NCBI GenBank assembly: GCA_017538365.1
Contig: JAFYIZ010000004.1
Location: 1 to 64,000, forward strand
Length of the DNA stretch: 64,000 nucleotides
Reading direction: 5' to 3'
Source of the DNA: a bacterium
Lineage (GTDB): Bacteria > UBP6 > UBA1177
This document shows, in pieces, positions 1-64,000 of this stretch. Position 1 is the stretch's first letter, and each line of letters starts with the position of its first letter. A program made the position numbers and the translations under genes. The notes below the pieces were generated by a model. The model searched no databases. It saw only the letters and a program-made list of their open reading frames with translations, and was not told the DNA's origin.

Positions 1-957
1 GTAGAAATTAATGAAGGTGATACCTGCGTCAAAGAAGAAGCCAAACCTATTACATGGGCTACGATCCAGTGGCCTAAGAGTATAGCAGGTTATACTGGAA
101 TAGAGGAAAAATTTTACGGTAGAGTCAATATCAATGGTCTTACCGATACTACGGAGAATTGGGATAAATCTGTCGCTTTGATGGGTGTCAAAGCTCAATT
201 ATGCGTAAGACCAAAATATTCCGATATGCTCTACACAGATTGTAATGACGCAAAAGCTGTTGTTTCAGACCACTCTGACGGTGAAGCTTTCGGCGGCAAC
301 AATGAATACGAAGTTCCTTACACATTTGAAAACACGGGAGATTACGAATATACATTCAGATTCAGTACTGATAACGGCAATAACTGGACTTGGATAAATC
401 CTGAGTGGTCAAATGTCACAAGTATAGCTTACGCTTATCTTGTTGCCGTAGAAGAGGACAAGATTCCTAACGGCGATTTCAAATACTGGCTTTCCGACGG
501 TAAAACTCCTCAGCTTTGGACAGCGAAAAAAGCCTCCACTGCAGTATGGGATCGCGGCGATACCAACGGCTATGCTGTCAAACTTACAGCCTCTGAAAAG
601 CTTTCTACCCAAAAGGAAGTTTTTGTCTCTCCGACTTTTAAAATTCCGTCAGACAAAACTGCTACAGCAATCAAATTCGACATGGCAACAGATCAGGCAA
701 TAGCAATCCAAATAGGTGTTAACTGTGATTCCACACTTTGGTACGGTTGGGATTCGGAATTGACACACAGATATTTTTCAAATTCGACACAGGGATACCG
801 TTCTATAGATTTTGATGACAACAACACATTACATCCGACATCCATCCAGTTAAAAGAGAGTCTCTCCAATGTTACTTGTTCTTTAGAGTTCAGAGTTACA
901 TCTGAGGCAAACGGATGGGCAGCTTTCGACAACTTTGAAGTTGTTTATGATGACTAA
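1..957 (+). CDS. Secreted beta-rich protein, 3' part only
   Basis: The reading frame is open from the first base of the window, so the N-terminus lies upstream; 318 residues and the stop are present. I do not recognise a named family. What is visible is a segment beginning near an isolated Cys and 'IQWP', then 'YGRVNINGLTD' and 'YEYTFRFSTDNG', a pattern that recalls beta-sandwich modules in secreted myxobacterial proteins (from memory, not searched). From 'IPNGDFKYWLSDG' onward the sequence looks like a jelly-roll, CBM-like domain (an 'NGDF..W' entry and a 'FDNFEV' last strand). The few Cys residues, high Asn/Thr/Ser content and absence of membrane segments fit an exported protein. No catalytic motif is seen. 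A role in carbohydrate or surface binding is possible but is only inference. Confidence 0.7.
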   Translation, partial: VEINEGDTCVKEEAKPITWATIQWPKSIAGYTGIEEKFYGRVNINGLTDTTENWDKSVALMGVKAQLCVRPKYSDMLYTDCNDAKAVVSDHSDGEAFGGNNEYEVPYTFENTGDYEYTFRFSTDNGNNWTWINPEWSNVTSIAYAYLVAVEEDKIPNGDFKYWLSDGKTPQLWTAKKASTAVWDRGDTNGYAVKLTASEKLSTQKEVFVSPTFKIPSDKTATAIKFDMATDQAIAIQIGVNCDSTLWYGWDSELTHRYFSNSTQGYRSIDFDDNNTLHPTSIQLKESLSNVTCSLEFRVTSEANGWAAFDNFEVVYDD

Positions 958-1044
958 GACAAAAATCCTTTAATTAATCCCTTAAAATAGCTTTTCAACT
1001 CAAATTCATGTATTAACCCGCGAATTTTGTTTTTGCAGGTTGCA

Positions 1045-1611
1045 ATGCGCATAATTTTTGATCTGCTCCTAACATTCATGAAGATAGGGTTCTTCACTTT
1101 CGGCGGCGGTTACGCCATGCTGAGCGTCATCGAGGACAACTGCGTCGAAAAGAAAAAGTGGATAACCCACGACGACATGATGAATGTCACCGTTATCGCA
1201 GAATCGACTCCCGGACCCATCGCCATAAACTGCGCGACCTTCATAGGCTACAGGCAGGCTGGGATTTTAGGTTCAATCGCGGCGACAGTCGGAATCGTCT
1301 TTCCGTCGTTTGTTGTAATCCTCATCATTTCAGGGTTTCTCGACAATTTTCTTGAAATCGAAATCGTCAAAAACGCCTTCCGCGGCATAAAATGTGCAGT
1401 AGGAATTCTGATTATCAGCGCGGCAGTAAATATGATAAAAAACATGAAGAAAAAACCCTTCCCGATTGCCGTACTGGTCTCTTCGACACTCGCCATGCTT
1501 GCAACAGACTTGTTTTCGCTCGGATTTTCGGCAATCACCATTATTGTTTTCGCGGCTCTGCTCGGCCTCGCGGTTTTTGCGGTAAAAATCAAATCACAAA
1601 ATCTTCACTAA
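1045..1611 (+). CDS. Single-domain chromate transporter family (ChrA-like half protein)
   Basis: A 188-residue hydrophobic protein with the N-terminal ChrA signature 'FFTFGGGYAML' near residue 15 and the following 'ESTPGPIAINCATFIGY' segment that is typical of the chromate ion transporter (CHR) family. About five or six membrane segments are visible. Full ChrA is about 400 residues with two homologous halves, and short versions normally occur as adjacent pairs; here only one half is present and the neighbours are unrelated. I chose the ATG at 1045 because it directly precedes the conserved start of the domain; in-frame TTG codons at 1027 and 1033 are possible alternatives. The 3' end overlaps the convergent radical SAM gene by 23 bp. 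Substrate (chromate, sulfate or other) cannot be told from sequence. Confidence 0.85.
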   Translation: MRIIFDLLLTFMKIGFFTFGGGYAMLSVIEDNCVEKKKWITHDDMMNVTVIAESTPGPIAINCATFIGYRQAGILGSIAATVGIVFPSFVVILIISGFLDNFLEIEIVKNAFRGIKCAVGILIISAAVNMIKNMKKKPFPIAVLVSSTLAMLATDLFSLGFSAITIIVFAALLGLAVFAVKIKSQNLH

Positions 1612-3061
1612 ATTTGAAAGAATCGCGCCAGATTCCGTCCTTACCCAGTTTGAACCAGCGCTTCCGTCTTAGAGATTCGTTGAAATAATTGAGAATTTCA
1701 GGATAGTTTTCGTCGTTTTTGTGGTCAAGCGAATAGTTGAGGAACCTTGAAATCTTCAGCAGTGACGCGACATTTGCCCGTTTTTCGTCATCGAAAGGAT
1801 AAAGCGCGCTGCCTCTGCACAAACGCACGTTTTCGGGGATTCCCATCTCTTCAAACATAGGCACACCGGGAACAAGGTAAAGCGGGCTCAAACCGCCTTT
1901 GACACAGAGTTTGTTAAGATGCAGCAAAGTGTCGCAGGTGTCTTGAAGTTCAGTTCCGGGAAGTCCGGGAATGAGAAAAACTTCGATTTCGGTTTTTCCT
2001 TCAGTACGCCTGATTATCTCTTCTATTTCATTGATTCCGTGCGGCCTGTGAAGCCCTTTTGCGACATTTTTTTCAGCAGAAACAAGAGAAAGATCAAGCT
2101 TGATGAAGCCAGATGTTACGAGCCTTTCTGAATAAGGAAGGATGTTTCTTGCAGTAAGACCGTTCATAGCCGTAAAAGACAAACCTTTTTCGTGCATTTC
2201 TTCAAGAATATCGAGAAGCTGCGTTGTGTATTCACCGTTTGAAAAAATGTCGTCATCTTCAATGTCAACAACTTCTGCACCGATACTAAGAAGGTATTCA
2301 AGTTCCTTTTTTATGTGCGGAATTTCCCTGAAAGCGAGCCTGTTGTCGCGGTGAATCGAGCAGAAAGCGCAGCGGTTGCGGCATCCGGCTGAAAAAATCA
2401 TTTTGGCGATCTTTTTCTTGCGGAAATAGCGCAGATTTTCACGTTTAGGGATTAGATCTCCGCACCACGCCGGCTCGAACGAGGGTTCGTTGAAAATAGT
2501 AACGCCATCTTTTTTCCAGATAAGCCCCGGCACTTTTTCAAAAGAGATTTTTCCGGCAATCGCGTCAGCTAAAAGCGGCAGAGTGACGGCTCCGTTTCCG
2601 CAGTTCAGATAATCGGCATTTGTTGTTTCGGCAATCTTCTTTTTCTGCGCGTTTACAGCTGTTCCACCGATCACGACAGGAATATTTATAACTTTTTTTA
2701 TTTCGGCGGCAAGAAGTTCGACATCCGGATGATACGGGGAAAAAAGAGAACTCAAAGCGACAAAATCGAAATTGTTTTCTTTAATAAAATCAACTATTTT
2801 CGAAAAGCTGTCGCCAAGCCTTTTATAGCCGTTGTGAAGTGAAAACGGAGAGCAGTCTTCTTCGTAGAATTTATCGAGATATGCAAATTCCGGCGGAGTT
2901 ACGACGCGCTTGACTTTGCCCGAAAGAGTGGCGTCGTACAAAGCAACATCATGCCCCGCTTTTGCAGAAGCCTCTCTGATGTAAAGAAGCCCCAGAGGCT
3001 CCATTCTGTGAGTCGTGAAATAAAAATCGAAAATCGGAGGCGCAACAAGAAGGATCTTCAC
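1589..3061 (-). CDS. B12-binding-type radical SAM protein
   Basis: 490 residues. The N-terminus 'KILLVAPP' followed by 'LGLLYIREASAKAGHDV' is the usual opening of a cobalamin-binding Rossmann domain (about residues 1-170). The radical SAM core follows with C227-x3-C231-x2-C234 ('SAGCRNRCAFC'), the ligands for a 4Fe-4S cluster that cleaves S-adenosylmethionine. The canonical DxHxxG cobalamin motif is not obvious, as in many members. The substrate is unknown. Start is GTG at 3061, chosen because it gives exactly the conserved N-terminus; the Shine-Dalgarno is weak. It lies 9 bp downstream of pth on the same strand, so it may be transcribed with the tRNA-Gln/rplY/pth unit. Family call is firm; the reaction is not known. 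Confidence 0.88.
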   Translation of the reverse strand: MKILLVAPPIFDFYFTTHRMEPLGLLYIREASAKAGHDVALYDATLSGKVKRVVTPPEFAYLDKFYEEDCSPFSLHNGYKRLGDSFSKIVDFIKENNFDFVALSSLFSPYHPDVELLAAEIKKVINIPVVIGGTAVNAQKKKIAETTNADYLNCGNGAVTLPLLADAIAGKISFEKVPGLIWKKDGVTIFNEPSFEPAWCGDLIPKRENLRYFRKKKIAKMIFSAGCRNRCAFCSIHRDNRLAFREIPHIKKELEYLLSIGAEVVDIEDDDIFSNGEYTTQLLDILEEMHEKGLSFTAMNGLTARNILPYSERLVTSGFIKLDLSLVSAEKNVAKGLHRPHGINEIEEIIRRTEGKTEIEVFLIPGLPGTELQDTCDTLLHLNKLCVKGGLSPLYLVPGVPMFEEMGIPENVRLCRGSALYPFDDEKRANVASLLKISRFLNYSLDHKNDENYPEILNYFNESLRRKRWFKLGKDGIWRDSFKFSEDFVI

Positions 3062-3070
3062 ACTGCACCG

Positions 3071-3685
3071 CTAATTCTTTTTGTTGAATGCGTTCATCGC
3101 CGCGTCAACGCTTTCGCATACCAGCGTTTTTGCGATTTCTGCCCATTTTCCACGGTTTTCAGCGATGATTTCGAGTTCTTCTTCCGAAAATTCCGAAAGA
3201 ACGTAGTCGGCTATATCGGTTCCGGGATTCGGTTTTCCTATTCCGAGACGGATTCTCGTAAAATCAGGCGTTTCGAGCCCGGCGATTATCGACTTTATGC
3301 CGTTGTGACCGGCGGAACTTCCGTTTTTTCTGATCCTCTGCGAGCCGAAAGCGATATCCATTTCGTCGTGTGCGACAATGATTTTTTCAGGTTTTATCCC
3401 GAAAAGTTTTTTAGTCGCTTTAACTGCAATTCCGGAATTGTTCATGTAGGTTGAAGGCTTGAGCAGAATGACGTTTTCTTCGCCGATTTTCCCTTTTGAG
3501 ATAAACCCGTTCACCTTTTTCGAAAACTCAAACTCTCCGAAATTAAAAGACGAGGCAATACTTTCGACAAACATGAATCCGATGTTGTGACGTGTAGTAA
3601 AATAGCGCTTTTCGGGATTACCGAGACCGGTGATTAAAAAATCTTCAGTTGGAACTGGATCTTTGAAGAAAAAACGGAACCACAA
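3071..3685 (-). CDS. pth: Peptidyl-tRNA hydrolase
   Basis: 204 residues, the usual Pth length. It frees tRNA from prematurely released peptidyl-tRNA in the cytoplasm. Visible landmarks are 'GLGNPEKRY' (residues 20-28), the catalytic His in 'TTRHNIGF' (H33), the substrate-binding Asn pair in 'TYMNNSG' (N82-N83), the essential Asp in 'VAHDEMD' (D107) and 'AGHNGIKSI'. The start given is a TTG at 3685, with a poor ribosome site; the conserved core only begins near residue 16, so a slightly different start is possible. It lies 21 bp after rplY, the order rplY-pth being common in bacteria. Confidence 0.95.
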   Translation of the reverse strand: MWFRFFFKDPVPTEDFLITGLGNPEKRYFTTRHNIGFMFVESIASSFNFGEFEFSKKVNGFISKGKIGEENVILLKPSTYMNNSGIAVKATKKLFGIKPEKIIVAHDEMDIAFGSQRIRKNGSSAGHNGIKSIIAGLETPDFTRIRLGIGKPNPGTDIADYVLSEFSEEELEIIAENRGKWAEIAKTLVCESVDAAMNAFNKKN

Positions 3686-3706
3686 AATGACGACCGAAAG
3701 CGATTA

Positions 3707-4270
3707 TTATTCGCCGCCTCTTCCTTTGTTGATTACGATAACGGGAGCATCCTGCGTGAAAACAGGTCTTACGCCCTGCGGATAAGGCAGAGTCGAAAGT
3801 TTAATGCGGTCGCCGATTTCGTTGTTCGTTACGTCGACAACTATTTCAGCCGGAACGTCAGCCGGTTTGCAGGCAACTTTAACTTCCTTTACAACCTGGA
3901 AAATTTTTCCGCCGGCGATTTCGCCTTTCGATCTTCCCTGTTTCGTAACAGGAACAACGATCGTGATCTCTCTGTCTTCAGAAACGGTCATGAAATCAAC
4001 GTGAATGATGTTGTCCTTTACCGGATGGATCTGAAGTTCGTGAGCGATTGCGAGGTAGGATTTTCCTTCATAATTAAGGTCGAAGATAACATTTTTTCCC
4101 TGCGGAGTGTGAAGTCCTTTGATAAGCTCTTTTCTCTCAACAGAACCGCTGATATTGCTTTCGAGACCTTTACCATAGATTTCGACCGGAACAAATCCGT
4201 TGTTTCTTACCGCTTTTACACTTTTTTTGCCCTGTTCTCTCTTTTCGACTGCGAGCTTAAAAGTTTCCAT
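3707..4270 (-). CDS. rplY: 50S ribosomal protein L25 (CTC-type long form)
   Basis: 187 residues starting 'METFKLAVEKREQGKKSVKAVRNNGFVPV', the N-terminal L25/TL5 5S-rRNA-binding domain, followed by the C-terminal beta domain of the long CTC/TL5 form ('VPVTKQGRSKGEIAGG...', 'DVPAEIVVDV'). The start at 4270 is preceded by GGAGGAAATT; an upstream in-frame ATG at 4288 is rejected because it would lie too close to the tRNA and has no ribosome site. It sits 25 bp downstream of tRNA-Gln and is probably cotranscribed with it and with pth from the promoter at 4426-4454. Confidence 0.95.
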   Translation of the reverse strand: METFKLAVEKREQGKKSVKAVRNNGFVPVEIYGKGLESNISGSVERKELIKGLHTPQGKNVIFDLNYEGKSYLAIAHELQIHPVKDNIIHVDFMTVSEDREITIVVPVTKQGRSKGEIAGGKIFQVVKEVKVACKPADVPAEIVVDVTNNEIGDRIKLSTLPYPQGVRPVFTQDAPVIVINKGRGGE

Positions 4271-4295
4271 AATTTCCTCCACATACAATTATCAA

Positions 4296-4370
4296 TGGCT
4301 GGGGCAGAAGGATTCGAACCTCCGGATGCCAGAACCAAAATCTGGTGTCTTACCGCTTGACGATGCCCCA
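4296..4370 (-). tRNA. tRNA-Gln (anticodon TTG), CCA encoded
   Basis: Read on the minus strand, the acceptor stem TGGGGCA (4370-4364) pairs with TGCCCCA (4306-4300), followed by discriminator G and an encoded CCA (4298-4296). The D arm closes with GTC/GAC, the anticodon stem CCAGA/TCTGG holds the loop TTTTGGT with anticodon TTG, and the T arm is GGAGG-TTCGAAT-CCTTC. U1-A72 and G73 are known identity features of tRNA-Gln. No intron. It is the first element of the tRNA-Gln/rplY/pth unit. Confidence 0.97.
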
Positions 4371-4425
4371 ACGCCTGTTACTAAAATTCTTTTTATAAAG
4401 AACACCCCGAAAAAATCGGTCGCAG

Positions 4426-4454
4426 TTTATAGTGAAAAACTCTTTATTTGTCAA
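4426..4454 (-). promoter_or_regulatory. Sigma-70-type promoter of the tRNA-Gln/rplY/pth unit
   Basis: On the minus strand TTGACA (4454-4449), a 17-bp spacer, then TATAAA (4431-4426). This is the best promoter match in the window. The predicted start near 4419 gives a leader of about 50 nt before the tRNA. Confidence 0.8.
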
Positions 4455-4480
4455 GATTTTTTTTGGAACCGGCGGCGAAA

Positions 4481-4508
4481 TTGACGGAAATATTTCCCTC
4501 GGTAAAAT
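4481..4508 (+). promoter_or_regulatory. Putative promoter of the first metallophosphoesterase gene
   Basis: TTGACG (4481-4486), 16 bp, TAAAAT (4503-4508). It lies back to back with the tRNA-Gln promoter and would give a short leader of about 20 nt before the ATG at 4537. Confidence 0.5.
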
Positions 4509-4536
4509 ATTAAACCATTTGTGGACGGAGAGAGCC

Positions 4537-6786
4537 ATGACGAAACGGTTTTCAGTCATTTTTCTGATGTTTCTATCATTCCTGACGCTGCATGTTTACA
4601 GTGAATCGATGCTGTCGATAAACCGCAGTTCTCAGAAATACGGGGAACGGTTTACAATTGAAGACTACCAGCAGACGATGCAGACAGCCGGGATTCACGA
4701 TTATCCGATAAACGGCATTTTATACCCTGTCATCGGTTTTCCGTCGATGGTAGCAGACAACACTTCGCTTTCCGTTATTTTCAGGCTTGAACACGACGTC
4801 CATTTTTCAGTTTATGAAGTCGAATATGTAAAAATCTTCCGGAATGACGAAAACGGAAGGAGCGAATTTCTGACGCTCCATCCTGCCTATACCCACTATG
4901 AGAACTTTTATCAGTATGTTGACAGGATCGGACCGGACACATGGATTCTGGGAATATCCGTGCCACTCAAACTGCCAGAAGCAGGATACGATATCGCTTT
5001 GAAAATTCGAGGCGAAAAGGAGATGATTTCGCGCAACGCCGTTTTCTTTCCCCGATACGAATACAGAGATCCGGCAAAATTCATCGTTTTTTCAAGCCCT
5101 CAGACAGACGGAAACGATCAAAGTGAAGATTTAAACTTCAATTCAGGCGAATATCCGCGTCAAAACGGAGATCCTCAAAAAGGGATAGTCGATGCGGCTT
5201 TTTCACAGTTCAATGCCGGCAGCAGCCATTTTGCAGTAATGCTCGGCGATGCAGTTAACGGAACGGATTTTAATAATGAATACAGTGACTTTTATGATCT
5301 CGCACTCAATTTGGAAATTCCGATGTTTGCGGTTCCGGGCGAGCGTGATGTTCTCACCTGCTTCGCTTCAAACGACGGAGGAACAACATCTCTTCCCGAA
5401 TTTGACGGGCTCGAATACTGGTCGAAGTTCATCGGTCCGACCAACAACGCATTCCTGCTCGGAAGAATATATCTTCTGCTCAATACAAGCGAAGGAACGG
5501 CACAGAAACGCGCTTCCGAAGAGACTTCCGGATTTGAACTTCAGCCGGAGACTCTGGAGTGGCTTGAAGGCGTTTCTAACTATGAATACGCCGCAGTTTT
5601 CGGTCATTTTGCACCGACAGGTGAAACACACTCTTCAGAAACAGGAACAGAACTACTGAAAATCCTGACCAATAAAAACTATCCGCCTGTCTATTTTTCA
5701 GGTCACGACCAACAGGACGCTGTTTCCGTGTTCGATCCGGGAAGCGAACTTGCTGAAAACAGCGGGATCTTTGCAAACAAAAAGATGGAATTTGTCTCCA
5801 CGGCGCCTCTCTCGGGAAGCGGAAAAGGCTATCGGGGTTTCAGAAAAGTCGAGGTTGTCAGCGTAGAAAATTCAAATGCCGAATTTTTATACAACGATGT
5901 TTCATACAACTACACATGCGGCAGATACGAAAACTGTCAGCCTGACGACCCTGAAAAACGCGGAATGCAGTCTGTTCCGGCAGGAAATATGTGGGTAAAA
6001 TATTCGTGGGAAAGCGGATCCGGTGAAAAAGAATCGCTCTTCAGCGGAGGAGACGGATCATCCGAAAGCGTGACAGCCGAAATCGTGAACTGGCTGCCGA
6101 CCGATGAAGAAGTGACGCTTCGCTTCATCATGCCGGCTGCAAAATACGGATATACACTCGACAACCCGAATTTCACATTCGCCGATGCAGTCGCTTCAGG
6201 CGACCTTTCGACCGTATTTTTAACCGTTAAAGGAAAAATCGCTGCCGGAAGCAGTCTTAATGACTTTTACGAAAAAAATTTTACGAAATTCACCGATTAT
6301 GTGACGATTTCACCGTCGAATGCAAGAGAAATTCCGACTCCTCTTGTTGATTTTCCTGAAAAAATAGATGTCGCAGAAATGATGGTGCACAACGTATGGG
6401 TCAGAAATGCTTTTAAATTTTCATCACTGATCTGGCAGGTGCAGATCCAATATATGAACTCAGATCCGCAAATCTTTGATTTTGCCGGCGGAGAAGAGAT
6501 CGAACTGGATGATATCGTGCAGAAAACATTCTCACACAATTACTATCTCAGATACACGACCCCCGACGGGATCTCGGGAAGACTCGAATTCACTATAGAA
6601 ATTGAAGAAAATTATGACAACGGCTGCTGTGACTCGGACGATGACGAATACGACACGGACTCAGATCATAACTCAGACAAAGATGAAAGCGACACCGATT
6701 CCGTTGACAGCGGTTTATATCACGGCGACGACAGCGGACCTTCACAGGAAAAGAGCGGTTCAGGCTGCTCGATGCAGGTTTTGTGA
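4537..6786 (+). CDS. Exported metallophosphoesterase paralogue with degraded active site
   Basis: 749 residues. A signal peptide ('FSVIFLMFLSFLTLHVYS', probable cleavage after residue 22) leads into a beta-rich N-terminal domain and then a calcineurin-like metallophosphoesterase fold, recognised by alignment to the adjacent paralogue at 6884. Its metal-binding motifs are broken: where the paralogue has 'ADPQIED' this one has 'SSPQTDG' (first Asp lost, S187), 'GNHD' is 'GERD' (268-271) and 'SGHTHHD' is 'SGHDQQD'; the 'MLGD' motif and 'FGH' remain. A C-terminal beta domain ('GGDGSSESVTAEIVNW') is followed by an Asp/Ser tail and the ending 'SGSGCSMQVL'. Start at 4537 follows GGAGAG and opens the signal peptide; an in-frame ATG at 4432 is rejected. 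Most likely a non-catalytic binding partner or decoy, or an enzyme with altered chemistry. Confidence 0.8.
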   Translation: MTKRFSVIFLMFLSFLTLHVYSESMLSINRSSQKYGERFTIEDYQQTMQTAGIHDYPINGILYPVIGFPSMVADNTSLSVIFRLEHDVHFSVYEVEYVKIFRNDENGRSEFLTLHPAYTHYENFYQYVDRIGPDTWILGISVPLKLPEAGYDIALKIRGEKEMISRNAVFFPRYEYRDPAKFIVFSSPQTDGNDQSEDLNFNSGEYPRQNGDPQKGIVDAAFSQFNAGSSHFAVMLGDAVNGTDFNNEYSDFYDLALNLEIPMFAVPGERDVLTCFASNDGGTTSLPEFDGLEYWSKFIGPTNNAFLLGRIYLLLNTSEGTAQKRASEETSGFELQPETLEWLEGVSNYEYAAVFGHFAPTGETHSSETGTELLKILTNKNYPPVYFSGHDQQDAVSVFDPGSELAENSGIFANKKMEFVSTAPLSGSGKGYRGFRKVEVVSVENSNAEFLYNDVSYNYTCGRYENCQPDDPEKRGMQSVPAGNMWVKYSWESGSGEKESLFSGGDGSSESVTAEIVNWLPTDEEVTLRFIMPAAKYGYTLDNPNFTFADAVASGDLSTVFLTVKGKIAAGSSLNDFYEKNFTKFTDYVTISPSNAREIPTPLVDFPEKIDVAEMMVHNVWVRNAFKFSSLIWQVQIQYMNSDPQIFDFAGGEEIELDDIVQKTFSHNYYLRYTTPDGISGRLEFTIEIEENYDNGCCDSDDDEYDTDSDHNSDKDESDTDSVDSGLYHGDDSGPSQEKSGSGCSMQVL

Positions 6787-6831
6787 TTATCCGGTGATCA
6801 CGCATTATATTCCTTAATTCCGTACTAACCA

Positions 6832-6859
6832 TTGACTATATTTATTTTATTATTAGAAT
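6832..6859 (+). promoter_or_regulatory. Putative promoter of the second metallophosphoesterase gene
   Basis: TTGACT (6832-6837), 16 bp of AT-rich spacer, TAGAAT (6854-6859), about 25 bp upstream of the ATG. It suggests the second paralogue can be expressed independently of the first. Confidence 0.6.
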
Positions 6860-6883
6860 ATGGGGCTTTTTGTGGAGGAAACT

Positions 6884-9340
6884 ATGCTCAAATTAAAAAT
6901 ATCAGTTTTTTTTCTCATATTTCTGCTTATTTCGGTTCTTTGCGCCGAAAATCCGAAAGAATCCATGGCCTCGATAAACCGTTTTCCGCAGAATTCCGAT
7001 GTTTTTGAAGATTATCAGATCCAAACTCAGACAAAAGCGATTCTCAACCCGGCCATAAACGGGATTCTCTATCCTGTCATCGGTTTTCCGGCAATGGTGA
7101 CGCCCGACGAACCGTGCTTTTCAGTCATTTTCAGACACGATCACTTCTCTCCGAATCTGTACTACTCTGTGAAAGTAAAACTTGTCCGTCTCGATGAAAC
7201 CGGAAGAAGCGAATTTCTCACATGCGTACCCATCCAGGAACTCTATCCGGATTATTATTCTTACGAATTTGTTGCCGACGGCATTTACAAACTGACATTT
7301 TGTCCGAATATCATCCTGCCCGAAGCGAAATATGATCTGATCCTGAAAATTCCCGGAGATGAAAACGAGATGGTTTCGCGCAACGCCGTTTTCTTTCCGC
7401 ACTACGAAGAGAGCGATCCGACAAAATTCCTCATCGTCGCAGACCCGCAGATTGAAGATCTGCTGAGTAAAAAAACCGACGACATGAACTTTAATCCCGA
7501 AAATTATCCGTTCCATGCCGACAAATCGCTGCTCAACTACGATCAACAGTTCGGAATCATAAAAGCGACGTTTTCCCAACTGAATTCTGCGGACACAAAC
7601 TTTTCGATCATGCTCGGCGATATCGCATACGGAAGGGACTACCAGCAGGAATACTCCGATTTTTACGATATGATGACGCGCCTTGAAATCCCGATGTTCT
7701 CGATTCCCGGCAACCACGACGGATATGCCCAGTTTACAACAGTTGATGACCTGACATCACCTCTAGAATCGGATGGTCTTGAATACTGGGCAAAGTTTTT
7801 AGGTCCGATGAACAACGCCTTCAACTTCAGGAACAAAACATATCTGCTTCTCAACACCTACGACGGAACGCCGCAGAGGCGTGCAAGCAACCAGATCGGA
7901 ATCGGCGATACCGGCGCTTCTCCCGTGGCAAACTGGGGCGGATACCTTGCCGAAAAAACACTGAAATGGGCTGAAATCATGCTTGAAGACAATGATGTCG
8001 CGGCTGTTTTCGGTCACATGACGCCGCTTGGACAGGATGCAACCGGAAAATACCACGCGAACAGATCGTTTTCGAAGATATACGGGATCGTGAGCGTCAT
8101 CGACGATCAGGAATGGAACTTTGATTCTTCTTCGTGGGATAGCGGTGCGTTCGAATGGGACTTTGATTCAAATTTGTGGGTCATCGATGAGTTCAACTCT
8201 AATGAAACCCAGAAATATAACAACGGGATCCTGCTCACGTCATTCCTCACGAAAAAGGCTAATCCGCCGATATACTTCTCCGGTCACACGCACCACGACA
8301 AGGTTTTCACATTCGAAAAAGGAACGAAACTTCTTGAAAATGTCGATGTCGATCTCACCGCGCCTGAAAAAATGGAATTTATTATGACAACGACGATGGC
8401 GACAAGCGGAAGCGGCGACTACTGGGGTTTCAGAAGAGTTGCAATGTCGGATGACGAGGTTTCATACAACTATACCTGCGAAAGATACGAAAACTGCAGC
8501 GTCAAAAACGGCAGCGGAATGCAGTCTGTTCCGTCAGGCAACCTGTGGGTCAGATATTCGTGGCAGCACGGCTACGAAGACACCGATTCGATTTTTGCAG
8601 GCGGCGACGGCACAGCTAAGAATGTAACAGCCGAAATCGTGAACTATCTTCCGACTGAAGAGGATGTTACCCTGCGCTTCATCATGCCGAAATCGGAATA
8701 CGGATACAAACTTGACAATGAAAACTTTGAGATTGTCGATGCAGCCGCTTCAACAGATCCTTCAAAAAAAGTTATAGTCATAGTGAAAGGCAAAATCGCC
8801 GCCGGAAGCGAACTTGATGCGTTTTACAACAAAAATTTCACGAAATTCACTGATTACGTGACAATTTCATCTATCACGACAGGCGAAATTCCCGTTCCTG
8901 AAATCGAATATACGCAGAATGCTTCCGAAACCGTTCCGGCAAGCGCGAAAGTCCTTAATGCCGACAAATTCATTTCCCTCATCTGGCAGATGAAAACCCC
9001 CGAAGAACAGACTGCGGTAGACTTCGCTTCGGGAGATTCGTTCACATTTATGCCGAACACAATCACATACGGAACATGGAACGTCGATTTTTATCTCAGA
9101 TATACCACTTCGACAGGAGCATCAGGCATCGTCAGCTTTACGGTCATATTTGATTTTCCAGAAGACGAAAACTGCTGCGGCGAAGTAGACGGAGACGACC
9201 CTGAATCCGATAAGAATAACAGACAGGAAGAAGAGATTCCGGAGACCGAGCCCGACGATGAAAGCGAAGAACCGGATGAAGATATAGAAGAAACAACAGA
9301 AAAAAAGAGCAGTTCAGGCTGTTCGGCAATCATTTTATAG
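6884..9340 (+). CDS. Exported calcineurin-like metallophosphoesterase, intact motifs
   Basis: 818 residues with a signal peptide (cleavage probably near 'VLCA-EN'). Metal ligands of the metallophosphoesterase superfamily are in order: 'ADPQIED' (D187), 'MLGDIAYG' (D246), 'PGNHDGY' (N277-H278), 'FGHM' (H378) and 'SGHTHHD' (467-473). It should hydrolyse a phosphomono- or diester outside the cytoplasm; the substrate is unknown. A small beta domain lies between the signal peptide and the catalytic domain, and another after it. The C-terminus is an acidic Asp/Glu tail ending 'SSSGCSAIIL', closely matching the ending of the preceding paralogue. Start at 6884 is set by GGAGG six bases upstream. The stop overlaps the ribosome site of the following lipoprotein, indicating cotranscription. 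Confidence 0.88.
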   Translation: MLKLKISVFFLIFLLISVLCAENPKESMASINRFPQNSDVFEDYQIQTQTKAILNPAINGILYPVIGFPAMVTPDEPCFSVIFRHDHFSPNLYYSVKVKLVRLDETGRSEFLTCVPIQELYPDYYSYEFVADGIYKLTFCPNIILPEAKYDLILKIPGDENEMVSRNAVFFPHYEESDPTKFLIVADPQIEDLLSKKTDDMNFNPENYPFHADKSLLNYDQQFGIIKATFSQLNSADTNFSIMLGDIAYGRDYQQEYSDFYDMMTRLEIPMFSIPGNHDGYAQFTTVDDLTSPLESDGLEYWAKFLGPMNNAFNFRNKTYLLLNTYDGTPQRRASNQIGIGDTGASPVANWGGYLAEKTLKWAEIMLEDNDVAAVFGHMTPLGQDATGKYHANRSFSKIYGIVSVIDDQEWNFDSSSWDSGAFEWDFDSNLWVIDEFNSNETQKYNNGILLTSFLTKKANPPIYFSGHTHHDKVFTFEKGTKLLENVDVDLTAPEKMEFIMTTTMATSGSGDYWGFRRVAMSDDEVSYNYTCERYENCSVKNGSGMQSVPSGNLWVRYSWQHGYEDTDSIFAGGDGTAKNVTAEIVNYLPTEEDVTLRFIMPKSEYGYKLDNENFEIVDAAASTDPSKKVIVIVKGKIAAGSELDAFYNKNFTKFTDYVTISSITTGEIPVPEIEYTQNASETVPASAKVLNADKFISLIWQMKTPEEQTAVDFASGDSFTFMPNTITYGTWNVDFYLRYTTSTGASGIVSFTVIFDFPEDENCCGEVDGDDPESDKNNRQEEEIPETEPDDESEEPDEDIEETTEKKSSSGCSAIIL

Positions 9341-9349
9341 GAGGATCTC

Positions 9350-11275
9350 ATGAAGATTTCCAGATTCATTCTCATTTTCACAGCAGTTTTGATTTTTGCA
9401 GCATGCAGCGGCGGAGGGGAAAGCTCTATTTACGATTACCCCGATGATGAAAACAGCTCCGGCAAAACGGACAAAGACACGAATTCGGACAAAGATTCCG
9501 GAGAAACAGAAGATGCCGACGCACAGGAAAGCGATACCGACGGTGATGCCGAAATCAATGACGGCAGCGACACTCAAACGGATGATTCCGATAATGACAC
9601 GGACACAACGGATACCGGCACGCCAGAAACAGATAACGATACAACAGACAGTGACCCGGCAGAAACAGACAACGACGATATCACAGATACGCAGGATAAC
9701 GACGAACCTGATTCAGACAACGACAACGATACGGACATTGATACAGATACAGATACAGACACCGATACTGATACTGACACTGATACTGACACTGATACTG
9801 ACACCGGTTCTGACACCGATACTGACACTGACACGACAGATTCAGGTCTTCCCGAGGATGAAGTCAACTTCGAAAAGGCGATTTTCGTCGATCAGGCCAC
9901 AGGATTGGATTCAAACAACGGAACAATGGATGCACCGGTACAAACAATAGACAAAGCTATCAGCCTTGCAAGCGCTTACGATAGAAATCAGATCATCCTC
10001 GCATACGGACTTTTTGAAGATATTCCGACTATTAAAAGCGGCGTAGCGATTTTCGGCGGTTTCTCCAGAGTGTGCGACAGCGCCGGATGCGTTTGGGGTG
10101 AAAGTGATGACAAACCTGTATTCCTCGTTCCGTCAACAGGTTGGCGTTTAGACAGACTTACAGATATATTAATTTCGAATATAAAAATAATATCGGAAAA
10201 AAAAGACATACCGGGCGGCAGTTCTATAGGACTTGTATTAAACAAATGCAACAACATAAAACTCCAGAAAGTGTCAATAGTTACAGAAGACGGCGTTGAC
10301 GGTGCCGATGGTGCTAACGGCCAGAAAGGAGATGACGGGGGCAATGGCGGTGACGGCATTCCCGGCTGTGAAGCCACAAGCGGCTGGTTTGCAAGTATTG
10401 TTTGTGAAACTTCATGTTATCCCATACCTGTTGGAGCTGCCGGCGGAACTTCCACATGCGGCGCAAACGGCGGCAGAGGAGGAGATGCAGGACATAGGAG
10501 AAGTGATGGTTACTCCGGTGAAAACGGTGCGGGTTCGACAACAAACGGCGGTGCAGGCGGTACCATTCCATTTTGGGACGGCGGCACAAACGGAGAGTGT
10601 ACCTCGACTTCTTCATCGGAATCAAACGGCTTTAAAGGTGAAGACGGCACAAGCGGTACAGACGGCGGCGGCGGCAGCAGCTACGGCACATTTTCAGCAG
10701 ACGGCTATATTCCAGCCAACGGCACAAGCGGTACAGACGGCACAAACGGCCAAGGCGGTGGTGGCGGCGGCGGCGGTAAAGGAGGAATCGAGAACTGCGA
10801 CAGCTACGGCAGCAGCGGCGGCGGCGGCGGCGCCGGCGGATGCGGCGGCGGCGGCGGACAAGGCGGCGGCGGCGGCGGCGCAAGTATTTCGCTCATAGCC
10901 GTTTCTTCCCGAAATATTCATCTCGAAGACCCCGTATTCGAGACGGGAAAAGGAGGAAACGGAGGTAAGGGAGGAAATTTCGGCATGCCCGGCAACGGTG
11001 GAAAAGGCGGACGCAGCGGGCAATACAGCGGTGACAGTGAACAGGATGACGGCGGTTGCGGCGGTTACGGTGGAAAAGGCGGCACCGGCGGTTACGGCGG
11101 CAAAGGCGGCGGCGGTGGCGGCGGTCCAACAATATGCGTAGTAACCGTCGGAAGCAGCGTTTTTGTTCCGGGCAACACAAAATGCAAACGAGGTAAAGCC
11201 GGCACAGGCGGCGGTTCATATCAGGCCAGCGACGGCGCTGACGGTTACAGCGGCAAAATTCTTGAAATAAACTGA
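9350..11275 (+). CDS. Lipoprotein with Asp/Thr repeat tether, DUF1565-like segment and Gly-rich region
   Basis: 641 residues. Lipobox 'IFAAC' with lipidated C19, then about 150 residues almost entirely Asp, Thr, Ser, Glu and Asn including a strict Thr-Asp repeat. Residues about 175-310 start 'KAIFVDQATGLDSNNGTMDAPVQTIDKAI', the opening typical of DUF1565 or parallel beta-helix proteins. The rest (about residues 315-640) is 40-60% Gly in GGxGG and collagen-like GxxG patterns with scattered Cys, resembling PGRS or Gly-rich adhesive repeats. No catalytic residues are seen. The gene follows the phosphoesterase by 9 bp with the ribosome site in the stop region. Probably surface-exposed; a structural or adhesive role is inference. 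Confidence 0.8.
   Translation: MKISRFILIFTAVLIFAACSGGGESSIYDYPDDENSSGKTDKDTNSDKDSGETEDADAQESDTDGDAEINDGSDTQTDDSDNDTDTTDTGTPETDNDTTDSDPAETDNDDITDTQDNDEPDSDNDNDTDIDTDTDTDTDTDTDTDTDTDTDTGSDTDTDTDTTDSGLPEDEVNFEKAIFVDQATGLDSNNGTMDAPVQTIDKAISLASAYDRNQIILAYGLFEDIPTIKSGVAIFGGFSRVCDSAGCVWGESDDKPVFLVPSTGWRLDRLTDILISNIKIISEKKDIPGGSSIGLVLNKCNNIKLQKVSIVTEDGVDGADGANGQKGDDGGNGGDGIPGCEATSGWFASIVCETSCYPIPVGAAGGTSTCGANGGRGGDAGHRRSDGYSGENGAGSTTNGGAGGTIPFWDGGTNGECTSTSSSESNGFKGEDGTSGTDGGGGSSYGTFSADGYIPANGTSGTDGTNGQGGGGGGGGKGGIENCDSYGSSGGGGGAGGCGGGGGQGGGGGGASISLIAVSSRNIHLEDPVFETGKGGNGGKGGNFGMPGNGGKGGRSGQYSGDSEQDDGGCGGYGGKGGTGGYGGKGGGGGGGPTICVVTVGSSVFVPGNTKCKRGKAGTGGGSYQASDGADGYSGKILEIN
9725..9838 (+). repeat. In-gene 6-bp-type tandem repeat coding for Thr-Asp
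   Basis: A run of GATACA / GATACT / GACACT units inside the lipoprotein gene encodes alternating Asp and Thr. Being a pure short-period repeat, its copy number may vary between strains by slippage, always in multiples that keep the frame. Confidence 0.8.
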
Positions 11276-11302
11276 TTTGAATCTGTTTTAGGAGATTTTC
11301 TT

Positions 11303-12337
11303 ATGTGGAGACAGGCGACATCGGCACCGCAAAAACTTGCGGTAATCAACGGACTTCTCCCCTTAACGGCGAGTGAATATTTAAAGGCGCTCATCTTTTT
11401 CTGCGGTGATGAAGACGAAACCGTTCAGAAAGCGGCTGTCGATAAACTCAGGTTCACCCAATCGAACGAAATAAAAAAGATTATTACGCCCGAAATTCCG
11501 GAAAATTCGGTTAAAACTCTGACTAAACTCGCCGGTGAAAGAAGGGATTCTTCAATCATAATTTCCCTTCTGCTGACAGGAAAACTTCAAAGAGACTGGA
11601 TACTTGAATTTCTTGCGACAAATGACAGGACTTTCTGGACCACGCTGGTAACACACAAGGATTTCGTCGAATTCACGCTGCCTCAGAAAGAAGATTTCAA
11701 AGCACTTCTTTCGGCAATCAGCGACGTTTTACTCTCTCTTTACGAAGAACAGCTCTCCTACTTTGCAGAAAAAATCGCCGAACTTGAAGCTGAAAAACAT
11801 AAAGAAAAACCTGAAGAAGTGCCGACTGAAGAAGATGAAGAAGTCGTCGAACTTGAAGACACGATTTTTGACTTTCCCGACTTCCTCACGTCCGAGACCG
11901 CTTTCGACGGTTTGAGTGCCGACGATATGCTTGAACAGCGCAAAACCATTGCGGAAGCGCTGAGAGACATGAATGTCGGTCAGAAAATCAAAGTTGCGAT
12001 GCTCGGCAACCTCGAAGTCAGAAAAATTCTAATAAAAGATCCGCGCAAACAGATAGTCATGGCGGTTTTGGGAAACGCAAGAATCACAGACAAAGAGGTC
12101 GCATCTATCGCTGGAGATCCTTCGTCGTCACTTGACGCAATAAGCTTTATCTCTTCAAACAAGGCTTTGAGCAAAAGCTATGCTGTCAAACTTGCCCTCG
12201 TCAACAACCCGAAAACTCCGATGAAAACGGCACTCATGCTTCTCGAAACAATAAGAATGAACGACCTCAAAAATATCGCGAAAAGCCGCAACGTTTCGAA
12301 CGTAATCAAGCAGAGAGCAGCAAAGAAAATCAAATAA
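11303..12337 (+). CDS. HEAT-like alpha-helical protein, function unknown
   Basis: 344 residues, no signal peptide and no membrane segments, so probably cytoplasmic. It is helical and built of HEAT-like units: the N-terminal half contains 'DETVQKAAVDKLRF', the C-terminal half 'LGNLEVRKILIKDPRKQIVMAVLGNARITDKEV' style units (described, not exact repeats). A strongly acidic stretch (about residues 168-190) separates the halves. Similar proteins are, from memory, widespread in former Deltaproteobacteria without a known role. It has its own GGAG site at about 10 bp from the ATG and lies 27 bp after the Gly-rich lipoprotein, so cotranscription is possible. It is convergent with rluB. Confidence 0.8.
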   Translation: MWRQATSAPQKLAVINGLLPLTASEYLKALIFFCGDEDETVQKAAVDKLRFTQSNEIKKIITPEIPENSVKTLTKLAGERRDSSIIISLLLTGKLQRDWILEFLATNDRTFWTTLVTHKDFVEFTLPQKEDFKALLSAISDVLLSLYEEQLSYFAEKIAELEAEKHKEKPEEVPTEEDEEVVELEDTIFDFPDFLTSETAFDGLSADDMLEQRKTIAEALRDMNVGQKIKVAMLGNLEVRKILIKDPRKQIVMAVLGNARITDKEVASIAGDPSSSLDAISFISSNKALSKSYAVKLALVNNPKTPMKTALMLLETIRMNDLKNIAKSRNVSNVIKQRAAKKIK

Positions 12338-12339
12338 TT

Positions 12340-12377
12340 CCGAGGCGCGCAGTTCTTACCGTGATCACGAGATTCCG
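12340..12377. repeat. Possible degenerate copy of the intergenic two-arm repeat
   Basis: Contains a GGCGCGC centre followed by CCGTGATCACGAGATTCCGG, resembling one arm of the repeats at 16033, 37451 and 46491. It lies between convergent genes and runs into the 3' end of rluB. The terminal CCGGCAAG of the other copies is only approximate here. Confidence 0.35.
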
Positions 12378-13078
12378 GTCAATTTATATAGATACCGGAC
12401 TTCTTCTTCAGTAAGTCTTCTGATTTCACCGGGTTTGAGTCCCCGGCAGGTAATATTTCCGAAAGCGAATCTTTCAAGTTCCAGAACGCGGCAGCCCAAA
12501 GCTTTGAAAAGCTCTTTCACTTCGCGCTTTTTGCCTTCGTGAAGAGAAACCGTGACATCTGAAACTCTGCCCCGCTTCGATGTTATGGAAACAGCTTCAG
12601 CCTGCATCAAAACACCTTCGACTGTAATTCCGGACTTCATCTTTTCAGCTTTTTCGGTTGTAAAATCGCCGAGAACTCTGGCACGGTAAATCTTGCGGAT
12701 ACCGAAAGAAGGATGCGTCAGGCGGTATGCAAGTTCACCGTCATTAGTTAGCAGAAGAACTCCAGTCGTGTCGAAATCAAGCCGCCCGACAGGAACAGCA
12801 TGCGAACCTTCAGGCAGAAAATCTGTGACGACTTTGCGCCCTCTGTCATCGCTTGCAGCAGAGATGACATTAGCGGGCTTATTCAAAAGAAAATAGTCGT
12901 AACTAGTTGGAACGACTAATTTTTTGCCGTTATACTCAACGACATCTTTTTCCGGATTAACATCGTCGGCAAGAACTGCAATACGCCCGTTTATTTTGAT
13001 TTTTCCGGCAGTTATAAGTTCTTCCGATTTGCGCCTTGAAGCAATTTTGCAGAGTGCGAGGAATCTGTTTATCCGCAT
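12365..13078 (-). CDS. rluB: RsuA/RluB-family pseudouridine synthase
   Basis: 237 residues. An N-terminal S4 RNA-binding domain ('MRINRFLALCKIASRRKSEELI') precedes the catalytic domain with the family motif 'GRLDFDTTGVLLLTNDGEL', whose Asp is the nucleophile. This fits enzymes that modify 23S rRNA (RluB, U2605 in E. coli) or RsuA. The start codon abuts the stop of the upstream ketosynthase-like gene with no gap, so the two are an operon. RluB rather than RsuA or RluE/F is preferred by length and motif, but the exact site is not proved. Confidence 0.9.
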   Translation of the reverse strand: MRINRFLALCKIASRRKSEELITAGKIKINGRIAVLADDVNPEKDVVEYNGKKLVVPTSYDYFLLNKPANVISAASDDRGRKVVTDFLPEGSHAVPVGRLDFDTTGVLLLTNDGELAYRLTHPSFGIRKIYRARVLGDFTTEKAEKMKSGITVEGVLMQAEAVSITSKRGRVSDVTVSLHEGKKREVKELFKALGCRVLELERFAFGNITCRGLKPGEIRRLTEEEVRYLYKLTGIS

Positions 13079-14155
13079 CTATTTTTTCGACCAGTGATAA
13101 GTCATACCGCCCATGAAGTAACCCGCACCGAATGAAATCGCACAGCCTCTCGTTTTTTCGTCTTTGAGCGGACGGTTTGCGTCTTTGAACCACGTTTCAA
13201 GAACAAACATCACGCTGGGAGAGCTGAAATTTCCGTATTTTTGGAAAATCGACTTCGAGCGGCTTATCTGTTCTTCGTTGAGTCCAAGAATTTCAGGTTC
13301 CGTAAAGCGCATGAGTATCGGCATTCCGCCCTGATGAAGCGACCATTCGTCGATATTTTCAGGCGTTACACCCAAAGGTTTTATGATGTGGTTGTGAACT
13401 ATTTCAGGAACGGTATCTTTGAGATTGTCTTCGAGAACGAGTTTGCCTTCGTGCATCGAAAGCGAGCCGCCTGAAACGAAATCAGTAATAATTTCATCAA
13501 CTTCCATCAAAGGCAGATCAAATTTGTCTCTTAAATTTTCTGGGATCACCAGAATTCCGGCAGCGCCGTCGGCAAAAAGGAGCGTCGTTTTGAGATTTTC
13601 CTTAAATTCGGGATCGTCGATATCATAAGTGGGGTTCACTATCCATGAACACTGGTCAAAAAGGAATGTTATCGCCGCCTTATTGTGTTCAGCACAGTAT
13701 TTTACCGAAGATTCAAGCGAAAAAAGACCCGCAGCGCATCCCAGATAAGCCATTTCCTGCGGCGGATAATCAAGTTTTAAAGCGCATTTCGAAGCGATTT
13801 TGCTCGACAGACTCGGCAGAACGTCCTTGTCACAGCGGATATTATAGGCAATCGACAGAAATCCGACATCTTCACGCGAAACGCAGCCGTTTTGCAGAAG
13901 TTCTTCCACCGCGCGGCTACCCCATTCCAGCGGATGATACTCAGGAGTAGCCAGAGCCCTGTCCGGAAAAGCATCTCTCGAAAGGATTGTCGGGCGGTAG
14001 GTTATTCCGACTGCGCCGACGGAACGCCGTGCAAAACGGTGAGGACGACCGTTGTCAATGGATTTCGGATAGAGAATGTCCACAACTTCGGAAGAAGAAA
14101 ACAGATGCGGCAAAATCGTAGTTATTTCAGCTATATAAACCTTGTTTTTCATCAT
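13079..14155 (-). CDS. Type III polyketide synthase-like (chalcone/stilbene synthase family) enzyme
   Basis: 358 residues of the thiolase superfamily. Cys-His-Asn triad positions are visible: C140 in 'YLGCAAGL', H274 in 'WSLHQGGMPI' and N309 in 'YGNFSSPSVMFVLE'. The spacing and the 'GN.SS.SV' motif fit type III PKS better than FabH, and the C-terminal 'SFGAGYFMGG' resembles the family GFGPG loop. Such enzymes condense acyl-CoA with malonyl-CoA units, for example to alkylresorcinols or pyrones. No methyltransferase, oxidase or other tailoring gene is adjacent; the only partner is rluB directly downstream. Two ATGs (14155, 14152) are possible starts. A FabH-like or HMG-CoA-synthase-like role is the main alternative. 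Confidence 0.78.
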   Translation of the reverse strand: MMKNKVYIAEITTILPHLFSSSEVVDILYPKSIDNGRPHRFARRSVGAVGITYRPTILSRDAFPDRALATPEYHPLEWGSRAVEELLQNGCVSREDVGFLSIAYNIRCDKDVLPSLSSKIASKCALKLDYPPQEMAYLGCAAGLFSLESSVKYCAEHNKAAITFLFDQCSWIVNPTYDIDDPEFKENLKTTLLFADGAAGILVIPENLRDKFDLPLMEVDEIITDFVSGGSLSMHEGKLVLEDNLKDTVPEIVHNHIIKPLGVTPENIDEWSLHQGGMPILMRFTEPEILGLNEEQISRSKSIFQKYGNFSSPSVMFVLETWFKDANRPLKDEKTRGCAISFGAGYFMGGMTYHWSKK

Positions 14156-14199
14156 AAGCCTTCAACAACAAAAAAAACAGGCACAAAAAAACAACGGCG

Positions 14200-14227
14200 A
14201 TAATACCCATTTGACTTTTTCAGTCAA
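14200..14227 (-). promoter_or_regulatory. Putative promoter of the PKS-like/rluB operon
   Basis: Minus-strand TTGACT (14227-14222), 16 bp, TATTAT (14205-14200). The -35 is one arm of a perfect inverted repeat TTGACT-TTTTC-AGTCAA (14211-14227), which might bind a regulator or simply be chance. Confidence 0.6.
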
Positions 14228-14265
14228 TTATATGCGATTTTTCATCAACATTGCCTGATATAAAC

Positions 14266-14293
14266 TTTACATAGCGCGCCCCTTAAATAGAAT
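14266..14293 (+). promoter_or_regulatory. Putative promoter of the small lipoprotein/lysC operon
   Basis: TTTACA (14266-14271), 16 bp, TAGAAT (14288-14293), about 30 bp upstream of the ATG at 14322. No lysine riboswitch-like structure is seen in the short leader. Confidence 0.6.
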
Positions 14294-14321
14294 AGCGCGT
14301 TTTCGTTCCGGAGGTTAAAAA

Positions 14322-14795
14322 ATGAAGTCGAAATCCCTCTTTCTGGCAGTTGCGCTTCTTTTCGCATCGGCTGTTGTCTCATGCGGCGGCGCAGAGAGCT
14401 ACAAAACCCCGCTCGTATATCCCTCAGATGTTTCACAAAGTGCCTGCATGTCAGCAGAAGATATCGAAAACACTGAAGAAAGTTACGATGTTTTGGTTTC
14501 AGGCAAAGACATTATTGTTCGTCACTACAACATTCAGGCGCCGAAAAACACGACGATGGGAATCGTTGACAGAGAAGGCAACCTTTCGTTTGAAAACAAG
14601 TACAACTACTACTATCTCGAAGCCGGTGACCGCTTCATATCGTTCCAGGAGGCTTTCCGCTATTCATCTTCGGAAGAAATGTGCTACTACAACCTTTCGA
14701 CAAGGGTCACACACATCAGCGGCGGTATTTACGACTTCATGATTTTCAACGATAAAAACGAACTCGTCTACTCAAAAGAGGTGCGCATAAGATGA
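14322..14795 (+). CDS. Small lipoprotein, function unknown
   Basis: 157 residues. Signal peptide with lipobox 'AVVSC' (C21). The mature part is beta-rich with two further Cys (in 'QSACMSA' and 'EEMCYY') that could form a disulfide. It lacks the acidic tether found in the other lipoproteins here. Strong GGAGG ribosome site. The stop overlaps the start of lysC in ATGA (14792-14795), so the two are translationally coupled, an odd pairing with no obvious functional link. Family not recognised. Confidence 0.85.
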   Translation: MKSKSLFLAVALLFASAVVSCGGAESYKTPLVYPSDVSQSACMSAEDIENTEESYDVLVSGKDIIVRHYNIQAPKNTTMGIVDREGNLSFENKYNYYYLEAGDRFISFQEAFRYSSSEEMCYYNLSTRVTHISGGIYDFMIFNDKNELVYSKEVRIR

Positions 14796-16009
14796 ACGAC
14801 GGAAAAATCATTGTGCTGAAATTCGGCGGTTCTTCGCTCAAAAACAGCGACTGCATAAAAAAAGTCATTGATATTATTACCGAAAAAGTCAATCTTGGTT
14901 TTAAAACCGTCGTCGTCGTGTCGGCACAGGGAAAAACCACGGAAGCTCTGCTCAAAGAGGCCGCAGAATTCGCCCCGAACGGCAATCCGCGCGAAATAGA
15001 CATGCTGCTCACGACGGGAGAGCGCGCAAGTGCCGCAATAGTCGCAATGGCGCTTGAATCGAAAGGAATCCCGTCGATTTCACTCACAGGTTCGCAGGCT
15101 GGAATCATCACTGACGACCACCACACAAATGCGCGGATCATCGAGATACGTCCGAGCCGCGTTCTAAGTTCGCTTTCGGAAGGAAAAACCGTTATCGTCA
15201 GCGGATTTCAGGGTGTCAGCTTCAAAAAAGAGATAACGACTCTGGGGCGCGGCGGCTCCGACACGACAGCGGTTGCTCTTGCAGCCGCTCTTGACGCCGA
15301 AAGATGCGAGATTTTCAGCGATATCGACGGCGTTTACGATGCAGATCCGGCTATCATTCCTTATGCCGAAAAACTCGAATCCCTGACCTACCCTGAAATG
15401 CAGGAACTTTCCGAAGCCGGTGCAAAAGTCCTTCATTCGAGAGCCGTTGAATTTGCAAAAGCGCATAACATAGCGATCCACTGCAAAAGCACTTTCGAGC
15501 CGAACAATCCCGGAACAGTGATACACGGCTTCGAAAACAAAGGAAAAATCAGGAAATCTGCTGTTGCATACGAAAAAAACGTTCTGCTTTTTCACACTTA
15601 CGAGCCTGAATCGGAAAATCTCTCGACCATTGCAAACGTCCTTTCATTCTGCTCCGAAAAAAATATCGCCGTAAAGCAGATTTCATTCCACCGCGGCTAC
15701 AAAAACAGCATGACGGGAAGTTTCATCATCTCCAAGAAGGAAAACTACTCAATTGATTCGTTTCTCTCTGAAATAAAGGCGAAATTCAGCAATTCAGTCC
15801 AAATTTTCGACGACCTTTCGGCAGTTTCGATAATCGGTGACGGCATAACCGACAAACCCGACATCCTGCTTGAAATCACGTCGCTTTTCAGAAAAAACGA
15901 TATCCGCATCGCCGGATTCCACACTAGTTCGTTCAGAATCAGCCTTCTGGTTCAGACCGATCTTTTTGAGAAAGCACTCGCCCTTCTGCACAAATATTCG
16001 CGCAGCTGA
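14792..16009 (+). CDS. lysC: Aspartate kinase
   Basis: 405 residues, a monofunctional aspartokinase, first step of the aspartate family (Lys, Thr, Met, diaminopimelate). Seen: 'VLKFGGSS' at the N-terminus, 'TTGERASAAIVAMAL', 'LGRGGSDTTAVALAAAL', 'FSDIDGVYDADP' and two C-terminal ACT domains (about residues 265-405) that normally give feedback control. Diaminopimelate supply would feed peptidoglycan, matching the Mpl recycling ligase elsewhere in the window. ATGA overlap with the upstream lipoprotein gene. The exact feedback amino acid cannot be told. Confidence 0.95.
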   Translation: MNDGKIIVLKFGGSSLKNSDCIKKVIDIITEKVNLGFKTVVVVSAQGKTTEALLKEAAEFAPNGNPREIDMLLTTGERASAAIVAMALESKGIPSISLTGSQAGIITDDHHTNARIIEIRPSRVLSSLSEGKTVIVSGFQGVSFKKEITTLGRGGSDTTAVALAAALDAERCEIFSDIDGVYDADPAIIPYAEKLESLTYPEMQELSEAGAKVLHSRAVEFAKAHNIAIHCKSTFEPNNPGTVIHGFENKGKIRKSAVAYEKNVLLFHTYEPESENLSTIANVLSFCSEKNIAVKQISFHRGYKNSMTGSFIISKKENYSIDSFLSEIKAKFSNSVQIFDDLSAVSIIGDGITDKPDILLEITSLFRKNDIRIAGFHTSSFRISLLVQTDLFEKALALLHKYSRS

Positions 16010-16032
16010 TCGTGCCGGCGCCGCAAAAGCAT

Positions 16033-16109
16033 ACCGTGATCCCGTAATCCCGTTATCTCGTAATCCCGACGGCGGCGCAATAAAACCGAAATCACGTTAT
16101 TCCGGCAAG
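16033..16109. repeat. Intergenic two-arm repeat, copy 1
   Basis: Arms of CCGTGATCCCGTAATCCCG type and ATCACGTTATTCCGGCAAG flank a GC-rich centre (CGGCGGCGC). It ends in CCGGCAAG (16102-16109), shared with copies at 37451 and 46491. It lies between convergent lysC and the GT-C-like gene and covers the last codons of the latter. Confidence 0.65.
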
Positions 16110-18247
16110 GAAGTCGGCGCAATGATTTCAGCTTCGACTGAGTCCAGCATCAGGCAGGAATTGCCGCTTTGGGGAACGATTTTGAAAACGTGGTTTCCTT
16201 TCGAAAAACGGTGGTTTATTGAAAAGACTCTTATTTCCTGAAAAGGCGATTTTGATGCAAAAGTTCCCACATTTTCACCGTCGATAAAGAGGGTCGCGTC
16301 TGTTCCGCACTTGTCTGCGACATAGAAAAGATTGAACTCGTACTCGCCTTCTTCGATTATAGGATGGGTAAAATCGTAGTAACTTTTTTCGGTCAGTTCG
16401 TCGAAACGAATCGCAAAAACCGCTTCGTTCGAAACAAAAGCCGAAAGTTCCTTAACCGGATAGAATTTTTTATTCTCTTCTTCGCTCATCGAGAAATTTA
16501 CACCGTAATCAGGCTCTCCCGTCTTCGGAAGGCGCTTGTTTTCAAATTCGAAAATCATTTTGCCGCGCGTTGCCTCAAAAAGCGGAGTTATAACGGTTTT
16601 GTCGGGAAGTTTCGGGTAATAATCGACAAGATAAGCTCCGTCAAACGGCTTTTTATCCATGAAATAGGCCGCTGCATAGAAGTTTTCTTCGCCCAGATCC
16701 AGGAGAATCAGATTTCCTCTGTCGTCGTAAGGCGGCTTTTTCATCAGATTCAGAAAAACACTTCCGTAAAGCGGCGGCACGAAAACAATACTGTTGCTTA
16801 TATTTTCACGTTCTATCGCGTGCTCCACCTCCCTGTCGGTCGACCAGAAAGAGTCAGAAAAATTTATGAGGAAAGGCGGCAGAATCGTTGTAACCAAAAA
16901 CAGAAAAATCGCCGCCGGAAGCGCGGTTACAAACGGTTTAACCCACTTGTTTGCAGAATCTCTCATTGAGAAAAACGCATATCCGCACGGAATCAAAAGA
17001 AGAGAAGCGACCTCTGAAAAATAACGCGGTCCGAAAAGATTCCCCGAAAGGTAAAAGAAAAAATAACCAACGAAAAATATTAAGAAAAACATCGACATTT
17101 CAAGGCTTTTCCTGAACGAATAAAAGAAAGAGGCTATCAGGAAAACAAAAATCAGCGGATGACCGACAAGGTTGAAATTAAGCAGCGTGAGACGCGCAAA
17201 CGAAACCCAGAAAGCATACTTCGGAGTGAGCCCTTCTGCCGGCAGAAAATCGCCTTCTGTGTTCGGGCAACCTTTTCCGAAGCCCATTCTGTGGCAGAAT
17301 TTGTAAGGTTCGCGGATGAAAAAATAGACATCCTGCGGGAAAAGCATCGGATTTCCGGTGTAGAAAAAGTTGTAGAACATCAGCAGAAAGCCGATAAAAA
17401 TGAAAGGCAGCGTGAAAATTACCGCGCTTTTGAACTTCATTTTTTTGGAAAACATCAGGATAAGAATGCCGCCATAGAGAAAAAATGCGTTCTGCGGACG
17501 GATGAAAAGAGTCCACGCTCCGGCAAAACCGGCCGCAACAAGCAATCCCGCTCTGTTTTCCGATATCATTACAAGATAAATCGCAAGCAGCGTGAGCATC
17601 AGGTTGAAGGGATGCGTCATAAAAGAAGCACCCATAAAAAGGTAGAACGAGCTGAAAAGTGCAAAAAACATTGCAAAAAACGAAGTCTTCGCGTCAAACT
17701 GCTTGTCTGCTATTTTCCCAAGTAAAAACACAGAGATACCGTTGCAGAGCGGAGTAAAGAACTGCGAAATGCCGAGCAGTTCGAAAGGAACGAGAAAAAT
17801 CGAAAATCCAGGCAGAAAAAGCGAGAAATACCGGTCGTTTATATGAACGTTAAAAGTACTCTGGTAGTATTCGTAAAGTTCACTTTCGGGAAGATGAAAG
17901 TGTCCTGTCTCTATGAAAACGCGCGCCGTCCACAAAAAATGGCTCGCATCAATAACGTGCGGAATCGAATCGAAGACGAAAACGGCAATCAGCGCAGGAA
18001 ACAAAAAGCCTAAAAACGGAAAAATAAAGTAACGTTTGTCGACAAAAAAATTGAATATTTCAGCAGGCTTATCCTTTACAAAAGCGTCAAGCAGGAAAAA
18101 CAGCACAGCCAAAACAATAAAAATTATATGGAAACGCGGATAAAACGCTGTGAAAATGCTCCAGAACTTTCCTCGCGTACCCCAGAAAAAAAAGAGAAGC
18201 AAAAAGATAAGTGCCGGAAAAAAGGCAAGAAATTTTTTATTTTTCAT
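16097..18247 (-). CDS. Multi-pass membrane protein, GT-C glycosyltransferase-like
   Basis: 716 residues. About 10-12 membrane segments fill residues 5-480, with a large first periplasmic loop bearing acidic residues ('DSIPHVIDASHFLWTARVF'), the arrangement of GT-C enzymes (PMT/ArnT/GT39-like) that use polyprenyl-phosphate sugars. A soluble C-terminal part (about 500-716) ends in a beta-sandwich-like segment ('FTHPIIEEGEYEFNLFYVADKCG', 'ATLFIDGENVG'), perhaps carbohydrate-binding. Specificity is unknown. Its ATG overlaps the stop of dnaX in ATGA, so it is translated from the dnaX transcript. The 3' end carries intergenic repeat copy 1. A non-enzymatic membrane protein remains possible. Confidence 0.72.
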   Translation of the reverse strand: MKNKKFLAFFPALIFLLLFFFWGTRGKFWSIFTAFYPRFHIIFIVLAVLFFLLDAFVKDKPAEIFNFFVDKRYFIFPFLGFLFPALIAVFVFDSIPHVIDASHFLWTARVFIETGHFHLPESELYEYYQSTFNVHINDRYFSLFLPGFSIFLVPFELLGISQFFTPLCNGISVFLLGKIADKQFDAKTSFFAMFFALFSSFYLFMGASFMTHPFNLMLTLLAIYLVMISENRAGLLVAAGFAGAWTLFIRPQNAFFLYGGILILMFSKKMKFKSAVIFTLPFIFIGFLLMFYNFFYTGNPMLFPQDVYFFIREPYKFCHRMGFGKGCPNTEGDFLPAEGLTPKYAFWVSFARLTLLNFNLVGHPLIFVFLIASFFYSFRKSLEMSMFFLIFFVGYFFFYLSGNLFGPRYFSEVASLLLIPCGYAFFSMRDSANKWVKPFVTALPAAIFLFLVTTILPPFLINFSDSFWSTDREVEHAIERENISNSIVFVPPLYGSVFLNLMKKPPYDDRGNLILLDLGEENFYAAAYFMDKKPFDGAYLVDYYPKLPDKTVITPLFEATRGKMIFEFENKRLPKTGEPDYGVNFSMSEEENKKFYPVKELSAFVSNEAVFAIRFDELTEKSYYDFTHPIIEEGEYEFNLFYVADKCGTDATLFIDGENVGTFASKSPFQEIRVFSINHRFSKGNHVFKIVPQSGNSCLMLDSVEAEIIAPTSLPE

Positions 18248-19914
18248 TCCGCAAAAACACCTTTTATCTCAAAACCCATCTGAGAAGCAGCCTTCACAGC
18301 TTCGCTTTCAATCATCTCTTTTTTGCGTTTTTCAAGTTCTTCCATGCGGCGAAGCTCGTCTTCCGTAAAAATCGATTTGTTTTCACCTTTTTCGAAGCTG
18401 ACGGAGAATTCCTTTTTTCCTTTGGAAAAATTGTCAAAAAGAGTTTTCAGACGTTTGGCGAAATCGTTGCCGTCAGATGCCAAAGTCACTGTTATCGTTA
18501 CGGAAACTGACTTGTCATCTTCCTGATACGGCCAGCTTTTCAGTCTGCCGTACAAAAAAGCGTCGCTATCTTTGAAAGTTTCGGTAAAATCGCGCCAAAG
18601 CCCGCCATTTTCAATTTTTCCGGCTGATTCTACAGCTTTTTCTTCAACCTTTTCAGGTTTTTTTTCCGTATTTACCGGTATCTCGGATATTTTCGGCTCG
18701 ATTTTCGGTTGATTTTGAGCCGTTTTTACAGGTTCAGTTGTTTTTTTTTCAGCGACTTGCCCGTTCTGCGGCATTGCTGCTGCGGCTGAAGAGATATTTT
18801 TGGCGAAAGACCTGAAATCGTTCATCGTCGGGAAAGTACATGCCGTAATGACCGCGACTTCAAAGAGCATGAGGGCAAAATCGGAACTTTTGATCCCTTC
18901 GTATTCATCGTTCCAGAAACGGAAAAGCCGCGTCCAGTCGGGAGTCGAGGCAAGTTCTGAACAAGATTTTATCCATTCGAGCTCTTCTGCAGGCGCTTCG
19001 ATGAATTTTTCGTTTCCGAGTTCGCTGAAAAGAAGAATCCCGTGGAGCAGCGAAAGTATGTCGCGCGCCGCTTTTTCGATCGATTTTCCGCTTTTGTAGA
19101 TGTCTCTCGCAAAAGAAACCGCTGCGGTTGAATCGTGTTTTGCAATCGATTCGATTATCCCGCGCAGCTGATTTTTATCGGAAGCGCCCAAAATCATCGA
19201 AATTTCATTTTCAGTAACTTTGCCGCCGCCGAAAGTGATAAGCTGCTCCAAAATCGTCTGACTGTCGCGCATACTCCCCTCGCCTTCTCTGGCGATCGCG
19301 TAAAGCGCTTCCATATCGTATTCCTTCTGCTCTGCGTCCAGGATTTTTGCAAGCTGGTGAGCCACATCGTCAAGCGAAAGACGCTTGAGATCGTACCTCT
19401 GGCAGCGGCTTAAAACCGTCGTCGGAATTTTCTGCGGATCTGTCGTTGCAAGGATGAAAATGCTGTGTGCCGGAGGCTCTTCAAGCGTTTTTAAAAGCGC
19501 GTTGAACGCCGATTTGCTCAGCATGTGGACTTCGTCGATGATATAGACTTTGAATTTCGATTTTACCGGAGAATAGGAAATATTTTCCTTGATGTCACGT
19601 ACATCATCGACCGAGTTGTTTGATGCGCCGTCGATTTCGACCACATCAGGGCTTCTTCCTTCTGCGATTTCGCGGCAGCATTCGCACTTGTTGCAAGGCT
19701 CGCCGTCAGGCTGAAGATCGGTGCAGTTGAGAGCTTTGACGAGAATCCTCGCCATCGTCGTCTTTCCCGTTCCGCGGATACCGGTAAAAAGGTAAACCGG
19801 AGCCGTCCGCTTGTTCAAAATCGCGTATTTCAAAGTCGAAGTGACATGATCCTGCCCTACAACTTCGTCAAAACGCTGCGGACGCCACTTTCTTGCTACA
19901 ACCTGATAAGCCAT
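18244..19914 (-). CDS. dnaX: DNA polymerase III subunits gamma/tau
   Basis: 556 residues. Clamp-loader ATPase of the replisome. Seen: Walker A 'GIRGTGKT' (45-52), zinc Cys at 64, 74, 77 and 80, 'IIDEVHML' (Walker B, D127-E128), sensor 'ATTDPQKIP' and the SRC motif 'VLSRCQRYDL'. Domains I-III run to about residue 365, then a Lys/Glu/Pro linker and a C-terminal domain (about 440-556). Start at 19914 follows GGAGGTGAAT; an in-frame ATG at 19944 is rejected. Two poly-A runs occur in the linker: A9 at codons 389-392 and A8 about 28 codons later; a -1 slip at either gives a stop within one or two codons, predicting a gamma form of about 393 residues (see findings). Confidence 0.96.
   Translation of the reverse strand: MAYQVVARKWRPQRFDEVVGQDHVTSTLKYAILNKRTAPVYLFTGIRGTGKTTMARILVKALNCTDLQPDGEPCNKCECCREIAEGRSPDVVEIDGASNNSVDDVRDIKENISYSPVKSKFKVYIIDEVHMLSKSAFNALLKTLEEPPAHSIFILATTDPQKIPTTVLSRCQRYDLKRLSLDDVAHQLAKILDAEQKEYDMEALYAIAREGEGSMRDSQTILEQLITFGGGKVTENEISMILGASDKNQLRGIIESIAKHDSTAAVSFARDIYKSGKSIEKAARDILSLLHGILLFSELGNEKFIEAPAEELEWIKSCSELASTPDWTRLFRFWNDEYEGIKSSDFALMLFEVAVITACTFPTMNDFRSFAKNISSAAAAMPQNGQVAEKKTTEPVKTAQNQPKIEPKISEIPVNTEKKPEKVEEKAVESAGKIENGGLWRDFTETFKDSDAFLYGRLKSWPYQEDDKSVSVTITVTLASDGNDFAKRLKTLFDNFSKGKKEFSVSFEKGENKSIFTEDELRRMEELEKRKKEMIESEAVKAASQMGFEIKGVFAE
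18741..18749 (-). promoter_or_regulatory. Possible slippage/frameshift site for dnaX gamma
   Basis: Minus-strand GAAAAAAAAAC: nine A within GAA AAA AAA ACA, which contains a canonical A-AAA-AAA heptamer. The -1 frame reads AAC AAC TGA. The position, just after domain III, matches where other bacteria make gamma. A second run of eight A lies at 18658-18665, where the -1 frame reads ACC TGA. Confidence 0.6.
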
Positions 19915-19935
19915 ATTCACCTCCAAAAGCGCGGA

Positions 19936-19963
19936 ATTATACAAATAAACGGATTTTAGTAAA
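19936..19963 (-). promoter_or_regulatory. Putative dnaX promoter
   Basis: Minus-strand TTTACT (19963-19958), 16 bp, TATAAT (19941-19936). It lies in the 74-bp gap between the LamG-like lipoprotein stop and the dnaX start, so dnaX need not depend on the lipoprotein transcript. Confidence 0.65.
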
Positions 19964-19988
19964 GAAAAAGAATTTATGGAATCTTAAT

Positions 19989-21371
19989 TTAAAAAGCGCA
20001 ATCGGTTGAATAGTCTATGTCCGTAGCTGTGCCGTCAAGTCCGTTTTCTGACGAATCGTCAGCGTTGCCGCTGAAATCCCAGAAAGCGATTGTATCATTG
20101 CCGTCAGCCGTAAGTTTTGCGGGTGTAAAATTGTCAGTATATTTCGCAGTGCTCGAAATCTTAATAGAATCAATAAGACCTTTGAAATATAAACTCGGAC
20201 TTGCACCAATTAAAAAGGCTTCTTCGTTTGTCAAGATATTTAATTGGGTCACATTTCTGTTCTGTACTTTATAAGTTTCCGATTTAACCTGCTCACCGTT
20301 AACGAAAACAAGAAGTTTATAGGTTGTCGTCTGCTGCGGTGACCATTCGGAAGTTGTTGTTTCTACATTCTGAACCATTGCAACATGTGTCCAGTCTGCA
20401 GAATATGTTGCCTCTGACTCGCTCAAAATATAGCTGTTACCCTGCTGATTATATTGAGTTTTACCCCAAAACTGCACATAAGAAGCCACATAATGTTTGT
20501 TGTTTTTAATGTAATATGATGAAAGAGTGTAAACCGGATTAGAACCGGAATTCCCCTTTCTGACTATAGGATAAAAGCTGTAATTATTTACTGAAGGAAC
20601 ATCTTCTGTTGCTTGTTTGATCCAAGCCTCAATTGTCCATGTACCGCTATTGTAGTTAAGATTTAAAAGCTCGTTGTGTGCAACTTCGATTTTGGAAGTA
20701 CTTCCGTTGAAAACTGCCGAGCAATAATCAGGTCCAGTCGTCGGTTCAGTCGGCTCTGTCGGTTCAGTAGGGTCGGTCGGATCATCACCGCCGCCGACAA
20801 GACCGCATGCTTCCGCTTCATCATAGCAATTGTCGACAAGACATTCCGCGAACTCGTCATTCGAGTGTACATTCTGACAATTGTTCATCCAGCAGTTGTA
20901 AATTTCCATGAATATTGGCTGAGCTTCAGGTGTGCCGTTGTCGTAACATGCTTGAGCACAACTGTTGTCCTGACACTGAGTGTAACACTCATAAATATCG
21001 TAGCAGGCTTCTTTAGTCGGATCGGTCGGCTCAGTTGGATCGGTCGGATTCGTCGGATCGGTTGGCTCTGTCGGATCGGTCGGATTCGTCGGATCAGTCG
21101 GATTCGTCGGATCGGTCGGTTCAGTCGGATCGGTCGGTTCTGTCGGATCAGTTGGATCTGTCGGATCGGTCGGCTCTGTCGGGTTTGTCGGTTCTGTCGG
21201 TTCAGTTGGATTCGTCGGTTCTGTCGGATCGGTCACATCTGAATCGTCAGTAACCTCTGAACTGTCGTCATCCGGTTTATCGGCAGCAGGAGTAAGCCTT
21301 TGTACGCTATCTTCACAACCGACAAACAAGGCAAATAAACAAACAAGCGCTGAAAGTTTAAAGAATTTCAT
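19989..21371 (-). CDS. LamG-like lipoprotein with Thr-Asp/Glu-Pro tether and Cys-rich module (paralogue 1)
   Basis: 460 residues. Lipobox 'LFVGC' (C19), acidic segment, then a tether made of Asp/Glu/Asn-Pro-Thr triplets (about residues 46-120). A Cys-rich module follows (about 122-190: 'CYDIYECYTQC', 'CAQACYDNG', 'NCWMNNCQ'), a pattern shared with the lipoprotein at 35095. A second short Pro-Thr linker leads to a concanavalin/LamG-like domain (about 215-460: 'KIEVAHNELLNL', 'WTIEAWIKQ', 'WTHVAMVQN', 'FKGLIDSIKIS', 'IAFWDFSGNADDSS'). LamG domains bind glycans or proteins. It is 20 bp downstream of its paralogue, with an almost identical ribosome site (GGAGGCAGATATG). Probably on the cell surface. 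Confidence 0.85.
   Translation of the reverse strand: MKFFKLSALVCLFALFVGCEDSVQRLTPAADKPDDDSSEVTDDSDVTDPTEPTNPTEPTEPTNPTEPTDPTDPTDPTEPTDPTEPTDPTNPTDPTNPTDPTEPTDPTNPTDPTEPTDPTKEACYDIYECYTQCQDNSCAQACYDNGTPEAQPIFMEIYNCWMNNCQNVHSNDEFAECLVDNCYDEAEACGLVGGGDDPTDPTEPTEPTEPTTGPDYCSAVFNGSTSKIEVAHNELLNLNYNSGTWTIEAWIKQATEDVPSVNNYSFYPIVRKGNSGSNPVYTLSSYYIKNNKHYVASYVQFWGKTQYNQQGNSYILSESEATYSADWTHVAMVQNVETTTSEWSPQQTTTYKLLVFVNGEQVKSETYKVQNRNVTQLNILTNEEAFLIGASPSLYFKGLIDSIKISSTAKYTDNFTPAKLTADGNDTIAFWDFSGNADDSSENGLDGTATDIDYSTDCAF
21005..21232 (-). repeat. In-gene 9-bp tandem repeat (Asp/Glu/Asn-Pro-Thr)
   Basis: About 25 imperfect 9-bp units of the GAT-CCG-ACC type (minus strand) encode the Pro-Thr tether of the LamG-like lipoprotein. 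Not a CRISPR: there are no spacers and the frame is open throughout. Confidence 0.85.
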
Positions 21372-21391
21372 ATCTGCCTCCTCTAATTAAA

Positions 21392-22792
21392 TTAAAATGC
21401 ACAGTCTGTCGAGTAAGTTACATTTGTACCAGAACCGTCGAGATCGTTTCCGGATGAATCTTTTGTATCGTTGCTGAAATCATAGAAAGCTATTGTGTTA
21501 TCGTCGTCATCAACAGAAAGCTGCGACGGAGTGAACTCGTCTTCATAGTATTTTTTGCCGATTTTAAGCTGATCAATTTGACCTTTAAAGTAAGATTCAT
21601 TACCATCAATACTGATGATACCACCTCCGATATCTGTAGTTTCTCCGTAATATCCGATCGTAAGATTATCGTCAACGGACTTGGGAGCACGGTCATTTGT
21701 CGTTACCGTATCCTCTTTTGCCAATCTTCCGTTTATGTAAAGACGAAGATGTGCGGTTCCTGATTTAATGTAGTAAGAAAGAGCAATATGATTCCACCCG
21801 CTGACAATCGGCGAATTAGCAGCTGTGTTCTGGTATTTGGCTTCGACAGTCATATCGTTTTCCAACATTTGTGTTATAGCATAATAAAAACCGCCTTCCA
21901 TGTTGTAATAAGTCTTTTGCGACATAGGATTCATTCCTTCCGTTGACTTGTAAAAGCCAGTCAAAGAATAAGATTTAGAACCTTTTTTTACAATATAACT
22001 TTCTTTCGTCGAAAGATTGTTTAAATCCTGCTTTACCCAAGCTTCGATCGTCCAGAAATGATTCAAGTTAAGAAGCTCATTGTGCGAAACTACGACTTTT
22101 GAACTCGATCCGTTGAAAACCGCCGAACAAATAGGTTTGCAGGTATCGTCTTCGTAAACAGCATTCGAAGCGCAGACATACTGGCATATTTTTGCTTCGC
22201 CGGTATCGCTGTATTCAGTTCTATAGTTGGCGCCGAAATTAGTCCACTGACCGTCTTCAATATCGTAATATTCAGTATAAGTCTGGTCGCCGCGCCACTC
22301 AGTATTTGCCGGTTTTGCAGCACAATCAACGATTTTGTAACATCTTTCAAAATCTTCTTCGGCAACAGAATTCCATGTTCCGCCTGCAGCGGCACATTTT
22401 TCCTCATCGGTAAGTTGATGATTGTCCTCGTCCGGAATAATATCTTCATCATCAGTCGGATTCGTAGGTTCGTCTGTCGGATTTGTCGGGTCGTCAGTCG
22501 GATCATCTGTCGGGTCAGTCGGATTCGTAGGGTCGTCAGTCGGATCATCTGTCGGGTCGTCTGTCGGATTTGTAGGTTCGTCAGTCGGATTTGTCGGATC
22601 ATCTGTCGGATTTGTAGGTTCGTCTGTCGGATTTGTCGGATCGTCTGTATCGGTCACATCTGAATCGTCAGTAACATCTGAACCGTCGTCATCCGGTTTA
22701 TCGGCAGCCGGAGTAAGCCTCTGTATGCTCTCTTCACAGCCGACAAACAAAACAAATAAACAAATAAGAGCCAAAACTTTAAAGCATTTCAT
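21392..22792 (-). CDS. LamG-like lipoprotein with Asn/Asp-Pro-Thr tether (paralogue 2)
   Basis: 466 residues, clearly a duplicate of the neighbouring gene: same signal peptide and lipobox (C19), same 'RLTPAADKPDDD' start of the mature part, same LamG-like C-terminal domain ending 'STDCAF'. The tether uses 'DEPTNPTDDPTNP' units (about 51-120). The middle module differs: instead of the Cys-rich module it has a segment with 'CAAAGGTWN...CYKIVDCAAKPANTEW', like domains in other lipoproteins here. Start at 22792 follows GGAGGAGGCAGAT; an in-frame ATG at 22807 is rejected. First gene of the unit transcribed from 22827-22854. Confidence 0.85.
   Translation of the reverse strand: MKCFKVLALICLFVLFVGCEESIQRLTPAADKPDDDGSDVTDDSDVTDTDDPTNPTDEPTNPTDDPTNPTDEPTNPTDDPTDDPTDDPTNPTDPTDDPTDDPTNPTDEPTNPTDDEDIIPDEDNHQLTDEEKCAAAGGTWNSVAEEDFERCYKIVDCAAKPANTEWRGDQTYTEYYDIEDGQWTNFGANYRTEYSDTGEAKICQYVCASNAVYEDDTCKPICSAVFNGSSSKVVVSHNELLNLNHFWTIEAWVKQDLNNLSTKESYIVKKGSKSYSLTGFYKSTEGMNPMSQKTYYNMEGGFYYAITQMLENDMTVEAKYQNTAANSPIVSGWNHIALSYYIKSGTAHLRLYINGRLAKEDTVTTNDRAPKSVDDNLTIGYYGETTDIGGGIISIDGNESYFKGQIDQLKIGKKYYEDEFTPSQLSVDDDDNTIAFYDFSNDTKDSSGNDLDGSGTNVTYSTDCAF
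22440..22655 (-). repeat. In-gene tandem repeat (Pro-Thr-Asn/Asp tether)
   Basis: Imperfect 9/12-bp units encode the 'DPTNPTDEPTNPTDD' tether of the second LamG-like lipoprotein. The unit composition differs from its paralogue, showing that the tether evolves faster than the domains at either end. Confidence 0.85.
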
Positions 22793-22826
22793 ATCTGCCT
22801 CCTCCAAAAAAACTCACAAACGCATT

Positions 22827-22854
22827 ATTATAGGTCTTCTAAAAAAATTGTAAA
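22827..22854 (-). promoter_or_regulatory. Putative promoter of the LamG-like lipoprotein pair
   Basis: Minus-strand TTTACA (22854-22849), 16 bp, perfect TATAAT (22832-22827), about 35 bp before the ATG. Confidence 0.7.
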
Positions 22855-22870
22855 GATGGTAAAGGAAATT

Positions 22871-22899
22871 TTGTCTTTTGCCGCCATTTTCTGTATAAG
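22871..22899 (+). promoter_or_regulatory. Putative promoter of the phosphatase-to-phosphatidyltransferase operon
   Basis: TTGTCT (22871-22876), 17 bp, TATAAG (22894-22899), about 38 bp before the ATG at 22937. Divergent from the lipoprotein promoter only 17 bp away. Confidence 0.5.
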
Positions 22900-22936
22900 T
22901 CGCAGATTTTTAGGTTTTTGCATAAGAGAGGTTTTT

Positions 22937-23503
22937 ATGGCATCAAAAGTGATAAAAAACAGTTACTGGGTGATTCCAGGCGAAATCATGGCTGGTCCGT
23001 TTCCCGGAAGTTCCGAAGATTTCAACGCAAAACTTCGTGTACGCTCGCTTTTCGACATCGGAATACGCGCTTTCATAAACCTTCAGGAAGAAGGCGAAAT
23101 GGTGGCTCGGGATGAAAAATATAACGAAAATTACTGGGATTTTTTCAGGCTTTTTCTCAAAAACAGCGGCGAAGAGGAGATCGAAGGCGGCGCGATAAGA
23201 CGTTTTTCTGTTCCCGACAAAAATGTTCCGAGCGTTGAGCTGATGAAGAAAATCCTTGATGAAATCGATATGCTCCATGCAAAAAAAATCCCGATTTACA
23301 TCCACTGCTGGGGCGGTATCGGCAGAACTGCGACAGTTGTAGGCTGCTGGATGATGCGGCACGGACTGGCGACGCGCAGCACAGTTCTCGACGAGATTTT
23401 CACTCTCCGTCAGATCGGAGTAGATCCCGCTTATTTAGGGCTCCGGTCCCCCGAAACAGACGAGCAGGAGCGCTTTGTCCTTGCATGGCAGAAAGGAGAA
23501 TAA
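22937..23503 (+). CDS. Protein tyrosine/dual-specificity phosphatase-like protein
   Basis: 188 residues, cytoplasmic. The signature C-x5-R loop is present as 'IHCWGGIGRT' (C124, R130), and D94 in 'VPDKNVPS' is a good general acid. This is the Cys-phosphatase fold of small DSP-like enzymes that dephosphorylate proteins or, in some members, inositol phosphates. Interestingly the same operon ends with a CDP-alcohol phosphatidyltransferase of the inositol-phosphate type. The start at 22937 follows GAGAGG; an in-frame ATG at 22856 would overlap the promoter region. The next gene begins 1 bp after the stop. Confidence 0.85.
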   Translation: MASKVIKNSYWVIPGEIMAGPFPGSSEDFNAKLRVRSLFDIGIRAFINLQEEGEMVARDEKYNENYWDFFRLFLKNSGEEEIEGGAIRRFSVPDKNVPSVELMKKILDEIDMLHAKKIPIYIHCWGGIGRTATVVGCWMMRHGLATRSTVLDEIFTLRQIGVDPAYLGLRSPETDEQERFVLAWQKGE

Positions 23504-23504
23504 A

Positions 23505-24215
23505 ATGGAAGAAAAAATAGAACTCGTTAAAAAAGTCTATGCGGCAATACACTCAGCCGCAGAAATAGCAGGACGCGACAGCCGTGAAGTGAGACTTGTC
23601 GCGGTCTCGAAAACCAAACCGGTCGAAGACATCATCGCTTTCCACCGCGTCGGACTCCGTGAATTCGGTGAAAATTATGTTCAGGAATTTGTTGACAAAT
23701 TCGAACAGCTCAAAGATCACGGCATAATCTGGCACTTCATCGGACACCTGCAGAAAAACAAGGTGAAATACATCGTTGACAAGGCTTTCCTCATCCACAC
23801 CGTCGATTCGTTCGAACTTGCCGAAGAGATTCAGAAACAGGCTGAGAAAAAAGGACTTCCGCGCGTCAGGATTCTGATTCAGGTAAATATCGGAAGAGAA
23901 CCTCAGAAAGGTGGCTGTGATCCTGACGAAACTTGTGAATTATTCAATAAAATAAGCAAGCTGGATAGACTTCAGATTTGCGGACTCATGAGTATTCCGC
24001 CTTTTATCGAAGCTGAAAAACTCCGTCCTTTCCACAGAAAACTTTTTGATCTGAGAAGTGAAGTCATCGAAAAATGCGGCGCCGACCCCGAAATTTTCAA
24101 GGAACTTTCGATGGGAATGTCGGAAGATTTTGATGTCGCGATAGAAGAAGGAGCTACTATTGTAAGACTCGGCACAATCCTTTTCGGAGCGCGTGAAAAG
24201 AAGGTGACTCAATGA
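23505..24215 (+). CDS. PLP homeostasis protein, YggS/PROSC family
   Basis: 236 residues, the usual size. It binds pyridoxal phosphate and keeps B6 and amino-acid pools balanced without known catalytic turnover. The PLP lysine is K36 in 'VAVSKTKP'; 'FGENYVQEF', 'WHFIGHLQKNK' and 'LSMGMSEDFDVAI' are all family motifs. Start at 23505 with AAGGAG. Its stop overlaps the start of tgt (ATGA, 24212-24215). Confidence 0.95.
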   Translation: MEEKIELVKKVYAAIHSAAEIAGRDSREVRLVAVSKTKPVEDIIAFHRVGLREFGENYVQEFVDKFEQLKDHGIIWHFIGHLQKNKVKYIVDKAFLIHTVDSFELAEEIQKQAEKKGLPRVRILIQVNIGREPQKGGCDPDETCELFNKISKLDRLQICGLMSIPPFIEAEKLRPFHRKLFDLRSEVIEKCGADPEIFKELSMGMSEDFDVAIEEGATIVRLGTILFGAREKKVTQ

Positions 24216-25312
24216 TAACTTTCAAGGTTTTAAAAGAGTGCGGCAAGGCGCGCCGCGGCGTGATAACGACTCCGCACGGAGAAATCCAGACTCCGATTTT
24301 CATGCCGGTCGGCACTCAGGGGACAGTCAAGGCAGTCCTTCCGGAACAGCTTGAAAACTTAGGCGCGCAGATAATTTTAGGCAACACCTATCACCTTTTT
24401 CTGCGTCCCGGGCACCAACTCATAAAAGAAACTTTCGGCTCGCTCCACAACATGATGAAGTGGAACCACCCGATACTCACCGATAGCGGCGGATTTCAGG
24501 TTTTCAGCCTTGGACCGCTTCGCAAAATCAAGGAGGAAGGGGTTTATTTCAGCAGTCATCTGGACGGCTCGAAAAGATTCATTTCACCCGAAATATCGAT
24601 TGAAATCCAGGAAGCACTGGGCAGCGACATAATGATGGCGTTCGACGAATGCCCCGCTCTCCCCTGCTCCAGAGAATACATGATCAATTCGATGGAGCGC
24701 ACGACACGCTGGGCGCAGCGTTGTTTAGAAGCGAGAAAAAGCGATAACGCCCTTTTCGGCATAACACAGGGCGGAACCGATATTGACCTCAGAATGAAGC
24801 ACCTTGAAGAGATGACTTCCCTTCCCTTCGACGGATTTTCTATCGGCGGTTTAAGCGTCGGAGAAGAAAAAGAGGAAATGTACAAAACTCTTGAAGCTAT
24901 CCCGCATCAGCTTCCCTCCGACAAACCGCGCTATCTTATGGGGGTAGGCACTCCACGCGATATAATCAAAGGAATTCTGGAAGGAGTCGATATGTTTGAC
25001 TGCGTAATGCCTACCAGAAACGCAAGAAACGGCCAGCTTTTCACATGGAACGGCACTATGAACATCAAACGCGCCGAATTCGAGCGTGACACGCGGCCGG
25101 TGGATGAAAAATGTAGCTGCTACACATGCCGCAATTTCAGCCGCGCATATCTGAGGCATCTCTACAAAGCAGGCGAATACCTCTCACCGATTTTAAATTC
25201 GATCCACAACCTTCACTTCTATCTCGATCTGGTCGCAGAAGCGCGAAAACGGATCGAAGAAGGAACGATCAACGAATTTTACTCAGAAATTTCAAAAGTT
25301 TACGAAAGATAA
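24212..25312 (+). CDS. tgt: Queuine tRNA-ribosyltransferase
   Basis: 366 residues. It exchanges guanine-34 for the queuosine precursor in tRNAs for Asp, Asn, His and Tyr. Seen: 'TPIFMPVGTQGTVKAV', 'GNTYHLFLRPG', 'TDSGGFQVFSL' (active-site Asp region), 'GGLSVGEEK', the second Asp in 'DCVMPTRNAR' and the zinc site 'CSCYTCRNFSRAYLRHL'. All key residues are intact. ATGA overlap with the upstream YggS gene; glmM follows after 12 bp. Confidence 0.97.
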   Translation: MITFKVLKECGKARRGVITTPHGEIQTPIFMPVGTQGTVKAVLPEQLENLGAQIILGNTYHLFLRPGHQLIKETFGSLHNMMKWNHPILTDSGGFQVFSLGPLRKIKEEGVYFSSHLDGSKRFISPEISIEIQEALGSDIMMAFDECPALPCSREYMINSMERTTRWAQRCLEARKSDNALFGITQGGTDIDLRMKHLEEMTSLPFDGFSIGGLSVGEEKEEMYKTLEAIPHQLPSDKPRYLMGVGTPRDIIKGILEGVDMFDCVMPTRNARNGQLFTWNGTMNIKRAEFERDTRPVDEKCSCYTCRNFSRAYLRHLYKAGEYLSPILNSIHNLHFYLDLVAEARKRIEEGTINEFYSEISKVYER

Positions 25313-25324
25313 AGGGAGCAGAAA

Positions 25325-26689
25325 ATGGCAAAAAAACAGATTTTCGGAACAGACGGAATAAGGACAACGGCAAATGTTTATCCGCTTACGCCCGAATCGG
25401 CGGTAAAAGTCGGTAAAGCGGTGACACGCTGGTTTCAGAAGAAAAATCCTGCAAAAAAAATAGAGGCTGCAATAGGCACAGACACGCGTATTTCTTCGGA
25501 AATGCTGAACGCAGCGGTATCTGCCGGAATAATGAGCGCGGGCGGCAACGTGACAGACCTCAAAGTGGTCTCAACTCCGCTTGTAAGCGACTTTGTCCGC
25601 ACCAACAAATGCGATTTCGGCATCGTCATTTCAGCAAGCCACAACCCGTTTGATGACAACGGGATAAAGATTTTCAACTCCAAAGGCGAAAAGCTGAACG
25701 ACTCTCAGGAACTTGAGATCGAAGCGCTGTTTTTTGATGAAAACTCTTCAGAAAATCCTGTCGGAGACAAAATCGGAACTGCTAAGATCGCAGAAAACCC
25801 TGAATTCGACTACGTTTTAAGGATAGTAAAAGCCTTTGAGACGCTGAAAGATTCCGAAATCAAAATCTGTATCGACTGCGCAAACGGTGCGACTGCAAAA
25901 ATCGCAAAAAAGATATTTTCGGCTTTTCCAAAAATGGAAAAATTCTTCTTTTTCACTGAGGCTAACGGCGTAAATATCAACGACAACTGCGGCGCGCTTC
26001 ACCCCGAAAACCTTGCTCCGAAGATACTTGATCACAAATGTTTTGCAGGTTTTGCCTACGACGGCGACGGCGACAGACTTATCACGGTCGATGAACTCGG
26101 CAGAGTCGTTGACGGAGACAAAATCATAGGGATCATCGCAAAATATCTGAGTAAAAACGGCAAGTTGGCGCACAATACGGCGGCAGTTACCGTTATGAGC
26201 AACGCAGGACTTGAAAAACACCTCAAAAACTGCGGAATAGCCCTTGAAAGAACCGATGTCGGCGACAGATACTTGGTTGAAAGGATAAATGAAAAAGGTT
26301 TGAGCTTAGCCGGAGAAAACAGCGGTCACCTCATCATAAAAGAGATAAATCCGACCGGTGACGGCATCGTGGCGTCGCTTATGACCCTCAAAATTTTGGC
26401 TGAAAGCGGAAGAAAACTCTCGGAACTTGCAGACGAGATTGAACTTTTCCCGCAGATTCAGACAAAAGTGAAAATCAAAGGTGAAAAAATCCCGATAGAA
26501 AATATTCCGGGCTTAAGCGAATTTATAAAATCGCAGGAAGCCCTTCTTGACGGCGGCAGAATGCTCGTCCGTTACAGCGGAACGGAGCCTGTAATGCGCG
26601 TCATGGCTGAAGGACCCGACAAATCCAAAGTCCAGAATGCAGTAGATAAAGTTGCTGAATTTGTTATCAATTTTTACGGAGGCAAATAA
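25325..26689 (+). CDS. glmM: Phosphoglucosamine mutase
   Basis: 454 residues. Converts glucosamine-6-phosphate to glucosamine-1-phosphate on the way to UDP-GlcNAc for peptidoglycan and LPS. Seen: 'FGTDGIRTTAN', the phosphoserine loop 'VISASHNPFDDNG' (S105), the metal loop 'DGDGDRLI', the sugar loop 'GENSGHLI' and the phosphate loop 'RYSGTEPVMRVM'. The stop overlaps the ATG of the following lipoprotein gene (TAATG). Confidence 0.95.
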   Translation: MAKKQIFGTDGIRTTANVYPLTPESAVKVGKAVTRWFQKKNPAKKIEAAIGTDTRISSEMLNAAVSAGIMSAGGNVTDLKVVSTPLVSDFVRTNKCDFGIVISASHNPFDDNGIKIFNSKGEKLNDSQELEIEALFFDENSSENPVGDKIGTAKIAENPEFDYVLRIVKAFETLKDSEIKICIDCANGATAKIAKKIFSAFPKMEKFFFFTEANGVNINDNCGALHPENLAPKILDHKCFAGFAYDGDGDRLITVDELGRVVDGDKIIGIIAKYLSKNGKLAHNTAAVTVMSNAGLEKHLKNCGIALERTDVGDRYLVERINEKGLSLAGENSGHLIIKEINPTGDGIVASLMTLKILAESGRKLSELADEIELFPQIQTKVKIKGEKIPIENIPGLSEFIKSQEALLDGGRMLVRYSGTEPVMRVMAEGPDKSKVQNAVDKVAEFVINFYGGK

Positions 26690-28563
26690 TGAAAAAATTT
26701 TCTATTCTAATTCTCTCACTGCTTTTCTGCTTCGTATGCTCATGCGGAAGTTCAGGCAGCAAGGAAAAAGATGATTCCGACCAGATTGGTGAAACTGATG
26801 CCGATACGACAGACGATTCAGACATTGCCGATGTCTCCGATACTGACAAAAAAGATGATTCTGACAATCAGAAACCAGCATCAGATGATGACAATACGAC
26901 AGACGACAGTGATTCCGAGGCAGTCGAAAGCGGTATCTGCTCGCCGAATCCGTGCGACACCGAAGAGAACCGCGCTGCGCACAAGTCGAGATGTATGCCT
27001 GAAAACAACGGAACATCATATACCTGCGTCTGCGATTCATCATACTACTCTTACGGCGATATCTGCTGTCCGGCTCATTCATCTGAAAAAGGCGGGAAAT
27101 GTCAGTGCGACACTTACTACATCGAGCCTGTTGAAGAACCGGGAATATGCGTTGCCGAGTGCACTGAAAATACGATTGAAGGTCTTACCGGCTACTGCAA
27201 GAAAGGCTCTATCTGTCAGCAGGGAACATGCATAAAAGACCATTGCGCAGAATATACCTGCCCTGAAAACAGCACGTGCACAACAAAAAACGACGAAGCC
27301 TTCTGCCAGTGTGAAAGTCCGCTTCAGATGAGCAACGGAAAGTGCTGCCCTAAAAATTCGACAAATGAAAACGGAACCTGCAAATGCAATACCGGTTATG
27401 AATTATCCGGCGACGATTGCGTAATGAGTGCCAATAATCCATGCAGAAAAAAACCGTGCAGCCAGGCTAACAATCCTGGACAACCCAACAAAAACACGTG
27501 TGTTCCAGACTCAAGCGAGGCTGGGTATCACTGCGAATGCAATACAAACTACAGGGAAGACTCCGACGGAAAATGTCAGGAAATCGTTTTTGACGTCTGC
27601 CCGAACAATATGCAATGCCTTAGAGGATACTGTCTTCCGCAGGATCTCAGCAACGAACAGTGCATAAAAGACAGCGACTGCCGTGAATTCGGCGGAAACG
27701 CTATCTGCTCGGCTCCGAATGCAGCCGGCGGCGTATGTTCAGGCTGCAGTGCCAACAGCGACTGTCCCGGAAACACACAGTGTAACGACACTTACGGGAC
27801 ATGCGCTCTGACGTGCAAAAATGACGATGACTGTCCTTACGGAAAATGCTATTCCACTTACTGCGGTCAGAAACACTGCTCAACCGACGAAGACTGCTTC
27901 AAAGGAACAGTATGCATCGGTTCTACAGGTGACAATGACGGCATGTGCCAAAGAGCCTCATGTCACGAAACTGCATGCTCCGAGACAAATCCAGGCGGAA
28001 GCTGTCCTGAAGGCGCGGCATGTATAAACGGAAGCTGCGTTTCAAGTTGCTCTCCGAATCCGTGCAATGAGATAAACAGAACCACTTGTGAAAAGAAGCT
28101 CGGCGTTCCGACCTGCGTCTGCGACGAGGGAACAGTCGAAAAGGACGGAAAATGTCAGCCTAAAACCGTCCAAACCTGTCCGTCAGGTTTTGTCTGCAAA
28201 AACGGTTACTGCGCTGACAAGAGTGAAGGCGCCTTCTTCTGCGCTGAAAATTCCGACTGCGGAGGCTCTCTGACATGCTCGCCGAAGTCTCCGTCAGGCA
28301 CATGCAACGGCTGCAACTACACGGCTGAATGTCCGAGTCTCGGCGAGGACGATCCGGTTTCATGTCTCAACGGCTACTGCATGAGAGGCTGCCTTACCGA
28401 CTACGACTGCAACCCCGGTATGATCTGCAAAACAAACAGTCAGGGCTCGTTCTGCGGCACAAAAACCTGCTCAAAGCCTTCGGACTGTCCGGAAAACTAC
28501 ACCTGCAAACCGTCAGAATCAGGTTCCGAAAGCGGAACCTGCTCAAGAAAACCGTGTGAATAG
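26689..28563 (+). CDS. Large Cys-rich (EGF-like) lipoprotein
   Basis: 624 residues. Lipobox 'FVCSC' (C19), an Asp/Ser/Thr tether (about 25-85), then roughly 540 residues with about 80 Cys in EGF-like or 'CxxNPC...C.C' modules ('CSPNPCDTEENR', 'YTCVCDSS', 'KCCPKNST', 'DSDCREFGG', 'CPSGFVCKNGYC', 'DCPENYTC'). Parts are internally repeated (for example the 'CP.N..C..GYC' units at 303 and 498). No enzyme motif. Such modules form disulfide-rich rods that bind proteins or ligands on the cell surface. Its place between glmM and mpl in an envelope operon, with a 1-bp overlap to glmM, suggests coexpression with wall synthesis; a direct role there is not shown. Confidence 0.85.
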   Translation: MKKFSILILSLLFCFVCSCGSSGSKEKDDSDQIGETDADTTDDSDIADVSDTDKKDDSDNQKPASDDDNTTDDSDSEAVESGICSPNPCDTEENRAAHKSRCMPENNGTSYTCVCDSSYYSYGDICCPAHSSEKGGKCQCDTYYIEPVEEPGICVAECTENTIEGLTGYCKKGSICQQGTCIKDHCAEYTCPENSTCTTKNDEAFCQCESPLQMSNGKCCPKNSTNENGTCKCNTGYELSGDDCVMSANNPCRKKPCSQANNPGQPNKNTCVPDSSEAGYHCECNTNYREDSDGKCQEIVFDVCPNNMQCLRGYCLPQDLSNEQCIKDSDCREFGGNAICSAPNAAGGVCSGCSANSDCPGNTQCNDTYGTCALTCKNDDDCPYGKCYSTYCGQKHCSTDEDCFKGTVCIGSTGDNDGMCQRASCHETACSETNPGGSCPEGAACINGSCVSSCSPNPCNEINRTTCEKKLGVPTCVCDEGTVEKDGKCQPKTVQTCPSGFVCKNGYCADKSEGAFFCAENSDCGGSLTCSPKSPSGTCNGCNYTAECPSLGEDDPVSCLNGYCMRGCLTDYDCNPGMICKTNSQGSFCGTKTCSKPSDCPENYTCKPSESGSESGTCSRKPCE

Positions 28564-28574
28564 TGGAGAGAAAA

Positions 28575-29999
28575 ATGGAACTCAAAGGAAAAAAAGTTTT
28601 ATTTGCTAGGATCTGCGGAACGGGCGTAAGTTCGCTCGCCATCATCTGCAAACGCGCCGGAGCAACCGTCATCGGCACTGACCTTGAATACTATCCGCCG
28701 GTAAGCACGAAACTTGAGGAAGAAAAGATCCCCTGCTACGGAATGGATAAATTCTACGACTTAGTCAAAGAGGAAAAACCCGACCTCATCGTTGTCGGAA
28801 ACGCCCTCAACGGCAAATCGGAAGAGGCGGCTTTCATTCTTAACTGCGGGATCCCCTACTACTCGATGCCCTCTTTAATGGAAGATTTCCTTCTTGACGG
28901 CAAATCGCCCGTCGTAATTTCAGGAACTCACGGAAAAACGACTACAACGACAGTTTTCAGCGAAGTTTTGACTGGTATCGGCAGAAATCCGTCGTATATG
29001 ATAGGCGGAATACCTGAATTTTCGGGCACGAACGCAGCTTTCAGCGAGGGAGCGGGATATTTTGTCATCGAGGGAGACGAATACGACACCGCGTTTTTCG
29101 ACAAAGGTCCGAAATTCCTTCACTACAAGCCTGAGACCACGATAGTCACTTCGATAGAATTCGACCACGCAGACATTTACGATTCAGTCGATTCGATATT
29201 CAAGAACTTCAAAAAACTCGTTGATATCACTAAGAAAAGAGTGATCCTTTCGCTTGATTTCGACTACAATTTGAAACTTAAAGAGCTTATTCCGGCGGAA
29301 AAACTTTTCACCTACTCGATTTCAGACAAGTCGGCTGATCTTTTCGTAAAATTTGAGGAAAGACGCGGAAATCTGATGTATTTCTCGGCTGAATTCAAAA
29401 ACGGAGAAAAATATTTCTTCGAAACTCCCCTTTTCGGTAACCAGAACCTGATGAATCTGGGCGCTCTCGCCGCATTCCTAAAATGCGAAGGCTTCGATCT
29501 CAAAGATCCGAAGATTCTTGAAAGCATCAAGACTTTAAAAGGGATCAAACGCCGTCAGGAATACATCGGTTCCATCAACGGAGGGAGCATCTACAGCGAT
29601 TTCGCGCACCATCCGACAGCGGTAAAACTCACGCTTGAATCGTTCATCGACTTCTTCCGCGACAAAAAGATCAACATGGTCTTTGACCCCGCGACAAACT
29701 CGAACGGACAAAACGTCTTTGAAAAACAGTACACCGAAATATTCGCCGAAGCGGACAAAGTGGTCGTCGGATTCCCGCCGAAAGCGTTCAAATTCCCGCC
29801 CGAAAACAGATTTGAACCTGAGCGCGTAGTCGCAACAATAAACGCAAAATTCCCCGGCAAAGCACGCTACATCAAAGATGTCGAAGAAACCATCAGATGG
29901 GTCCGCGAAAACAGCAATGAAAACACCGTCACCGTCGTAATGTCGAACTCGGGATTTGACGGATTCTTCACCAAGATCGCGGAATTTTTTGATAAATAG
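28575..29999 (+). CDS. mpl: UDP-MurNAc:tripeptide ligase (Mpl), murein recycling
   Basis: 474 residues of the Mur ligase family. Seen: an N-terminal 'ICGTGVSSLA' nucleotide-sugar motif, P-loop 'ISGTHGKTTTTT', 'IEGDEYDTAFFD', 'DHADIY' and 'YSDFAHHPTAVK'. 'E.DEYDTAFFD' and 'HHPTA' are more like Mpl than MurC. Mpl joins recycled L-Ala-D-Glu-mesoDAP to UDP-MurNAc. Start ATG at 28575 follows GGAGAG; an in-frame GTG at 28563 is less likely. MurC is the alternative reading; the rest of the mur cluster is not here. Confidence 0.88.
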   Translation: MELKGKKVLFARICGTGVSSLAIICKRAGATVIGTDLEYYPPVSTKLEEEKIPCYGMDKFYDLVKEEKPDLIVVGNALNGKSEEAAFILNCGIPYYSMPSLMEDFLLDGKSPVVISGTHGKTTTTTVFSEVLTGIGRNPSYMIGGIPEFSGTNAAFSEGAGYFVIEGDEYDTAFFDKGPKFLHYKPETTIVTSIEFDHADIYDSVDSIFKNFKKLVDITKKRVILSLDFDYNLKLKELIPAEKLFTYSISDKSADLFVKFEERRGNLMYFSAEFKNGEKYFFETPLFGNQNLMNLGALAAFLKCEGFDLKDPKILESIKTLKGIKRRQEYIGSINGGSIYSDFAHHPTAVKLTLESFIDFFRDKKINMVFDPATNSNGQNVFEKQYTEIFAEADKVVVGFPPKAFKFPPENRFEPERVVATINAKFPGKARYIKDVEETIRWVRENSNENTVTVVMSNSGFDGFFTKIAEFFDK

Positions 30000-30007
30000 A
30001 GGTTAAA

Positions 30008-30784
30008 ATGACGATCATTGATTCAATCATTCTGGGTATTCTGCAGGGGCTCACGGAGTTTCTGCCGGTAAGTTCTTCGGGGCATCTCGTTTTTGTGGAA
30101 AAGCTGCTCGGGCACAAGGATGTGCCGCTTTTTTATGACATTCTGCTGCATGTTGCGTCGCTTCTTGCGGTATTTATTTTCTTCAGGAATAAGCTGCTCA
30201 ACCTCACGAAAGAGTGCCTGACTTTCAAGTATAACAAATCGCACAAATACGTGATGATGATACTTGTCAGCACGATCGTGACGACTGCGATGCTCGTTGT
30301 GACAAAACCGATGCTCGAATCGATCAAATCGCAGCCGGTCTATCTCACGGTCGCTTTCGCTTTCACGGCGATACTGCTTCTTATCGCGCAGTCCTTTTTC
30401 AAAAAAGCTGACCCGGATAAGGAAATTTCGTGGTTTGACGCAATTTTCATCGGATTTTTTCAGGGTATAGCAGTCCTTCCCGGCGTTTCCAGATCAGGTT
30501 CTACGATAACTGGAGCACTTTTCAGAAAAATTCCTGCTGACGAGGCTGTCGAATACTCGTTCATGCTGGCGATCCCGGCAATTCTTGGTGCGCTGCTTCT
30601 TGAACTTGTAAAAGGGGGATTCGCGCTTGTCGATCCGATACCATCGCTTGTCGGCTTCGTATTTGCCTTCGCATCGAGCCTCGCTGCGCTCAAACTCCTC
30701 GTTTTCATGATGAAAAAAACTGTACTTTACCCTTTTGCGATATACCTTTTCATACTTTCGGCACTTGTTCCTTTTGTGATTTAG
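30008..30784 (+). CDS. uppP: Undecaprenyl-diphosphate phosphatase
   Basis: 258 residues, about eight membrane segments. BacA/UppP recycles the C55 lipid carrier and confers bacitracin tolerance. Both signature motifs are present: 'GLTEFLPVSSSGHL' near residue 14 and 'LPGVSRSGSTI' near residue 160. It follows mpl by 8 bp, so carrier recycling and muropeptide recycling are coexpressed. Confidence 0.96.
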   Translation: MTIIDSIILGILQGLTEFLPVSSSGHLVFVEKLLGHKDVPLFYDILLHVASLLAVFIFFRNKLLNLTKECLTFKYNKSHKYVMMILVSTIVTTAMLVVTKPMLESIKSQPVYLTVAFAFTAILLLIAQSFFKKADPDKEISWFDAIFIGFFQGIAVLPGVSRSGSTITGALFRKIPADEAVEYSFMLAIPAILGALLLELVKGGFALVDPIPSLVGFVFAFASSLAALKLLVFMMKKTVLYPFAIYLFILSALVPFVI

Positions 30785-30796
30785 CGGGGTGAAAAA

Positions 30797-31993
30797 ATGG
30801 AATTTTCAGTTGCGATCTATAACGGAAAAAATGTTCCCTACGACCTTAACGAAAAGCTGCTCGGGCTGACTCTTCTCGAGCGCCAGATAAAGATAGCGGA
30901 AGCCTTCGGCGCCAAAGAAGTGATCACGGTCAACGAGGCGACGCAGCGTGATTTTTCAGGAAAGTGGCTCTTCGTAAACGGCGCATTTTTCATTCACAAA
31001 CTTGCAGTTGAGCAGCAGTATTTCGAAAGCGATGAAGACCGCTTCGAAAAAGGTGGAATGTTCGGATTCTTTGATGCTGAAAAACATAAAGAAGATATCG
31101 CAGAATTCTTAAAAAACGGCATTTTTCCAGAAAATATCTCTACTTTCACAGGCCCGGGCTACCGCGTCGTCGTCGATTCGAAAGAGGCTAAAAAGCGTCT
31201 TGATTTCGAGCTTTTTGAAGAGATGCGTAAACCGACTAACGGCCTTGTTTCACGCAGCATAAACATGGTCATGGCGATATTTCTAACAAGGAATGTGTGG
31301 ATCCCGCTGCGCTTCACGCCGAACATGGTGACATGGTGCTCGATAATCGTCGGAGTTCTTTCCGGTTTCGTTGCTTTCAGCGGATCAAGACTCGCCATAA
31401 TCTTAGGCACGCTCTGCGCCCAGATCGCATCAGTCATCGACGACTGCGACGGCAAAGTTGCCCGCCTCACATACAAAACAAGCGACTTCGGACAGTGGTT
31501 GGACACAGTCGGAGATTCGTTCGTAAACACATCTCTTACGATCGGTCTGGGCTACGGACTCGCCCACTATTACACAGCGAACCCCGTATCTTATGCACCT
31601 CTCCAGCCGTATCTTGAAACATGGCCGATCTGGATCGCGTGGCTTTCAGTTGCTATCAACTGGTATCACAACTTTGTAAGTTATTTCGATGTCATCGTCA
31701 TCAGAAAAACGACCAACATTTTCTCTTTCACATTCTGGTTCGAGAAAAAGAAACGTGTCGTCAAAAGAGTCGATCTCACCGCGCCGATATACGCCAAAAT
31801 GGATCTTCTCAACTTCCTCAAATACTTTTCGAGACGTGACACCTACCTTTTTGCATACTTCGTTCTCGCCCTCATCGGACCGGCTGCAATGCTTGTCGGA
31901 TATCTCATCACAGCAGCATTTGTGATCCCGGTATTCTTCCTGACCACGATCCACATTTATTTTGGAATAATCAAAAAGATAGGGAAAGCCTAA
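30797..31993 (+). CDS. CDP-alcohol phosphatidyltransferase with degenerate N-terminal nucleotidyltransferase-like domain
   Basis: 398 residues. The CDP-alcohol signature D-x2-D-G-x2-A-R-x8-G-x3-D-x3-D is complete (D215 to D240: 'DDCDGKVAR...FGQWLDTVGD'). The segment before it, 'MRKPTNGLVSRSINMVMAIFLTR...FTPNMVT', resembles bifunctional CTP:inositol-1-phosphate cytidylyltransferase / CDP-inositol transferases. Residues 1-125 show remnants of the cytidylyltransferase ('LGLTLLERQIKIAEAFGAKEVITVN') but lack its Gly-rich substrate loop. About six membrane segments. It probably makes an inositol-type phospholipid or phosphodiester; the substrate is inference. Last gene of the operon; a direct repeat follows. 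Confidence 0.82.
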   Translation: MEFSVAIYNGKNVPYDLNEKLLGLTLLERQIKIAEAFGAKEVITVNEATQRDFSGKWLFVNGAFFIHKLAVEQQYFESDEDRFEKGGMFGFFDAEKHKEDIAEFLKNGIFPENISTFTGPGYRVVVDSKEAKKRLDFELFEEMRKPTNGLVSRSINMVMAIFLTRNVWIPLRFTPNMVTWCSIIVGVLSGFVAFSGSRLAIILGTLCAQIASVIDDCDGKVARLTYKTSDFGQWLDTVGDSFVNTSLTIGLGYGLAHYYTANPVSYAPLQPYLETWPIWIAWLSVAINWYHNFVSYFDVIVIRKTTNIFSFTFWFEKKKRVVKRVDLTAPIYAKMDLLNFLKYFSRRDTYLFAYFVLALIGPAAMLVGYLITAAFVIPVFFLTTIHIYFGIIKKIGKA

Positions 31994-31994
31994 A

Positions 31995-32115
31995 CGTCAT
32001 TCTAAGCTTAAGTGTTGAATTGGAGTGTCATTCTGAGCTTAAGCGAAGAATCTCAAAAAGATGTTTCAGCAAGCCTCAACATGACGAAAGATCTTTCACA
32101 TTCGTTCAAGATGAC
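31995..32115. repeat. Dispersed repeat of the GTCATTCTGAGC...GAAGAATCTC type
   Basis: GTCATTCTAAGCTTAAG (31996-32012) is followed 31 bp later by GTCATTCTGAGCTTAAG (32027-32043) and GCGAAGAATCTCAAAAAGAT; reverse-oriented remnants (CATGACGAAAGATC, AAGATGACGAA) come after. Such sequences are familiar as multicopy intergenic elements in many environmental bacterial genomes (from memory). Located between convergent genes. Confidence 0.6.
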
Positions 32116-32119
32116 GAAT

Positions 32120-33700
32120 TTACGATTCCTCTTTTCCTCTCAAGAACCTGCCGAAAAGGATCATTCCGAGCGGAGAGATGACTGCTACCGCGCCGACCCA
32201 GATCCATATCATGTAGTGATGCGAGATATCGCCGACCTGTAAAGTCTTTTCACCGGCTTCATTGACGATCTCAGTTGCCGGCGTGTAGGCTGAAAGAAGC
32301 GCTCCAGACATCCATGCAACGAGAGGCTGCGAAATGAATTTGGGAAGAAGAGAAAGGCTGAGGTAACTTGCCTCCTGCCCTTTCGGCGCGATCTTAGCGG
32401 TGTATTCCATGAGTCTGGGCGACCAGATAGCCTCACCTATCGTGAAAAGAACGACAAAGAAGCAAAGGCCTAAGCAGATCGCGATCGTTGAAAGCGATGA
32501 ACCGTCGGGAAGAGCGAGCCACTTCTGCCAGATGAGTCTTCCGAGCATCGAATCTGCGATCGGAGCGTAGAATTCATCGGGAAGAACTACGAAAAATACC
32601 GAAGCGGCCGAAATGAGAGAACCTATCGTTATCATTTTGTAGGCACTCCACTTTCTCGTGAGCCATGCAATCGTCGGAACGAAGAAAATGACGATCACGG
32701 GGTTCAGAACGCCGTAAATATTGCCGATTTTCGCACCTTCACCAAGAACGCGGATTCCGTATTTCGGGAAGGTGTAGTGGAAGTGGTAGAAAACATAGTT
32801 TACGCCCAAAAGTATCGCGAGTAACGCCATGAACTTCCAGAAAGCCTTCTGTTTTGCGACATTAACGAAGATCTTTCCTGCATCAACGAATGAATTTTTG
32901 ATCGAATCGATTATAGAAACGAGCATGTTGCCTTCTTTTTTAGCGCGCTCGTTCTCGATGTGTTTTACAAGTTCGCCTTCATCGTTGAGGTCGATATTGT
33001 CTCTGATTATCGCGACAAAGAAAAGTGTCGGGATGCTGATGAGGAACGCAACGAGAAGGATGAAGCGGTAAGTCGAAATCTCGCCCAGAAGCGGGATAGC
33101 GATATTTCCGTATTCTCCGTAAACTTCACGTATTCCGTCAAAAATGAGTCCGCCCATCGCGAAACCGACATTCATCAAGGTATAGAACATCGCGAATCCG
33201 AGAGCCGAAGTGTCTGATTTCGTGTATCTTTTGAGAGCGACAGAAATGACAGGGCTCATGAATGCGACTGAGACTGCCTGCGGAACGAAACCGAGAAGCG
33301 TGACGACCCAGAAATTGGTCGTGAGAAAGAGGAAAAACCTCGAAAATATCGCTAGTATTGTGCCGATAAGAAGCACTTTCTTGATCCCTACCGCGTCAAC
33401 GAGCGAACCTACTCCGAAAATAAGGAGCGTATAGGCTAAATTCCACGTTCCCATGTAGTTTCCCGCCGCGACATCGCTTAAACCGAGATCGCTCGACAGG
33501 AAGAGGGTGAGCGTCATCAGCATGACAGAATAAGCGGTGTATTCGATTATCTGCGAGATCGAAACAAACCAGATCTCACGCGGAGACGTCTTTAGACCGC
33601 GCTTGTAGTTGTAGACGATGTAGATGAAATAAACGCAGGCCGCAGCCGCAACGGAATAAAGCAGATATGTTATCCACTGCGGAAATTCAATATAGGACAT
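32120..33700 (-). CDS. Major facilitator superfamily transporter
   Basis: 526 residues, about 12-14 membrane segments. The first half has an MFS-like loop ('GVGSLVDAVGIKKVLLIGTIL', a variant of the GxxxDRxGRR loop) after a helix carrying 'EYTAYSVMLMTLTLFLSSDLGLSD', as in POT/ACS-like families. A cytoplasmic loop of about 60 residues rich in Glu/Asp/Lys separates the halves. Substrate unknown; peptide/POT-type transport is one possibility. It lies 12 bp downstream of gap and is probably cotranscribed with it. Confidence 0.82.
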   Translation of the reverse strand: MSYIEFPQWITYLLYSVAAAACVYFIYIVYNYKRGLKTSPREIWFVSISQIIEYTAYSVMLMTLTLFLSSDLGLSDVAAGNYMGTWNLAYTLLIFGVGSLVDAVGIKKVLLIGTILAIFSRFFLFLTTNFWVVTLLGFVPQAVSVAFMSPVISVALKRYTKSDTSALGFAMFYTLMNVGFAMGGLIFDGIREVYGEYGNIAIPLLGEISTYRFILLVAFLISIPTLFFVAIIRDNIDLNDEGELVKHIENERAKKEGNMLVSIIDSIKNSFVDAGKIFVNVAKQKAFWKFMALLAILLGVNYVFYHFHYTFPKYGIRVLGEGAKIGNIYGVLNPVIVIFFVPTIAWLTRKWSAYKMITIGSLISAASVFFVVLPDEFYAPIADSMLGRLIWQKWLALPDGSSLSTIAICLGLCFFVVLFTIGEAIWSPRLMEYTAKIAPKGQEASYLSLSLLPKFISQPLVAWMSGALLSAYTPATEIVNEAGEKTLQVGDISHHYMIWIWVGAVAVISPLGMILFGRFLRGKEES

Positions 33701-33712
33701 TTTTACCTCAAA

Positions 33713-34927
33713 CTATGCAATGGCTTTTGAAACGTAGACTGCAAGTTTAGTGAGGCAGTTTACGTAGCTTCCGAGCTCGTTGTCGTACCAACCGAAAATC
33801 TTAGCGTGGGTGACGGGAACATTCGACAAAGGCGGAATATCGACGAAACCTGTTCTCGTGTGGGTGTCGTTGCCTTCGATGACGCATGCAGCCATCTGTC
33901 CTTTGAGGTCGCTCGAAACATTCTGTCTTTCCGAAAGGAAAAGAAGATCTTTCTGCATTCCGGCAGCTGCTTCGCGGTAAACATTGTTTATGAAATCGCG
34001 GTTGATCTTCGGGAAACCGTCCTTGTCAAGCGGCGTGTGGAAAGTGAGGTTGAGGTTGATGAGAGAAACCGTCTGAACCGGAACGCGGACTGAATCAGCC
34101 ATGAAACCGATGTTTTTCATAACCGGAAGGATGTATTCGAGAGCCTTTGCAGCACCAGTCGTCGAAAGGATGATGTTGTAGCCTGCAGCTCTGTTCTTGC
34201 GCAGATCGCTCGTTCCGCTTTTTGGAACAGCGTCGAGAACATTCTGAGAGTTGGTCATAGAATGGATAGTAGACATGCTTGCAGTGAGAATTGCCGAAGT
34301 CTCTTCGTGGTCGAGAAGAGGTTTCATCATGTGTGCAAGCGCCGTCGTCGTGCAGGATGCAGCCGAAATTATGTGGTGGTTCATCGGATCGAAATTCATG
34401 TGGTTAACACCGTAAACCATCATCACTGCGTCTTCCGGAAGTGTTTTTGATTTTCCTTTAAGTTTGAAGGGAGCCGAAAGAATGACTTTTCTCGCGCCGC
34501 CGGCAATGTGACCTCTGAGAGTGCCGTTTGCCGAAGATTCATCTGTCGGATCGACGAATTTTCCCGTCGTGTCGATTACGACTCTCGCGCCTTCCTGACC
34601 CCACGGAATTTTTTCCGGATTTCTTTCGCTTCTCAAAAATTTAACTTTTTTGCCGTAGAAAGTGACTTCGCCGTTTACTTCGTCGGTTATCTCGACCGCA
34701 GGCTCTTTTCCGCTGCCGAAACCGAAAAGGAAATTGTGAAGAGTACCGTAAGTCGAATCGTAAATCGCATAATCGACAAGATCGACAAGCGATTTGCCGA
34801 CTTCACGCCCGAGGTTGATGACGATTCTGTCAAAATCATCCTTCAGAAGCATGTTCCAGAGAGTAAGTTTTCCGATTCTTCCGAATCCGTTGATGCCGAT
34901 TGTAGCCTTGCAGTTGATGTCAATCAT
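33713..34927 (-). CDS. gap: Glyceraldehyde-3-phosphate dehydrogenase, divergent long form
   Basis: 404 residues, about 70 more than usual GapA. NAD-binding 'IGINGFGRIGK' (10-20), catalytic Cys in 'SAASCTTTALAHMMKPL' (C192) and partner His in 'MSTIHSMTNSQNVLD' (H222) are present, as is 'STTGAAKALEYILP' and the C-terminal 'GWYDNELGSYVN'. The normally invariant Asn of SCTTN is Thr (T195). Extra residues lie mainly in the first third ('YAIYDSTYGTLHNFLFGFGSGKEP') and before the C-terminus. Function in glycolysis/gluconeogenesis is likely. Strong AGGAGGTC ribosome site. Confidence 0.92.
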   Translation of the reverse strand: MIDINCKATIGINGFGRIGKLTLWNMLLKDDFDRIVINLGREVGKSLVDLVDYAIYDSTYGTLHNFLFGFGSGKEPAVEITDEVNGEVTFYGKKVKFLRSERNPEKIPWGQEGARVVIDTTGKFVDPTDESSANGTLRGHIAGGARKVILSAPFKLKGKSKTLPEDAVMMVYGVNHMNFDPMNHHIISAASCTTTALAHMMKPLLDHEETSAILTASMSTIHSMTNSQNVLDAVPKSGTSDLRKNRAAGYNIILSTTGAAKALEYILPVMKNIGFMADSVRVPVQTVSLINLNLTFHTPLDKDGFPKINRDFINNVYREAAAGMQKDLLFLSERQNVSSDLKGQMAACVIEGNDTHTRTGFVDIPPLSNVPVTHAKIFGWYDNELGSYVNCLTKLAVYVSKAIA

Positions 34928-34968
34928 AACGACCTCCTAAATGAATTGGTAAAAATCAAAAACACAAT

Positions 34969-34996
34969 ATTTTAGGAATACTCAAACATTTTGCAA
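34969..34996 (-). promoter_or_regulatory. Putative gap promoter
   Basis: Minus-strand TTGCAA (34996-34991), 16 bp, TAAAAT (34974-34969), about 40 bp before the ATG. The same TTGCAA -35 form appears at serS. Confidence 0.5.
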
Positions 34997-35030
34997 ATTA
35001 AATCGAAAACCGGCCGGAATCCCGCTGCGT

Positions 35031-35059
35031 TTGACAACAACCCCCTTTTTGAGTAATAT
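35031..35059 (+). promoter_or_regulatory. Putative promoter of the lipoprotein gene at 35095
   Basis: Perfect TTGACA (35031-35036), 17 bp, TAATAT (35054-35059), with GGAG and the ATG about 35 bp downstream. Confidence 0.65.
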
Positions 35060-35094
35060 CAAAAGGTTTATGATTAGTTTTTTTGGAGAATTTA

Positions 35095-36312
35095 ATGAAA
35101 AAACTTTTATTTGCTGCGTTTATTGTTTTGGCAATGATTTTTGTCGTTTCATGTTCCGAAGATGAGATTTCAGATGCGCTCGGCGGTTCCTGCCAGAATG
35201 AAGGCGCAGAAACCTGTTCGGCAGACAGCTCACAGATTTTGATTTGCCAGAATTTTTCCTGGCAGGCTAAAAAAGACTGCAATCTCAATTTCGGGCAGTA
35301 CTGCAGGCAGACCGCAAGCGGCTCATACAGCTGCACCGACAGCGGAAACTCCACCACGGACCCCACAAATCCGACGAATGATGACACCACAGATCCGACT
35401 GAGCCGGAATCGAACGACAACGATCAGCCAACCGATACAGAACCTGCTGACAACGATCAAACCACCGATACTGAACCGGTTGACGACACAGATACTGAAA
35501 CTGAAAATGATGACGACACAGATACTGAACAGGCAGATACTGAACCTGTCGTTAAAGATTTGGAAACATGCAGAGATATTTTTCAATGTCAGAAAAACTG
35601 CGATTCTATAGAGTGCAACAATGAATGTTACAATAGAGGAGTCGTAGAAGCTCAAAATGATTTCTATGAACGAAATCAGAAATGTCCGACTTATACTGAA
35701 ATTGATGATTTGAGACGATGTCAACAGCTTTACATAAAATGCGGCATACCCGGTGATGAAAGTTATGGAGCACCTTATGGACATGCTGTGATAACCGGCT
35801 CTTTTCCTCACATTCACGAAGCAGGAACAACTTCTTTTTCATCAGGTACTTTCACAGGTACTGTCGTAAACGGCAACTTCGGTTCCAACGGCAATATTCC
35901 TGATCCTACAAGTGATGATTCTTTTTCTGTTGCCTTTCTTAATCAGGCCGGCGATTCAATCATTCTCAGACAGACCTACAACTCAACCGGAAAAACACCA
36001 GATGTTTTTTTTGTAATAGATGCCCACTCTCCCGGAACTTATTCAGTAGGTCTTAACAACAAAGACAATGTTCAAATGATCGTTTCGGAAAATGTCGAAA
36101 ACGAAGCCGATGCGTGCGACCATGCTTTCGGGTACGGTTTTGTAGAAATTTCAGGTACAGGACTTACAGAAACTTACTCAGCAGGGGCCTATACGATCAA
36201 CATACAGGGTGAGGTCAACCTTTACAGTTTCAAAAACGCTCCCATGTATGTCGGTCCATCCAACACCGGCGACATAACAAATGAAAATCTTGTCGCTTGC
36301 GAACCCAAGTAA
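35095..36312 (+). CDS. Lipoprotein with Cys-rich module and acidic tether
   Basis: 405 residues. Lipobox 'FVVSC' (C20). A short Cys-containing domain ('CQNEGAETCSADSSQILICQNFSWQAKKDC', split here for description) comes first, then an Asp/Thr/Glu/Pro tether (about 85-150). A Cys-rich module ('CRDIFQCQKNC', 'CNNECYNRG', 'RRCQQLYIKCG') resembles the one in the LamG-like lipoprotein at 19989. The last 190 residues are beta-rich ('GHAVITGSFPHIHEAGTT') and unassigned. Start at 35095 follows GGAG; an in-frame ATG 12 bp upstream is less well placed. Surface location likely; function unknown. Confidence 0.85.
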   Translation: MKKLLFAAFIVLAMIFVVSCSEDEISDALGGSCQNEGAETCSADSSQILICQNFSWQAKKDCNLNFGQYCRQTASGSYSCTDSGNSTTDPTNPTNDDTTDPTEPESNDNDQPTDTEPADNDQTTDTEPVDDTDTETENDDDTDTEQADTEPVVKDLETCRDIFQCQKNCDSIECNNECYNRGVVEAQNDFYERNQKCPTYTEIDDLRRCQQLYIKCGIPGDESYGAPYGHAVITGSFPHIHEAGTTSFSSGTFTGTVVNGNFGSNGNIPDPTSDDSFSVAFLNQAGDSIILRQTYNSTGKTPDVFFVIDAHSPGTYSVGLNNKDNVQMIVSENVENEADACDHAFGYGFVEISGTGLTETYSAGAYTINIQGEVNLYSFKNAPMYVGPSNTGDITNENLVACEPK

Positions 36313-36349
36313 TCCATTTTATTAATAATTCATACTAAAGGAGAACAAC

Positions 36350-37447
36350 TTGTCAGACAACAATTCAGGATCGACCGCAAGGCTTATGCAGCTTTGCTTC
36401 GGCTACTTCTTTTTCTACATCATAACCGGTGTCGGCGTTAAATTCTTCCTAAAAACGGGAGAAGGCTTCCCCGGACTTCCCGGCATGGAATACCTTTTCT
36501 ACAGCACATTGGCTTCCAGCGTTCTTGTAACAGCTATCGTCTTAATTATGCGCTGGTACCGCCTCGATTCAGTAAGAAAGATAACTGTCTGCGGAATATC
36601 GATGCCAAGCGAACTGCCCTACATCGTTTTTTCTGGTATCTGCACCGCGGTCGTAGTTCCGACAACTACCCTGCTCTACACTTTCGACCACATTTCGGTC
36701 ATGGTCGCAATGATAATCATGCGCGGATCGGTCATCATAATCGGCAGAATTGTTGATGCGATACAGATCAAACAGGGCATTTTAAAGAAAAAAGTCTTCA
36801 TGGAAGAGAATATCGCGATGTGCATTGCCCTTTTTGCAGTACTTATCAAAGCTTTCACCGGAGGCAGTGACGGCAAGGAAAGCCCCTTCTCGTCAATTCC
36901 GTTCATGGTCATTTTCGCAAGCTACATCGCGGCTTACGCATTCAGAATCTACATTATGAACTACTACAAAAACACCCGTCCTGCAGAAGAAAAAGCGGCA
37001 AAGAAAGACAACAACAAAGCCTTTTTCGCAATCGAACAGATTTCTTCCTTCACAACAATGACGCTCGTCACAATCTGCGTTCTCATCGCAGCCGGCAAAT
37101 TCGGCGTAACAGGTCCGAGAATCGACCCGTTCTCAAAAGCGTTCTTCAACACGAACTGGGATTGGGCAATCTGGGCAGGAATTGTCGGATGTGCTTACGG
37201 AATCAACGCGTTCTTCTCCGTTTTCATCTTCATGTTCAAAGGAAGAACGGCTACTTTCGCAAACCTTGCAAACCGTCTGACATCGCTCATCGCAGGAACC
37301 CTTTCGACAGTCATTTTCGCAACAGTTTTCGGCGGAAAATACCCGGCACTCATCGACTGGGTATCGCTCGGATTTATCTTCCTCGCAATATGGTTCATGG
37401 CTAAAGCTGAAAAAAGAAGAAAAGCTGAAATGGTCGTGGCGAAATAG
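36350..37447 (+). CDS. Multi-pass membrane protein, DMT/EamA-like
   Basis: 365 residues with about ten membrane segments and a central hydrophilic loop ('NTRPAEEKAAKKDNN'). The repeat of five-helix halves suggests a drug/metabolite transporter-like fold, but I see no diagnostic motif. Start is TTG at 36350 because AAGGAG (36339-36344) is well placed and the first helix follows. The gene is 37 bp downstream of the lipoprotein at 35095 and may share its transcript. It converges with the TPR-like gene across intergenic repeat copy 2. Confidence 0.7.
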   Translation: MSDNNSGSTARLMQLCFGYFFFYIITGVGVKFFLKTGEGFPGLPGMEYLFYSTLASSVLVTAIVLIMRWYRLDSVRKITVCGISMPSELPYIVFSGICTAVVVPTTTLLYTFDHISVMVAMIIMRGSVIIIGRIVDAIQIKQGILKKKVFMEENIAMCIALFAVLIKAFTGGSDGKESPFSSIPFMVIFASYIAAYAFRIYIMNYYKNTRPAEEKAAKKDNNKAFFAIEQISSFTTMTLVTICVLIAAGKFGVTGPRIDPFSKAFFNTNWDWAIWAGIVGCAYGINAFFSVFIFMFKGRTATFANLANRLTSLIAGTLSTVIFATVFGGKYPALIDWVSLGFIFLAIWFMAKAEKRRKAEMVVAK

Positions 37448-37450
37448 AAT

Positions 37451-37509
37451 CGGGATTATGAGATCCCGAAATTCCGTTAGCGCCGCCGAGATTCCGTAAT
37501 ACCGGCAAG
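37451..37509. repeat. Intergenic two-arm repeat, copy 2
   Basis: CGGGATTATGAGATCCCG and GATTCCGTAATACCGG arms flank GCGCCGCC and the element ends in CCGGCAAG (37502-37509). Located between convergent genes, just past the membrane-protein stop. Confidence 0.65.
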
Positions 37510-37530
37510 TTCTCGTCGCCATTTTTTTGA

Positions 37531-38478
37531 TTATTTGTCAGTTTTCGGTTCTTCTTTGGGAGAGTTTTCTTTCGGAGTGGCTTTTTCTTCAGCCTCTTTC
37601 TTTGCCTTTTCTTCCTCTTCAGCCTTCTTTCTGGCATACTGGCGGTCACCCTGCGTCGTCGTTTTCACTATCCTGTCATCTTCGTCATAGTAATATTCAC
37701 CACCGTAGACGTCTGCCGGAATTTCTTTTATCAGCTTTGATTTGACCAATTCTTTCAACTCTTTATCGGGCGATTTTCCGTATCTTTTGTAGTATTCTTC
37801 TGCAGCTTCGCTCAAAGCCAAAAGATTGGAAAAGTGTCGTAACTCCTTTTCAAACTGATCTCGCATATTTTTGTCTTTCGTCTTTTCCAGACGGTCTTTC
37901 GTATATTCATAGCCCAGTCTGTAGCCGCCCCCCATCGTTGCAATGTGGTTTACGAGCCAGATCACTTTCGGAGGCGCACTTTTCATGCTTACAGCTTCAT
38001 ACATCAAAGGATAAGCCCTTGCCATGTCGTTCAAATAAATAAAGTAGTTATACCCTTGGTTAAAAACATAGTAATAATCATCGGGATAAAGCTCGTGTCC
38101 TAGTCTGAGCAGCGAATTCGCCGATTCGATCGCATCCTCAGTCTTCATCGAAGAGATTGCCGCTTCGCCGAAAGGAATAGCGTATTCAAGGCTCGGATTG
38201 AGTGCCAGAACAACTCTCACCATCTGTTCCAGCAAAGGATAAGTTCTATCAGTAACATAGTGACTTCCGTAATAATACTGCGACCTTGCAAAAAGAAGAT
38301 CGGCTGCGAAAGCATTAAGACCGAGAAACATTATTTTTGCGACTTCCGGCTTGGGATAAGCCGCTATCGTCTCGACTTTCGGTCTTTCATTCTCAATCAG
38401 GTGCTTTCTGACAAAATAAAAAGGAAGGAGTGTCGCAAGGATCAGAATGATTGCTACAAGTGTTGATATTTTCTTCAT
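37531..38478 (-). CDS. Membrane-anchored TPR-like protein with charged tail
   Basis: 315 residues. One N-terminal membrane segment (about 4-24), then an alpha-helical region with TPR-like spacing (about 60-230: 'ALNPSLEYAIPFGEAAISS', 'YYVFNQGYNYFIYL'), then a region around 'YGKSPDKELKELVKSKLIKEIPADVYGGEYYYDEDDR' resembling pilin-like type II secretion tails, and a Lys/Glu tail. Probably periplasmic facing. Start at 38478 overlaps the stop of the upstream glycosyltransferase (ATGA) and follows GGGGGA. Function unknown; it may act with that glycosyltransferase. Confidence 0.75.
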   Translation of the reverse strand: MKKISTLVAIILILATLLPFYFVRKHLIENERPKVETIAAYPKPEVAKIMFLGLNAFAADLLFARSQYYYGSHYVTDRTYPLLEQMVRVVLALNPSLEYAIPFGEAAISSMKTEDAIESANSLLRLGHELYPDDYYYVFNQGYNYFIYLNDMARAYPLMYEAVSMKSAPPKVIWLVNHIATMGGGYRLGYEYTKDRLEKTKDKNMRDQFEKELRHFSNLLALSEAAEEYYKRYGKSPDKELKELVKSKLIKEIPADVYGGEYYYDEDDRIVKTTTQGDRQYARKKAEEEEKAKKEAEEKATPKENSPKEEPKTDK

Positions 38479-39398
38479 TTTTTCCCCCAATCATCTTTCA
38501 TTTTTCTGATGTCGTCACGAATACTGACAATAAGTTCCGCCAAAAATCCCATAAAAACGAAAATCAGTCCTGAAAGAAAAAGCCCCAAACTGAAATAGAG
38601 CAGCGGACGCATTCTGAAAACCGAATGCCCGAGAACGAACTGACCGTAAAGCAGCCATGCAACAATAACGAGAGATGCAAGAAGCTGTATGAATCCCATC
38701 GAACCGAAGATACGCATCGGTGCTTTCGTGAAAGTCAGAATAAATTTTACCGCTATCGAATCAAAGAACGAAATCGGGATTCTTTTAAGACCGAAATGGC
38801 TGTGACCGCTTTTGCGTCTGTGCCACAGAACCGGCACTTCGACCGCGTTGTAACCCTTTGCGTGGAGAATCTGGACAATGAAGCGGTGCCAGTCGCTGCG
38901 GAGTTCCAGATCTTCGAGACATTCGCGTCTGAAAGCCTTTATCCAGTTCATGTCGGAAAGTTTTATACCGAAAAGGAACATGCTGATTTCATTATAGATT
39001 CTCGAGAGAAAAACTTTAAATTCGCGCCTTTTTTCCCTTTTTCCGCAGACAATGTCGACACCCGGTTCGAAAGCCTTGATAAGCGCCGGAATATCTTCAT
39101 CTGGATAGGATTCGAGGTCGGCGGGAAGAAAAACTATGATCTCGCCGCGGCACTCTTTGAAACCGGTATTCATCGCCTCGGTAAGCCCTTTGTTCTTGCG
39201 GTGTCTGAAAAGACGAACCCACGGTCTAGTTTCAGCCGCTTTTTCAACAACCGCTGCACCTCCGTCGGTAGAGCCGTCGTCAACCATAACAAGCTCGACA
39301 TCTACATTCGCCGCCTTAGCGCCTTTTTCAGTTCTATCAATGATTTCAGCTAAATTGTTCTCTTCGTTGCAAAAAGGAATGAAAACCGAAACAAGCAT
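38475..39398 (-). CDS. Family 2 glycosyltransferase, polyprenyl-phosphate type
   Basis: 307 residues. GT-A domain with 'VSVFIPFCNEENNL' at the N-terminus, 'VDDGSTDGG' and 'LPADLES' (metal/sugar binding Asp), followed by 'RRKSGHSHFGLKR' and two C-terminal membrane helices. This is the layout of dolichyl/undecaprenyl-phosphate sugar synthases (GtrB/DPM1-like), which supply lipid-linked sugars to GT-C enzymes such as the candidate at 16097. Start at 39398 is set by homology; an in-frame ATG at 39554 would add an atypical 52-residue extension. Confidence 0.88.
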   Translation of the reverse strand: MLVSVFIPFCNEENNLAEIIDRTEKGAKAANVDVELVMVDDGSTDGGAAVVEKAAETRPWVRLFRHRKNKGLTEAMNTGFKECRGEIIVFLPADLESYPDEDIPALIKAFEPGVDIVCGKREKRREFKVFLSRIYNEISMFLFGIKLSDMNWIKAFRRECLEDLELRSDWHRFIVQILHAKGYNAVEVPVLWHRRKSGHSHFGLKRIPISFFDSIAVKFILTFTKAPMRIFGSMGFIQLLASLVIVAWLLYGQFVLGHSVFRMRPLLYFSLGLFLSGLIFVFMGFLAELIVSIRDDIRKMKDDWGKK

Positions 39399-39532
39399 AA
39401 AAAACCCCGTACAAACAATAAACCCACAGATTTTATTCGTGTTCGGCATTGCTTCAAGTTTTTTGGCACTTAAATTGTTTTTTCTTGAAGTCAGCACAGA
39501 GATGATCAAACAACGCAAACCATCAAAAAAAT

Positions 39533-39560
39533 TTGCCTTCTCGGACAACATCACTATAAT
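39533..39560 (+). promoter_or_regulatory. Putative promoter of the DUF1566-type lipoprotein gene
   Basis: TTGCCT (39533-39538), 16 bp, perfect TATAAT (39555-39560), ending about 40 bp before the ATG, which has an AGGAGG site. Confidence 0.6.
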
Positions 39561-39601
39561 TCTTTGTTTTTTGAATAATTCGTTTTTTTAGGAGGAAAAA
39601 A

Positions 39602-41257
39602 ATGAAAAAGCTTTTTGTGGCTTTAATGCTTAGCGCAATCTTTTTCTTCGTAAGCTGCGGAGGAAAATCAGAACCAGTTTATGATGAACAAAATGATTCT
39701 GATGACGAAGAACAAACTATTTCAGACTCAGACGGTGAGAATGCTAAAATTTCAGATTCTGATGACGAAAATGCGGCATCTGCGGCATCTTCAGATTCTG
39801 ATAAAAACGATAAAAACAATACTTCTACGGATTCAGATCAGGAGCTTACCGATGATGGAGAAAATAATGAAAAACCTTGCGAAGAGGAAAATCCCTGTGA
39901 AGAAATTCCTCATTCAACCGGTGAATGCCGCATAAAAGACGAAGATTTCATCTGCGGTTGTGAAGAAAACTATACATGGAACGGTGAATTCTGCATGGCA
40001 TATTCCCGTCCAGCAAAATGCGTTGGACTTCCAGAAAACGCAGAGTGGAACAGCGTTTCGGAAATCATTCAGGTCTGGAACGGTAAAAAATGGATTCCGT
40101 CAAAAGAAGCAAATTACTGCGAAAACGAAAGTGAAAGCGAATGCTGCTTCAAATGTGAAGAAAATCATTATTGGTTCGATTCCAACTGTCTTCCCGCATG
40201 TTCTTCAACAAGCACAACTCCGTGTATTGATTTGAACACAGAACTGATCTGGTCGGCAAAATCGGAAAATACAATGCACTGGAACGACACTTTTGAATAT
40301 TGTGCAAATCTCAATGAAGGCGGGTTCGACGATTGGAAGCTTCCGAGCATAAATGTGCTTAACACTCTCATCAGAAACTGCGATTCAACTGACGGTTGCG
40401 AAGGAAATACCGATGGACTTTACAGTGAATTCGGTGAAATCAGCGTTCTATGGTCTTCCAATTCGGTCGATTCGAACAATGCTGTAGGAGTCAATTTTCT
40501 TGACGGAAGCACAGTTACAAAAAGTACGGACAACTCTTTCTATGTCCGTTGCGTCCGCGGAAACCTCTCTACAAGAACAGTCAAATGCAAACTGGATCAG
40601 GAAAACGCCGAAATAAACAGATTCACAAAAATAGAACAGACTTGGGATTGGAACGATATGTGGGTTCCGTCAAACATCGCAGTATTCAACAACGAATCCA
40701 AAGAGGGTGAATGCCGCTTCAAATGCAATGAAAATTACGGTTGGGACGGTAAAAACTGTATAAATACCTGCAAAAACAACGAAACAGAATCGTTTCCATG
40801 CATAGATCCCGAAACTAAACTTGTGTGGGCAACACCGAAACTTGGAAAGTACCGCGGATCTGAAGCTAAAACTTACTGTGAAAAACTGACAGAAAATGAT
40901 TTTGACGACTGGTATTTGCCAAATATAAGTGAACTTCGCACTTTGATAATCAACTGTTCGAAAACAGTAACCGGTGGAACTTGTTCCGTTTCTTCAAACT
41001 GTCTGTACAAAAACAGTACCTGCTACAGCTACAACAGCTGTGTCTGCGATAAAAATGAAACTGTCAACGGCTATTACAGCAAATTGGGCGAAGGAGGTAT
41101 CTTCTGGAGTTCAAACTACACAAATAATGACGATACTTATTCTTGGTGTATAGATTTCCAAAATGGCGAGATCGGATACACTGACAACGACAACAGCATA
41201 CTTGAAAGCAACAAAAATACTTACCATAATGTTCAGTGCGTCAGAAGCATTAAATAA
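39602..41257 (+). CDS. Lipoprotein with two DUF1566 (Lcl-like) domains
   Basis: 551 residues. Lipobox 'FFVSC' (C19), an Asp/Ser/Glu tether (about 25-95), an EGF-like segment ('CEEENPCEEIPHSTGEC'), and then a duplicated block: a small Cys module ('CVGLPENAEWN...W..KWIPSKE...C.F.CEENHYWFDSNC') plus a DUF1566 domain with 'FDDWKLPSINVLNTLI' and 'VLWSSNS'; the second copy has 'FDDWYLPNISELRTLI' and 'IFWSSNY' and ends 'VQCVRSIK'. DUF1566/Lcl domains occur in collagen-like and adhesin proteins. Probably a surface binding protein. Monocistronic by position. Confidence 0.88.
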   Translation: MKKLFVALMLSAIFFFVSCGGKSEPVYDEQNDSDDEEQTISDSDGENAKISDSDDENAASAASSDSDKNDKNNTSTDSDQELTDDGENNEKPCEEENPCEEIPHSTGECRIKDEDFICGCEENYTWNGEFCMAYSRPAKCVGLPENAEWNSVSEIIQVWNGKKWIPSKEANYCENESESECCFKCEENHYWFDSNCLPACSSTSTTPCIDLNTELIWSAKSENTMHWNDTFEYCANLNEGGFDDWKLPSINVLNTLIRNCDSTDGCEGNTDGLYSEFGEISVLWSSNSVDSNNAVGVNFLDGSTVTKSTDNSFYVRCVRGNLSTRTVKCKLDQENAEINRFTKIEQTWDWNDMWVPSNIAVFNNESKEGECRFKCNENYGWDGKNCINTCKNNETESFPCIDPETKLVWATPKLGKYRGSEAKTYCEKLTENDFDDWYLPNISELRTLIINCSKTVTGGTCSVSSNCLYKNSTCYSYNSCVCDKNETVNGYYSKLGEGGIFWSSNYTNNDDTYSWCIDFQNGEIGYTDNDNSILESNKNTYHNVQCVRSIK

Positions 41258-41302
41258 CGAAATCCACTGAAAAATTACTTTCCTGCTACCAAACTCTACA
41301 TA

Positions 41303-41331
41303 TTGTCAAACAGCGCCGATTCTGCTATAAA
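41303..41331 (+). promoter_or_regulatory. Putative uvrC promoter
   Basis: TTGTCA (41303-41308), 17 bp, TATAAA (41326-41331), about 25 bp before the TTG start. Confidence 0.6.
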
Positions 41332-41355
41332 GCATAGTCATTTTGGGAGGCAGAT

Positions 41356-43122
41356 TTGACTGAAAACATCGGTAATTCCTACATAATTGACGAGTTTTTG
41401 CTCAAAAAACTGCCTGAGACTCCCGGTGTTTACCAGTTCAAGAACAGACTCGGCAAAGTGATCTACATCGGAAAAGCGAAGAACCTCAGAGCACGTGTTT
41501 CGCAGTATATTCTGGGAACCGATAGCCGCCAGATGGTCGCAACGCTCATGAAAAACGCGGGAAGCGTCGAAATAATAATGACAAATTCAGAGACAGAGGC
41601 GCTGGTTTTAGAGAATCTCCTCATAAAAAACAGGCAGCCGATGTTCAACATCAACCTGAAGGATGACAAGACCTATCCTTATCTCGCAGTGACCGACGAA
41701 GAGTGGCCGCGCCTCATCACGACAAGGCGTCTCACAAAAAAACTGAAGTCTTTCAGAGGTCCTTTCACCCAAGTGAACCTTCTTAATTCGCTGAGACAGC
41801 TGATTCAGACGCTCTACCCTCTAAAATACTGCTCAGACCGTCATCCGAAAGGGTGCATCAACTCACAAATCGGCTTGTGCCCCGCTCCGTGCAGAAAAGA
41901 CACAGACAAAGAGGCTTATGCCGAAAACGTCAAAAACACAATTGAAGCGCTTCAGGGCAAGAAATGGAACGAAATAGAATCACTGATAAAAGAGCGTATA
42001 GACTCAAGCGTGAAAGTTCTGGATTTTGAAAAAGCTGCCAAGCTGCGCGATCTCCTCACACTTCTGCCAGACATCAGACGGAAGTACAGCGTCGAGTTTT
42101 CGGGAAGCGGCGCAGAGGATTATTTCTGTTTCAAAAGAGAGGGGGACACCCTTTTCGCAGCGGCGGCGCGTTACAGTGAAGGAAAGCTGATGACGCTCAA
42201 ATCATATTCGGCGTCGGGAATATTCGAGGAAATGTCAAGCTGGACCGCGACTTTCCTCACCTCGTTCTATTCAGGAAAAGAGACGCCCGACAAAATTTTT
42301 CTCTACCCAGAAACGCTCACGAAAGATGAAATTTCGGCGATACTGCAGCGCAAGATCAGAAAAACAGGGCCATCCGGCGGCGAGATTCTCAAAATGCTGC
42401 AGACCAATATCGAGCAGAACATGCGCGTTTTCTTCAACGACTCCGAAAAGACTAACAAGGCGCTTTCAGTCATCTCGAAATTTCTCAAAACGCCCGTTTC
42501 TTCGATACTCTGCCTCGATATTTCAACACTTTACGGCGAATACAACGTCGCAGGCGCAGTGTGGTGGAAAAACGGAAAATTCGATAAGAAAAAATACCGG
42601 AAATACAAAATAAAAACGGTCATTGGAGTCGATGATTTCGGCAGTCTGCGCGAAGTCGCGGCTCGTCTGCTCAAGCGCTGGCAGGAAAATTCGCTTGAAA
42701 AACCGACGCTATTGCTTATTGACGGCGGCGAGGGTCAGGTTTCATCGGTAAATTCGGTGATTAAGGGCTTCGTACCGGTCGCAGGAATCATCAAAGACCG
42801 CCACAACGTGAAAGGAATGGAACTCTTGATTGACGGTAAAGGAAACGAACTCGTGCTTCAGAACACCGCTTTTGCAGTCGTTTTGAAAACCATCAGAAAC
42901 GAGACCCACCGCTTTTCGATAACTTTCAACAGGGAGCTTCGCAAAGGAAAACTCGAACTCCCATTCTCAAAAATCAAAGGGATCGGCAGAGCCCGCGAGA
43001 ATGCACTTCTTGAAAAATTCCGCACGATTGCTGCAATAAAAAAAGCAACCGTTCAGGAATTGACCGAAATTCCCGGAATCACTGAAGATTTGGCGGAAGA
43101 GATCCTCAAATCGCTTGAATAG
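41356..43122 (+). CDS. uvrC: Excinuclease ABC subunit C
   Basis: 588 residues. Makes both incisions in nucleotide excision repair. Seen: GIY-YIG nuclease ('PGVYQFKNRLGKVIYIGKAKNLRARV'-type, residues about 20-45), Cys-containing segment 'CINSQIGLCPAPC', UVR domain (about 190-225), the RNase H-like C-terminal nuclease ('DISTLYGEYNVAG', 'LIDGGEGQV') and a terminal helix-hairpin-helix pair. Start is TTG with GGGAGGC in front. It converges with mfd, which also acts in nucleotide excision repair, 12 bp away. Confidence 0.96.
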   Translation: MTENIGNSYIIDEFLLKKLPETPGVYQFKNRLGKVIYIGKAKNLRARVSQYILGTDSRQMVATLMKNAGSVEIIMTNSETEALVLENLLIKNRQPMFNINLKDDKTYPYLAVTDEEWPRLITTRRLTKKLKSFRGPFTQVNLLNSLRQLIQTLYPLKYCSDRHPKGCINSQIGLCPAPCRKDTDKEAYAENVKNTIEALQGKKWNEIESLIKERIDSSVKVLDFEKAAKLRDLLTLLPDIRRKYSVEFSGSGAEDYFCFKREGDTLFAAAARYSEGKLMTLKSYSASGIFEEMSSWTATFLTSFYSGKETPDKIFLYPETLTKDEISAILQRKIRKTGPSGGEILKMLQTNIEQNMRVFFNDSEKTNKALSVISKFLKTPVSSILCLDISTLYGEYNVAGAVWWKNGKFDKKKYRKYKIKTVIGVDDFGSLREVAARLLKRWQENSLEKPTLLLIDGGEGQVSSVNSVIKGFVPVAGIIKDRHNVKGMELLIDGKGNELVLQNTAFAVVLKTIRNETHRFSITFNRELRKGKLELPFSKIKGIGRARENALLEKFRTIAAIKKATVQELTEIPGITEDLAEEILKSLE

Positions 43123-43134
43123 CCTCTGGAAAAA

Positions 43135-46100
43135 TCAGCAGATTTCCTTGATTTTACTAATTATTTCTTCAATTTTCTGAATATTTTCAACTTTGAATTT
43201 TATAGAACTTTCCCCTTGGAAAGAGCCATCGTATTTGTCGAGAAATTCAAAAAGAGCATCCATACTTTTCGGGATGAACGAGGCTCCCAGAGTGATCGTA
43301 AAATCGTGTTTACCTACTGAAATAGCAGCGGCTCCGCACTTGATCGCAAGAATTTTTATGTAAGTCAGATTTATCAGATTCTCCGTTTCTTCGGGAATTT
43401 TTCCGAACATTTCAAGAAGAGTATCTTTCACCCAGTTGAGTTCGTCAGCCGAGCGTAAGTCTGCGATTTTCCTGTAAAATCCCATTCTGACCTCAGTATC
43501 TGCAATGTAGCTTTCGGGAATATTCGCATTCAAATCGGTCGAAATCTCGAACTCGTTTTCGATGTGCGGAGTTCCGTTTTTGAGCTCGTCGATCCTGTCT
43601 TTGAGCATCTCGAGATACATATCGTAGCCCACCCCTTTGAGTTTCCCGGACTGGCTTATTCCCAAGATGTTGCCGCCGCCGCGGATGTTGAGGTCTTCCA
43701 TCGCGACATCGTAGCCGTGCCCGAGCTTGTCGAAGCGCTTGATCGTAGAAAGACGGGCGTATGATTCCTGCGTAAGATTGTTGAGATTGGGAACAAAAAG
43801 GTAAGCCTTTGCCTCTCTGTTCCAGCGCCCCACCCTGCCGCGAAGCTGGTAAAGCTGCGCCATTCCGAACATATCGGCGCGGTTGATTATTATCGTGTTG
43901 ACAAGCGGAATGTCGATGCCCGATTCAATGAGCGAAGTCGCAAGAAGCAGATCGTAATCGCGGTTTACGAATGAAACCATCACTTTTTCAAGCTGCTCAG
44001 GCTCCATCTGACCGTGCGCAACAGCAATTCTGAGTCCGGGAATAAGCTGGGTGAGCCTCAGTTTTATGTCGTCAAGTCCGGCAATGCGGTTGTGGACGAA
44101 ATAGACCTGCCCGTCGCGTGCAAGTTCAGAAAGAATCGCCTCTTTTATGATTTCTTCGCTGTATTCGAGAACGAAAGTCTGGATGTTTTTTCTGTCGCTC
44201 GGCGCCGTTTTGATAAATGACGATTTTCTTATTCCCAGAAGCGACATCTGAAGCGTTCTCGGAATAGGCGTCGCAGTCATCGAGAGGGTCGCAACATCCT
44301 TCTTCATCTCTTTGATGAGTTCTTTGTGTGTAACTCCGAAGCGGTGCTCCTCGTCAATTACCAGAAATCCGAGGTCGCGGAATTTCACATCTTTTCCGAG
44401 CAGCCTGTGAGTCCCGACGATAATGTCAACTCTGCCGTTTTCAAGGTCACGAAGCACCTGATTCTGTTTCGACTTGTCGTAAAGGCGCGAAAGCATTTCT
44501 ATTCTCACAGGAAGTTTGGCAAAACGCTCTCTGAAAGTACGCAGATGCTGGAACGCAAGGACCGTTGTCGGAGCAAGGACCGCCGCCTGCCTGCCGTTTG
44601 CAACAGCTATCATACAGCCTCGCATCGCAACTTCGGTCTTGCCGAATCCCACGTCTCCGCAAAGAAGCCTGTCGGTTATCTCTCTACCCGAAAGATCGTG
44701 CTCGAGTTCATTGATGGAGCGCGCCTGATCTGGCGTTTCCCGAAACGGGAAATCCCTCAAAAATTCACCGTAAAGCGGAGTTTCGATCTTCATCGGCTCG
44801 ACACTTTCGACACTTCTCTGCGCATAAAGTTCGAGAATCTGCGCCGCTACTTTTTCGATTTCGCGCTTTACCCGTGTCATCGTCTGCTGCCAGAGCGCGG
44901 TACGTATTGAACTTATCTTCGGAAAAACGCCTTCTTCCCAGCGGTAACGGTAGATGTAGTGCATATTGTAAACGGGAATATAGATTTTATCGTCATTTTC
45001 GTATCTAAGAGCGAGACAGTCTGTTCCGTTCATAACTACAGTTCCTTCGTAAACTCCGATTCCGAATTTGTAATGAACGACAAGTTCGCCTGGTTTAAGA
45101 GAATTAAGTTCAAATATTCTGTTTTCAAAATTTTCTTCAGGTTTTATTTCTCTTTTTTTATTTTTTGAAACAGATAATTTGAATATATCAGATGAAAAGA
45201 AAGCTGTATCAAAATCTGGAATTGAGATTATTTCGTCTGAAGCGAACCACTCTTTTTTGTCGACAAGAAAAACATCACCGTAATTCAGATCAAGCGGAAG
45301 CGCATCGACATTGACCATCGGGATATCGTTTTTTTCGCCGATTTCCTTTAAAACATCGATCTCATTCGGTTTTGCAAAAATGACTAATCCGCTGTTTTCT
45401 TTATGTAATTTATTCAAGACAAACGCTGTGTCGCTTTGCAGCTTTACCGGAACAGCTTTGTGAGTCACTGGAAATTTTTTTATTGATTCAGCCGAAGAAA
45501 AGAAGGAACTTACTTCAAAATCAAACTCTCTCGATTCATCGGAAAAACAGCTTTTTATTTCAAACGGAATAAAATGTCCTTCTTCAACTCTTTTTTTTCT
45601 TTCCGTATCAATTTTTTCAAAATCATCTGCGACATAAGTTTCAGCTTTTAACTTTTCGAATCTTACTGTTTTCGCTCTTAAACGCGAATAGAGAGTTCCG
45701 TTTCCGGCAATCAGCGGAAAAATATCCCATTTCGGTAATCCGCCTGATGAAACAAGCTCTTCTGTCTCGATTATCTGCTGCATCGAAAGCCCTTCAGCTT
45801 TCTCCTCAAGCACTTTCTGCCAGTCGCTGCGCAGAATTTCGGGAAACATGAGCTGCGGAACACTGACTTCATCCAGAGGTCTTCCGTTACGCTGGTTTGA
45901 AAGCCAGAAAAGCGAAATATTTTCGAGCTCTTCATCGAAAAATTCGAGACGTGCACCCTTTCCGGCGACAAAAATTCCGATATCGACGATGTCGCCTCTA
46001 ACCGCGAATTCTCCGGCATCGCGCACTATCTGAACCTTTCTGTAACCGAGTTCCGTCAAAGACCTGATGACATCACTGATTCTGTAGTAAGAGTTCTTTT

Positions 46101-46410
46101 TGAAGACTAGTTCCGCGGAATTATCCGGCAGAAAAAGCCTTCCGCCGAGCGGAGTCGTCACGATGACATCAGGATTTGCAGACATTTCGGCATACGCCTT
46201 CTGCGCGTCCCGCTCTTCGCCGCTCCTTTCAAGCAGCAGAAACTGCGGTGCAAAAAGAAGTGTTTTGAGCCGGAAGGCACTAAGCGCCGAAACAAGAACC
46301 GAAGCATCTCTGAAATTCGGCATTTCAACTATCAACCTGCCGTATTTATTGAACAAATCTACGGTTATTATTGGGAAAGCATCAGGGGAAGTTTCGATAA
46401 ATTCAGCCAT
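43135..46410 (-). CDS. mfd: Transcription-repair coupling factor
   Basis: 1091 residues. Releases stalled RNA polymerase and recruits UvrAB. Seen: N-terminal UvrB-like region, the CarD-like RNA-polymerase-binding domain ('LKPGELVVHYKFGIGVYEG'), a RecG-like helicase with 'GDVGFGKTEVAMR' (Walker A), 'VIDEEHRFGV' (DEEH), 'SMTATPIPRTL' and 'QLRGRVGRW', and the C-terminal TRCF domain. Start at 46410 (GAGG site); the open frame continues upstream to 46566 only because the intergenic repeat happens to lack stops, so that extension is rejected. Confidence 0.96.
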   Translation of the reverse strand: MAEFIETSPDAFPIITVDLFNKYGRLIVEMPNFRDASVLVSALSAFRLKTLLFAPQFLLLERSGEERDAQKAYAEMSANPDVIVTTPLGGRLFLPDNSAELVFKKNSYYRISDVIRSLTELGYRKVQIVRDAGEFAVRGDIVDIGIFVAGKGARLEFFDEELENISLFWLSNQRNGRPLDEVSVPQLMFPEILRSDWQKVLEEKAEGLSMQQIIETEELVSSGGLPKWDIFPLIAGNGTLYSRLRAKTVRFEKLKAETYVADDFEKIDTERKKRVEEGHFIPFEIKSCFSDESREFDFEVSSFFSSAESIKKFPVTHKAVPVKLQSDTAFVLNKLHKENSGLVIFAKPNEIDVLKEIGEKNDIPMVNVDALPLDLNYGDVFLVDKKEWFASDEIISIPDFDTAFFSSDIFKLSVSKNKKREIKPEENFENRIFELNSLKPGELVVHYKFGIGVYEGTVVMNGTDCLALRYENDDKIYIPVYNMHYIYRYRWEEGVFPKISSIRTALWQQTMTRVKREIEKVAAQILELYAQRSVESVEPMKIETPLYGEFLRDFPFRETPDQARSINELEHDLSGREITDRLLCGDVGFGKTEVAMRGCMIAVANGRQAAVLAPTTVLAFQHLRTFRERFAKLPVRIEMLSRLYDKSKQNQVLRDLENGRVDIIVGTHRLLGKDVKFRDLGFLVIDEEHRFGVTHKELIKEMKKDVATLSMTATPIPRTLQMSLLGIRKSSFIKTAPSDRKNIQTFVLEYSEEIIKEAILSELARDGQVYFVHNRIAGLDDIKLRLTQLIPGLRIAVAHGQMEPEQLEKVMVSFVNRDYDLLLATSLIESGIDIPLVNTIIINRADMFGMAQLYQLRGRVGRWNREAKAYLFVPNLNNLTQESYARLSTIKRFDKLGHGYDVAMEDLNIRGGGNILGISQSGKLKGVGYDMYLEMLKDRIDELKNGTPHIENEFEISTDLNANIPESYIADTEVRMGFYRKIADLRSADELNWVKDTLLEMFGKIPEETENLINLTYIKILAIKCGAAAISVGKHDFTITLGASFIPKSMDALFEFLDKYDGSFQGESSIKFKVENIQKIEEIISKIKEIC

Positions 46411-46439
46411 TTCAAACCTCGAAAACAATCTGGTCCGCG

Positions 46440-46467
46440 ATTTTAAGAAAAAACCGCGGAAAAACAA
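46440..46467 (-). promoter_or_regulatory. Weak candidate mfd promoter
   Basis: Minus-strand TTGTTT (46467-46462), 16 bp, TAAAAT (46445-46440), about 30 bp before the ATG. The -35 is poor. Confidence 0.35.
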
Positions 46468-46490
46468 CCTTTTTTCGCGCCGGATCTTAA

Positions 46491-46567
46491 CGGGATTACG
46501 GGATCCCGGAATCACGGTTGCGCGCCTTCGGGATCTCGGAATCTCGGGATTCCGTGATCCCGGCAAG
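46491..46567. repeat. Intergenic two-arm repeat, copy 3
   Basis: CGGGATTACGGGATCCCGG and CGGGATTCCGTGATCCCGG arms flank a GCGCGCC centre; the element ends in CCGGCAAG (46560-46567). Unlike the other copies it lies between divergent genes (mfd and rluD), so it cannot be only a terminator there. Confidence 0.7.
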
Positions 46568-46592
46568 CCTGGCGCGCCTGCGGTCTAAAAAA

Positions 46593-46620
46593 TTGAGTTT
46601 AAAGATATTATCAATATTAT
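46593..46620 (+). promoter_or_regulatory. Putative promoter of the rluD-to-cdd gene run
   Basis: TTGAGT (46593-46598), 16 bp, TATTAT (46615-46620), about 30 bp before the TTG start at 46650. Confidence 0.5.
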
Positions 46621-46649
46621 TTAGGGTCATTTTTGTTGCGAGGTCTTTT

Positions 46650-47627
46650 TTGGATATTTACGGCTGCGGCATAACTTTTTCACTTTTAAGCGATGAAAAC
46701 ACGAGAGTTGATTGCCTTATCGCCTCTATTTTAGGGCTTTCGAGAACACAGGTACAAAAAAACATCCGCAATGAAAACCTCTCGGTAAACGGCAAAATTC
46801 TCACGAAAAGCAGTTCCTCGAAGTTTTCAAAAGGTGATCTTTTCGAATTCGAAGCCGATGCTCCGGAGCAGCTTTCAGCAGAGCCGGAAGACATTCCGCT
46901 CGACATAGTTTTTGAAAACGACGATTTTCTGATTGTCAACAAACCGGCCGGACTTCTCGTACATCCGGGAAGCGGACACTCGAAAGGAACTTTATTGAAC
47001 GGTTTAGTCAACTATTTGAATTTACAGGATAAATCAAAAGATAATCCGAATTTCCGTGCCGGACTTGTCCACAGAATTGATAAAGACACAACCGGTCTTC
47101 TCGTTATTGCGAAAAACGAAAAAACTTTGACGGAACTTCAGGAAAAATTCTCGCGTCACGACATTGTGCGCGAATACACCTGCATCGTCTGGGGAAAACT
47201 GAAAGAACCTAAAGGAACAGTCGAAACTTTTCACGGCAGAGACCCGAAAAACCGTCTCAGATTTTCTCCGAATGTCACAAACGGAAGGAAAGCGGTAACA
47301 CACTACGAAGTCGTCACGGAATTCAAATACGCTTCACTGCTCAAGATCACGCTCGAAACAGGGCGTACCCACCAGATCAGAATGCACATGAACTATCTCG
47401 GGCACCCGATTTTGAACGATGAACTTTACGGAGGCTTGCGCAAATCGCCCGATCCGCTGCTCAACAAACTTCTTGCAACTTCTGGGCGTCAGCTTCTGCA
47501 CGCCGGAACTTTGGGATTTCAATTTTCAGGCAAAGATTTTATTTTCACTTCTCCGCTTCCGGAAGACATGAAAGCGGTAAAAGAATATCTGGAAAATATT
47601 TCATTCGAACATATTACAGGAGGATAA
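46650..47627 (+). CDS. rluD: RluD-family 23S rRNA pseudouridine synthase
   Basis: 325 residues. S4 domain at the N-terminus ('RVDCLIASILGLSRTQVQKNI') then the RluA/RluD catalytic domain with 'IVNKPAGLLVHPG', the catalytic Asp in 'VHRIDKDTTGLLV' and 'TGRTHQIRMHM'. RluD modifies the helix 69 loop of 23S rRNA. I take TTG at 46650 because GCGAGG precedes it by six bases; an upstream ATG at 46518 lies in the repeat. Followed after 1 bp by the next gene. Confidence 0.93.
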   Translation: MDIYGCGITFSLLSDENTRVDCLIASILGLSRTQVQKNIRNENLSVNGKILTKSSSSKFSKGDLFEFEADAPEQLSAEPEDIPLDIVFENDDFLIVNKPAGLLVHPGSGHSKGTLLNGLVNYLNLQDKSKDNPNFRAGLVHRIDKDTTGLLVIAKNEKTLTELQEKFSRHDIVREYTCIVWGKLKEPKGTVETFHGRDPKNRLRFSPNVTNGRKAVTHYEVVTEFKYASLLKITLETGRTHQIRMHMNYLGHPILNDELYGGLRKSPDPLLNKLLATSGRQLLHAGTLGFQFSGKDFIFTSPLPEDMKAVKEYLENISFEHITGG

Positions 47628-47628
47628 A

Positions 47629-48537
47629 ATGGCATCAAGAACAGCCCTTGTTTTGGAGACAAACCCCGTCATCACGGAAAGGTATCTCGACTATACGCAC
47701 AATTCGGACTGGCGCATAATGCTGAAAGACACTCTGAACGATTTTCTGGAAAAGCTTCAGCAGGAAAAATTCAATCTCATCGTGGCGGAAGAATCGCTAC
47801 TGCCGCAGGGAATAATCCAGATGATGAAGTCGACGGGAGTTCCGTTCCTTCTCGCTACGAACAATAAACATCCTGAGATCCCGACCTTGCCCAGAAACTT
47901 CAACCGCACGGAACTTCTGACTGTTTTCGACAGGCTCGTTCCTTATGTTCCCGAAGATCCGGAAACAGAAGATACTACGCAGAATACCGTTGTAGATGAT
48001 ATTCTCTCTGGTTTAGAAGATGAAGACAATGCTTTCGAACTCACTTCAGAGGCAGTGGTAGCAGAACCGGAAAAACCGATTGAAAAAGAAAAAAAGGATG
48101 AAGCGGCAGATTCGGCAGCAGACTTCTTCAGCGACGGAGAACTTTTCGGCGATGATGACAGCGAGGTGTTTGAAACACTCAAACCGGTGATAGAGGTCTC
48201 TGAAAGTGAAAAAAACAAAACCTTTACACCTCCTTCATTTGACGACTTTTCAGAAAAAGAGAGCGATATAGACAACTTCGTAAATTCGCTTTCCCTCGAA
48301 AAAGAAGAGGAAAAACCGATTGAAACCGCTTATGAATACAGACCGGAAACAACGCAAACAACCCAAAATACGCTTCAGGACGAAGTAAAACCTGAAGAAA
48401 AAGCGGAAAAAGCAGAAATTTCCGAAGATATAATAAAGGCTGAAATATCGGCATGGCTTGAAAAGAACGCCCGCAGCATAATCAAAGAGATAGTTATCGA
48501 ACAGCTCGCCTCTCTTTCCGGGAAAAACGATGATTAA
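47629..48537 (+). CDS. Pseudo-receiver protein with acidic linker and PopZ-like C-terminal helix
   Basis: 302 residues, cytoplasmic. Residues 1-105 look like a response-regulator receiver fold ('TALVLETNPVITERYLDYT', 'FNLIVAEESLLP', 'VPFLLATNN', 'LPRNFNRTELL'), but the phosphoacceptor Asp is Glu-like ('VAEE') and the conserved Lys is Arg/Asn, so phosphorylation is unlikely. Residues 110-260 are a disordered, Glu/Asp-rich linker. The C-terminus ('DIIKAEISAWLEKNARSIIKEIVIEQL') resembles the PopZ/DUF2497-type oligomerisation helix seen also in delta-proteobacterial receiver proteins. A polar or scaffold role is speculation. Overlaps the next gene by 8 bp. Confidence 0.7.
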   Translation: MASRTALVLETNPVITERYLDYTHNSDWRIMLKDTLNDFLEKLQQEKFNLIVAEESLLPQGIIQMMKSTGVPFLLATNNKHPEIPTLPRNFNRTELLTVFDRLVPYVPEDPETEDTTQNTVVDDILSGLEDEDNAFELTSEAVVAEPEKPIEKEKKDEAADSAADFFSDGELFGDDDSEVFETLKPVIEVSESEKNKTFTPPSFDDFSEKESDIDNFVNSLSLEKEEEKPIETAYEYRPETTQTTQNTLQDEVKPEEKAEKAEISEDIIKAEISAWLEKNARSIIKEIVIEQLASLSGKNDD

Positions 48538-48988
48538 ACGGGTGGTCTCTTTGGACATAGGAATGAAGTTCGTCGGTGTTGCAGCAACAGATCCGACATG
48601 GAATTTCCCTGTAATAATCGGCACTTTAAAAAGAAAAGATTCCATCAAAGACGATCTCGAAAGACTCATTGAAATGCTCGATTTCGACATTGCTGCATTT
48701 GCAATCGGTTATCCTATGCAGAGCAACGGCGAGGAAGGTTCGTTCATGCCAGTGGTCAAAGGATTCGAGCGGAGACTTAAGGAAATTTACACAGACATAC
48801 CTTTTTTCGGAGTCGATGAATTTCTCTCTTCGAAAGAGGCAATCGAAATAAAAAACGTAAAAGCGAAAAACTACCGCGAAAAGAAGCGCTCAGGCGTGAT
48901 TGATTCTACGGCGGCGGCCGTTATCCTCGAGAGGTTCATGGATTCGGTCGATTTCAAAAAACTGAAGGAAAATTTTAAGGAGAATTGA
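48530..48988 (+). CDS. ruvX: YqgF/RuvX-family nuclease (pre-16S rRNA processing)
   Basis: 152 residues, RNase H-like fold. Seen: 'SLDIGMKFVGVAATD' (first Asp), 'FAIGYPMQSNGEEG', 'GVDEFLSSKEA' (second acidic residue) and 'VIDSTAAAVILERFM' (third). In E. coli YqgF processes the 5' end of 16S rRNA; a Holliday-junction role was proposed earlier. Lacks nothing essential, though motif II is slightly divergent (FxxxDExLSS instead of DERLT). Confidence 0.85.
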   Translation: MIKRVVSLDIGMKFVGVAATDPTWNFPVIIGTLKRKDSIKDDLERLIEMLDFDIAAFAIGYPMQSNGEEGSFMPVVKGFERRLKEIYTDIPFFGVDEFLSSKEAIEIKNVKAKNYREKKRSGVIDSTAAAVILERFMDSVDFKKLKENFKEN

Positions 48989-48989
48989 A

Positions 48990-49286
48990 ATGGAAAAACT
49001 CAGCGGAAAAGAAAAAAAATATCTGCGCGGTCTTGCCCACGCATTGAATCCGGTCGTTCTAATAGGCAGAAACGGCTATACCGATCAGGTAGAAGCACAG
49101 ATTGACGAGGCTCTGACGGCTCACGAGCTGATAAAAATCAAATTCATCGACTACATCGACGAAAAAAAGGAGATCGCTGCAGAAATTGAGGAAAAACTGA
49201 AATGCGAATGCTGCGGCTCGATCGGGCATACCTTCATTTTCTTCAGGCAGAATAAAGAGCCTGAAAAAAGAAAAATAGAGTTTTAA
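48990..49286 (+). CDS. yhbY: YhbY/CRS1-type RNA-binding protein
   Basis: 98 residues, one CRM domain, bound to pre-50S ribosomal particles in other bacteria. Seen: 'LSGKEKKYLRGLAHALNPVVLIG' (described in part), 'GYTDQVEAQIDEALTAHELIKI' and 'GHTFIFFRQN'. Starts 1 bp after ruvX. With rluD and ruvX it forms a ribosome-maturation group. Confidence 0.93.
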   Translation: MEKLSGKEKKYLRGLAHALNPVVLIGRNGYTDQVEAQIDEALTAHELIKIKFIDYIDEKKEIAAEIEEKLKCECCGSIGHTFIFFRQNKEPEKRKIEF

Positions 49287-49307
49287 TTTCTTTTTGTTGG
49301 CAGCCGT

Positions 49308-52238
49308 TTGATTAAGTATCGGTTTTTACTACTACTTTTTTTGATTTTTATGGCATTACCGCTTTTCGGCGCGGATATTGTCGAAGAAGTCGTCTGGGAT
49401 AGTCCTCTCAACTATTCCGACTTCGCGAGACTCGTAAAAATCAAGGAAAACGAGCCTTTGTCGATCAAAAAAATCAGGCGGACTGTCAAACTGCTCTACG
49501 CTTCGAAAAAGTTTGAAAAAATCGATGTCTTATCCGAAAAAACAGGAAACGGCAGGGTCAGGATCATAATCAAAGGCACTCCGCAGCTAATCATCGAAGA
49601 GATAAAAATCAAAGGAAACTATCATCTCACCGACAGGGAACTCAAACTCGCTTCCGGTATCGGACTCAATTCACTCTATTTCGAAGACAACATCACGAAA
49701 ATCAGGGAAGAAATCATCTACTACTACCGCGAAAACGGCTATTTTTCAGTCCGTGTCAGCATCGCTACCGAAAAGATCTCACCGACTGCGATCAAAATGA
49801 CGATAGATGTCAAAGAAGGACCGCAGGAAAAGATAAAAAGATTCGTTCTCAACGGAACTTTCAACAAAACCGAATTCAAAAAGCTGAAATTCGACCTCGA
49901 AGCGGCTTTCAAGGGTCGCCCGTACACTGACAAAAACATTACTGAAATCGAATATTTCGTGACAGACCGCTACAAAGAGGAAGGTTATCTCAACATCTCG
50001 GTATCATCCGACAAGCGGAAAAACGGAACAGTCGCACTGACAGTCAGAAAAGGGAGTCATTTTTCAATAAACATCGAAGGAGCCTACGCATTTTCTCCTG
50101 ACACGATAAAAAAAGTGACAAAAGATGTTCCGAACTACCACTTCGATACGGCCGGAATCCAGAAAAAACTTGAAATACTGTATCAGGCCTACGGCTTCCA
50201 CGATGCCGAAATCAGAGCCGAAATCCTCGAAAAGAGTGTTTCGGGCGAAGCTTTCAGCACGATCAACATCAGAATCAGGGAAAACGAACGCCGATTCATA
50301 AACGACATAGTCATCAACGGCGTCGGCAACGAAAGGAACAGAAAAATCGTTACACAAAGGCTGATAGACTTTATCGACGACAGAATCGACGAAGAGAATT
50401 TTCCGCTGATTATGATAAACAGAACCACTACCGGCGGCGGTTACATCGATTCGGACGGAAAAAGGGAACCGACTCTCAAAGACAGCAGGAAAGACAAAAT
50501 CGGACGCCCCGACTCACCCCACGCCATTCCGAAGGCATACCTGGAGGAAATACGCGAAATTACTGAAAAAATTTATCAAAACGGAGGATACGCCGATGTT
50601 GAGGTCGGCAAGGTACAGATAATCGACAAAAACGGAAAACTTTCGCTTAATATCGATGTCACGGAGAACACCCAGTATTTCCTTTCAGGCGTTGCCGCCT
50701 TTTCTGGCAACGAAAAACTCGACAAGGATATGAAAAAGAAAATAAAACTCCCAAAACCCGTGCCGTTCAACGAAAGGATAGTTCAGGCATATCAGAAGCG
50801 TATTTCCGAGTTTCTGACAGACGAAGGTTATATTTTTCACCTCGTGACACACGAAGAAAAGCTTGAAGGCGACAAAGTCTACCTCACTTTCAATGTCGAA
50901 TACCTTTTCAAAGTCAAAATCACCGAAGTCGTCATTGCAGGAAACTACCTGACTAAAACATGGGTCGTACGCCATATTTTAAGAATCGATCCGGGCGATG
51001 TTCTTGACGGAGATTCATTCCAGTACAGCCGCAGAAACATGCTCCAGACCGGCATTTTCCAGTCGGTCGACATCGATTTCATTGACCCGGAAACGCCGAA
51101 CGACGAAAAAGACCTCGTCGTAACTGTGAGCGAATCGGAGCGTTTCAGAGTCTCTCCCGGCGTAGGCATAAGTACTGACGAAGGTGCCCGCTTCTTAGGC
51201 TCTTTTGAGTGGAAAAACATGGGCGGATCGGGCATTTCTTCAAAACTCAGTCTCAAAGTTTCGCGAAAAATCGAACTTTTCATGAATGACAGGTTCAGAA
51301 AATACTACGACGAAGACTTTACCTCATGGCAGCGGACCGAAAGGAAAGTCAACCTCACGTTTTTGTTTCAGGACACTTACATCCCTAAAGTTCCGCTTTC
51401 GGCACAGATCGACGCATTCCATGTTCATGATATCCGAAGTAACGGCGGTCTGCCTTACATGATCGACAAGAACGGTTTTTATTTCAGTATTTTCAGGCGT
51501 TTCAACAACCGTTACTTCATCTCGACCGGTGTCGAGCTTGCATACAGATACGAAAAAGACTATGAAGTTGCGGAAAGCGGAGACGTAACTTACGAAACTT
51601 TGCAGCGCTTCGTCATATCGCCGGAAATCAGAGGTTACCTCGATTTCAGAGATTCACTTTTCTTCCCGACCAAGGGATGGAAACTGTCACTCAGATACCA
51701 GAACACTTCGTCTGTCACCGGCGATAAAAACCAGTATTCGCTTTTTGAAGGAAACCTCGCGATATACATTCCGCTCCACTACAAAACCAATTTTGCTGGA
51801 GATATCGAATCGACCGACCGGCTTATATTCCACTCTTTTTTGGGCTCAGCCTTCCTGCTGCCCCACTCCGGCGAACTCTCATCCGACGATGTCCTGAAAC
51901 TCGGAGGCAACACTACGATGCGGGGATTCTACACGAACGAACTTCTGCCAATCGACCAGAAAGGAGAAACGGCTGAAGGCAAATTCTATATGTTTATGAG
52001 AAACGAACTCAGGATAAAACTGATAACAGACCTCTATTTCGTTACTTTTTTCGATATCGGCAACCTTTGGGAAGAGGCAACTCACGTCGGAGAAGGCGAA
52101 CTTTTCAGATACTCCTCCGGCGGCGGACTGCTCTATTCATCCCCGATCGGTTCGATAACGGCACAGGGGGGCTTTAATTTAAAACCGAAAGAAGGAGAAA
52201 ACACATGGACGATTCATGTATTTCTTTCAACACTCTAA
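49308..52238 (+). CDS. bamA: Outer-membrane assembly protein BamA (Omp85) with seven POTRA-like modules
   Basis: 976 residues. Signal peptide ('FLLLLFLIFMALPLFGA'), then POTRA-like modules at about 23-95, 96-172, 173-250, 251-328, 329-455, 456-533 and 534-610, and a C-terminal Omp85 barrel (about 610-976) containing 'GGNTTMRGF', the family barrel motif, and 'FFDIGNLW'. The fifth module carries a 45-residue insertion (about 365-410, 'NRTTTGGGYIDSDGKREP'). Enterobacterial BamA has five POTRAs. The last residue is Leu, not the usual aromatic. Start is TTG at 49308 with a weak ribosome site. The 3' end overlaps the next gene by 34 bp. TamA is the alternative but has three POTRAs. Confidence 0.9.
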   Translation: MIKYRFLLLLFLIFMALPLFGADIVEEVVWDSPLNYSDFARLVKIKENEPLSIKKIRRTVKLLYASKKFEKIDVLSEKTGNGRVRIIIKGTPQLIIEEIKIKGNYHLTDRELKLASGIGLNSLYFEDNITKIREEIIYYYRENGYFSVRVSIATEKISPTAIKMTIDVKEGPQEKIKRFVLNGTFNKTEFKKLKFDLEAAFKGRPYTDKNITEIEYFVTDRYKEEGYLNISVSSDKRKNGTVALTVRKGSHFSINIEGAYAFSPDTIKKVTKDVPNYHFDTAGIQKKLEILYQAYGFHDAEIRAEILEKSVSGEAFSTINIRIRENERRFINDIVINGVGNERNRKIVTQRLIDFIDDRIDEENFPLIMINRTTTGGGYIDSDGKREPTLKDSRKDKIGRPDSPHAIPKAYLEEIREITEKIYQNGGYADVEVGKVQIIDKNGKLSLNIDVTENTQYFLSGVAAFSGNEKLDKDMKKKIKLPKPVPFNERIVQAYQKRISEFLTDEGYIFHLVTHEEKLEGDKVYLTFNVEYLFKVKITEVVIAGNYLTKTWVVRHILRIDPGDVLDGDSFQYSRRNMLQTGIFQSVDIDFIDPETPNDEKDLVVTVSESERFRVSPGVGISTDEGARFLGSFEWKNMGGSGISSKLSLKVSRKIELFMNDRFRKYYDEDFTSWQRTERKVNLTFLFQDTYIPKVPLSAQIDAFHVHDIRSNGGLPYMIDKNGFYFSIFRRFNNRYFISTGVELAYRYEKDYEVAESGDVTYETLQRFVISPEIRGYLDFRDSLFFPTKGWKLSLRYQNTSSVTGDKNQYSLFEGNLAIYIPLHYKTNFAGDIESTDRLIFHSFLGSAFLLPHSGELSSDDVLKLGGNTTMRGFYTNELLPIDQKGETAEGKFYMFMRNELRIKLITDLYFVTFFDIGNLWEEATHVGEGELFRYSSGGGLLYSSPIGSITAQGGFNLKPKEGENTWTIHVFLSTL

Positions 52239-54454
52239 AAGCGTTTAGCGCACTGATTTTAATAGTTTTTTCATTCACAATTGCATCGTGCGGAAGCGAA
52301 ACTTCAGGCAATTACTGTCAAGGTACAACCGTTTCCGTAGCCGGAAGAGCGGAAGACGACTTATACATCAAAAGCTCTTTCAACAACTGGTCGCTCACAA
52401 CACCTATGACCTATAAAGACGGCATCTGGAGCGCCGAGCTTTTTCTCGCTCCGGGCAGCTATCCCTACGAATTTTTCTCGGCAAAAACCTCGAAAACCTT
52501 CCTTGACACGGCTAACCCTCTCACAATGTTCGACAAGGATATCCGCTACAGCAAACTCGTTGTCAAAGACTGCCGCTATCCGACGGCAGAACTTGCCGGT
52601 CGTCCTGAAATAAAGGGAAAAAACATCCAATTCCAGATAAAGTTCACTCCAGGAATATCAGGCAAAAACCCTGATTTCAACAAGTCAGAGATTCTGCTCG
52701 GAAGAGAAAAGGCCGGCTTCTCTTTTGACAAAGAAACAGGAATGATTTCAATAAATTATGAAGCAAAAGATTTCGGCAAATATACTTGGTTCTTCAGGAT
52801 TTTCGATAGCAACGGCTTCGCCTCTGAAGTCCTCACGGTACCGGTCTGGATCGAGGAAAAAGAGTTTGACTGGAACGAAAACGCATTCATCTATCAGCTT
52901 ATGACAGACCGCTTCAGCAACGGCGACAAAAACAACGACGCCCCGCTTCCGGATATTGACGAAAAGGCAAACTGGCAGGGAGGCGACTTTCAGGGAATCA
53001 TTGACAAAATTGATGACAATTACTTCACAGACATGGGTGCAAACGTCCTCTGGATAAGCTCTCCTGTCGCCAACACCGAAAATCCTGGCAAAGGTATGGG
53101 CGGTGACACGCGCTACTATTCGCCTTATCATTCATACTGGCCGATTGCAACAGGCTGGACGAATGAACTGCACATTCCGGGTTTGGATTCACCTATCGAA
53201 AAGCACTTCGGAACCGCAGAAAAACTCCACGAACTCATTCAAAAAGCCCATAAAAAAGGGATCAGAATCATGTTCGACTTTGTGCCGAACCACGTTCACA
53301 CAGATTCATACCTTTGGAAAACCTACAAAAATCAGGGCTGGTTCAACATGGCGCCTGACGGACTTCCGGTAAACTCGAGCGGCGGCTACACCTGCGGCTG
53401 GGAAAGACCGGTAGAATGCTGGTTCACCGACTATCTCGCCGATATAAATTACCGCAACAACGATGCGACCGAAGCTGTGATAAACCATCTGATCTGGATG
53501 ATTCAGGAGTTTGACATCGACGGACTGCGCCTTGACGCGATAAGGCTCATGGAAATCGACTTCACATCTTCTCTTAAAACTGCGATACAGCGCAAAGTCA
53601 CAACAACAGGAATCCTTTTTTACATGATCGGAGAAACTTTCACCGGCGACACAGGCTGGGACGAAATCGGCTACTATCTCGGTGAAACCAAACTCGACGG
53701 GCAGTTCGACTTCCCGCTTTACCATCACATAGTGCGGACTTTCCTGCTTCAGAGCGAAACGGTAAAAACTTTTGCGGAGTTTCTCAAAACCAACGATTAC
53801 CGCTACCAGAACGATTTTTACAAAGGCTCGATCATGGGAAATTTTATCGGCAACCACGATGTTGCGCGGGCACTCAGCCTTGCCAACAAAGACTTTGACG
53901 GCGTTTTGTCGAATGGTGGAGATGAGGCGAACCAAAAAGTTTGGGAAAATTCGCCTGAACTTCCAGAAGATGAAGCTCCTTTCAGCAAAATGAGAAACGC
54001 AATCACCTTTCTTTTTACGCATCCCGGAATCCCGATAATCTATCAGGGCGATGAATTCGGAATGCCCGGCGCGAACGACCCTGACAACAGGAGAATGAAT
54101 GTTTTCGGCGACGATTTGAGTGAAAACCAGAAAAGAAACCTTGAACGCACCCGTATTCTCGGCAAATTCAGGCAGGATCACCCCGCTCTTGCAAAAGGAA
54201 CGAGAAAAGACCTCATCGTCAAAGGCAATATCTACGCCTTTGCAATGAAGCACGACAAAGACACAGTAATTGCCGTTTTCAATAACGGTGAAGAGAGCGA
54301 AAAAGTGACGATCGATCTCAATGAAGCAGGCTTTAAAGGCGAGGCGGAAGCTCTGTTTTCCGAAAAAGAGCCGGAAATAAAAGAGAATAAAACCACGATC
54401 GAACTCGAACCTTTCAGTTCGGAATTGATTTACGGGAGAAACGACATTATATAA
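52205..54454 (+). CDS. GH13 alpha-amylase-family lipoprotein
   Basis: 749 residues. Lipobox 'TIASC' (C29) anchors an extracytoplasmic glycosidase. A starch-binding-like beta domain (about 40-215, with 'FNNWSLTTPMTYKDGIWSAEL' in the style of CBM48/CBM20) precedes the GH13 barrel: region I 'FDFVPNH', region II 'GLRLDAIRLM' (nucleophile Asp), region III 'IGETF' (acid/base Glu) and region IV 'FIGNHDVAR'. 'FIYQLMTDRFSNGD' is typical of maltogenic or cyclomaltodextrinase-like members. It likely degrades alpha-glucans outside the cell. Start at 52205 follows GGAG and lies inside the bamA 3' end, so translation may be coupled. Confidence 0.92.
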   Translation: MDDSCISFNTLKAFSALILIVFSFTIASCGSETSGNYCQGTTVSVAGRAEDDLYIKSSFNNWSLTTPMTYKDGIWSAELFLAPGSYPYEFFSAKTSKTFLDTANPLTMFDKDIRYSKLVVKDCRYPTAELAGRPEIKGKNIQFQIKFTPGISGKNPDFNKSEILLGREKAGFSFDKETGMISINYEAKDFGKYTWFFRIFDSNGFASEVLTVPVWIEEKEFDWNENAFIYQLMTDRFSNGDKNNDAPLPDIDEKANWQGGDFQGIIDKIDDNYFTDMGANVLWISSPVANTENPGKGMGGDTRYYSPYHSYWPIATGWTNELHIPGLDSPIEKHFGTAEKLHELIQKAHKKGIRIMFDFVPNHVHTDSYLWKTYKNQGWFNMAPDGLPVNSSGGYTCGWERPVECWFTDYLADINYRNNDATEAVINHLIWMIQEFDIDGLRLDAIRLMEIDFTSSLKTAIQRKVTTTGILFYMIGETFTGDTGWDEIGYYLGETKLDGQFDFPLYHHIVRTFLLQSETVKTFAEFLKTNDYRYQNDFYKGSIMGNFIGNHDVARALSLANKDFDGVLSNGGDEANQKVWENSPELPEDEAPFSKMRNAITFLFTHPGIPIIYQGDEFGMPGANDPDNRRMNVFGDDLSENQKRNLERTRILGKFRQDHPALAKGTRKDLIVKGNIYAFAMKHDKDTVIAVFNNGEESEKVTIDLNEAGFKGEAEALFSEKEPEIKENKTTIELEPFSSELIYGRNDII

Positions 54455-54485
54455 TCGGCAGTTTTTGATTTTTCACGAGGTTTAA

Positions 54486-55094
54486 ATGGAAAGGATTTCA
54501 GTCCATCTCAACAATCCGGAAAAAAGGGCGGTAGACAAGGCTGCAGCAGTGCTCGAAAGCGGCGGGGTCGTCCTTATTCCGGGTGACACTTCATATCTTT
54601 TAGCGGTAAAAATCGGCAAAAAAAGCGCTCTCGACAAACTCAACCGAATAAAACAGAGCAAAAAAAGGAAGTTCTATTCCCTGATTTTCAAGGATCTGAG
54701 CGACATTGCACGTTATGCCGACATAGACAACCGTCATTTCAACCTGCTCAAACGCTGTCTGCCTGGCGCTTATACATTCATTCTTTCGGCAAGCCGCGAA
54801 ATTCCGAAAATCATGCTTGAAAACCGAAAGGAAATCGGAATAAGGATTCCTGAAAGCCGATTTTTGAACGATCTTGTTGAGGCAATGGGCGAACCGATTG
54901 TCGTTTCGACCGCTTCCAATGATGACGGCGAAGAGTTCTGCGATCCTGAAGAAGACAGCCCTGACTGGCTCGGATTTGTCGATCTAATGGTAGACAGCGG
55001 ATATATCGCGATGGATCTTACGACTATCGTCCAGCTTTCTGGAGACGAATACGAAATCGTGCGCGAAGGGAAAGGCAACGTTGATATTTTTTAA
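54486..55094 (+). CDS. Sua5/YciO/YrdC-family protein (threonylcarbamoyl-AMP synthase-like)
   Basis: 202 residues. Seen: 'AAAVLESGGVVLIPGDTSYLLAV', 'KRKFYSLIF' (the KRx6-9 ATP/tRNA-binding strand), 'PGAYTFILSAS', 'IGIRIPE' and 'PIVVSTASNDDGE'. This family makes threonylcarbamoyl-AMP for t6A37 of tRNA. The sequence is closest in style to the YciO branch, whose role is less certain than TsaC/Sua5. Confidence 0.85.
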   Translation: MERISVHLNNPEKRAVDKAAAVLESGGVVLIPGDTSYLLAVKIGKKSALDKLNRIKQSKKRKFYSLIFKDLSDIARYADIDNRHFNLLKRCLPGAYTFILSASREIPKIMLENRKEIGIRIPESRFLNDLVEAMGEPIVVSTASNDDGEEFCDPEEDSPDWLGFVDLMVDSGYIAMDLTTIVQLSGDEYEIVREGKGNVDIF

Positions 55095-55112
55095 TAATTT
55101 TAAGGATATATT

Positions 55113-56513
55113 ATGAAAAAACTCAATTTTTCAGTTCATTTTTTTCTTTATTCGCTTCTAGCCTACATTTTTTATATCGTCTATTTTGTGCTGATAAAAA
55201 AGACAGATTACTTCTTCGGACTTTACTACTTCACTCCGGCGTATATATTTGTTTTCATTAAACTTTTTTCAACAGGAATAAAAAAACTGCCGTGGGTTGC
55301 ACTTTTTGCCTTCATTCCTTTCGCGGTTTCGGTATTTCTCACTTTTGCCGATCATCCCTTCCAGGGTTGGGAAGTCTCGGGTTTTATCCCTGTCGTAATA
55401 CTCGCTTCATATCTTTTCAAAAGCTCCAAAGGCTCGCCTACCCCGCTTGGAATCAGGGTCATGCCGAAAATTATAAAGTGCTTTTTAGCTATAATTCTCA
55501 TTTTCGGGATCATCCACTTTTTCAAGACGAAATCGCTTTATGAGGCGCTTCTTCTCGTTGTTACACTCTACTCTCCCGCTCCGATTGCGGCTGCTACCGC
55601 CCTTTTCATAAACTTCATCGTTACGACGACAGCAATTTCAGTACTTCTCAACAACATGAAGTTCTTCAACAACGAGACGAAAATTTCGAGACTTGTTTTC
55701 GATACCGACAAGTATCTCAACATCCCGCACCTCAACCTTTCCGGAATCGAGACAGTTGATGATGTCAAAAAAGAGGATTTCATGCACATGATAGGCAAAC
55801 TCAATCAGGCTGCCGAAAACGACCCCGAACAGACTAAGGACATCAGCAAAAACAAATGTTTCACTCATACTTTCGATGATGGAAGAACCCTCACAATGGC
55901 GCCTCTCCATGTTCTGATTTCAGAAAAACACTGCTCGGCTGAAGGACTCTCCGTTCCTAAAAAAGAGGCTGACAGCGAACACATTGCCCTCGCCGAAGGG
56001 ACAAGAGTCATAGGCTACTACACGATTGACAAGGTAAGACCTGCCGAAAACGCAGCATTTATCGAACTTTTCAACAAAAAATTCGGGATAAAGACAGTGA
56101 TCGTGAACCCGGTGAAACCGCAGCTATGGCAGAACCTCGAGACAAAGGCATCACTTGACGAAATCGAATTCCGTAGCGATGACATACTGATTACAGAGCA
56201 GGAGCACGAAAACACTGCGGCGATCCAGGCGCTATGGGGCGGAGTTGACACCGCGAAAGGAGATGTTTTCATCACAAAACCTTTCATGAAAACACTGTTC
56301 AACTTCATCATAGTTTCGAGGCACATTCCGGAAAAAATCGTGAAAGGAGCTGCAATATGCTCGCTCCCGTTCTTTTTCCAGCTTTTTGCGATATCGTTCG
56401 GGATCGTCACACCGCAGCTCTCGTCAGTTGTAGTTTTGATGTCGTTTTTCATGACAGTCATCTACATATTCTACATCAAGCCGGTTTCAAAGAACACGCT
56501 CTCGGATAAGTGA
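55113..56513 (+). CDS. Degenerate P1B-type-ATPase-like membrane protein
   Basis: 466 residues, membrane helices at about 8-30, 35-52, 60-80, 88-104, 120-137, 143-178, and a C-terminal pair (415-460). The order and spacing of P1B metal ATPase elements are preserved but their catalytic residues are not: 'YSPAPIAAATALFINF' sits where CPCALGLATP would be, 'RLVFDTDKYLN' (D197) about 42 residues later where VVFDKTGTLT would be, 'AAENDPEQT' for the SEHP region, 'VIGYYTIDKVRPAENAAFIELFNKKFGIKTVIV' (in parts) for the hinge, and 'AIQALWGGVDTAKGDVFITKPF' for the GDGxNDAPAL region. It is shorter than real P1B ATPases (about 650-800). I infer a pseudo-ATPase; transport is unlikely. The CPBP protease gene overlaps its stop. 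Confidence 0.62.
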   Translation: MKKLNFSVHFFLYSLLAYIFYIVYFVLIKKTDYFFGLYYFTPAYIFVFIKLFSTGIKKLPWVALFAFIPFAVSVFLTFADHPFQGWEVSGFIPVVILASYLFKSSKGSPTPLGIRVMPKIIKCFLAIILIFGIIHFFKTKSLYEALLLVVTLYSPAPIAAATALFINFIVTTTAISVLLNNMKFFNNETKISRLVFDTDKYLNIPHLNLSGIETVDDVKKEDFMHMIGKLNQAAENDPEQTKDISKNKCFTHTFDDGRTLTMAPLHVLISEKHCSAEGLSVPKKEADSEHIALAEGTRVIGYYTIDKVRPAENAAFIELFNKKFGIKTVIVNPVKPQLWQNLETKASLDEIEFRSDDILITEQEHENTAAIQALWGGVDTAKGDVFITKPFMKTLFNFIIVSRHIPEKIVKGAAICSLPFFFQLFAISFGIVTPQLSSVVVLMSFFMTVIYIFYIKPVSKNTLSDK

Positions 56514-57154
56514 TGGAAGAGAAAAAATATTCGAAATTCATTGTTCCGTTTCTGCTTCTCGCAGCGATATCGGTTCTCTCGTTTTTTATGAACAAATACC
56601 GCTTTTCTGCAAGACATTTTATATTTCCGGCGGCGCTTTTCATCCTTCCGCTCCTCTGCGACAAGACTTTCAGGCCGAAAAAGCTGTTCATCCCCTCAAG
56701 AGAAGGTCTGAAACTCTTTTTGTGGGTGACAGTTGCGACACTAGTGCTTTATCCGCCGCTATTTTTTGCATACAATCTCGGCTTCATACACCGTGCGCTC
56801 GCAACACCGACGACTAATGAACTGATGAAGGCAGTCACAAAAGGGCTTATCGCCATCGCAGTTGCGGCGATTCCCGAAGAATTTTTTTTCCGCGGATATA
56901 TTCAGGAGCACGTTTTTTCCCATTTCGATAAAAAAATTCTGAAGATAGTTTCGCTCAAAAACCTTTTTACGTCGCTTCTTTTCGGGCTTGTCCACGCATT
57001 GGCATTCCTTGACATAACGAGAGCGGCGACATTCTTTCCCTCACTTCTGTTCGGACTTTTCACCGAAAAAAGCAGAGGAAGAATCTTTTACAGCATCTCA
57101 TACCACGTCGTTTCCAACATTCTGGCATTTATTCTTTGGACATTCATAAAATAA
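56513..57154 (+). CDS. CPBP-family intramembrane glutamic protease
   Basis: 213 residues, about seven to eight membrane segments. Catalytic motifs: 'IPEEFFFRGYIQ' (EExxxR), 'FGLVHALAF' (FxxxH) and a later His in 'SYHVVSNI'. The family includes Rce1-like and bacterial enzymes linked to C-terminal sorting in some lineages. Start is ATG at 56513 sharing one base with the upstream stop; GTG at 56510 is possible. Coupling with the pseudo-ATPase gene suggests that the two proteins act together or are regulated together. Confidence 0.88.
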   Translation: MEEKKYSKFIVPFLLLAAISVLSFFMNKYRFSARHFIFPAALFILPLLCDKTFRPKKLFIPSREGLKLFLWVTVATLVLYPPLFFAYNLGFIHRALATPTTNELMKAVTKGLIAIAVAAIPEEFFFRGYIQEHVFSHFDKKILKIVSLKNLFTSLLFGLVHALAFLDITRAATFFPSLLFGLFTEKSRGRIFYSISYHVVSNILAFILWTFIK

Positions 57155-57164
57155 GGAGAAAATC

Positions 57165-58010
57165 ATGGAAAAATTAAAAAATGCAGCTTCCTACATCAGA
57201 AATCTTGTTGAAAAAAGGAATCTCAAAATGCCTGAACTGCTCATAACTTTAGGCAGCGGTCTCGGTGCTTTCGCTGAAAATGCCGAGCAGCTTTTAGTGA
57301 TCCCATACAGCGAGATCCCCGATTTTCCGGCTTCGACTGTAGCAGGTCACAAAGGACGCCTCATCCTTGCAAAAGATGCTGATTCGGGCAAAAACTTCTG
57401 GATAATGCAGGGGAGAATCCACTATTACGAAGGCTATTCGATGCAGGAAGTCGTTTTTCCGCTGCGCACTCTGATCCTTCTCGGAATAAAGAGATTCGTC
57501 GTAACGAACGCGGCAGGCGGCATAAACAGAAACTTTGACGCAGGCGATTTCATGATAATCCGCGATCATATAAACATGATGGGAACGAACCCGCTTATCG
57601 GCAAAAACAAAGACTATCTCGGCCCGCGTTTTCCCGATATGTCGAGCGCATACAGCCGCAAAATGGCGATACTCATGCAGAAAGCGGCGATGGAACACGG
57701 AATTTCTCTCAAAGAAGGAGTTTACATCGCGCTCACCGGGCCGACCTACGAAACTCCCGCAGAAGTCAGAATGCTCGCAACTCTCGGCGCTGACGCAGTC
57801 GGAATGTCCACAGTTCCTGAAGTAATCGCGGCAAAACACGCAGGAATCGAAGTTTCAGGCATCAGCTTCATTTCAAATAAGGCTGCAGGGCTTTCGCTCA
57901 ACCCGCTAACTCATGAAGAAGTGAGCGAAAACGCAGCTAAGGCAGAAGTGCGCTTCTCAGCCTTCATGAAACGCTTCATTTCGCTTGTTTTAGAGGAAAA
58001 AGATGAATAA
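57165..58010 (+). CDS. punA: Purine nucleoside phosphorylase (trimeric type)
   Basis: 281 residues. Phosphorolysis of guanosine/inosine in purine salvage. Seen: 'ITLGSGLGAFAE', 'FPASTVAGHKGRL' (phosphate site His), 'MQGRIHYYEGYSMQEVVFP', 'TNAAGGINRNF', 'ALTGPTYETPAEVRML', 'AVGMSTVPE' and 'ISNKAAG'. The Glu in 'PTYETPAE' and Asn in 'ISNKA' are the purine-binding residues. Overlaps cdd by 8 bp, giving a nucleoside-salvage pair. Confidence 0.95.
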   Translation: MEKLKNAASYIRNLVEKRNLKMPELLITLGSGLGAFAENAEQLLVIPYSEIPDFPASTVAGHKGRLILAKDADSGKNFWIMQGRIHYYEGYSMQEVVFPLRTLILLGIKRFVVTNAAGGINRNFDAGDFMIIRDHINMMGTNPLIGKNKDYLGPRFPDMSSAYSRKMAILMQKAAMEHGISLKEGVYIALTGPTYETPAEVRMLATLGADAVGMSTVPEVIAAKHAGIEVSGISFISNKAAGLSLNPLTHEEVSENAAKAEVRFSAFMKRFISLVLEEKDE

Positions 58011-58407
58011 AAAAACTCTTGAAAAAGCTGTAAAAATGGCACTCGAAGTGAGGAAAAACGCCTACGCGCCCTTCTCTAATTTCGCGGTCGGAGCGGCGAT
58101 AATCACCAAAGACGGCTCGATCTTTACCGGAGTAAATGTTGAAAATTCCTCTTTCGGAGCGACCAACTGCGCTGAAAGAACGGCACTTTTCTCGGCAATC
58201 ACGGCAGGACAGCGCGATTTCGAAGCGATAGTTATCGCCTCAAGCCTCAACGGCAAAGCAGTATTTCCCTGCGGAATATGCAGGCAGGCTTTGGCCGATT
58301 TCAACCCGAAAATGCGCGTCGTTTTAGTCAACAGCGATACGAAACAGATCGAGCAGGATCTTCTTTTATCCGATATTTTCCCAGGTGTTTTTGAATTCAA
58401 ATGTTGA
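58003..58407 (+). CDS. cdd: Cytidine deaminase
   Basis: 134 residues, the tetrameric zinc form. Zn motif: C56-A-E58 ('NCAERTA') and C90-x2-C93 ('PCGICRQ'), with 'YAPFSNFAVGAA' and 'VNVENSSFGAT'. Converts cytidine and deoxycytidine to uridine forms. Last gene of the long plus-strand run that begins at rluD. Confidence 0.95.
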   Translation: MNKKTLEKAVKMALEVRKNAYAPFSNFAVGAAIITKDGSIFTGVNVENSSFGATNCAERTALFSAITAGQRDFEAIVIASSLNGKAVFPCGICRQALADFNPKMRVVLVNSDTKQIEQDLLLSDIFPGVFEFKC

Positions 58408-58431
58408 CTTAAATTTGGGTGTAAATATCAT
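58404..58431 (+). promoter_or_regulatory. Putative promoter of the rubrerythrin/desulfoferrodoxin cluster
   Basis: TTGACT (58404-58409), 16 bp, TATCAT (58426-58431), giving a leader of about 55 nt. No palindromic PerR-type box was recognised around it. Confidence 0.6.
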
Positions 58432-58493
58432 GGGGCAGGTCATTTAAAAATCGTTTTTTTGGGTTTTAATAACTAATTTCAATGGAGTAGATC

Positions 58494-59072
58494 ATGGCAA
58501 AATCAATTAAAGGAACAAGAACGGAAAAGAATCTTCTCACCTCTTTCGCAGGCGAATCCCAGGCAAGAATGCGCTACAACTACTTTGCAAGCAAGGCTAA
58601 AAAAGAAGGCTTTGAAAAAGTAGCTGTTATTTTTGAAGAAACTGCAAATCAGGAAAAGGAACACGCAAAGAGAATGTTCAAATTCCTTGAAGGCGGAAAC
58701 ACTGAGATCACCGCTACATATCCGGCTGGAATGATCTCCGACACCCTTGCAAACCTCAAGGCTGCTGCTGCAGGCGAGCACGAAGAGTGGACTGAAGCAT
58801 ACCCCGAATTCGCAAGAATCGCTGACGAAGAAGGATTCGCTGACATCGCCGAGATGTACAGAAGAATCGCAATCGCAGAAAAACACCATGAAGAAAGATA
58901 CAATGCTTTCATAAAAGACCTTGAAAACAGCGGAATGTTCGCAAAAGACCGCGAAGTTACGTGGCGCTGCCTCAACTGCGGATACATCCATGTCGGCAAA
59001 GAAGCTCCAGAAAAATGCCCCGCTTGCGAGCATCCTCAAGCTTACTTCGAAGTTCTCAACTCCAACTGGTAG
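58494..59072 (+). CDS. rbr: Rubrerythrin
   Basis: 192 residues. Peroxidase of anaerobes: N-terminal ferritin-like diiron domain with 'ESQARMRY', 'EETANQEKEHAKRMF' and 'IAIAEKHHEERY' (Glu/His ligands), and a C-terminal rubredoxin-like Fe site ('CLNCGYIH...CPAC', about 161-181). It reduces hydrogen peroxide with electrons passed by rubredoxin. First gene of the cluster; desulfoferrodoxin follows 9 bp later. Confidence 0.97.
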   Translation: MAKSIKGTRTEKNLLTSFAGESQARMRYNYFASKAKKEGFEKVAVIFEETANQEKEHAKRMFKFLEGGNTEITATYPAGMISDTLANLKAAAAGEHEEWTEAYPEFARIADEEGFADIAEMYRRIAIAEKHHEERYNAFIKDLENSGMFAKDREVTWRCLNCGYIHVGKEAPEKCPACEHPQAYFEVLNSNW

Positions 59073-59081
59073 GAGTCTGAA

Positions 59082-59465
59082 ATGACGAAAAGAAACGAAG
59101 TCTACAAGTGCTCCATCTGCGGAAACATCGTCACCGTCTCTCACGAAGCGGGCGGAACGCTTGTCTGCTGCGGCAAGGAGATGGATCTCATGCCGGTAAA
59201 AACTGCCGATCAGACGCTTGAAAAGCATGTTCCGGTAGTTGAAAAAACGGCTAGCGGCATCAAAGTCACGGTCGGCTCTACTCCTCATCCGATGATGGAC
59301 AACCACTACATCGAGTGGATCGAAGTGATAAACGGCGACATCGTCATGAGAAAGTATCTCAAACCGGGAGAAGCACCAACAGCAGAATTCCCGATGGAAT
59401 TTTCCGATGACATAATCGCCCGCGAATACTGCAACATCCACGGACTCTGGGCAAACAAAAAATAG
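59082..59465 (+). CDS. dfx: Desulfoferrodoxin (2Fe superoxide reductase)
   Basis: 127 residues. N-terminal desulforedoxin-like Fe(Cys)4 site ('YKCSICGNI' and 'VCCGKEMDLM') and C-terminal superoxide-reducing centre with His ligands ('EKHVPVVE', 'HPMMDNHYIEWIEV') and Cys-His at the end ('REYCNIHGLW'). Reduces superoxide to peroxide without making oxygen; the peroxide is then removed by rubrerythrin. No Lys/Glu or motif is missing. Confidence 0.97.
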   Translation: MTKRNEVYKCSICGNIVTVSHEAGGTLVCCGKEMDLMPVKTADQTLEKHVPVVEKTASGIKVTVGSTPHPMMDNHYIEWIEVINGDIVMRKYLKPGEAPTAEFPMEFSDDIIAREYCNIHGLWANKK

Positions 59466-59473
59466 GAGATGAA

Positions 59474-60673
59474 ATGTCGAATCTCAATGCAATAAAGATC
59501 AGCGAATCGGTCTACTGGGTAGGCGCGATCGACTGGAACATCCGCTATTTCCACGGATATGCGACGCTTAAGGGAACGACCTACAATGCATACCTCATCA
59601 TGGCGGATAAGATCACCCTCATCGACGGAGTAAAAAAAGGCAATGAGTGCGAACTCCTGGAAAGAGTCGCTTCAGTCGTTGATCCGCAGAAAATCGAATA
59701 CATCGTTTCCAACCACTCGGAACCGGACCACAGCGGCGGGATACCGAAAATCGCTGAAACCGTAAAACCTGAAAAGATCTTCGCTTCAAAAGGCGGCGTC
59801 CGTGCTTTGAACGCATACTACCCCAGTCTCCAGGTCGAAGCAGTTGCGGACGGAGGAGAACTAACACTTGGCAACAAAACGCTGAAATTCATGGAAACAA
59901 AGATGCTCCACTGGCCTGACAGCATGTTTTCCTATCTTGCCGAAGAAGAAGTCCTTTTCAGTCAGGACGCTTTCGGAATGCACCTTGCATCAAGCGAGCG
60001 TTTCGATGACGAGCTTCCGTGGTCACTTCTGCAGGAAATGTCGACAGGTTACTACGCGAACATCATAACGCTCTACAGCCCTTTCGTGCAGAATCTGCTC
60101 AAAAAAGTGGCTGCAAGCGGACTTACTTTCAAAGTAGTCGCCCCCGACCACGGTCCGGTTTGGAGAAACATGGATAACTTCTCGAAAATGCTCGGCCTTT
60201 ACGACAAATGGTCTGCGAGAAAAACTGACAAAAAAGCGGTCATCGTCTACGATTCGATGTGGCATTCGACTGAAAAAATGGCGAGATATATTGAAGACGG
60301 CCTTGCATCTCAGGGAATCAAAGTCAAATCGCTTTTCATGCAGTCTTCAGACAGAAGCGAAGTCGCGGCGGAACTTCTTGACGCATCGGCCCTCATCGTC
60401 GGTTCGCCCACGATAAACAACGAGCTTTTCCCCTCAGTCGCAGACGTTATGTGCTACCTCAAAGGGCTTAAATTCAAAACTCCGTTTGCAGCCTCCTTCG
60501 GCTCTTACGGCTGGAGCGGCGAAAGCATCAAAAATCTCACACAGATGCTCACAGAGATGTGCGGCGAAGTAGTCGGAAGCGTAAAAGCGCTCTATACTCC
60601 GACAGAAGAAGTCAAAACACAGTGCTTCGAACTCGGCAGAGAGATCGGAGAAAAAATCAACAATAAAAATTAG
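59474..60673 (+). CDS. Flavodiiron protein (A-type, oxygen/NO reductase)
   Basis: 399 residues. Metallo-beta-lactamase-like diiron domain with 'SNHSEPDHSGG' (H81, E83, D85, H86), 'LHWPDSMFSY', 'DAFGMH' and 'VAPDHGPVW', then a flavodoxin domain from about residue 255 ('AVIVYDSMWHSTEKMA', 'IVGSPTINNELFP'). Class A members reduce oxygen to water or NO to N2O using rubredoxin, encoded next door. Confidence 0.96.
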   Translation: MSNLNAIKISESVYWVGAIDWNIRYFHGYATLKGTTYNAYLIMADKITLIDGVKKGNECELLERVASVVDPQKIEYIVSNHSEPDHSGGIPKIAETVKPEKIFASKGGVRALNAYYPSLQVEAVADGGELTLGNKTLKFMETKMLHWPDSMFSYLAEEEVLFSQDAFGMHLASSERFDDELPWSLLQEMSTGYYANIITLYSPFVQNLLKKVAASGLTFKVVAPDHGPVWRNMDNFSKMLGLYDKWSARKTDKKAVIVYDSMWHSTEKMARYIEDGLASQGIKVKSLFMQSSDRSEVAAELLDASALIVGSPTINNELFPSVADVMCYLKGLKFKTPFAASFGSYGWSGESIKNLTQMLTEMCGEVVGSVKALYTPTEEVKTQCFELGREIGEKINNKN

Positions 60674-60682
60674 GAGGAAATC

Positions 60683-60841
60683 ATGGACAAGTATGTATGC
60701 GGAATCTGCGGCCACGTTTATGATCCGGCAGTCGGCGATCCTGAAAACGGAATCGCTCCCGGCACCCCTTTTGAAGCTCTTCCCGAAGACTGGGTATGCC
60801 CCATCTGCGGCGTAAGCAAGGACAATTTCACGAAAGAATAA
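60683..60841 (+). CDS. Rubredoxin
   Basis: 52 residues, too short for many gene finders. '[12 protein letters not shown]' and '[13 protein letters not shown]' provide the two CxxCG knuckles of an Fe(Cys)4 site; '[19 protein letters not shown]' is the usual middle (here quoted in under 20 residues). Electron donor to the flavodiiron protein, superoxide reductase and rubrerythrin of the same cluster. GGAGG site, 9 bp after the flavodiiron gene. Confidence 0.97.
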
Positions 60842-60850
60842 TCTTAAAAA

Positions 60851-61726
60851 ATGTCTTTTGATCCCACAAAATCTTCTTTTTTAATACTCAATAAAAAAAA
60901 AGGATTTTCTTCAAACGGCGAACTCAACTATCTGAAAAGACTGCTTAAAATCAAAAAAGCAGGTTTCTGCGGAACTCTCGATCCGCTTGCTCAGGGAGTG
61001 CTTGTTGTTGCAATAGAAAAAGCGACAAAACTGATCTCGCTTGCTACCGGTTTCGATAAAGTCTATTCAGGAAAAATCAAACTCGGTTTCACGAGCGACA
61101 GCCTTGATCTCGGGACAGAACTTATCCCTTTCTGCACTGTTCCGCAAAATATCGACTGTGCAGAAATTGAGAAAAAATTTCAAGGAGTTATCTCTCAGAT
61201 CCCGCCTGCCTACAGCGCACTTAAAATTGACGGAAAACGAGCTTACAAGTTGGCTCGAGAAGGCAAAACTCCCGAAATGAAAGCGCGAAATGTCGAAATA
61301 AAAACGCTCAAGATCACACAGACCGGCGAAGATGAACTTTCGTTTTGGGTAAAATGCTCGAAAGGAACTTACATCCGCACTTTGGCAGGCGATATCGGAA
61401 AATTTTTAGGCTGCGGCGCAGTACTCACCGAGCTCATCAGGCGCGAAGTGGGACCTTTCAAACTCGAAAACGCCGTTTCGATGGATGAACTCAAAGAAAA
61501 CCCTGAAAATGTTGAAAAAGCACTTCTTTCAGTTCCCGAATTTCTGGCCGGAAGCAACAGCTGCGAAGTCGATGAAGAAGGCTTCAGACACCTGAAAAAC
61601 GGCAATAAAATCGAAGAGTTGCATTTAGATCTCAAAAACGGCCTCAACCTCATAAAATTTAACGGCGAAGTCTTTCTGATCATCGAAAAAACAACCGAAA
61701 AAGCCTCTTATTTCGCGTTTGTGTAA
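60851..61726 (+). CDS. truB: tRNA pseudouridine-55 synthase
   Basis: 291 residues. Catalytic Asp D44 in 'GFCGTLDPLAQGVL', 'KVYSGKIKLGFTSDSLD', 'PPAYSALKIDGKRAYKLAREG' (in parts), 'CSKGTYIRTLAGDIG'. A PUA-like C-terminal domain follows. It starts 9 bp after rubredoxin, so it appears to ride on the stress-defence transcript. It lacks the usual rbfA/ribF neighbours. Confidence 0.95.
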   Translation: MSFDPTKSSFLILNKKKGFSSNGELNYLKRLLKIKKAGFCGTLDPLAQGVLVVAIEKATKLISLATGFDKVYSGKIKLGFTSDSLDLGTELIPFCTVPQNIDCAEIEKKFQGVISQIPPAYSALKIDGKRAYKLAREGKTPEMKARNVEIKTLKITQTGEDELSFWVKCSKGTYIRTLAGDIGKFLGCGAVLTELIRREVGPFKLENAVSMDELKENPENVEKALLSVPEFLAGSNSCEVDEEGFRHLKNGNKIEELHLDLKNGLNLIKFNGEVFLIIEKTTEKASYFAFV

Positions 61727-61734
61727 ACTTTTAT

Positions 61735-62520
61735 TTAAGCAAGTTTCTTATAGATATCCACGAACTTGTCGCTTCTTTTAACGACTGAAATTTTGTCGAG
61801 AGAGCATTCGATGAGTCCTTCAAGACCGCAGCCGCCTTCTTTCGTTCTGATCTGGTCGAGGTATTCTTCACTTGAAACGGTGACGGCGTCGCTGTAGACG
61901 ATTCCGCCTTTGAGGAAGTTGATGTCGCCGTAAAATTCGAGTTTTTCGGGAACGAAAACTTCACGGGCAAGGTTCAGAAGTCCGAAATCGTAAGACCAGA
62001 ATTTGCCCTGAAAACGGATGTCGTGGAGCGAAAAAACGGTTTTTGTGTTCTTCAAAGGCTCTTCTTTGCCGTAGATTTCACGAAGATAAACCGGAACAAG
62101 CGCGGTATGCCAGTCGTTGCAGTGGATGACATCGGGACGGAAAATTTTCGCATATTCGAGAACCGCTCTCGAAAAGAATATGAAACGCTCCGAATTGTCG
62201 GGATAATCGCCCGTAACGTTACCGTAAAGACCGTCTCTCTCAAAATACGGATTCGACACAAAAACAACTTTTGCGCCGCTTTCTTCGTGAATTGCTTCGA
62301 AAATTTCGGCTTTTTCATATTTTTCACCGACTTGGACACCAAACGATATCTTGGTCGGTTTTATGTTGAATTTTTTTCTGTTTATCGTGCTGAAAAAAGG
62401 AAGTATGCACTCGACATCGCACTTTTTCGAAACCGATTTCAGCATTTTAGCGACAGACGCAGCCATATTTCCGGTCGAAACGAAAGGCTTCAGCTCAGAA
62501 GCCGCAAACAAAATTTTCAT
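61735..62520 (-). CDS. Half-length glycogen/starch-synthase-like protein (GT5 N-terminal domain only)
   Basis: 261 residues. Clearly the N-terminal Rossmann domain of GT5 synthases ('KILFAASELKPFVSTGN', 'HCNDWHTALVPVYLRE', 'TVFSLHDIRFQG', 'DAVTVSSEEYLDQI'), but the C-terminal nucleotide-sugar-binding domain is absent and the substrate loop KTGGL is 'STGNMAAS'. No downstream frame continues the homology, so this is not a simple frameshift. From memory, similar short GT5 proteins occur in Bacteroidetes, so it may be a stable family. Catalysis alone seems unlikely. Seven bp downstream of serS. Confidence 0.8.
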   Translation of the reverse strand: MKILFAASELKPFVSTGNMAASVAKMLKSVSKKCDVECILPFFSTINRKKFNIKPTKISFGVQVGEKYEKAEIFEAIHEESGAKVVFVSNPYFERDGLYGNVTGDYPDNSERFIFFSRAVLEYAKIFRPDVIHCNDWHTALVPVYLREIYGKEEPLKNTKTVFSLHDIRFQGKFWSYDFGLLNLAREVFVPEKLEFYGDINFLKGGIVYSDAVTVSSEEYLDQIRTKEGGCGLEGLIECSLDKISVVKRSDKFVDIYKKLA

Positions 62521-62527
62521 GGTTTAC

Positions 62528-63802
62528 CTACAATCTGATAAATTCTTCGTTGTTCATGTATTTTCTGAGAACTTCAGGAACTTTGACCGTTCCGTCAGCC
62601 TGCTGGTAGTTTTCGATGATGGCAACAAGCGTTCTGTCGATCGCCAGTCCCGAACCGTTGAGCAGATGAACGAGTTCCGGCTTTGACGAAGCGTCGCGTC
62701 TGAACTTGATGTTCGCCCTTCTCGCCTGGAAATCGCCTGTGCTCGAGCAACTTGAGATCTCGCGGTAAGTTCCCTGACCAGGCAGCCAGACTTCGATATC
62801 GAAAGTTTTGACTGCATTGAAACCGAGGTCACCGCTGCAGAGGCATACTACGCGGTAGTGAATTCCGAGACCGCGAAGAATCTCTTCAGCATTGTAGAGA
62901 AGCTGGTCAAGTTCTTTCAGCGATTCTTCGGGGCGGCAGAATTTGACGAGTTCGACTTTGTTGAACTGGTGAAGGCGGATTATGCCTTTCATATCCTTGC
63001 CGTAACTTCCCGCTTCGCGTCTGAAACACGGTGTGTAAGCCGCATATTTGAGCGGAAGAACTGCATCGTCCAGGATTTCGTCGCGGTGCATGTTAACAAG
63101 GCTGACTTCGGCTGTCGGGATCATGAACATATCGTCGGTCGTTTTATATGCATCGTCTTCGAATTTCGGAAGCTGACCTGATCCGGTCATCGTCTCGCGG
63201 CTTACCATAACAGGCGGGACGATTTCGGTGTAGCCGTTTTTTGCAGCATTTTCAAGCATATAGTTCATAACAGCACGTTCAAGACGGGCCATTTCCTTTT
63301 TGTAGACGATGAAACGCGAACCGCTGAGTTTTACGCCGCGCTCGAAATCTATCGTATTGACTGCGATATCGAAGTGCTCTTTCGGCTGGAAATCGAAAAC
63401 AGGCTTTTCGCCCCACATCGAAACGACAGGATTTGCAGTATCGTCCTTGCCGAGCGGCGTATCGTCAGCCATCATGTTGGGGATAGAAAGAAGGATCGTG
63501 TTGATCTTATCTTCGACTTCCTTTACCAACGGTCCGTACGATTTGACTTTGTCGCTGAGTTCCTTGAGCTCGTCTTTGATCGTCGCTTTTTCTTCCGCGG
63601 TGCCGTTTTTCATGATGAGCGGCATCTCTTTGGAGCGCGTCATCTGTTTAGCTCTCGTCTGCTCGGACTCGGTTATAAGAGCTTTTCTCTTTTCGCTGAG
63701 TTCAATGACCTGATCTACGACTGAAAGGTCTTTGAAATTGCGGTTTGTAAGGTTGAATTTAACCTTTTCAGGATCTTTGAGTATCAATTTGATGTCGAAC
63801 AT
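62528..63802 (-). CDS. serS: Seryl-tRNA synthetase
   Basis: 424 residues, class II. N-terminal coiled-coil tRNA-binding arm (about 30-100), motif 1 region 'YMLENAAKNGYTEIVPP', motif 2 'TPCFRREAGSYGKDMKGIIRLHQFNKVE' (in parts), TxE loop 'IPTAEVSL', and motif 3 'LLNGSGLAIDRTLVAIIENYQ' (in parts). All normal. Starts with GAGGTG ahead of the ATG. Confidence 0.97.
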   Translation of the reverse strand: MFDIKLILKDPEKVKFNLTNRNFKDLSVVDQVIELSEKRKALITESEQTRAKQMTRSKEMPLIMKNGTAEEKATIKDELKELSDKVKSYGPLVKEVEDKINTILLSIPNMMADDTPLGKDDTANPVVSMWGEKPVFDFQPKEHFDIAVNTIDFERGVKLSGSRFIVYKKEMARLERAVMNYMLENAAKNGYTEIVPPVMVSRETMTGSGQLPKFEDDAYKTTDDMFMIPTAEVSLVNMHRDEILDDAVLPLKYAAYTPCFRREAGSYGKDMKGIIRLHQFNKVELVKFCRPEESLKELDQLLYNAEEILRGLGIHYRVVCLCSGDLGFNAVKTFDIEVWLPGQGTYREISSCSSTGDFQARRANIKFRRDASSKPELVHLLNGSGLAIDRTLVAIIENYQQADGTVKVPEVLRKYMNNEEFIRL

Positions 63803-63831
63803 TTTTCACCTCTAAATAAAAAAACCGCGCT

Positions 63832-63859
63832 ATGATAGGCATAAAGGCTTTATTTGCAA
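63832..63859 (-). promoter_or_regulatory. Putative serS promoter
   Basis: Minus-strand TTGCAA (63859-63854), 16 bp, TATCAT (63837-63832), about 30 bp before the ATG at 63802. Confidence 0.5.
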
Positions 63860-63874
63860 GTTTTTCAGGAAAAT

Positions 63875-64000
63875 TCAGCGAATTATATCGGCAATAAAAT
63901 CAGTGCCTTCCCTTGAAGTTATCCTGCATTTGAGGATGCTTCCCTCTTTTTCGCCTTCAAGGTTTGTGATTATCGTGATTCCGTCGATTTCAGGAGCCTG
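63875..64000 (-). CDS. RimO/MiaB-type methylthiotransferase, C-terminal TRAM end (partial)
   Basis: The minus-strand frame enters at the window end and stops with TGA at 63877-63875. The 41 residues 'QAPEIDGITIIT...GSILKCRITS...DFIADII' match the TRAM domain at the end of radical SAM methylthiotransferases; 'APEIDG' is more like RimO than MiaB. The rest is beyond the window. Confidence 0.75.
   Translation of the reverse strand, partial: QAPEIDGITIITNLEGEKEGSILKCRITSREGTDFIADIIR

Follow-up and report, generated by a model that had tools for sequence, protein, structure and literature searches.

A gene in the window (the whole 64,000-nucleotide stretch of DNA that we analyzed) probably encodes a pseudo-P1-type ATPase. 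We propose that the protein descends from a heavy-metal/potassium-type pump and serves as a non-pumping membrane scaffold or sensor. From the ancestral pump it would have retained a membrane domain of eight helices, a P domain of the HAD fold, and a reduced N domain. The A domain would have been lost entirely, and of the catalytic motifs only one aspartate would remain. A sequence-only reading of this DNA had described the open reading frame and quoted three strings from it, and all were confirmed in the translation: SPAPIAAATALF (residues 154 to 165), FDTDKYLN (residues 196 to 203, with D197), and GYYTIDKVRP (residues 301 to 310). The gene, its parts, and its immediate neighbors are listed in Table 1. 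Consensus promoter and terminator matches around the gene showed no excess over shuffled sequences.

Table 1. Positions in the window of the putative pseudo-pump gene, its parts, and its neighbors
Feature	Position	Strand	Basis or remark
Sua5/TsaC, L-threonylcarbamoyladenylate synthase	54486..55094	+	PF01300, E = 2e-38; TIGR00057 above cut-off
Putative pseudo-P1-type ATPase gene	55113..56513	+	Open reading frame and translation; 466 aa; 8 predicted TM helices; without A domain
Four N-terminal helices, residues 8-101	55134..55415	+	AlphaFold2 secondary structure and hydropathy
Loop at the A-domain/TGE place of canonical pumps, residues 102-111	55416..55445	+	Family alignment
M3-like helix, residues 111-139	55443..55529	+	AlphaFold2 model
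M4-like helix, residues 142-173, broken at SPAP (154-157, nt 55572-55583)	55536..55631	+	Model
FDTDKYLN at the DKTGTLT position, residues 196-203	55698..55721	+	Alignments
Reduced N-domain-like region, about residues 206-295	55728..55997	+	hhalign alignment; strands and helices in model
P domain second half, residues 298-384	56004..56264	+	Model, hhalign, family alignment
Hinge GYYTIDKVRP	56013-56042	+	Inside P domain second half
VIVNP at the TGD position	56097-56111	+	Inside P domain second half
DDILITEQEHENT at the GDGxND position	56178-56216	+	Inside P domain second half
C-terminal helix pair, M5-M6-like, residues 391-454	56283..56474	+	Model and hhalign
CPBP intramembrane glutamic protease, Rce1-like, myxosortase-like	56513..57154	+	PF02517, E = 4e-13; NCBIfam Mrt below cut-off

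Single-sequence comparisons gave only faint signs of a relationship to P-type ATPases. NCBIfam model TIGR01494 (HAD-IC P-type ATPase) matched residues 91 to 197 (E = 3e-4, 19.4 bits; curated cut-off, 62.3) and also matched 10 of 17 members of the protein family, and TIGR01525 scored 9.6 bits on the window protein (cut-off, 346). All NCBIfam matches of the protein fell below the curated cut-offs, Pfam gave no match, and sequence searches of the PDB returned no P-type match. Identity to canonical P-type ATPases was 13 to 16%. The low identity and the want of a significant Pfam or PDB sequence match would fit a likeness that is convergent or an artifact, with no kinship behind it, but we give that reading very little chance. 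The kinship claimed in the sequence-only reading was borne out by profile-profile comparison with hhalign. A profile of the 17 members aligned with one of canonical P-type ATPases, almost all of them encoded in the same phylum, with a score of 56.7 and a probability of 87% (E = 3.8e-6, calculated, like the other hhalign E-values, for a single pairwise comparison). Controls stayed at noise: a reversed profile gave E = 0.46, and none of 120 block-shuffled profiles scored above 25.4, far below the true profile. The soluble part alone also matched (E = 3.3e-5), and the membrane part alone gave no significant match.

Structure prediction likewise argued against convergence. AlphaFold2 models were built for the window protein (pLDDT 70.5, pTM 0.55) and for an orthologue from family f3 that is 29% identical to it (pLDDT 64.6, pTM 0.39); both used the same shallow 19-row alignment, so they are not fully independent. 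Their confidence is moderate. When the window model was searched against the PDB with Foldseek, all 32 entries at E ≤ 1e-3 were P-type ATPases, the best being ZntA (4umw, 2.2e-8). All five entries at that threshold were P-type for the f3 model too, with ZntA 4umw again at the top, and its first 17 matches were P1A or P1B pumps, followed by noise. KdpB formed the second group of fold matches (5mrw_B, 7zrd_B, and others), scoring close behind ZntA. Global TM-scores were low (0.2 to 0.4), and therefore the modeled domain arrangement is not to be trusted. Together, the profile-profile comparison, the fold search, and the motif order and spacing, which are conserved (see below), support the conclusion that the protein belongs by descent to the P-type ATPase superfamily, nearest the P1-type pumps, as a remote homologue. 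The model, of moderate confidence, and hydropathy predict four helices, followed by two (the second interrupted at SPAP), the P/N head, and a final two, with the A domain missing. The four N-terminal helices would occupy the place of MA, MB, M1, and M2 of P1B pumps. P1B is favored over P1A solely by the predicted helix order and by ZntA as the top match, so the proposed P1B-type assignment was only partly upheld, whereas a conserved, apparently non-catalytic relative of P1-type pumps was supported.

Part of the ancestral spacing is intact. The M4 proline position lies 42 residues from the P-domain aspartate position in 17/17 members, compared with 43 in 25/25 canonical pumps, and the GDGxND position lies about 109 residues from the protein end, compared with 106 to 113 in ZntA-like pumps. 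However, the claim that fold and motif spacing are kept holds only in part. The A (actuator) domain, whose absence the sequence-only reading had missed, is replaced in the alignment and the model by a loop of about 10 residues between the M2- and M3-like helices, in which a T/S-P-L motif is conserved across the family alignment. The N domain is shortened, its ATP-binding His-Pro and Gly motifs were not seen in the hhalign alignment, and the segment from TGD to GDGxND is about 20 residues short.

The catalytic residues were said to be gone, and this was correct for CPC, TGT, and GDGxND and extends to TGD. The CPC position reads [ST]PA in the family, with P155 kept in 16/17 members, and the DKTGT position reads FD[TSGP]xxx, with KTGT lost and only the aspartate, D197, kept in 16/17. 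TGD and GDGxND were lost in every member examined, where the aligned positions are VIVNP and DDILITE or variants. We saw no conserved charged, Cys, or His residues within the predicted helices, and none of the metal-binding residues of P1B pumps there. On present knowledge of the superfamily, a protein without an A domain and without phosphorylation or Mg-binding motifs is not expected to run the classical pump cycle. We infer from these losses that ATPase and pump activity are probably lacking.

D197 could instead mark a protein that is still active, either as a HAD phosphohydrolase or as a pump with unconventional residues or an A domain supplied by another protein. In f1 sequences, D199 makes a DxD pair with it. 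However, the other families do not conserve D199, the Lys motif and Mg-binding aspartates are missing, and no lender of an A domain could be found in six near-complete genomes. PF00122 had no match above chance in the pseudo-pump and within the phylum was found only in canonical pumps. Six genomes, each at least 91% complete and all with the pseudo-pump gene (G015 to G019 and G022), contained neither PF00122 nor a canonical P-type ATPase above cut-off. Therefore, within the completeness of the assemblies, an A domain from another protein is unlikely there, and a split pump with its A domain encoded elsewhere is an unlikely candidate. All in all, we consider retained activity of either kind highly improbable. 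As a separate observation, a canonical P-type ATPase was present in 14/14 control genomes and is seemingly missing from these six.

The break in the M4-like helix raises another alternative, that the protein is a passive ion conduit or an atypical transporter like ERMA/TMEM94, a eukaryotic ER Mg2+ transporter. An M4 unwound at SPAP would then form an ion site of backbone carbonyl groups, gated by the P/N head and the aspartate without the classical cycle. In the model, the M4-like helix is indeed interrupted at [ST]PA(P). Both P155 and D197 are nearly invariant, and within the genus, dN is lower in helices 1 to 6 than elsewhere in the protein. ERMA itself has an unwound TM4 with PILP, has DKQGI for DKTGT, and has no GDGVND or TGES (PMC13322241). 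Since ERMA/TMEM94 reportedly transports Mg2+ without TGES and GDGVND, motif loss alone does not prove inactivity. However, the predicted helices of the pseudo-pump offer no conserved charged, Cys, or His residue, and the A domain that ERMA keeps is absent from the whole family. We regard a conduit as rather unlikely. The near-invariance of D197 also bears on our preferred reading, because a pure scaffold has no obvious need of it, and this counts against a scaffold.

Whole-genome searches found the pseudo-pump in 25/25 genomes of its order and not in the three other genomes of the phylum. Its bearers are mostly rumen bacteria of candidate phylum UBP6, whose genus UBA1177 is a known rumen lineage (PMC7820578). 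Identity to the window protein is 74 to 92% in most of the genus, about 50% in genus members G005 and G010, 42 to 51% within the family, and 27 to 31% in two other families. Genus members G002 and G010 have only fragments of the protein, located where contigs end. A weak second match in genome G014 in these whole-genome searches is probably due to chance because the stretch overlaps an open reading frame of unrelated sequence on the opposite strand. Among 386 genomes searched, the sole match outside the order (E = 7e-4) was to a P1B-type pump of the canonical kind in another family, and this match is itself a sign of kinship between the pseudo-pump and P-type ATPases. We also scanned 84,980 genomes with a single degenerate motif around GYY. 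This returned 18 loci, all of them family members: 2 were from records naming UBP6, several from records naming ruminant hosts, and 3 under other taxon labels. Public records labeled Spirochaetales or Candidatus Sumerlaeota (L033, L037, and L038) contain the gene and cluster with the order in the genome search. Because they group with the UBP6 order, those labels may be wrong.

The gene is under strong purifying selection. Comparisons of the window gene with those of genus members gave a dN/dS of 0.07 to 0.09, compared with 0.03 to 0.13 for adjacent genes, with slower change in helices 1 to 6 than in the soluble head. Premature stops are absent from all complete members, and the few stops in the search tables fall at the C-terminal end of the match. 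Therefore, this is a maintained protein and not a decaying pseudogene. Every orthologue examined has the motif losses.

Sua5/TsaC is the most widely conserved neighbor. In the window it ends 18 bases before the pseudo-pump start, and in 16 of the 24 testable genomes it precedes the pseudo-pump gene by no more than 30 bases, on the same strand. It is 770 to 1105 bases upstream in four more, with one intervening gene in those read, and within 4 kb in another two. It was not found near the gene in the remaining two, G004 (8 kb covered) and G007 (3.6 kb covered). This synteny is suggestive of a link between Sua5/TsaC and the pseudo-pump. In several genera, the order is guaA (named by eye), a TPR protein of about 1440 residues, Sua5, and the pseudo-pump. 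The TPR protein lies just 5′ of Sua5 at L041:3060-7370, L038:3058-7368, L039:876-5174, and L044:3031-7359. In genus g6 of family f3, Sua5 and the pseudo-pump are separated by a lipoprotein-like gene, which overlaps the pseudo-pump start (L040:1200-2315 and L043:769-2013); the L040 copy has TPR repeats.

The downstream neighbor, the CPBP protease gene, had been described as overlapping the pseudo-pump gene, and the overlap is real. The start ATG at 56513 begins on the last base of the pseudo-pump TGA stop (TGATG), so that one base is shared. It had also been suggested that the protein is a partner of this intramembrane protease, for example as a subunit or regulator. The overlap would agree with that, as would the CPBP gene directly downstream in 15/15 genomes of the window's genus and the occurrence of both genes in all 25 genomes of the order. 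However, the linkage is not kept across the family. It was seen in 0/9 testable genomes outside the genus, each of which has an unlinked CPBP relative in another neighborhood, and in the three family members read outside the genus, a HIT-domain gene lies downstream instead. A CPBP match is also present in all 28 genomes of the phylum, although it is more distant in the three without the pseudo-pump. Therefore, synteny rejects a general CPBP link, and we find the role of protease subunit or regulator improbable.

Other genes were noted in the course of this comparison. CNNM, a proposed TMEM94 partner, was found in every one of the 28 genomes, also where the pseudo-pump is missing, so a link between the two is uninformative. 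NCBIfam Mrt models match the CPBP protease at E-values down to 1e-25, all below cut-off, and MYXO-CTERM-like protein tails (TIGR03901 above cut-off) occur in five f3 genomes, suggesting that protease and tails may form a sorting system. The MYXO-CTERM and Synergist-CTERM searches concerned CPBP substrates and have no bearing on the pseudo-pump. At 58494-60673 in the window, three consecutive genes have translations that by eye resemble rubrerythrin, desulfoferrodoxin, and flavodiiron protein, and they are likely an oxygen-detoxification cluster.

If the protein is a non-pumping scaffold or sensor, as we prefer, then its cytosolic P/N head, held by the membrane part, would bind a ligand or a protein partner. 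The head might relay a conformational signal to that partner or merely scaffold it. Both the role and the partner are guesses; the Sua5/TsaC product would be the first candidate and the CPBP protease the second. More tentatively still, this might be the first description of a dead P-type family without an A domain, universal in the UBP6 order, that acts either as a membrane receptor sensing a ligand or as a passive conduit and is tied to the tRNA-modification gene Sua5/TsaC. Our literature search, with subscription journals mostly outside its scope, found no bacterial family that keeps the P-type fold without an A domain.

The closest known systems are the P1B heavy-metal ATPases (ZntA/CadA and CopA; TIGR01525 and TIGR01512). 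They share with the pseudo-pump its predicted helix order, the broken M4 with its proline, the 42 to 43 residues to the P-domain aspartate, the P/N head between M4 and M5, and the C-terminal helix pair. In contrast to them, the pseudo-pump has no A domain, CPC, KTGT, TGD, GDGxND, or metal-binding residues in its helices, and its N domain is shorter. The likeness to the P1A pump KdpB consists of the second group of fold matches. However, KdpB acts as part of the KdpFABC complex and possesses the A domain and the full set of catalytic motifs, and no Kdp-like partner was seen beside the pseudo-pump gene.

Precedents for altered function come from further afield. In the HAD pseudoenzyme PcrP/PA2803, the catalytic and Mg-binding residues have been lost, and the protein persists in a protein-binding role (PMC12632274). 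It resembles the pseudo-pump in having a HAD fold with catalytic losses, but it is in the phosphonatase branch and is not a P-type ATPase relative with a membrane domain. CATP-1 of C. elegans has a complete architecture. A pump-independent role has been argued for it (Ruaud and Bessereau 2007, cited in PMC11631496), so it serves as a precedent for P-type ATPases with tasks other than pumping. It differs from the pseudo-pump in being described as a Na+/K+ pump in which the pump-impairing D409E mutation gives phenotypes.

ERMA/TMEM94, for which Mg2+ transport that requires the aspartate has been reported, has a P-type fold with degenerate motifs (DKQGI, GSSANL, and no TGES), an unwound TM4 with prolines, and a retained Asp, all of which recall the pseudo-pump (PMC13322241). 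However, ERMA/TMEM94 has 10 helices and all three of the A, P, and N domains, whereas the bacterial family has no A domain. P-type ATPases are usually treated as a superfamily of active pumps. A family fixed across an order and strongly selected would show that a pump scaffold can be retained for a non-pumping task in bacteria. It would also let the roles of the P/N head and the M4 break in the absence of phosphorylation be tested in a natural case, and it sets the degenerate eukaryotic ERMA/TMEM94 in a broader context.
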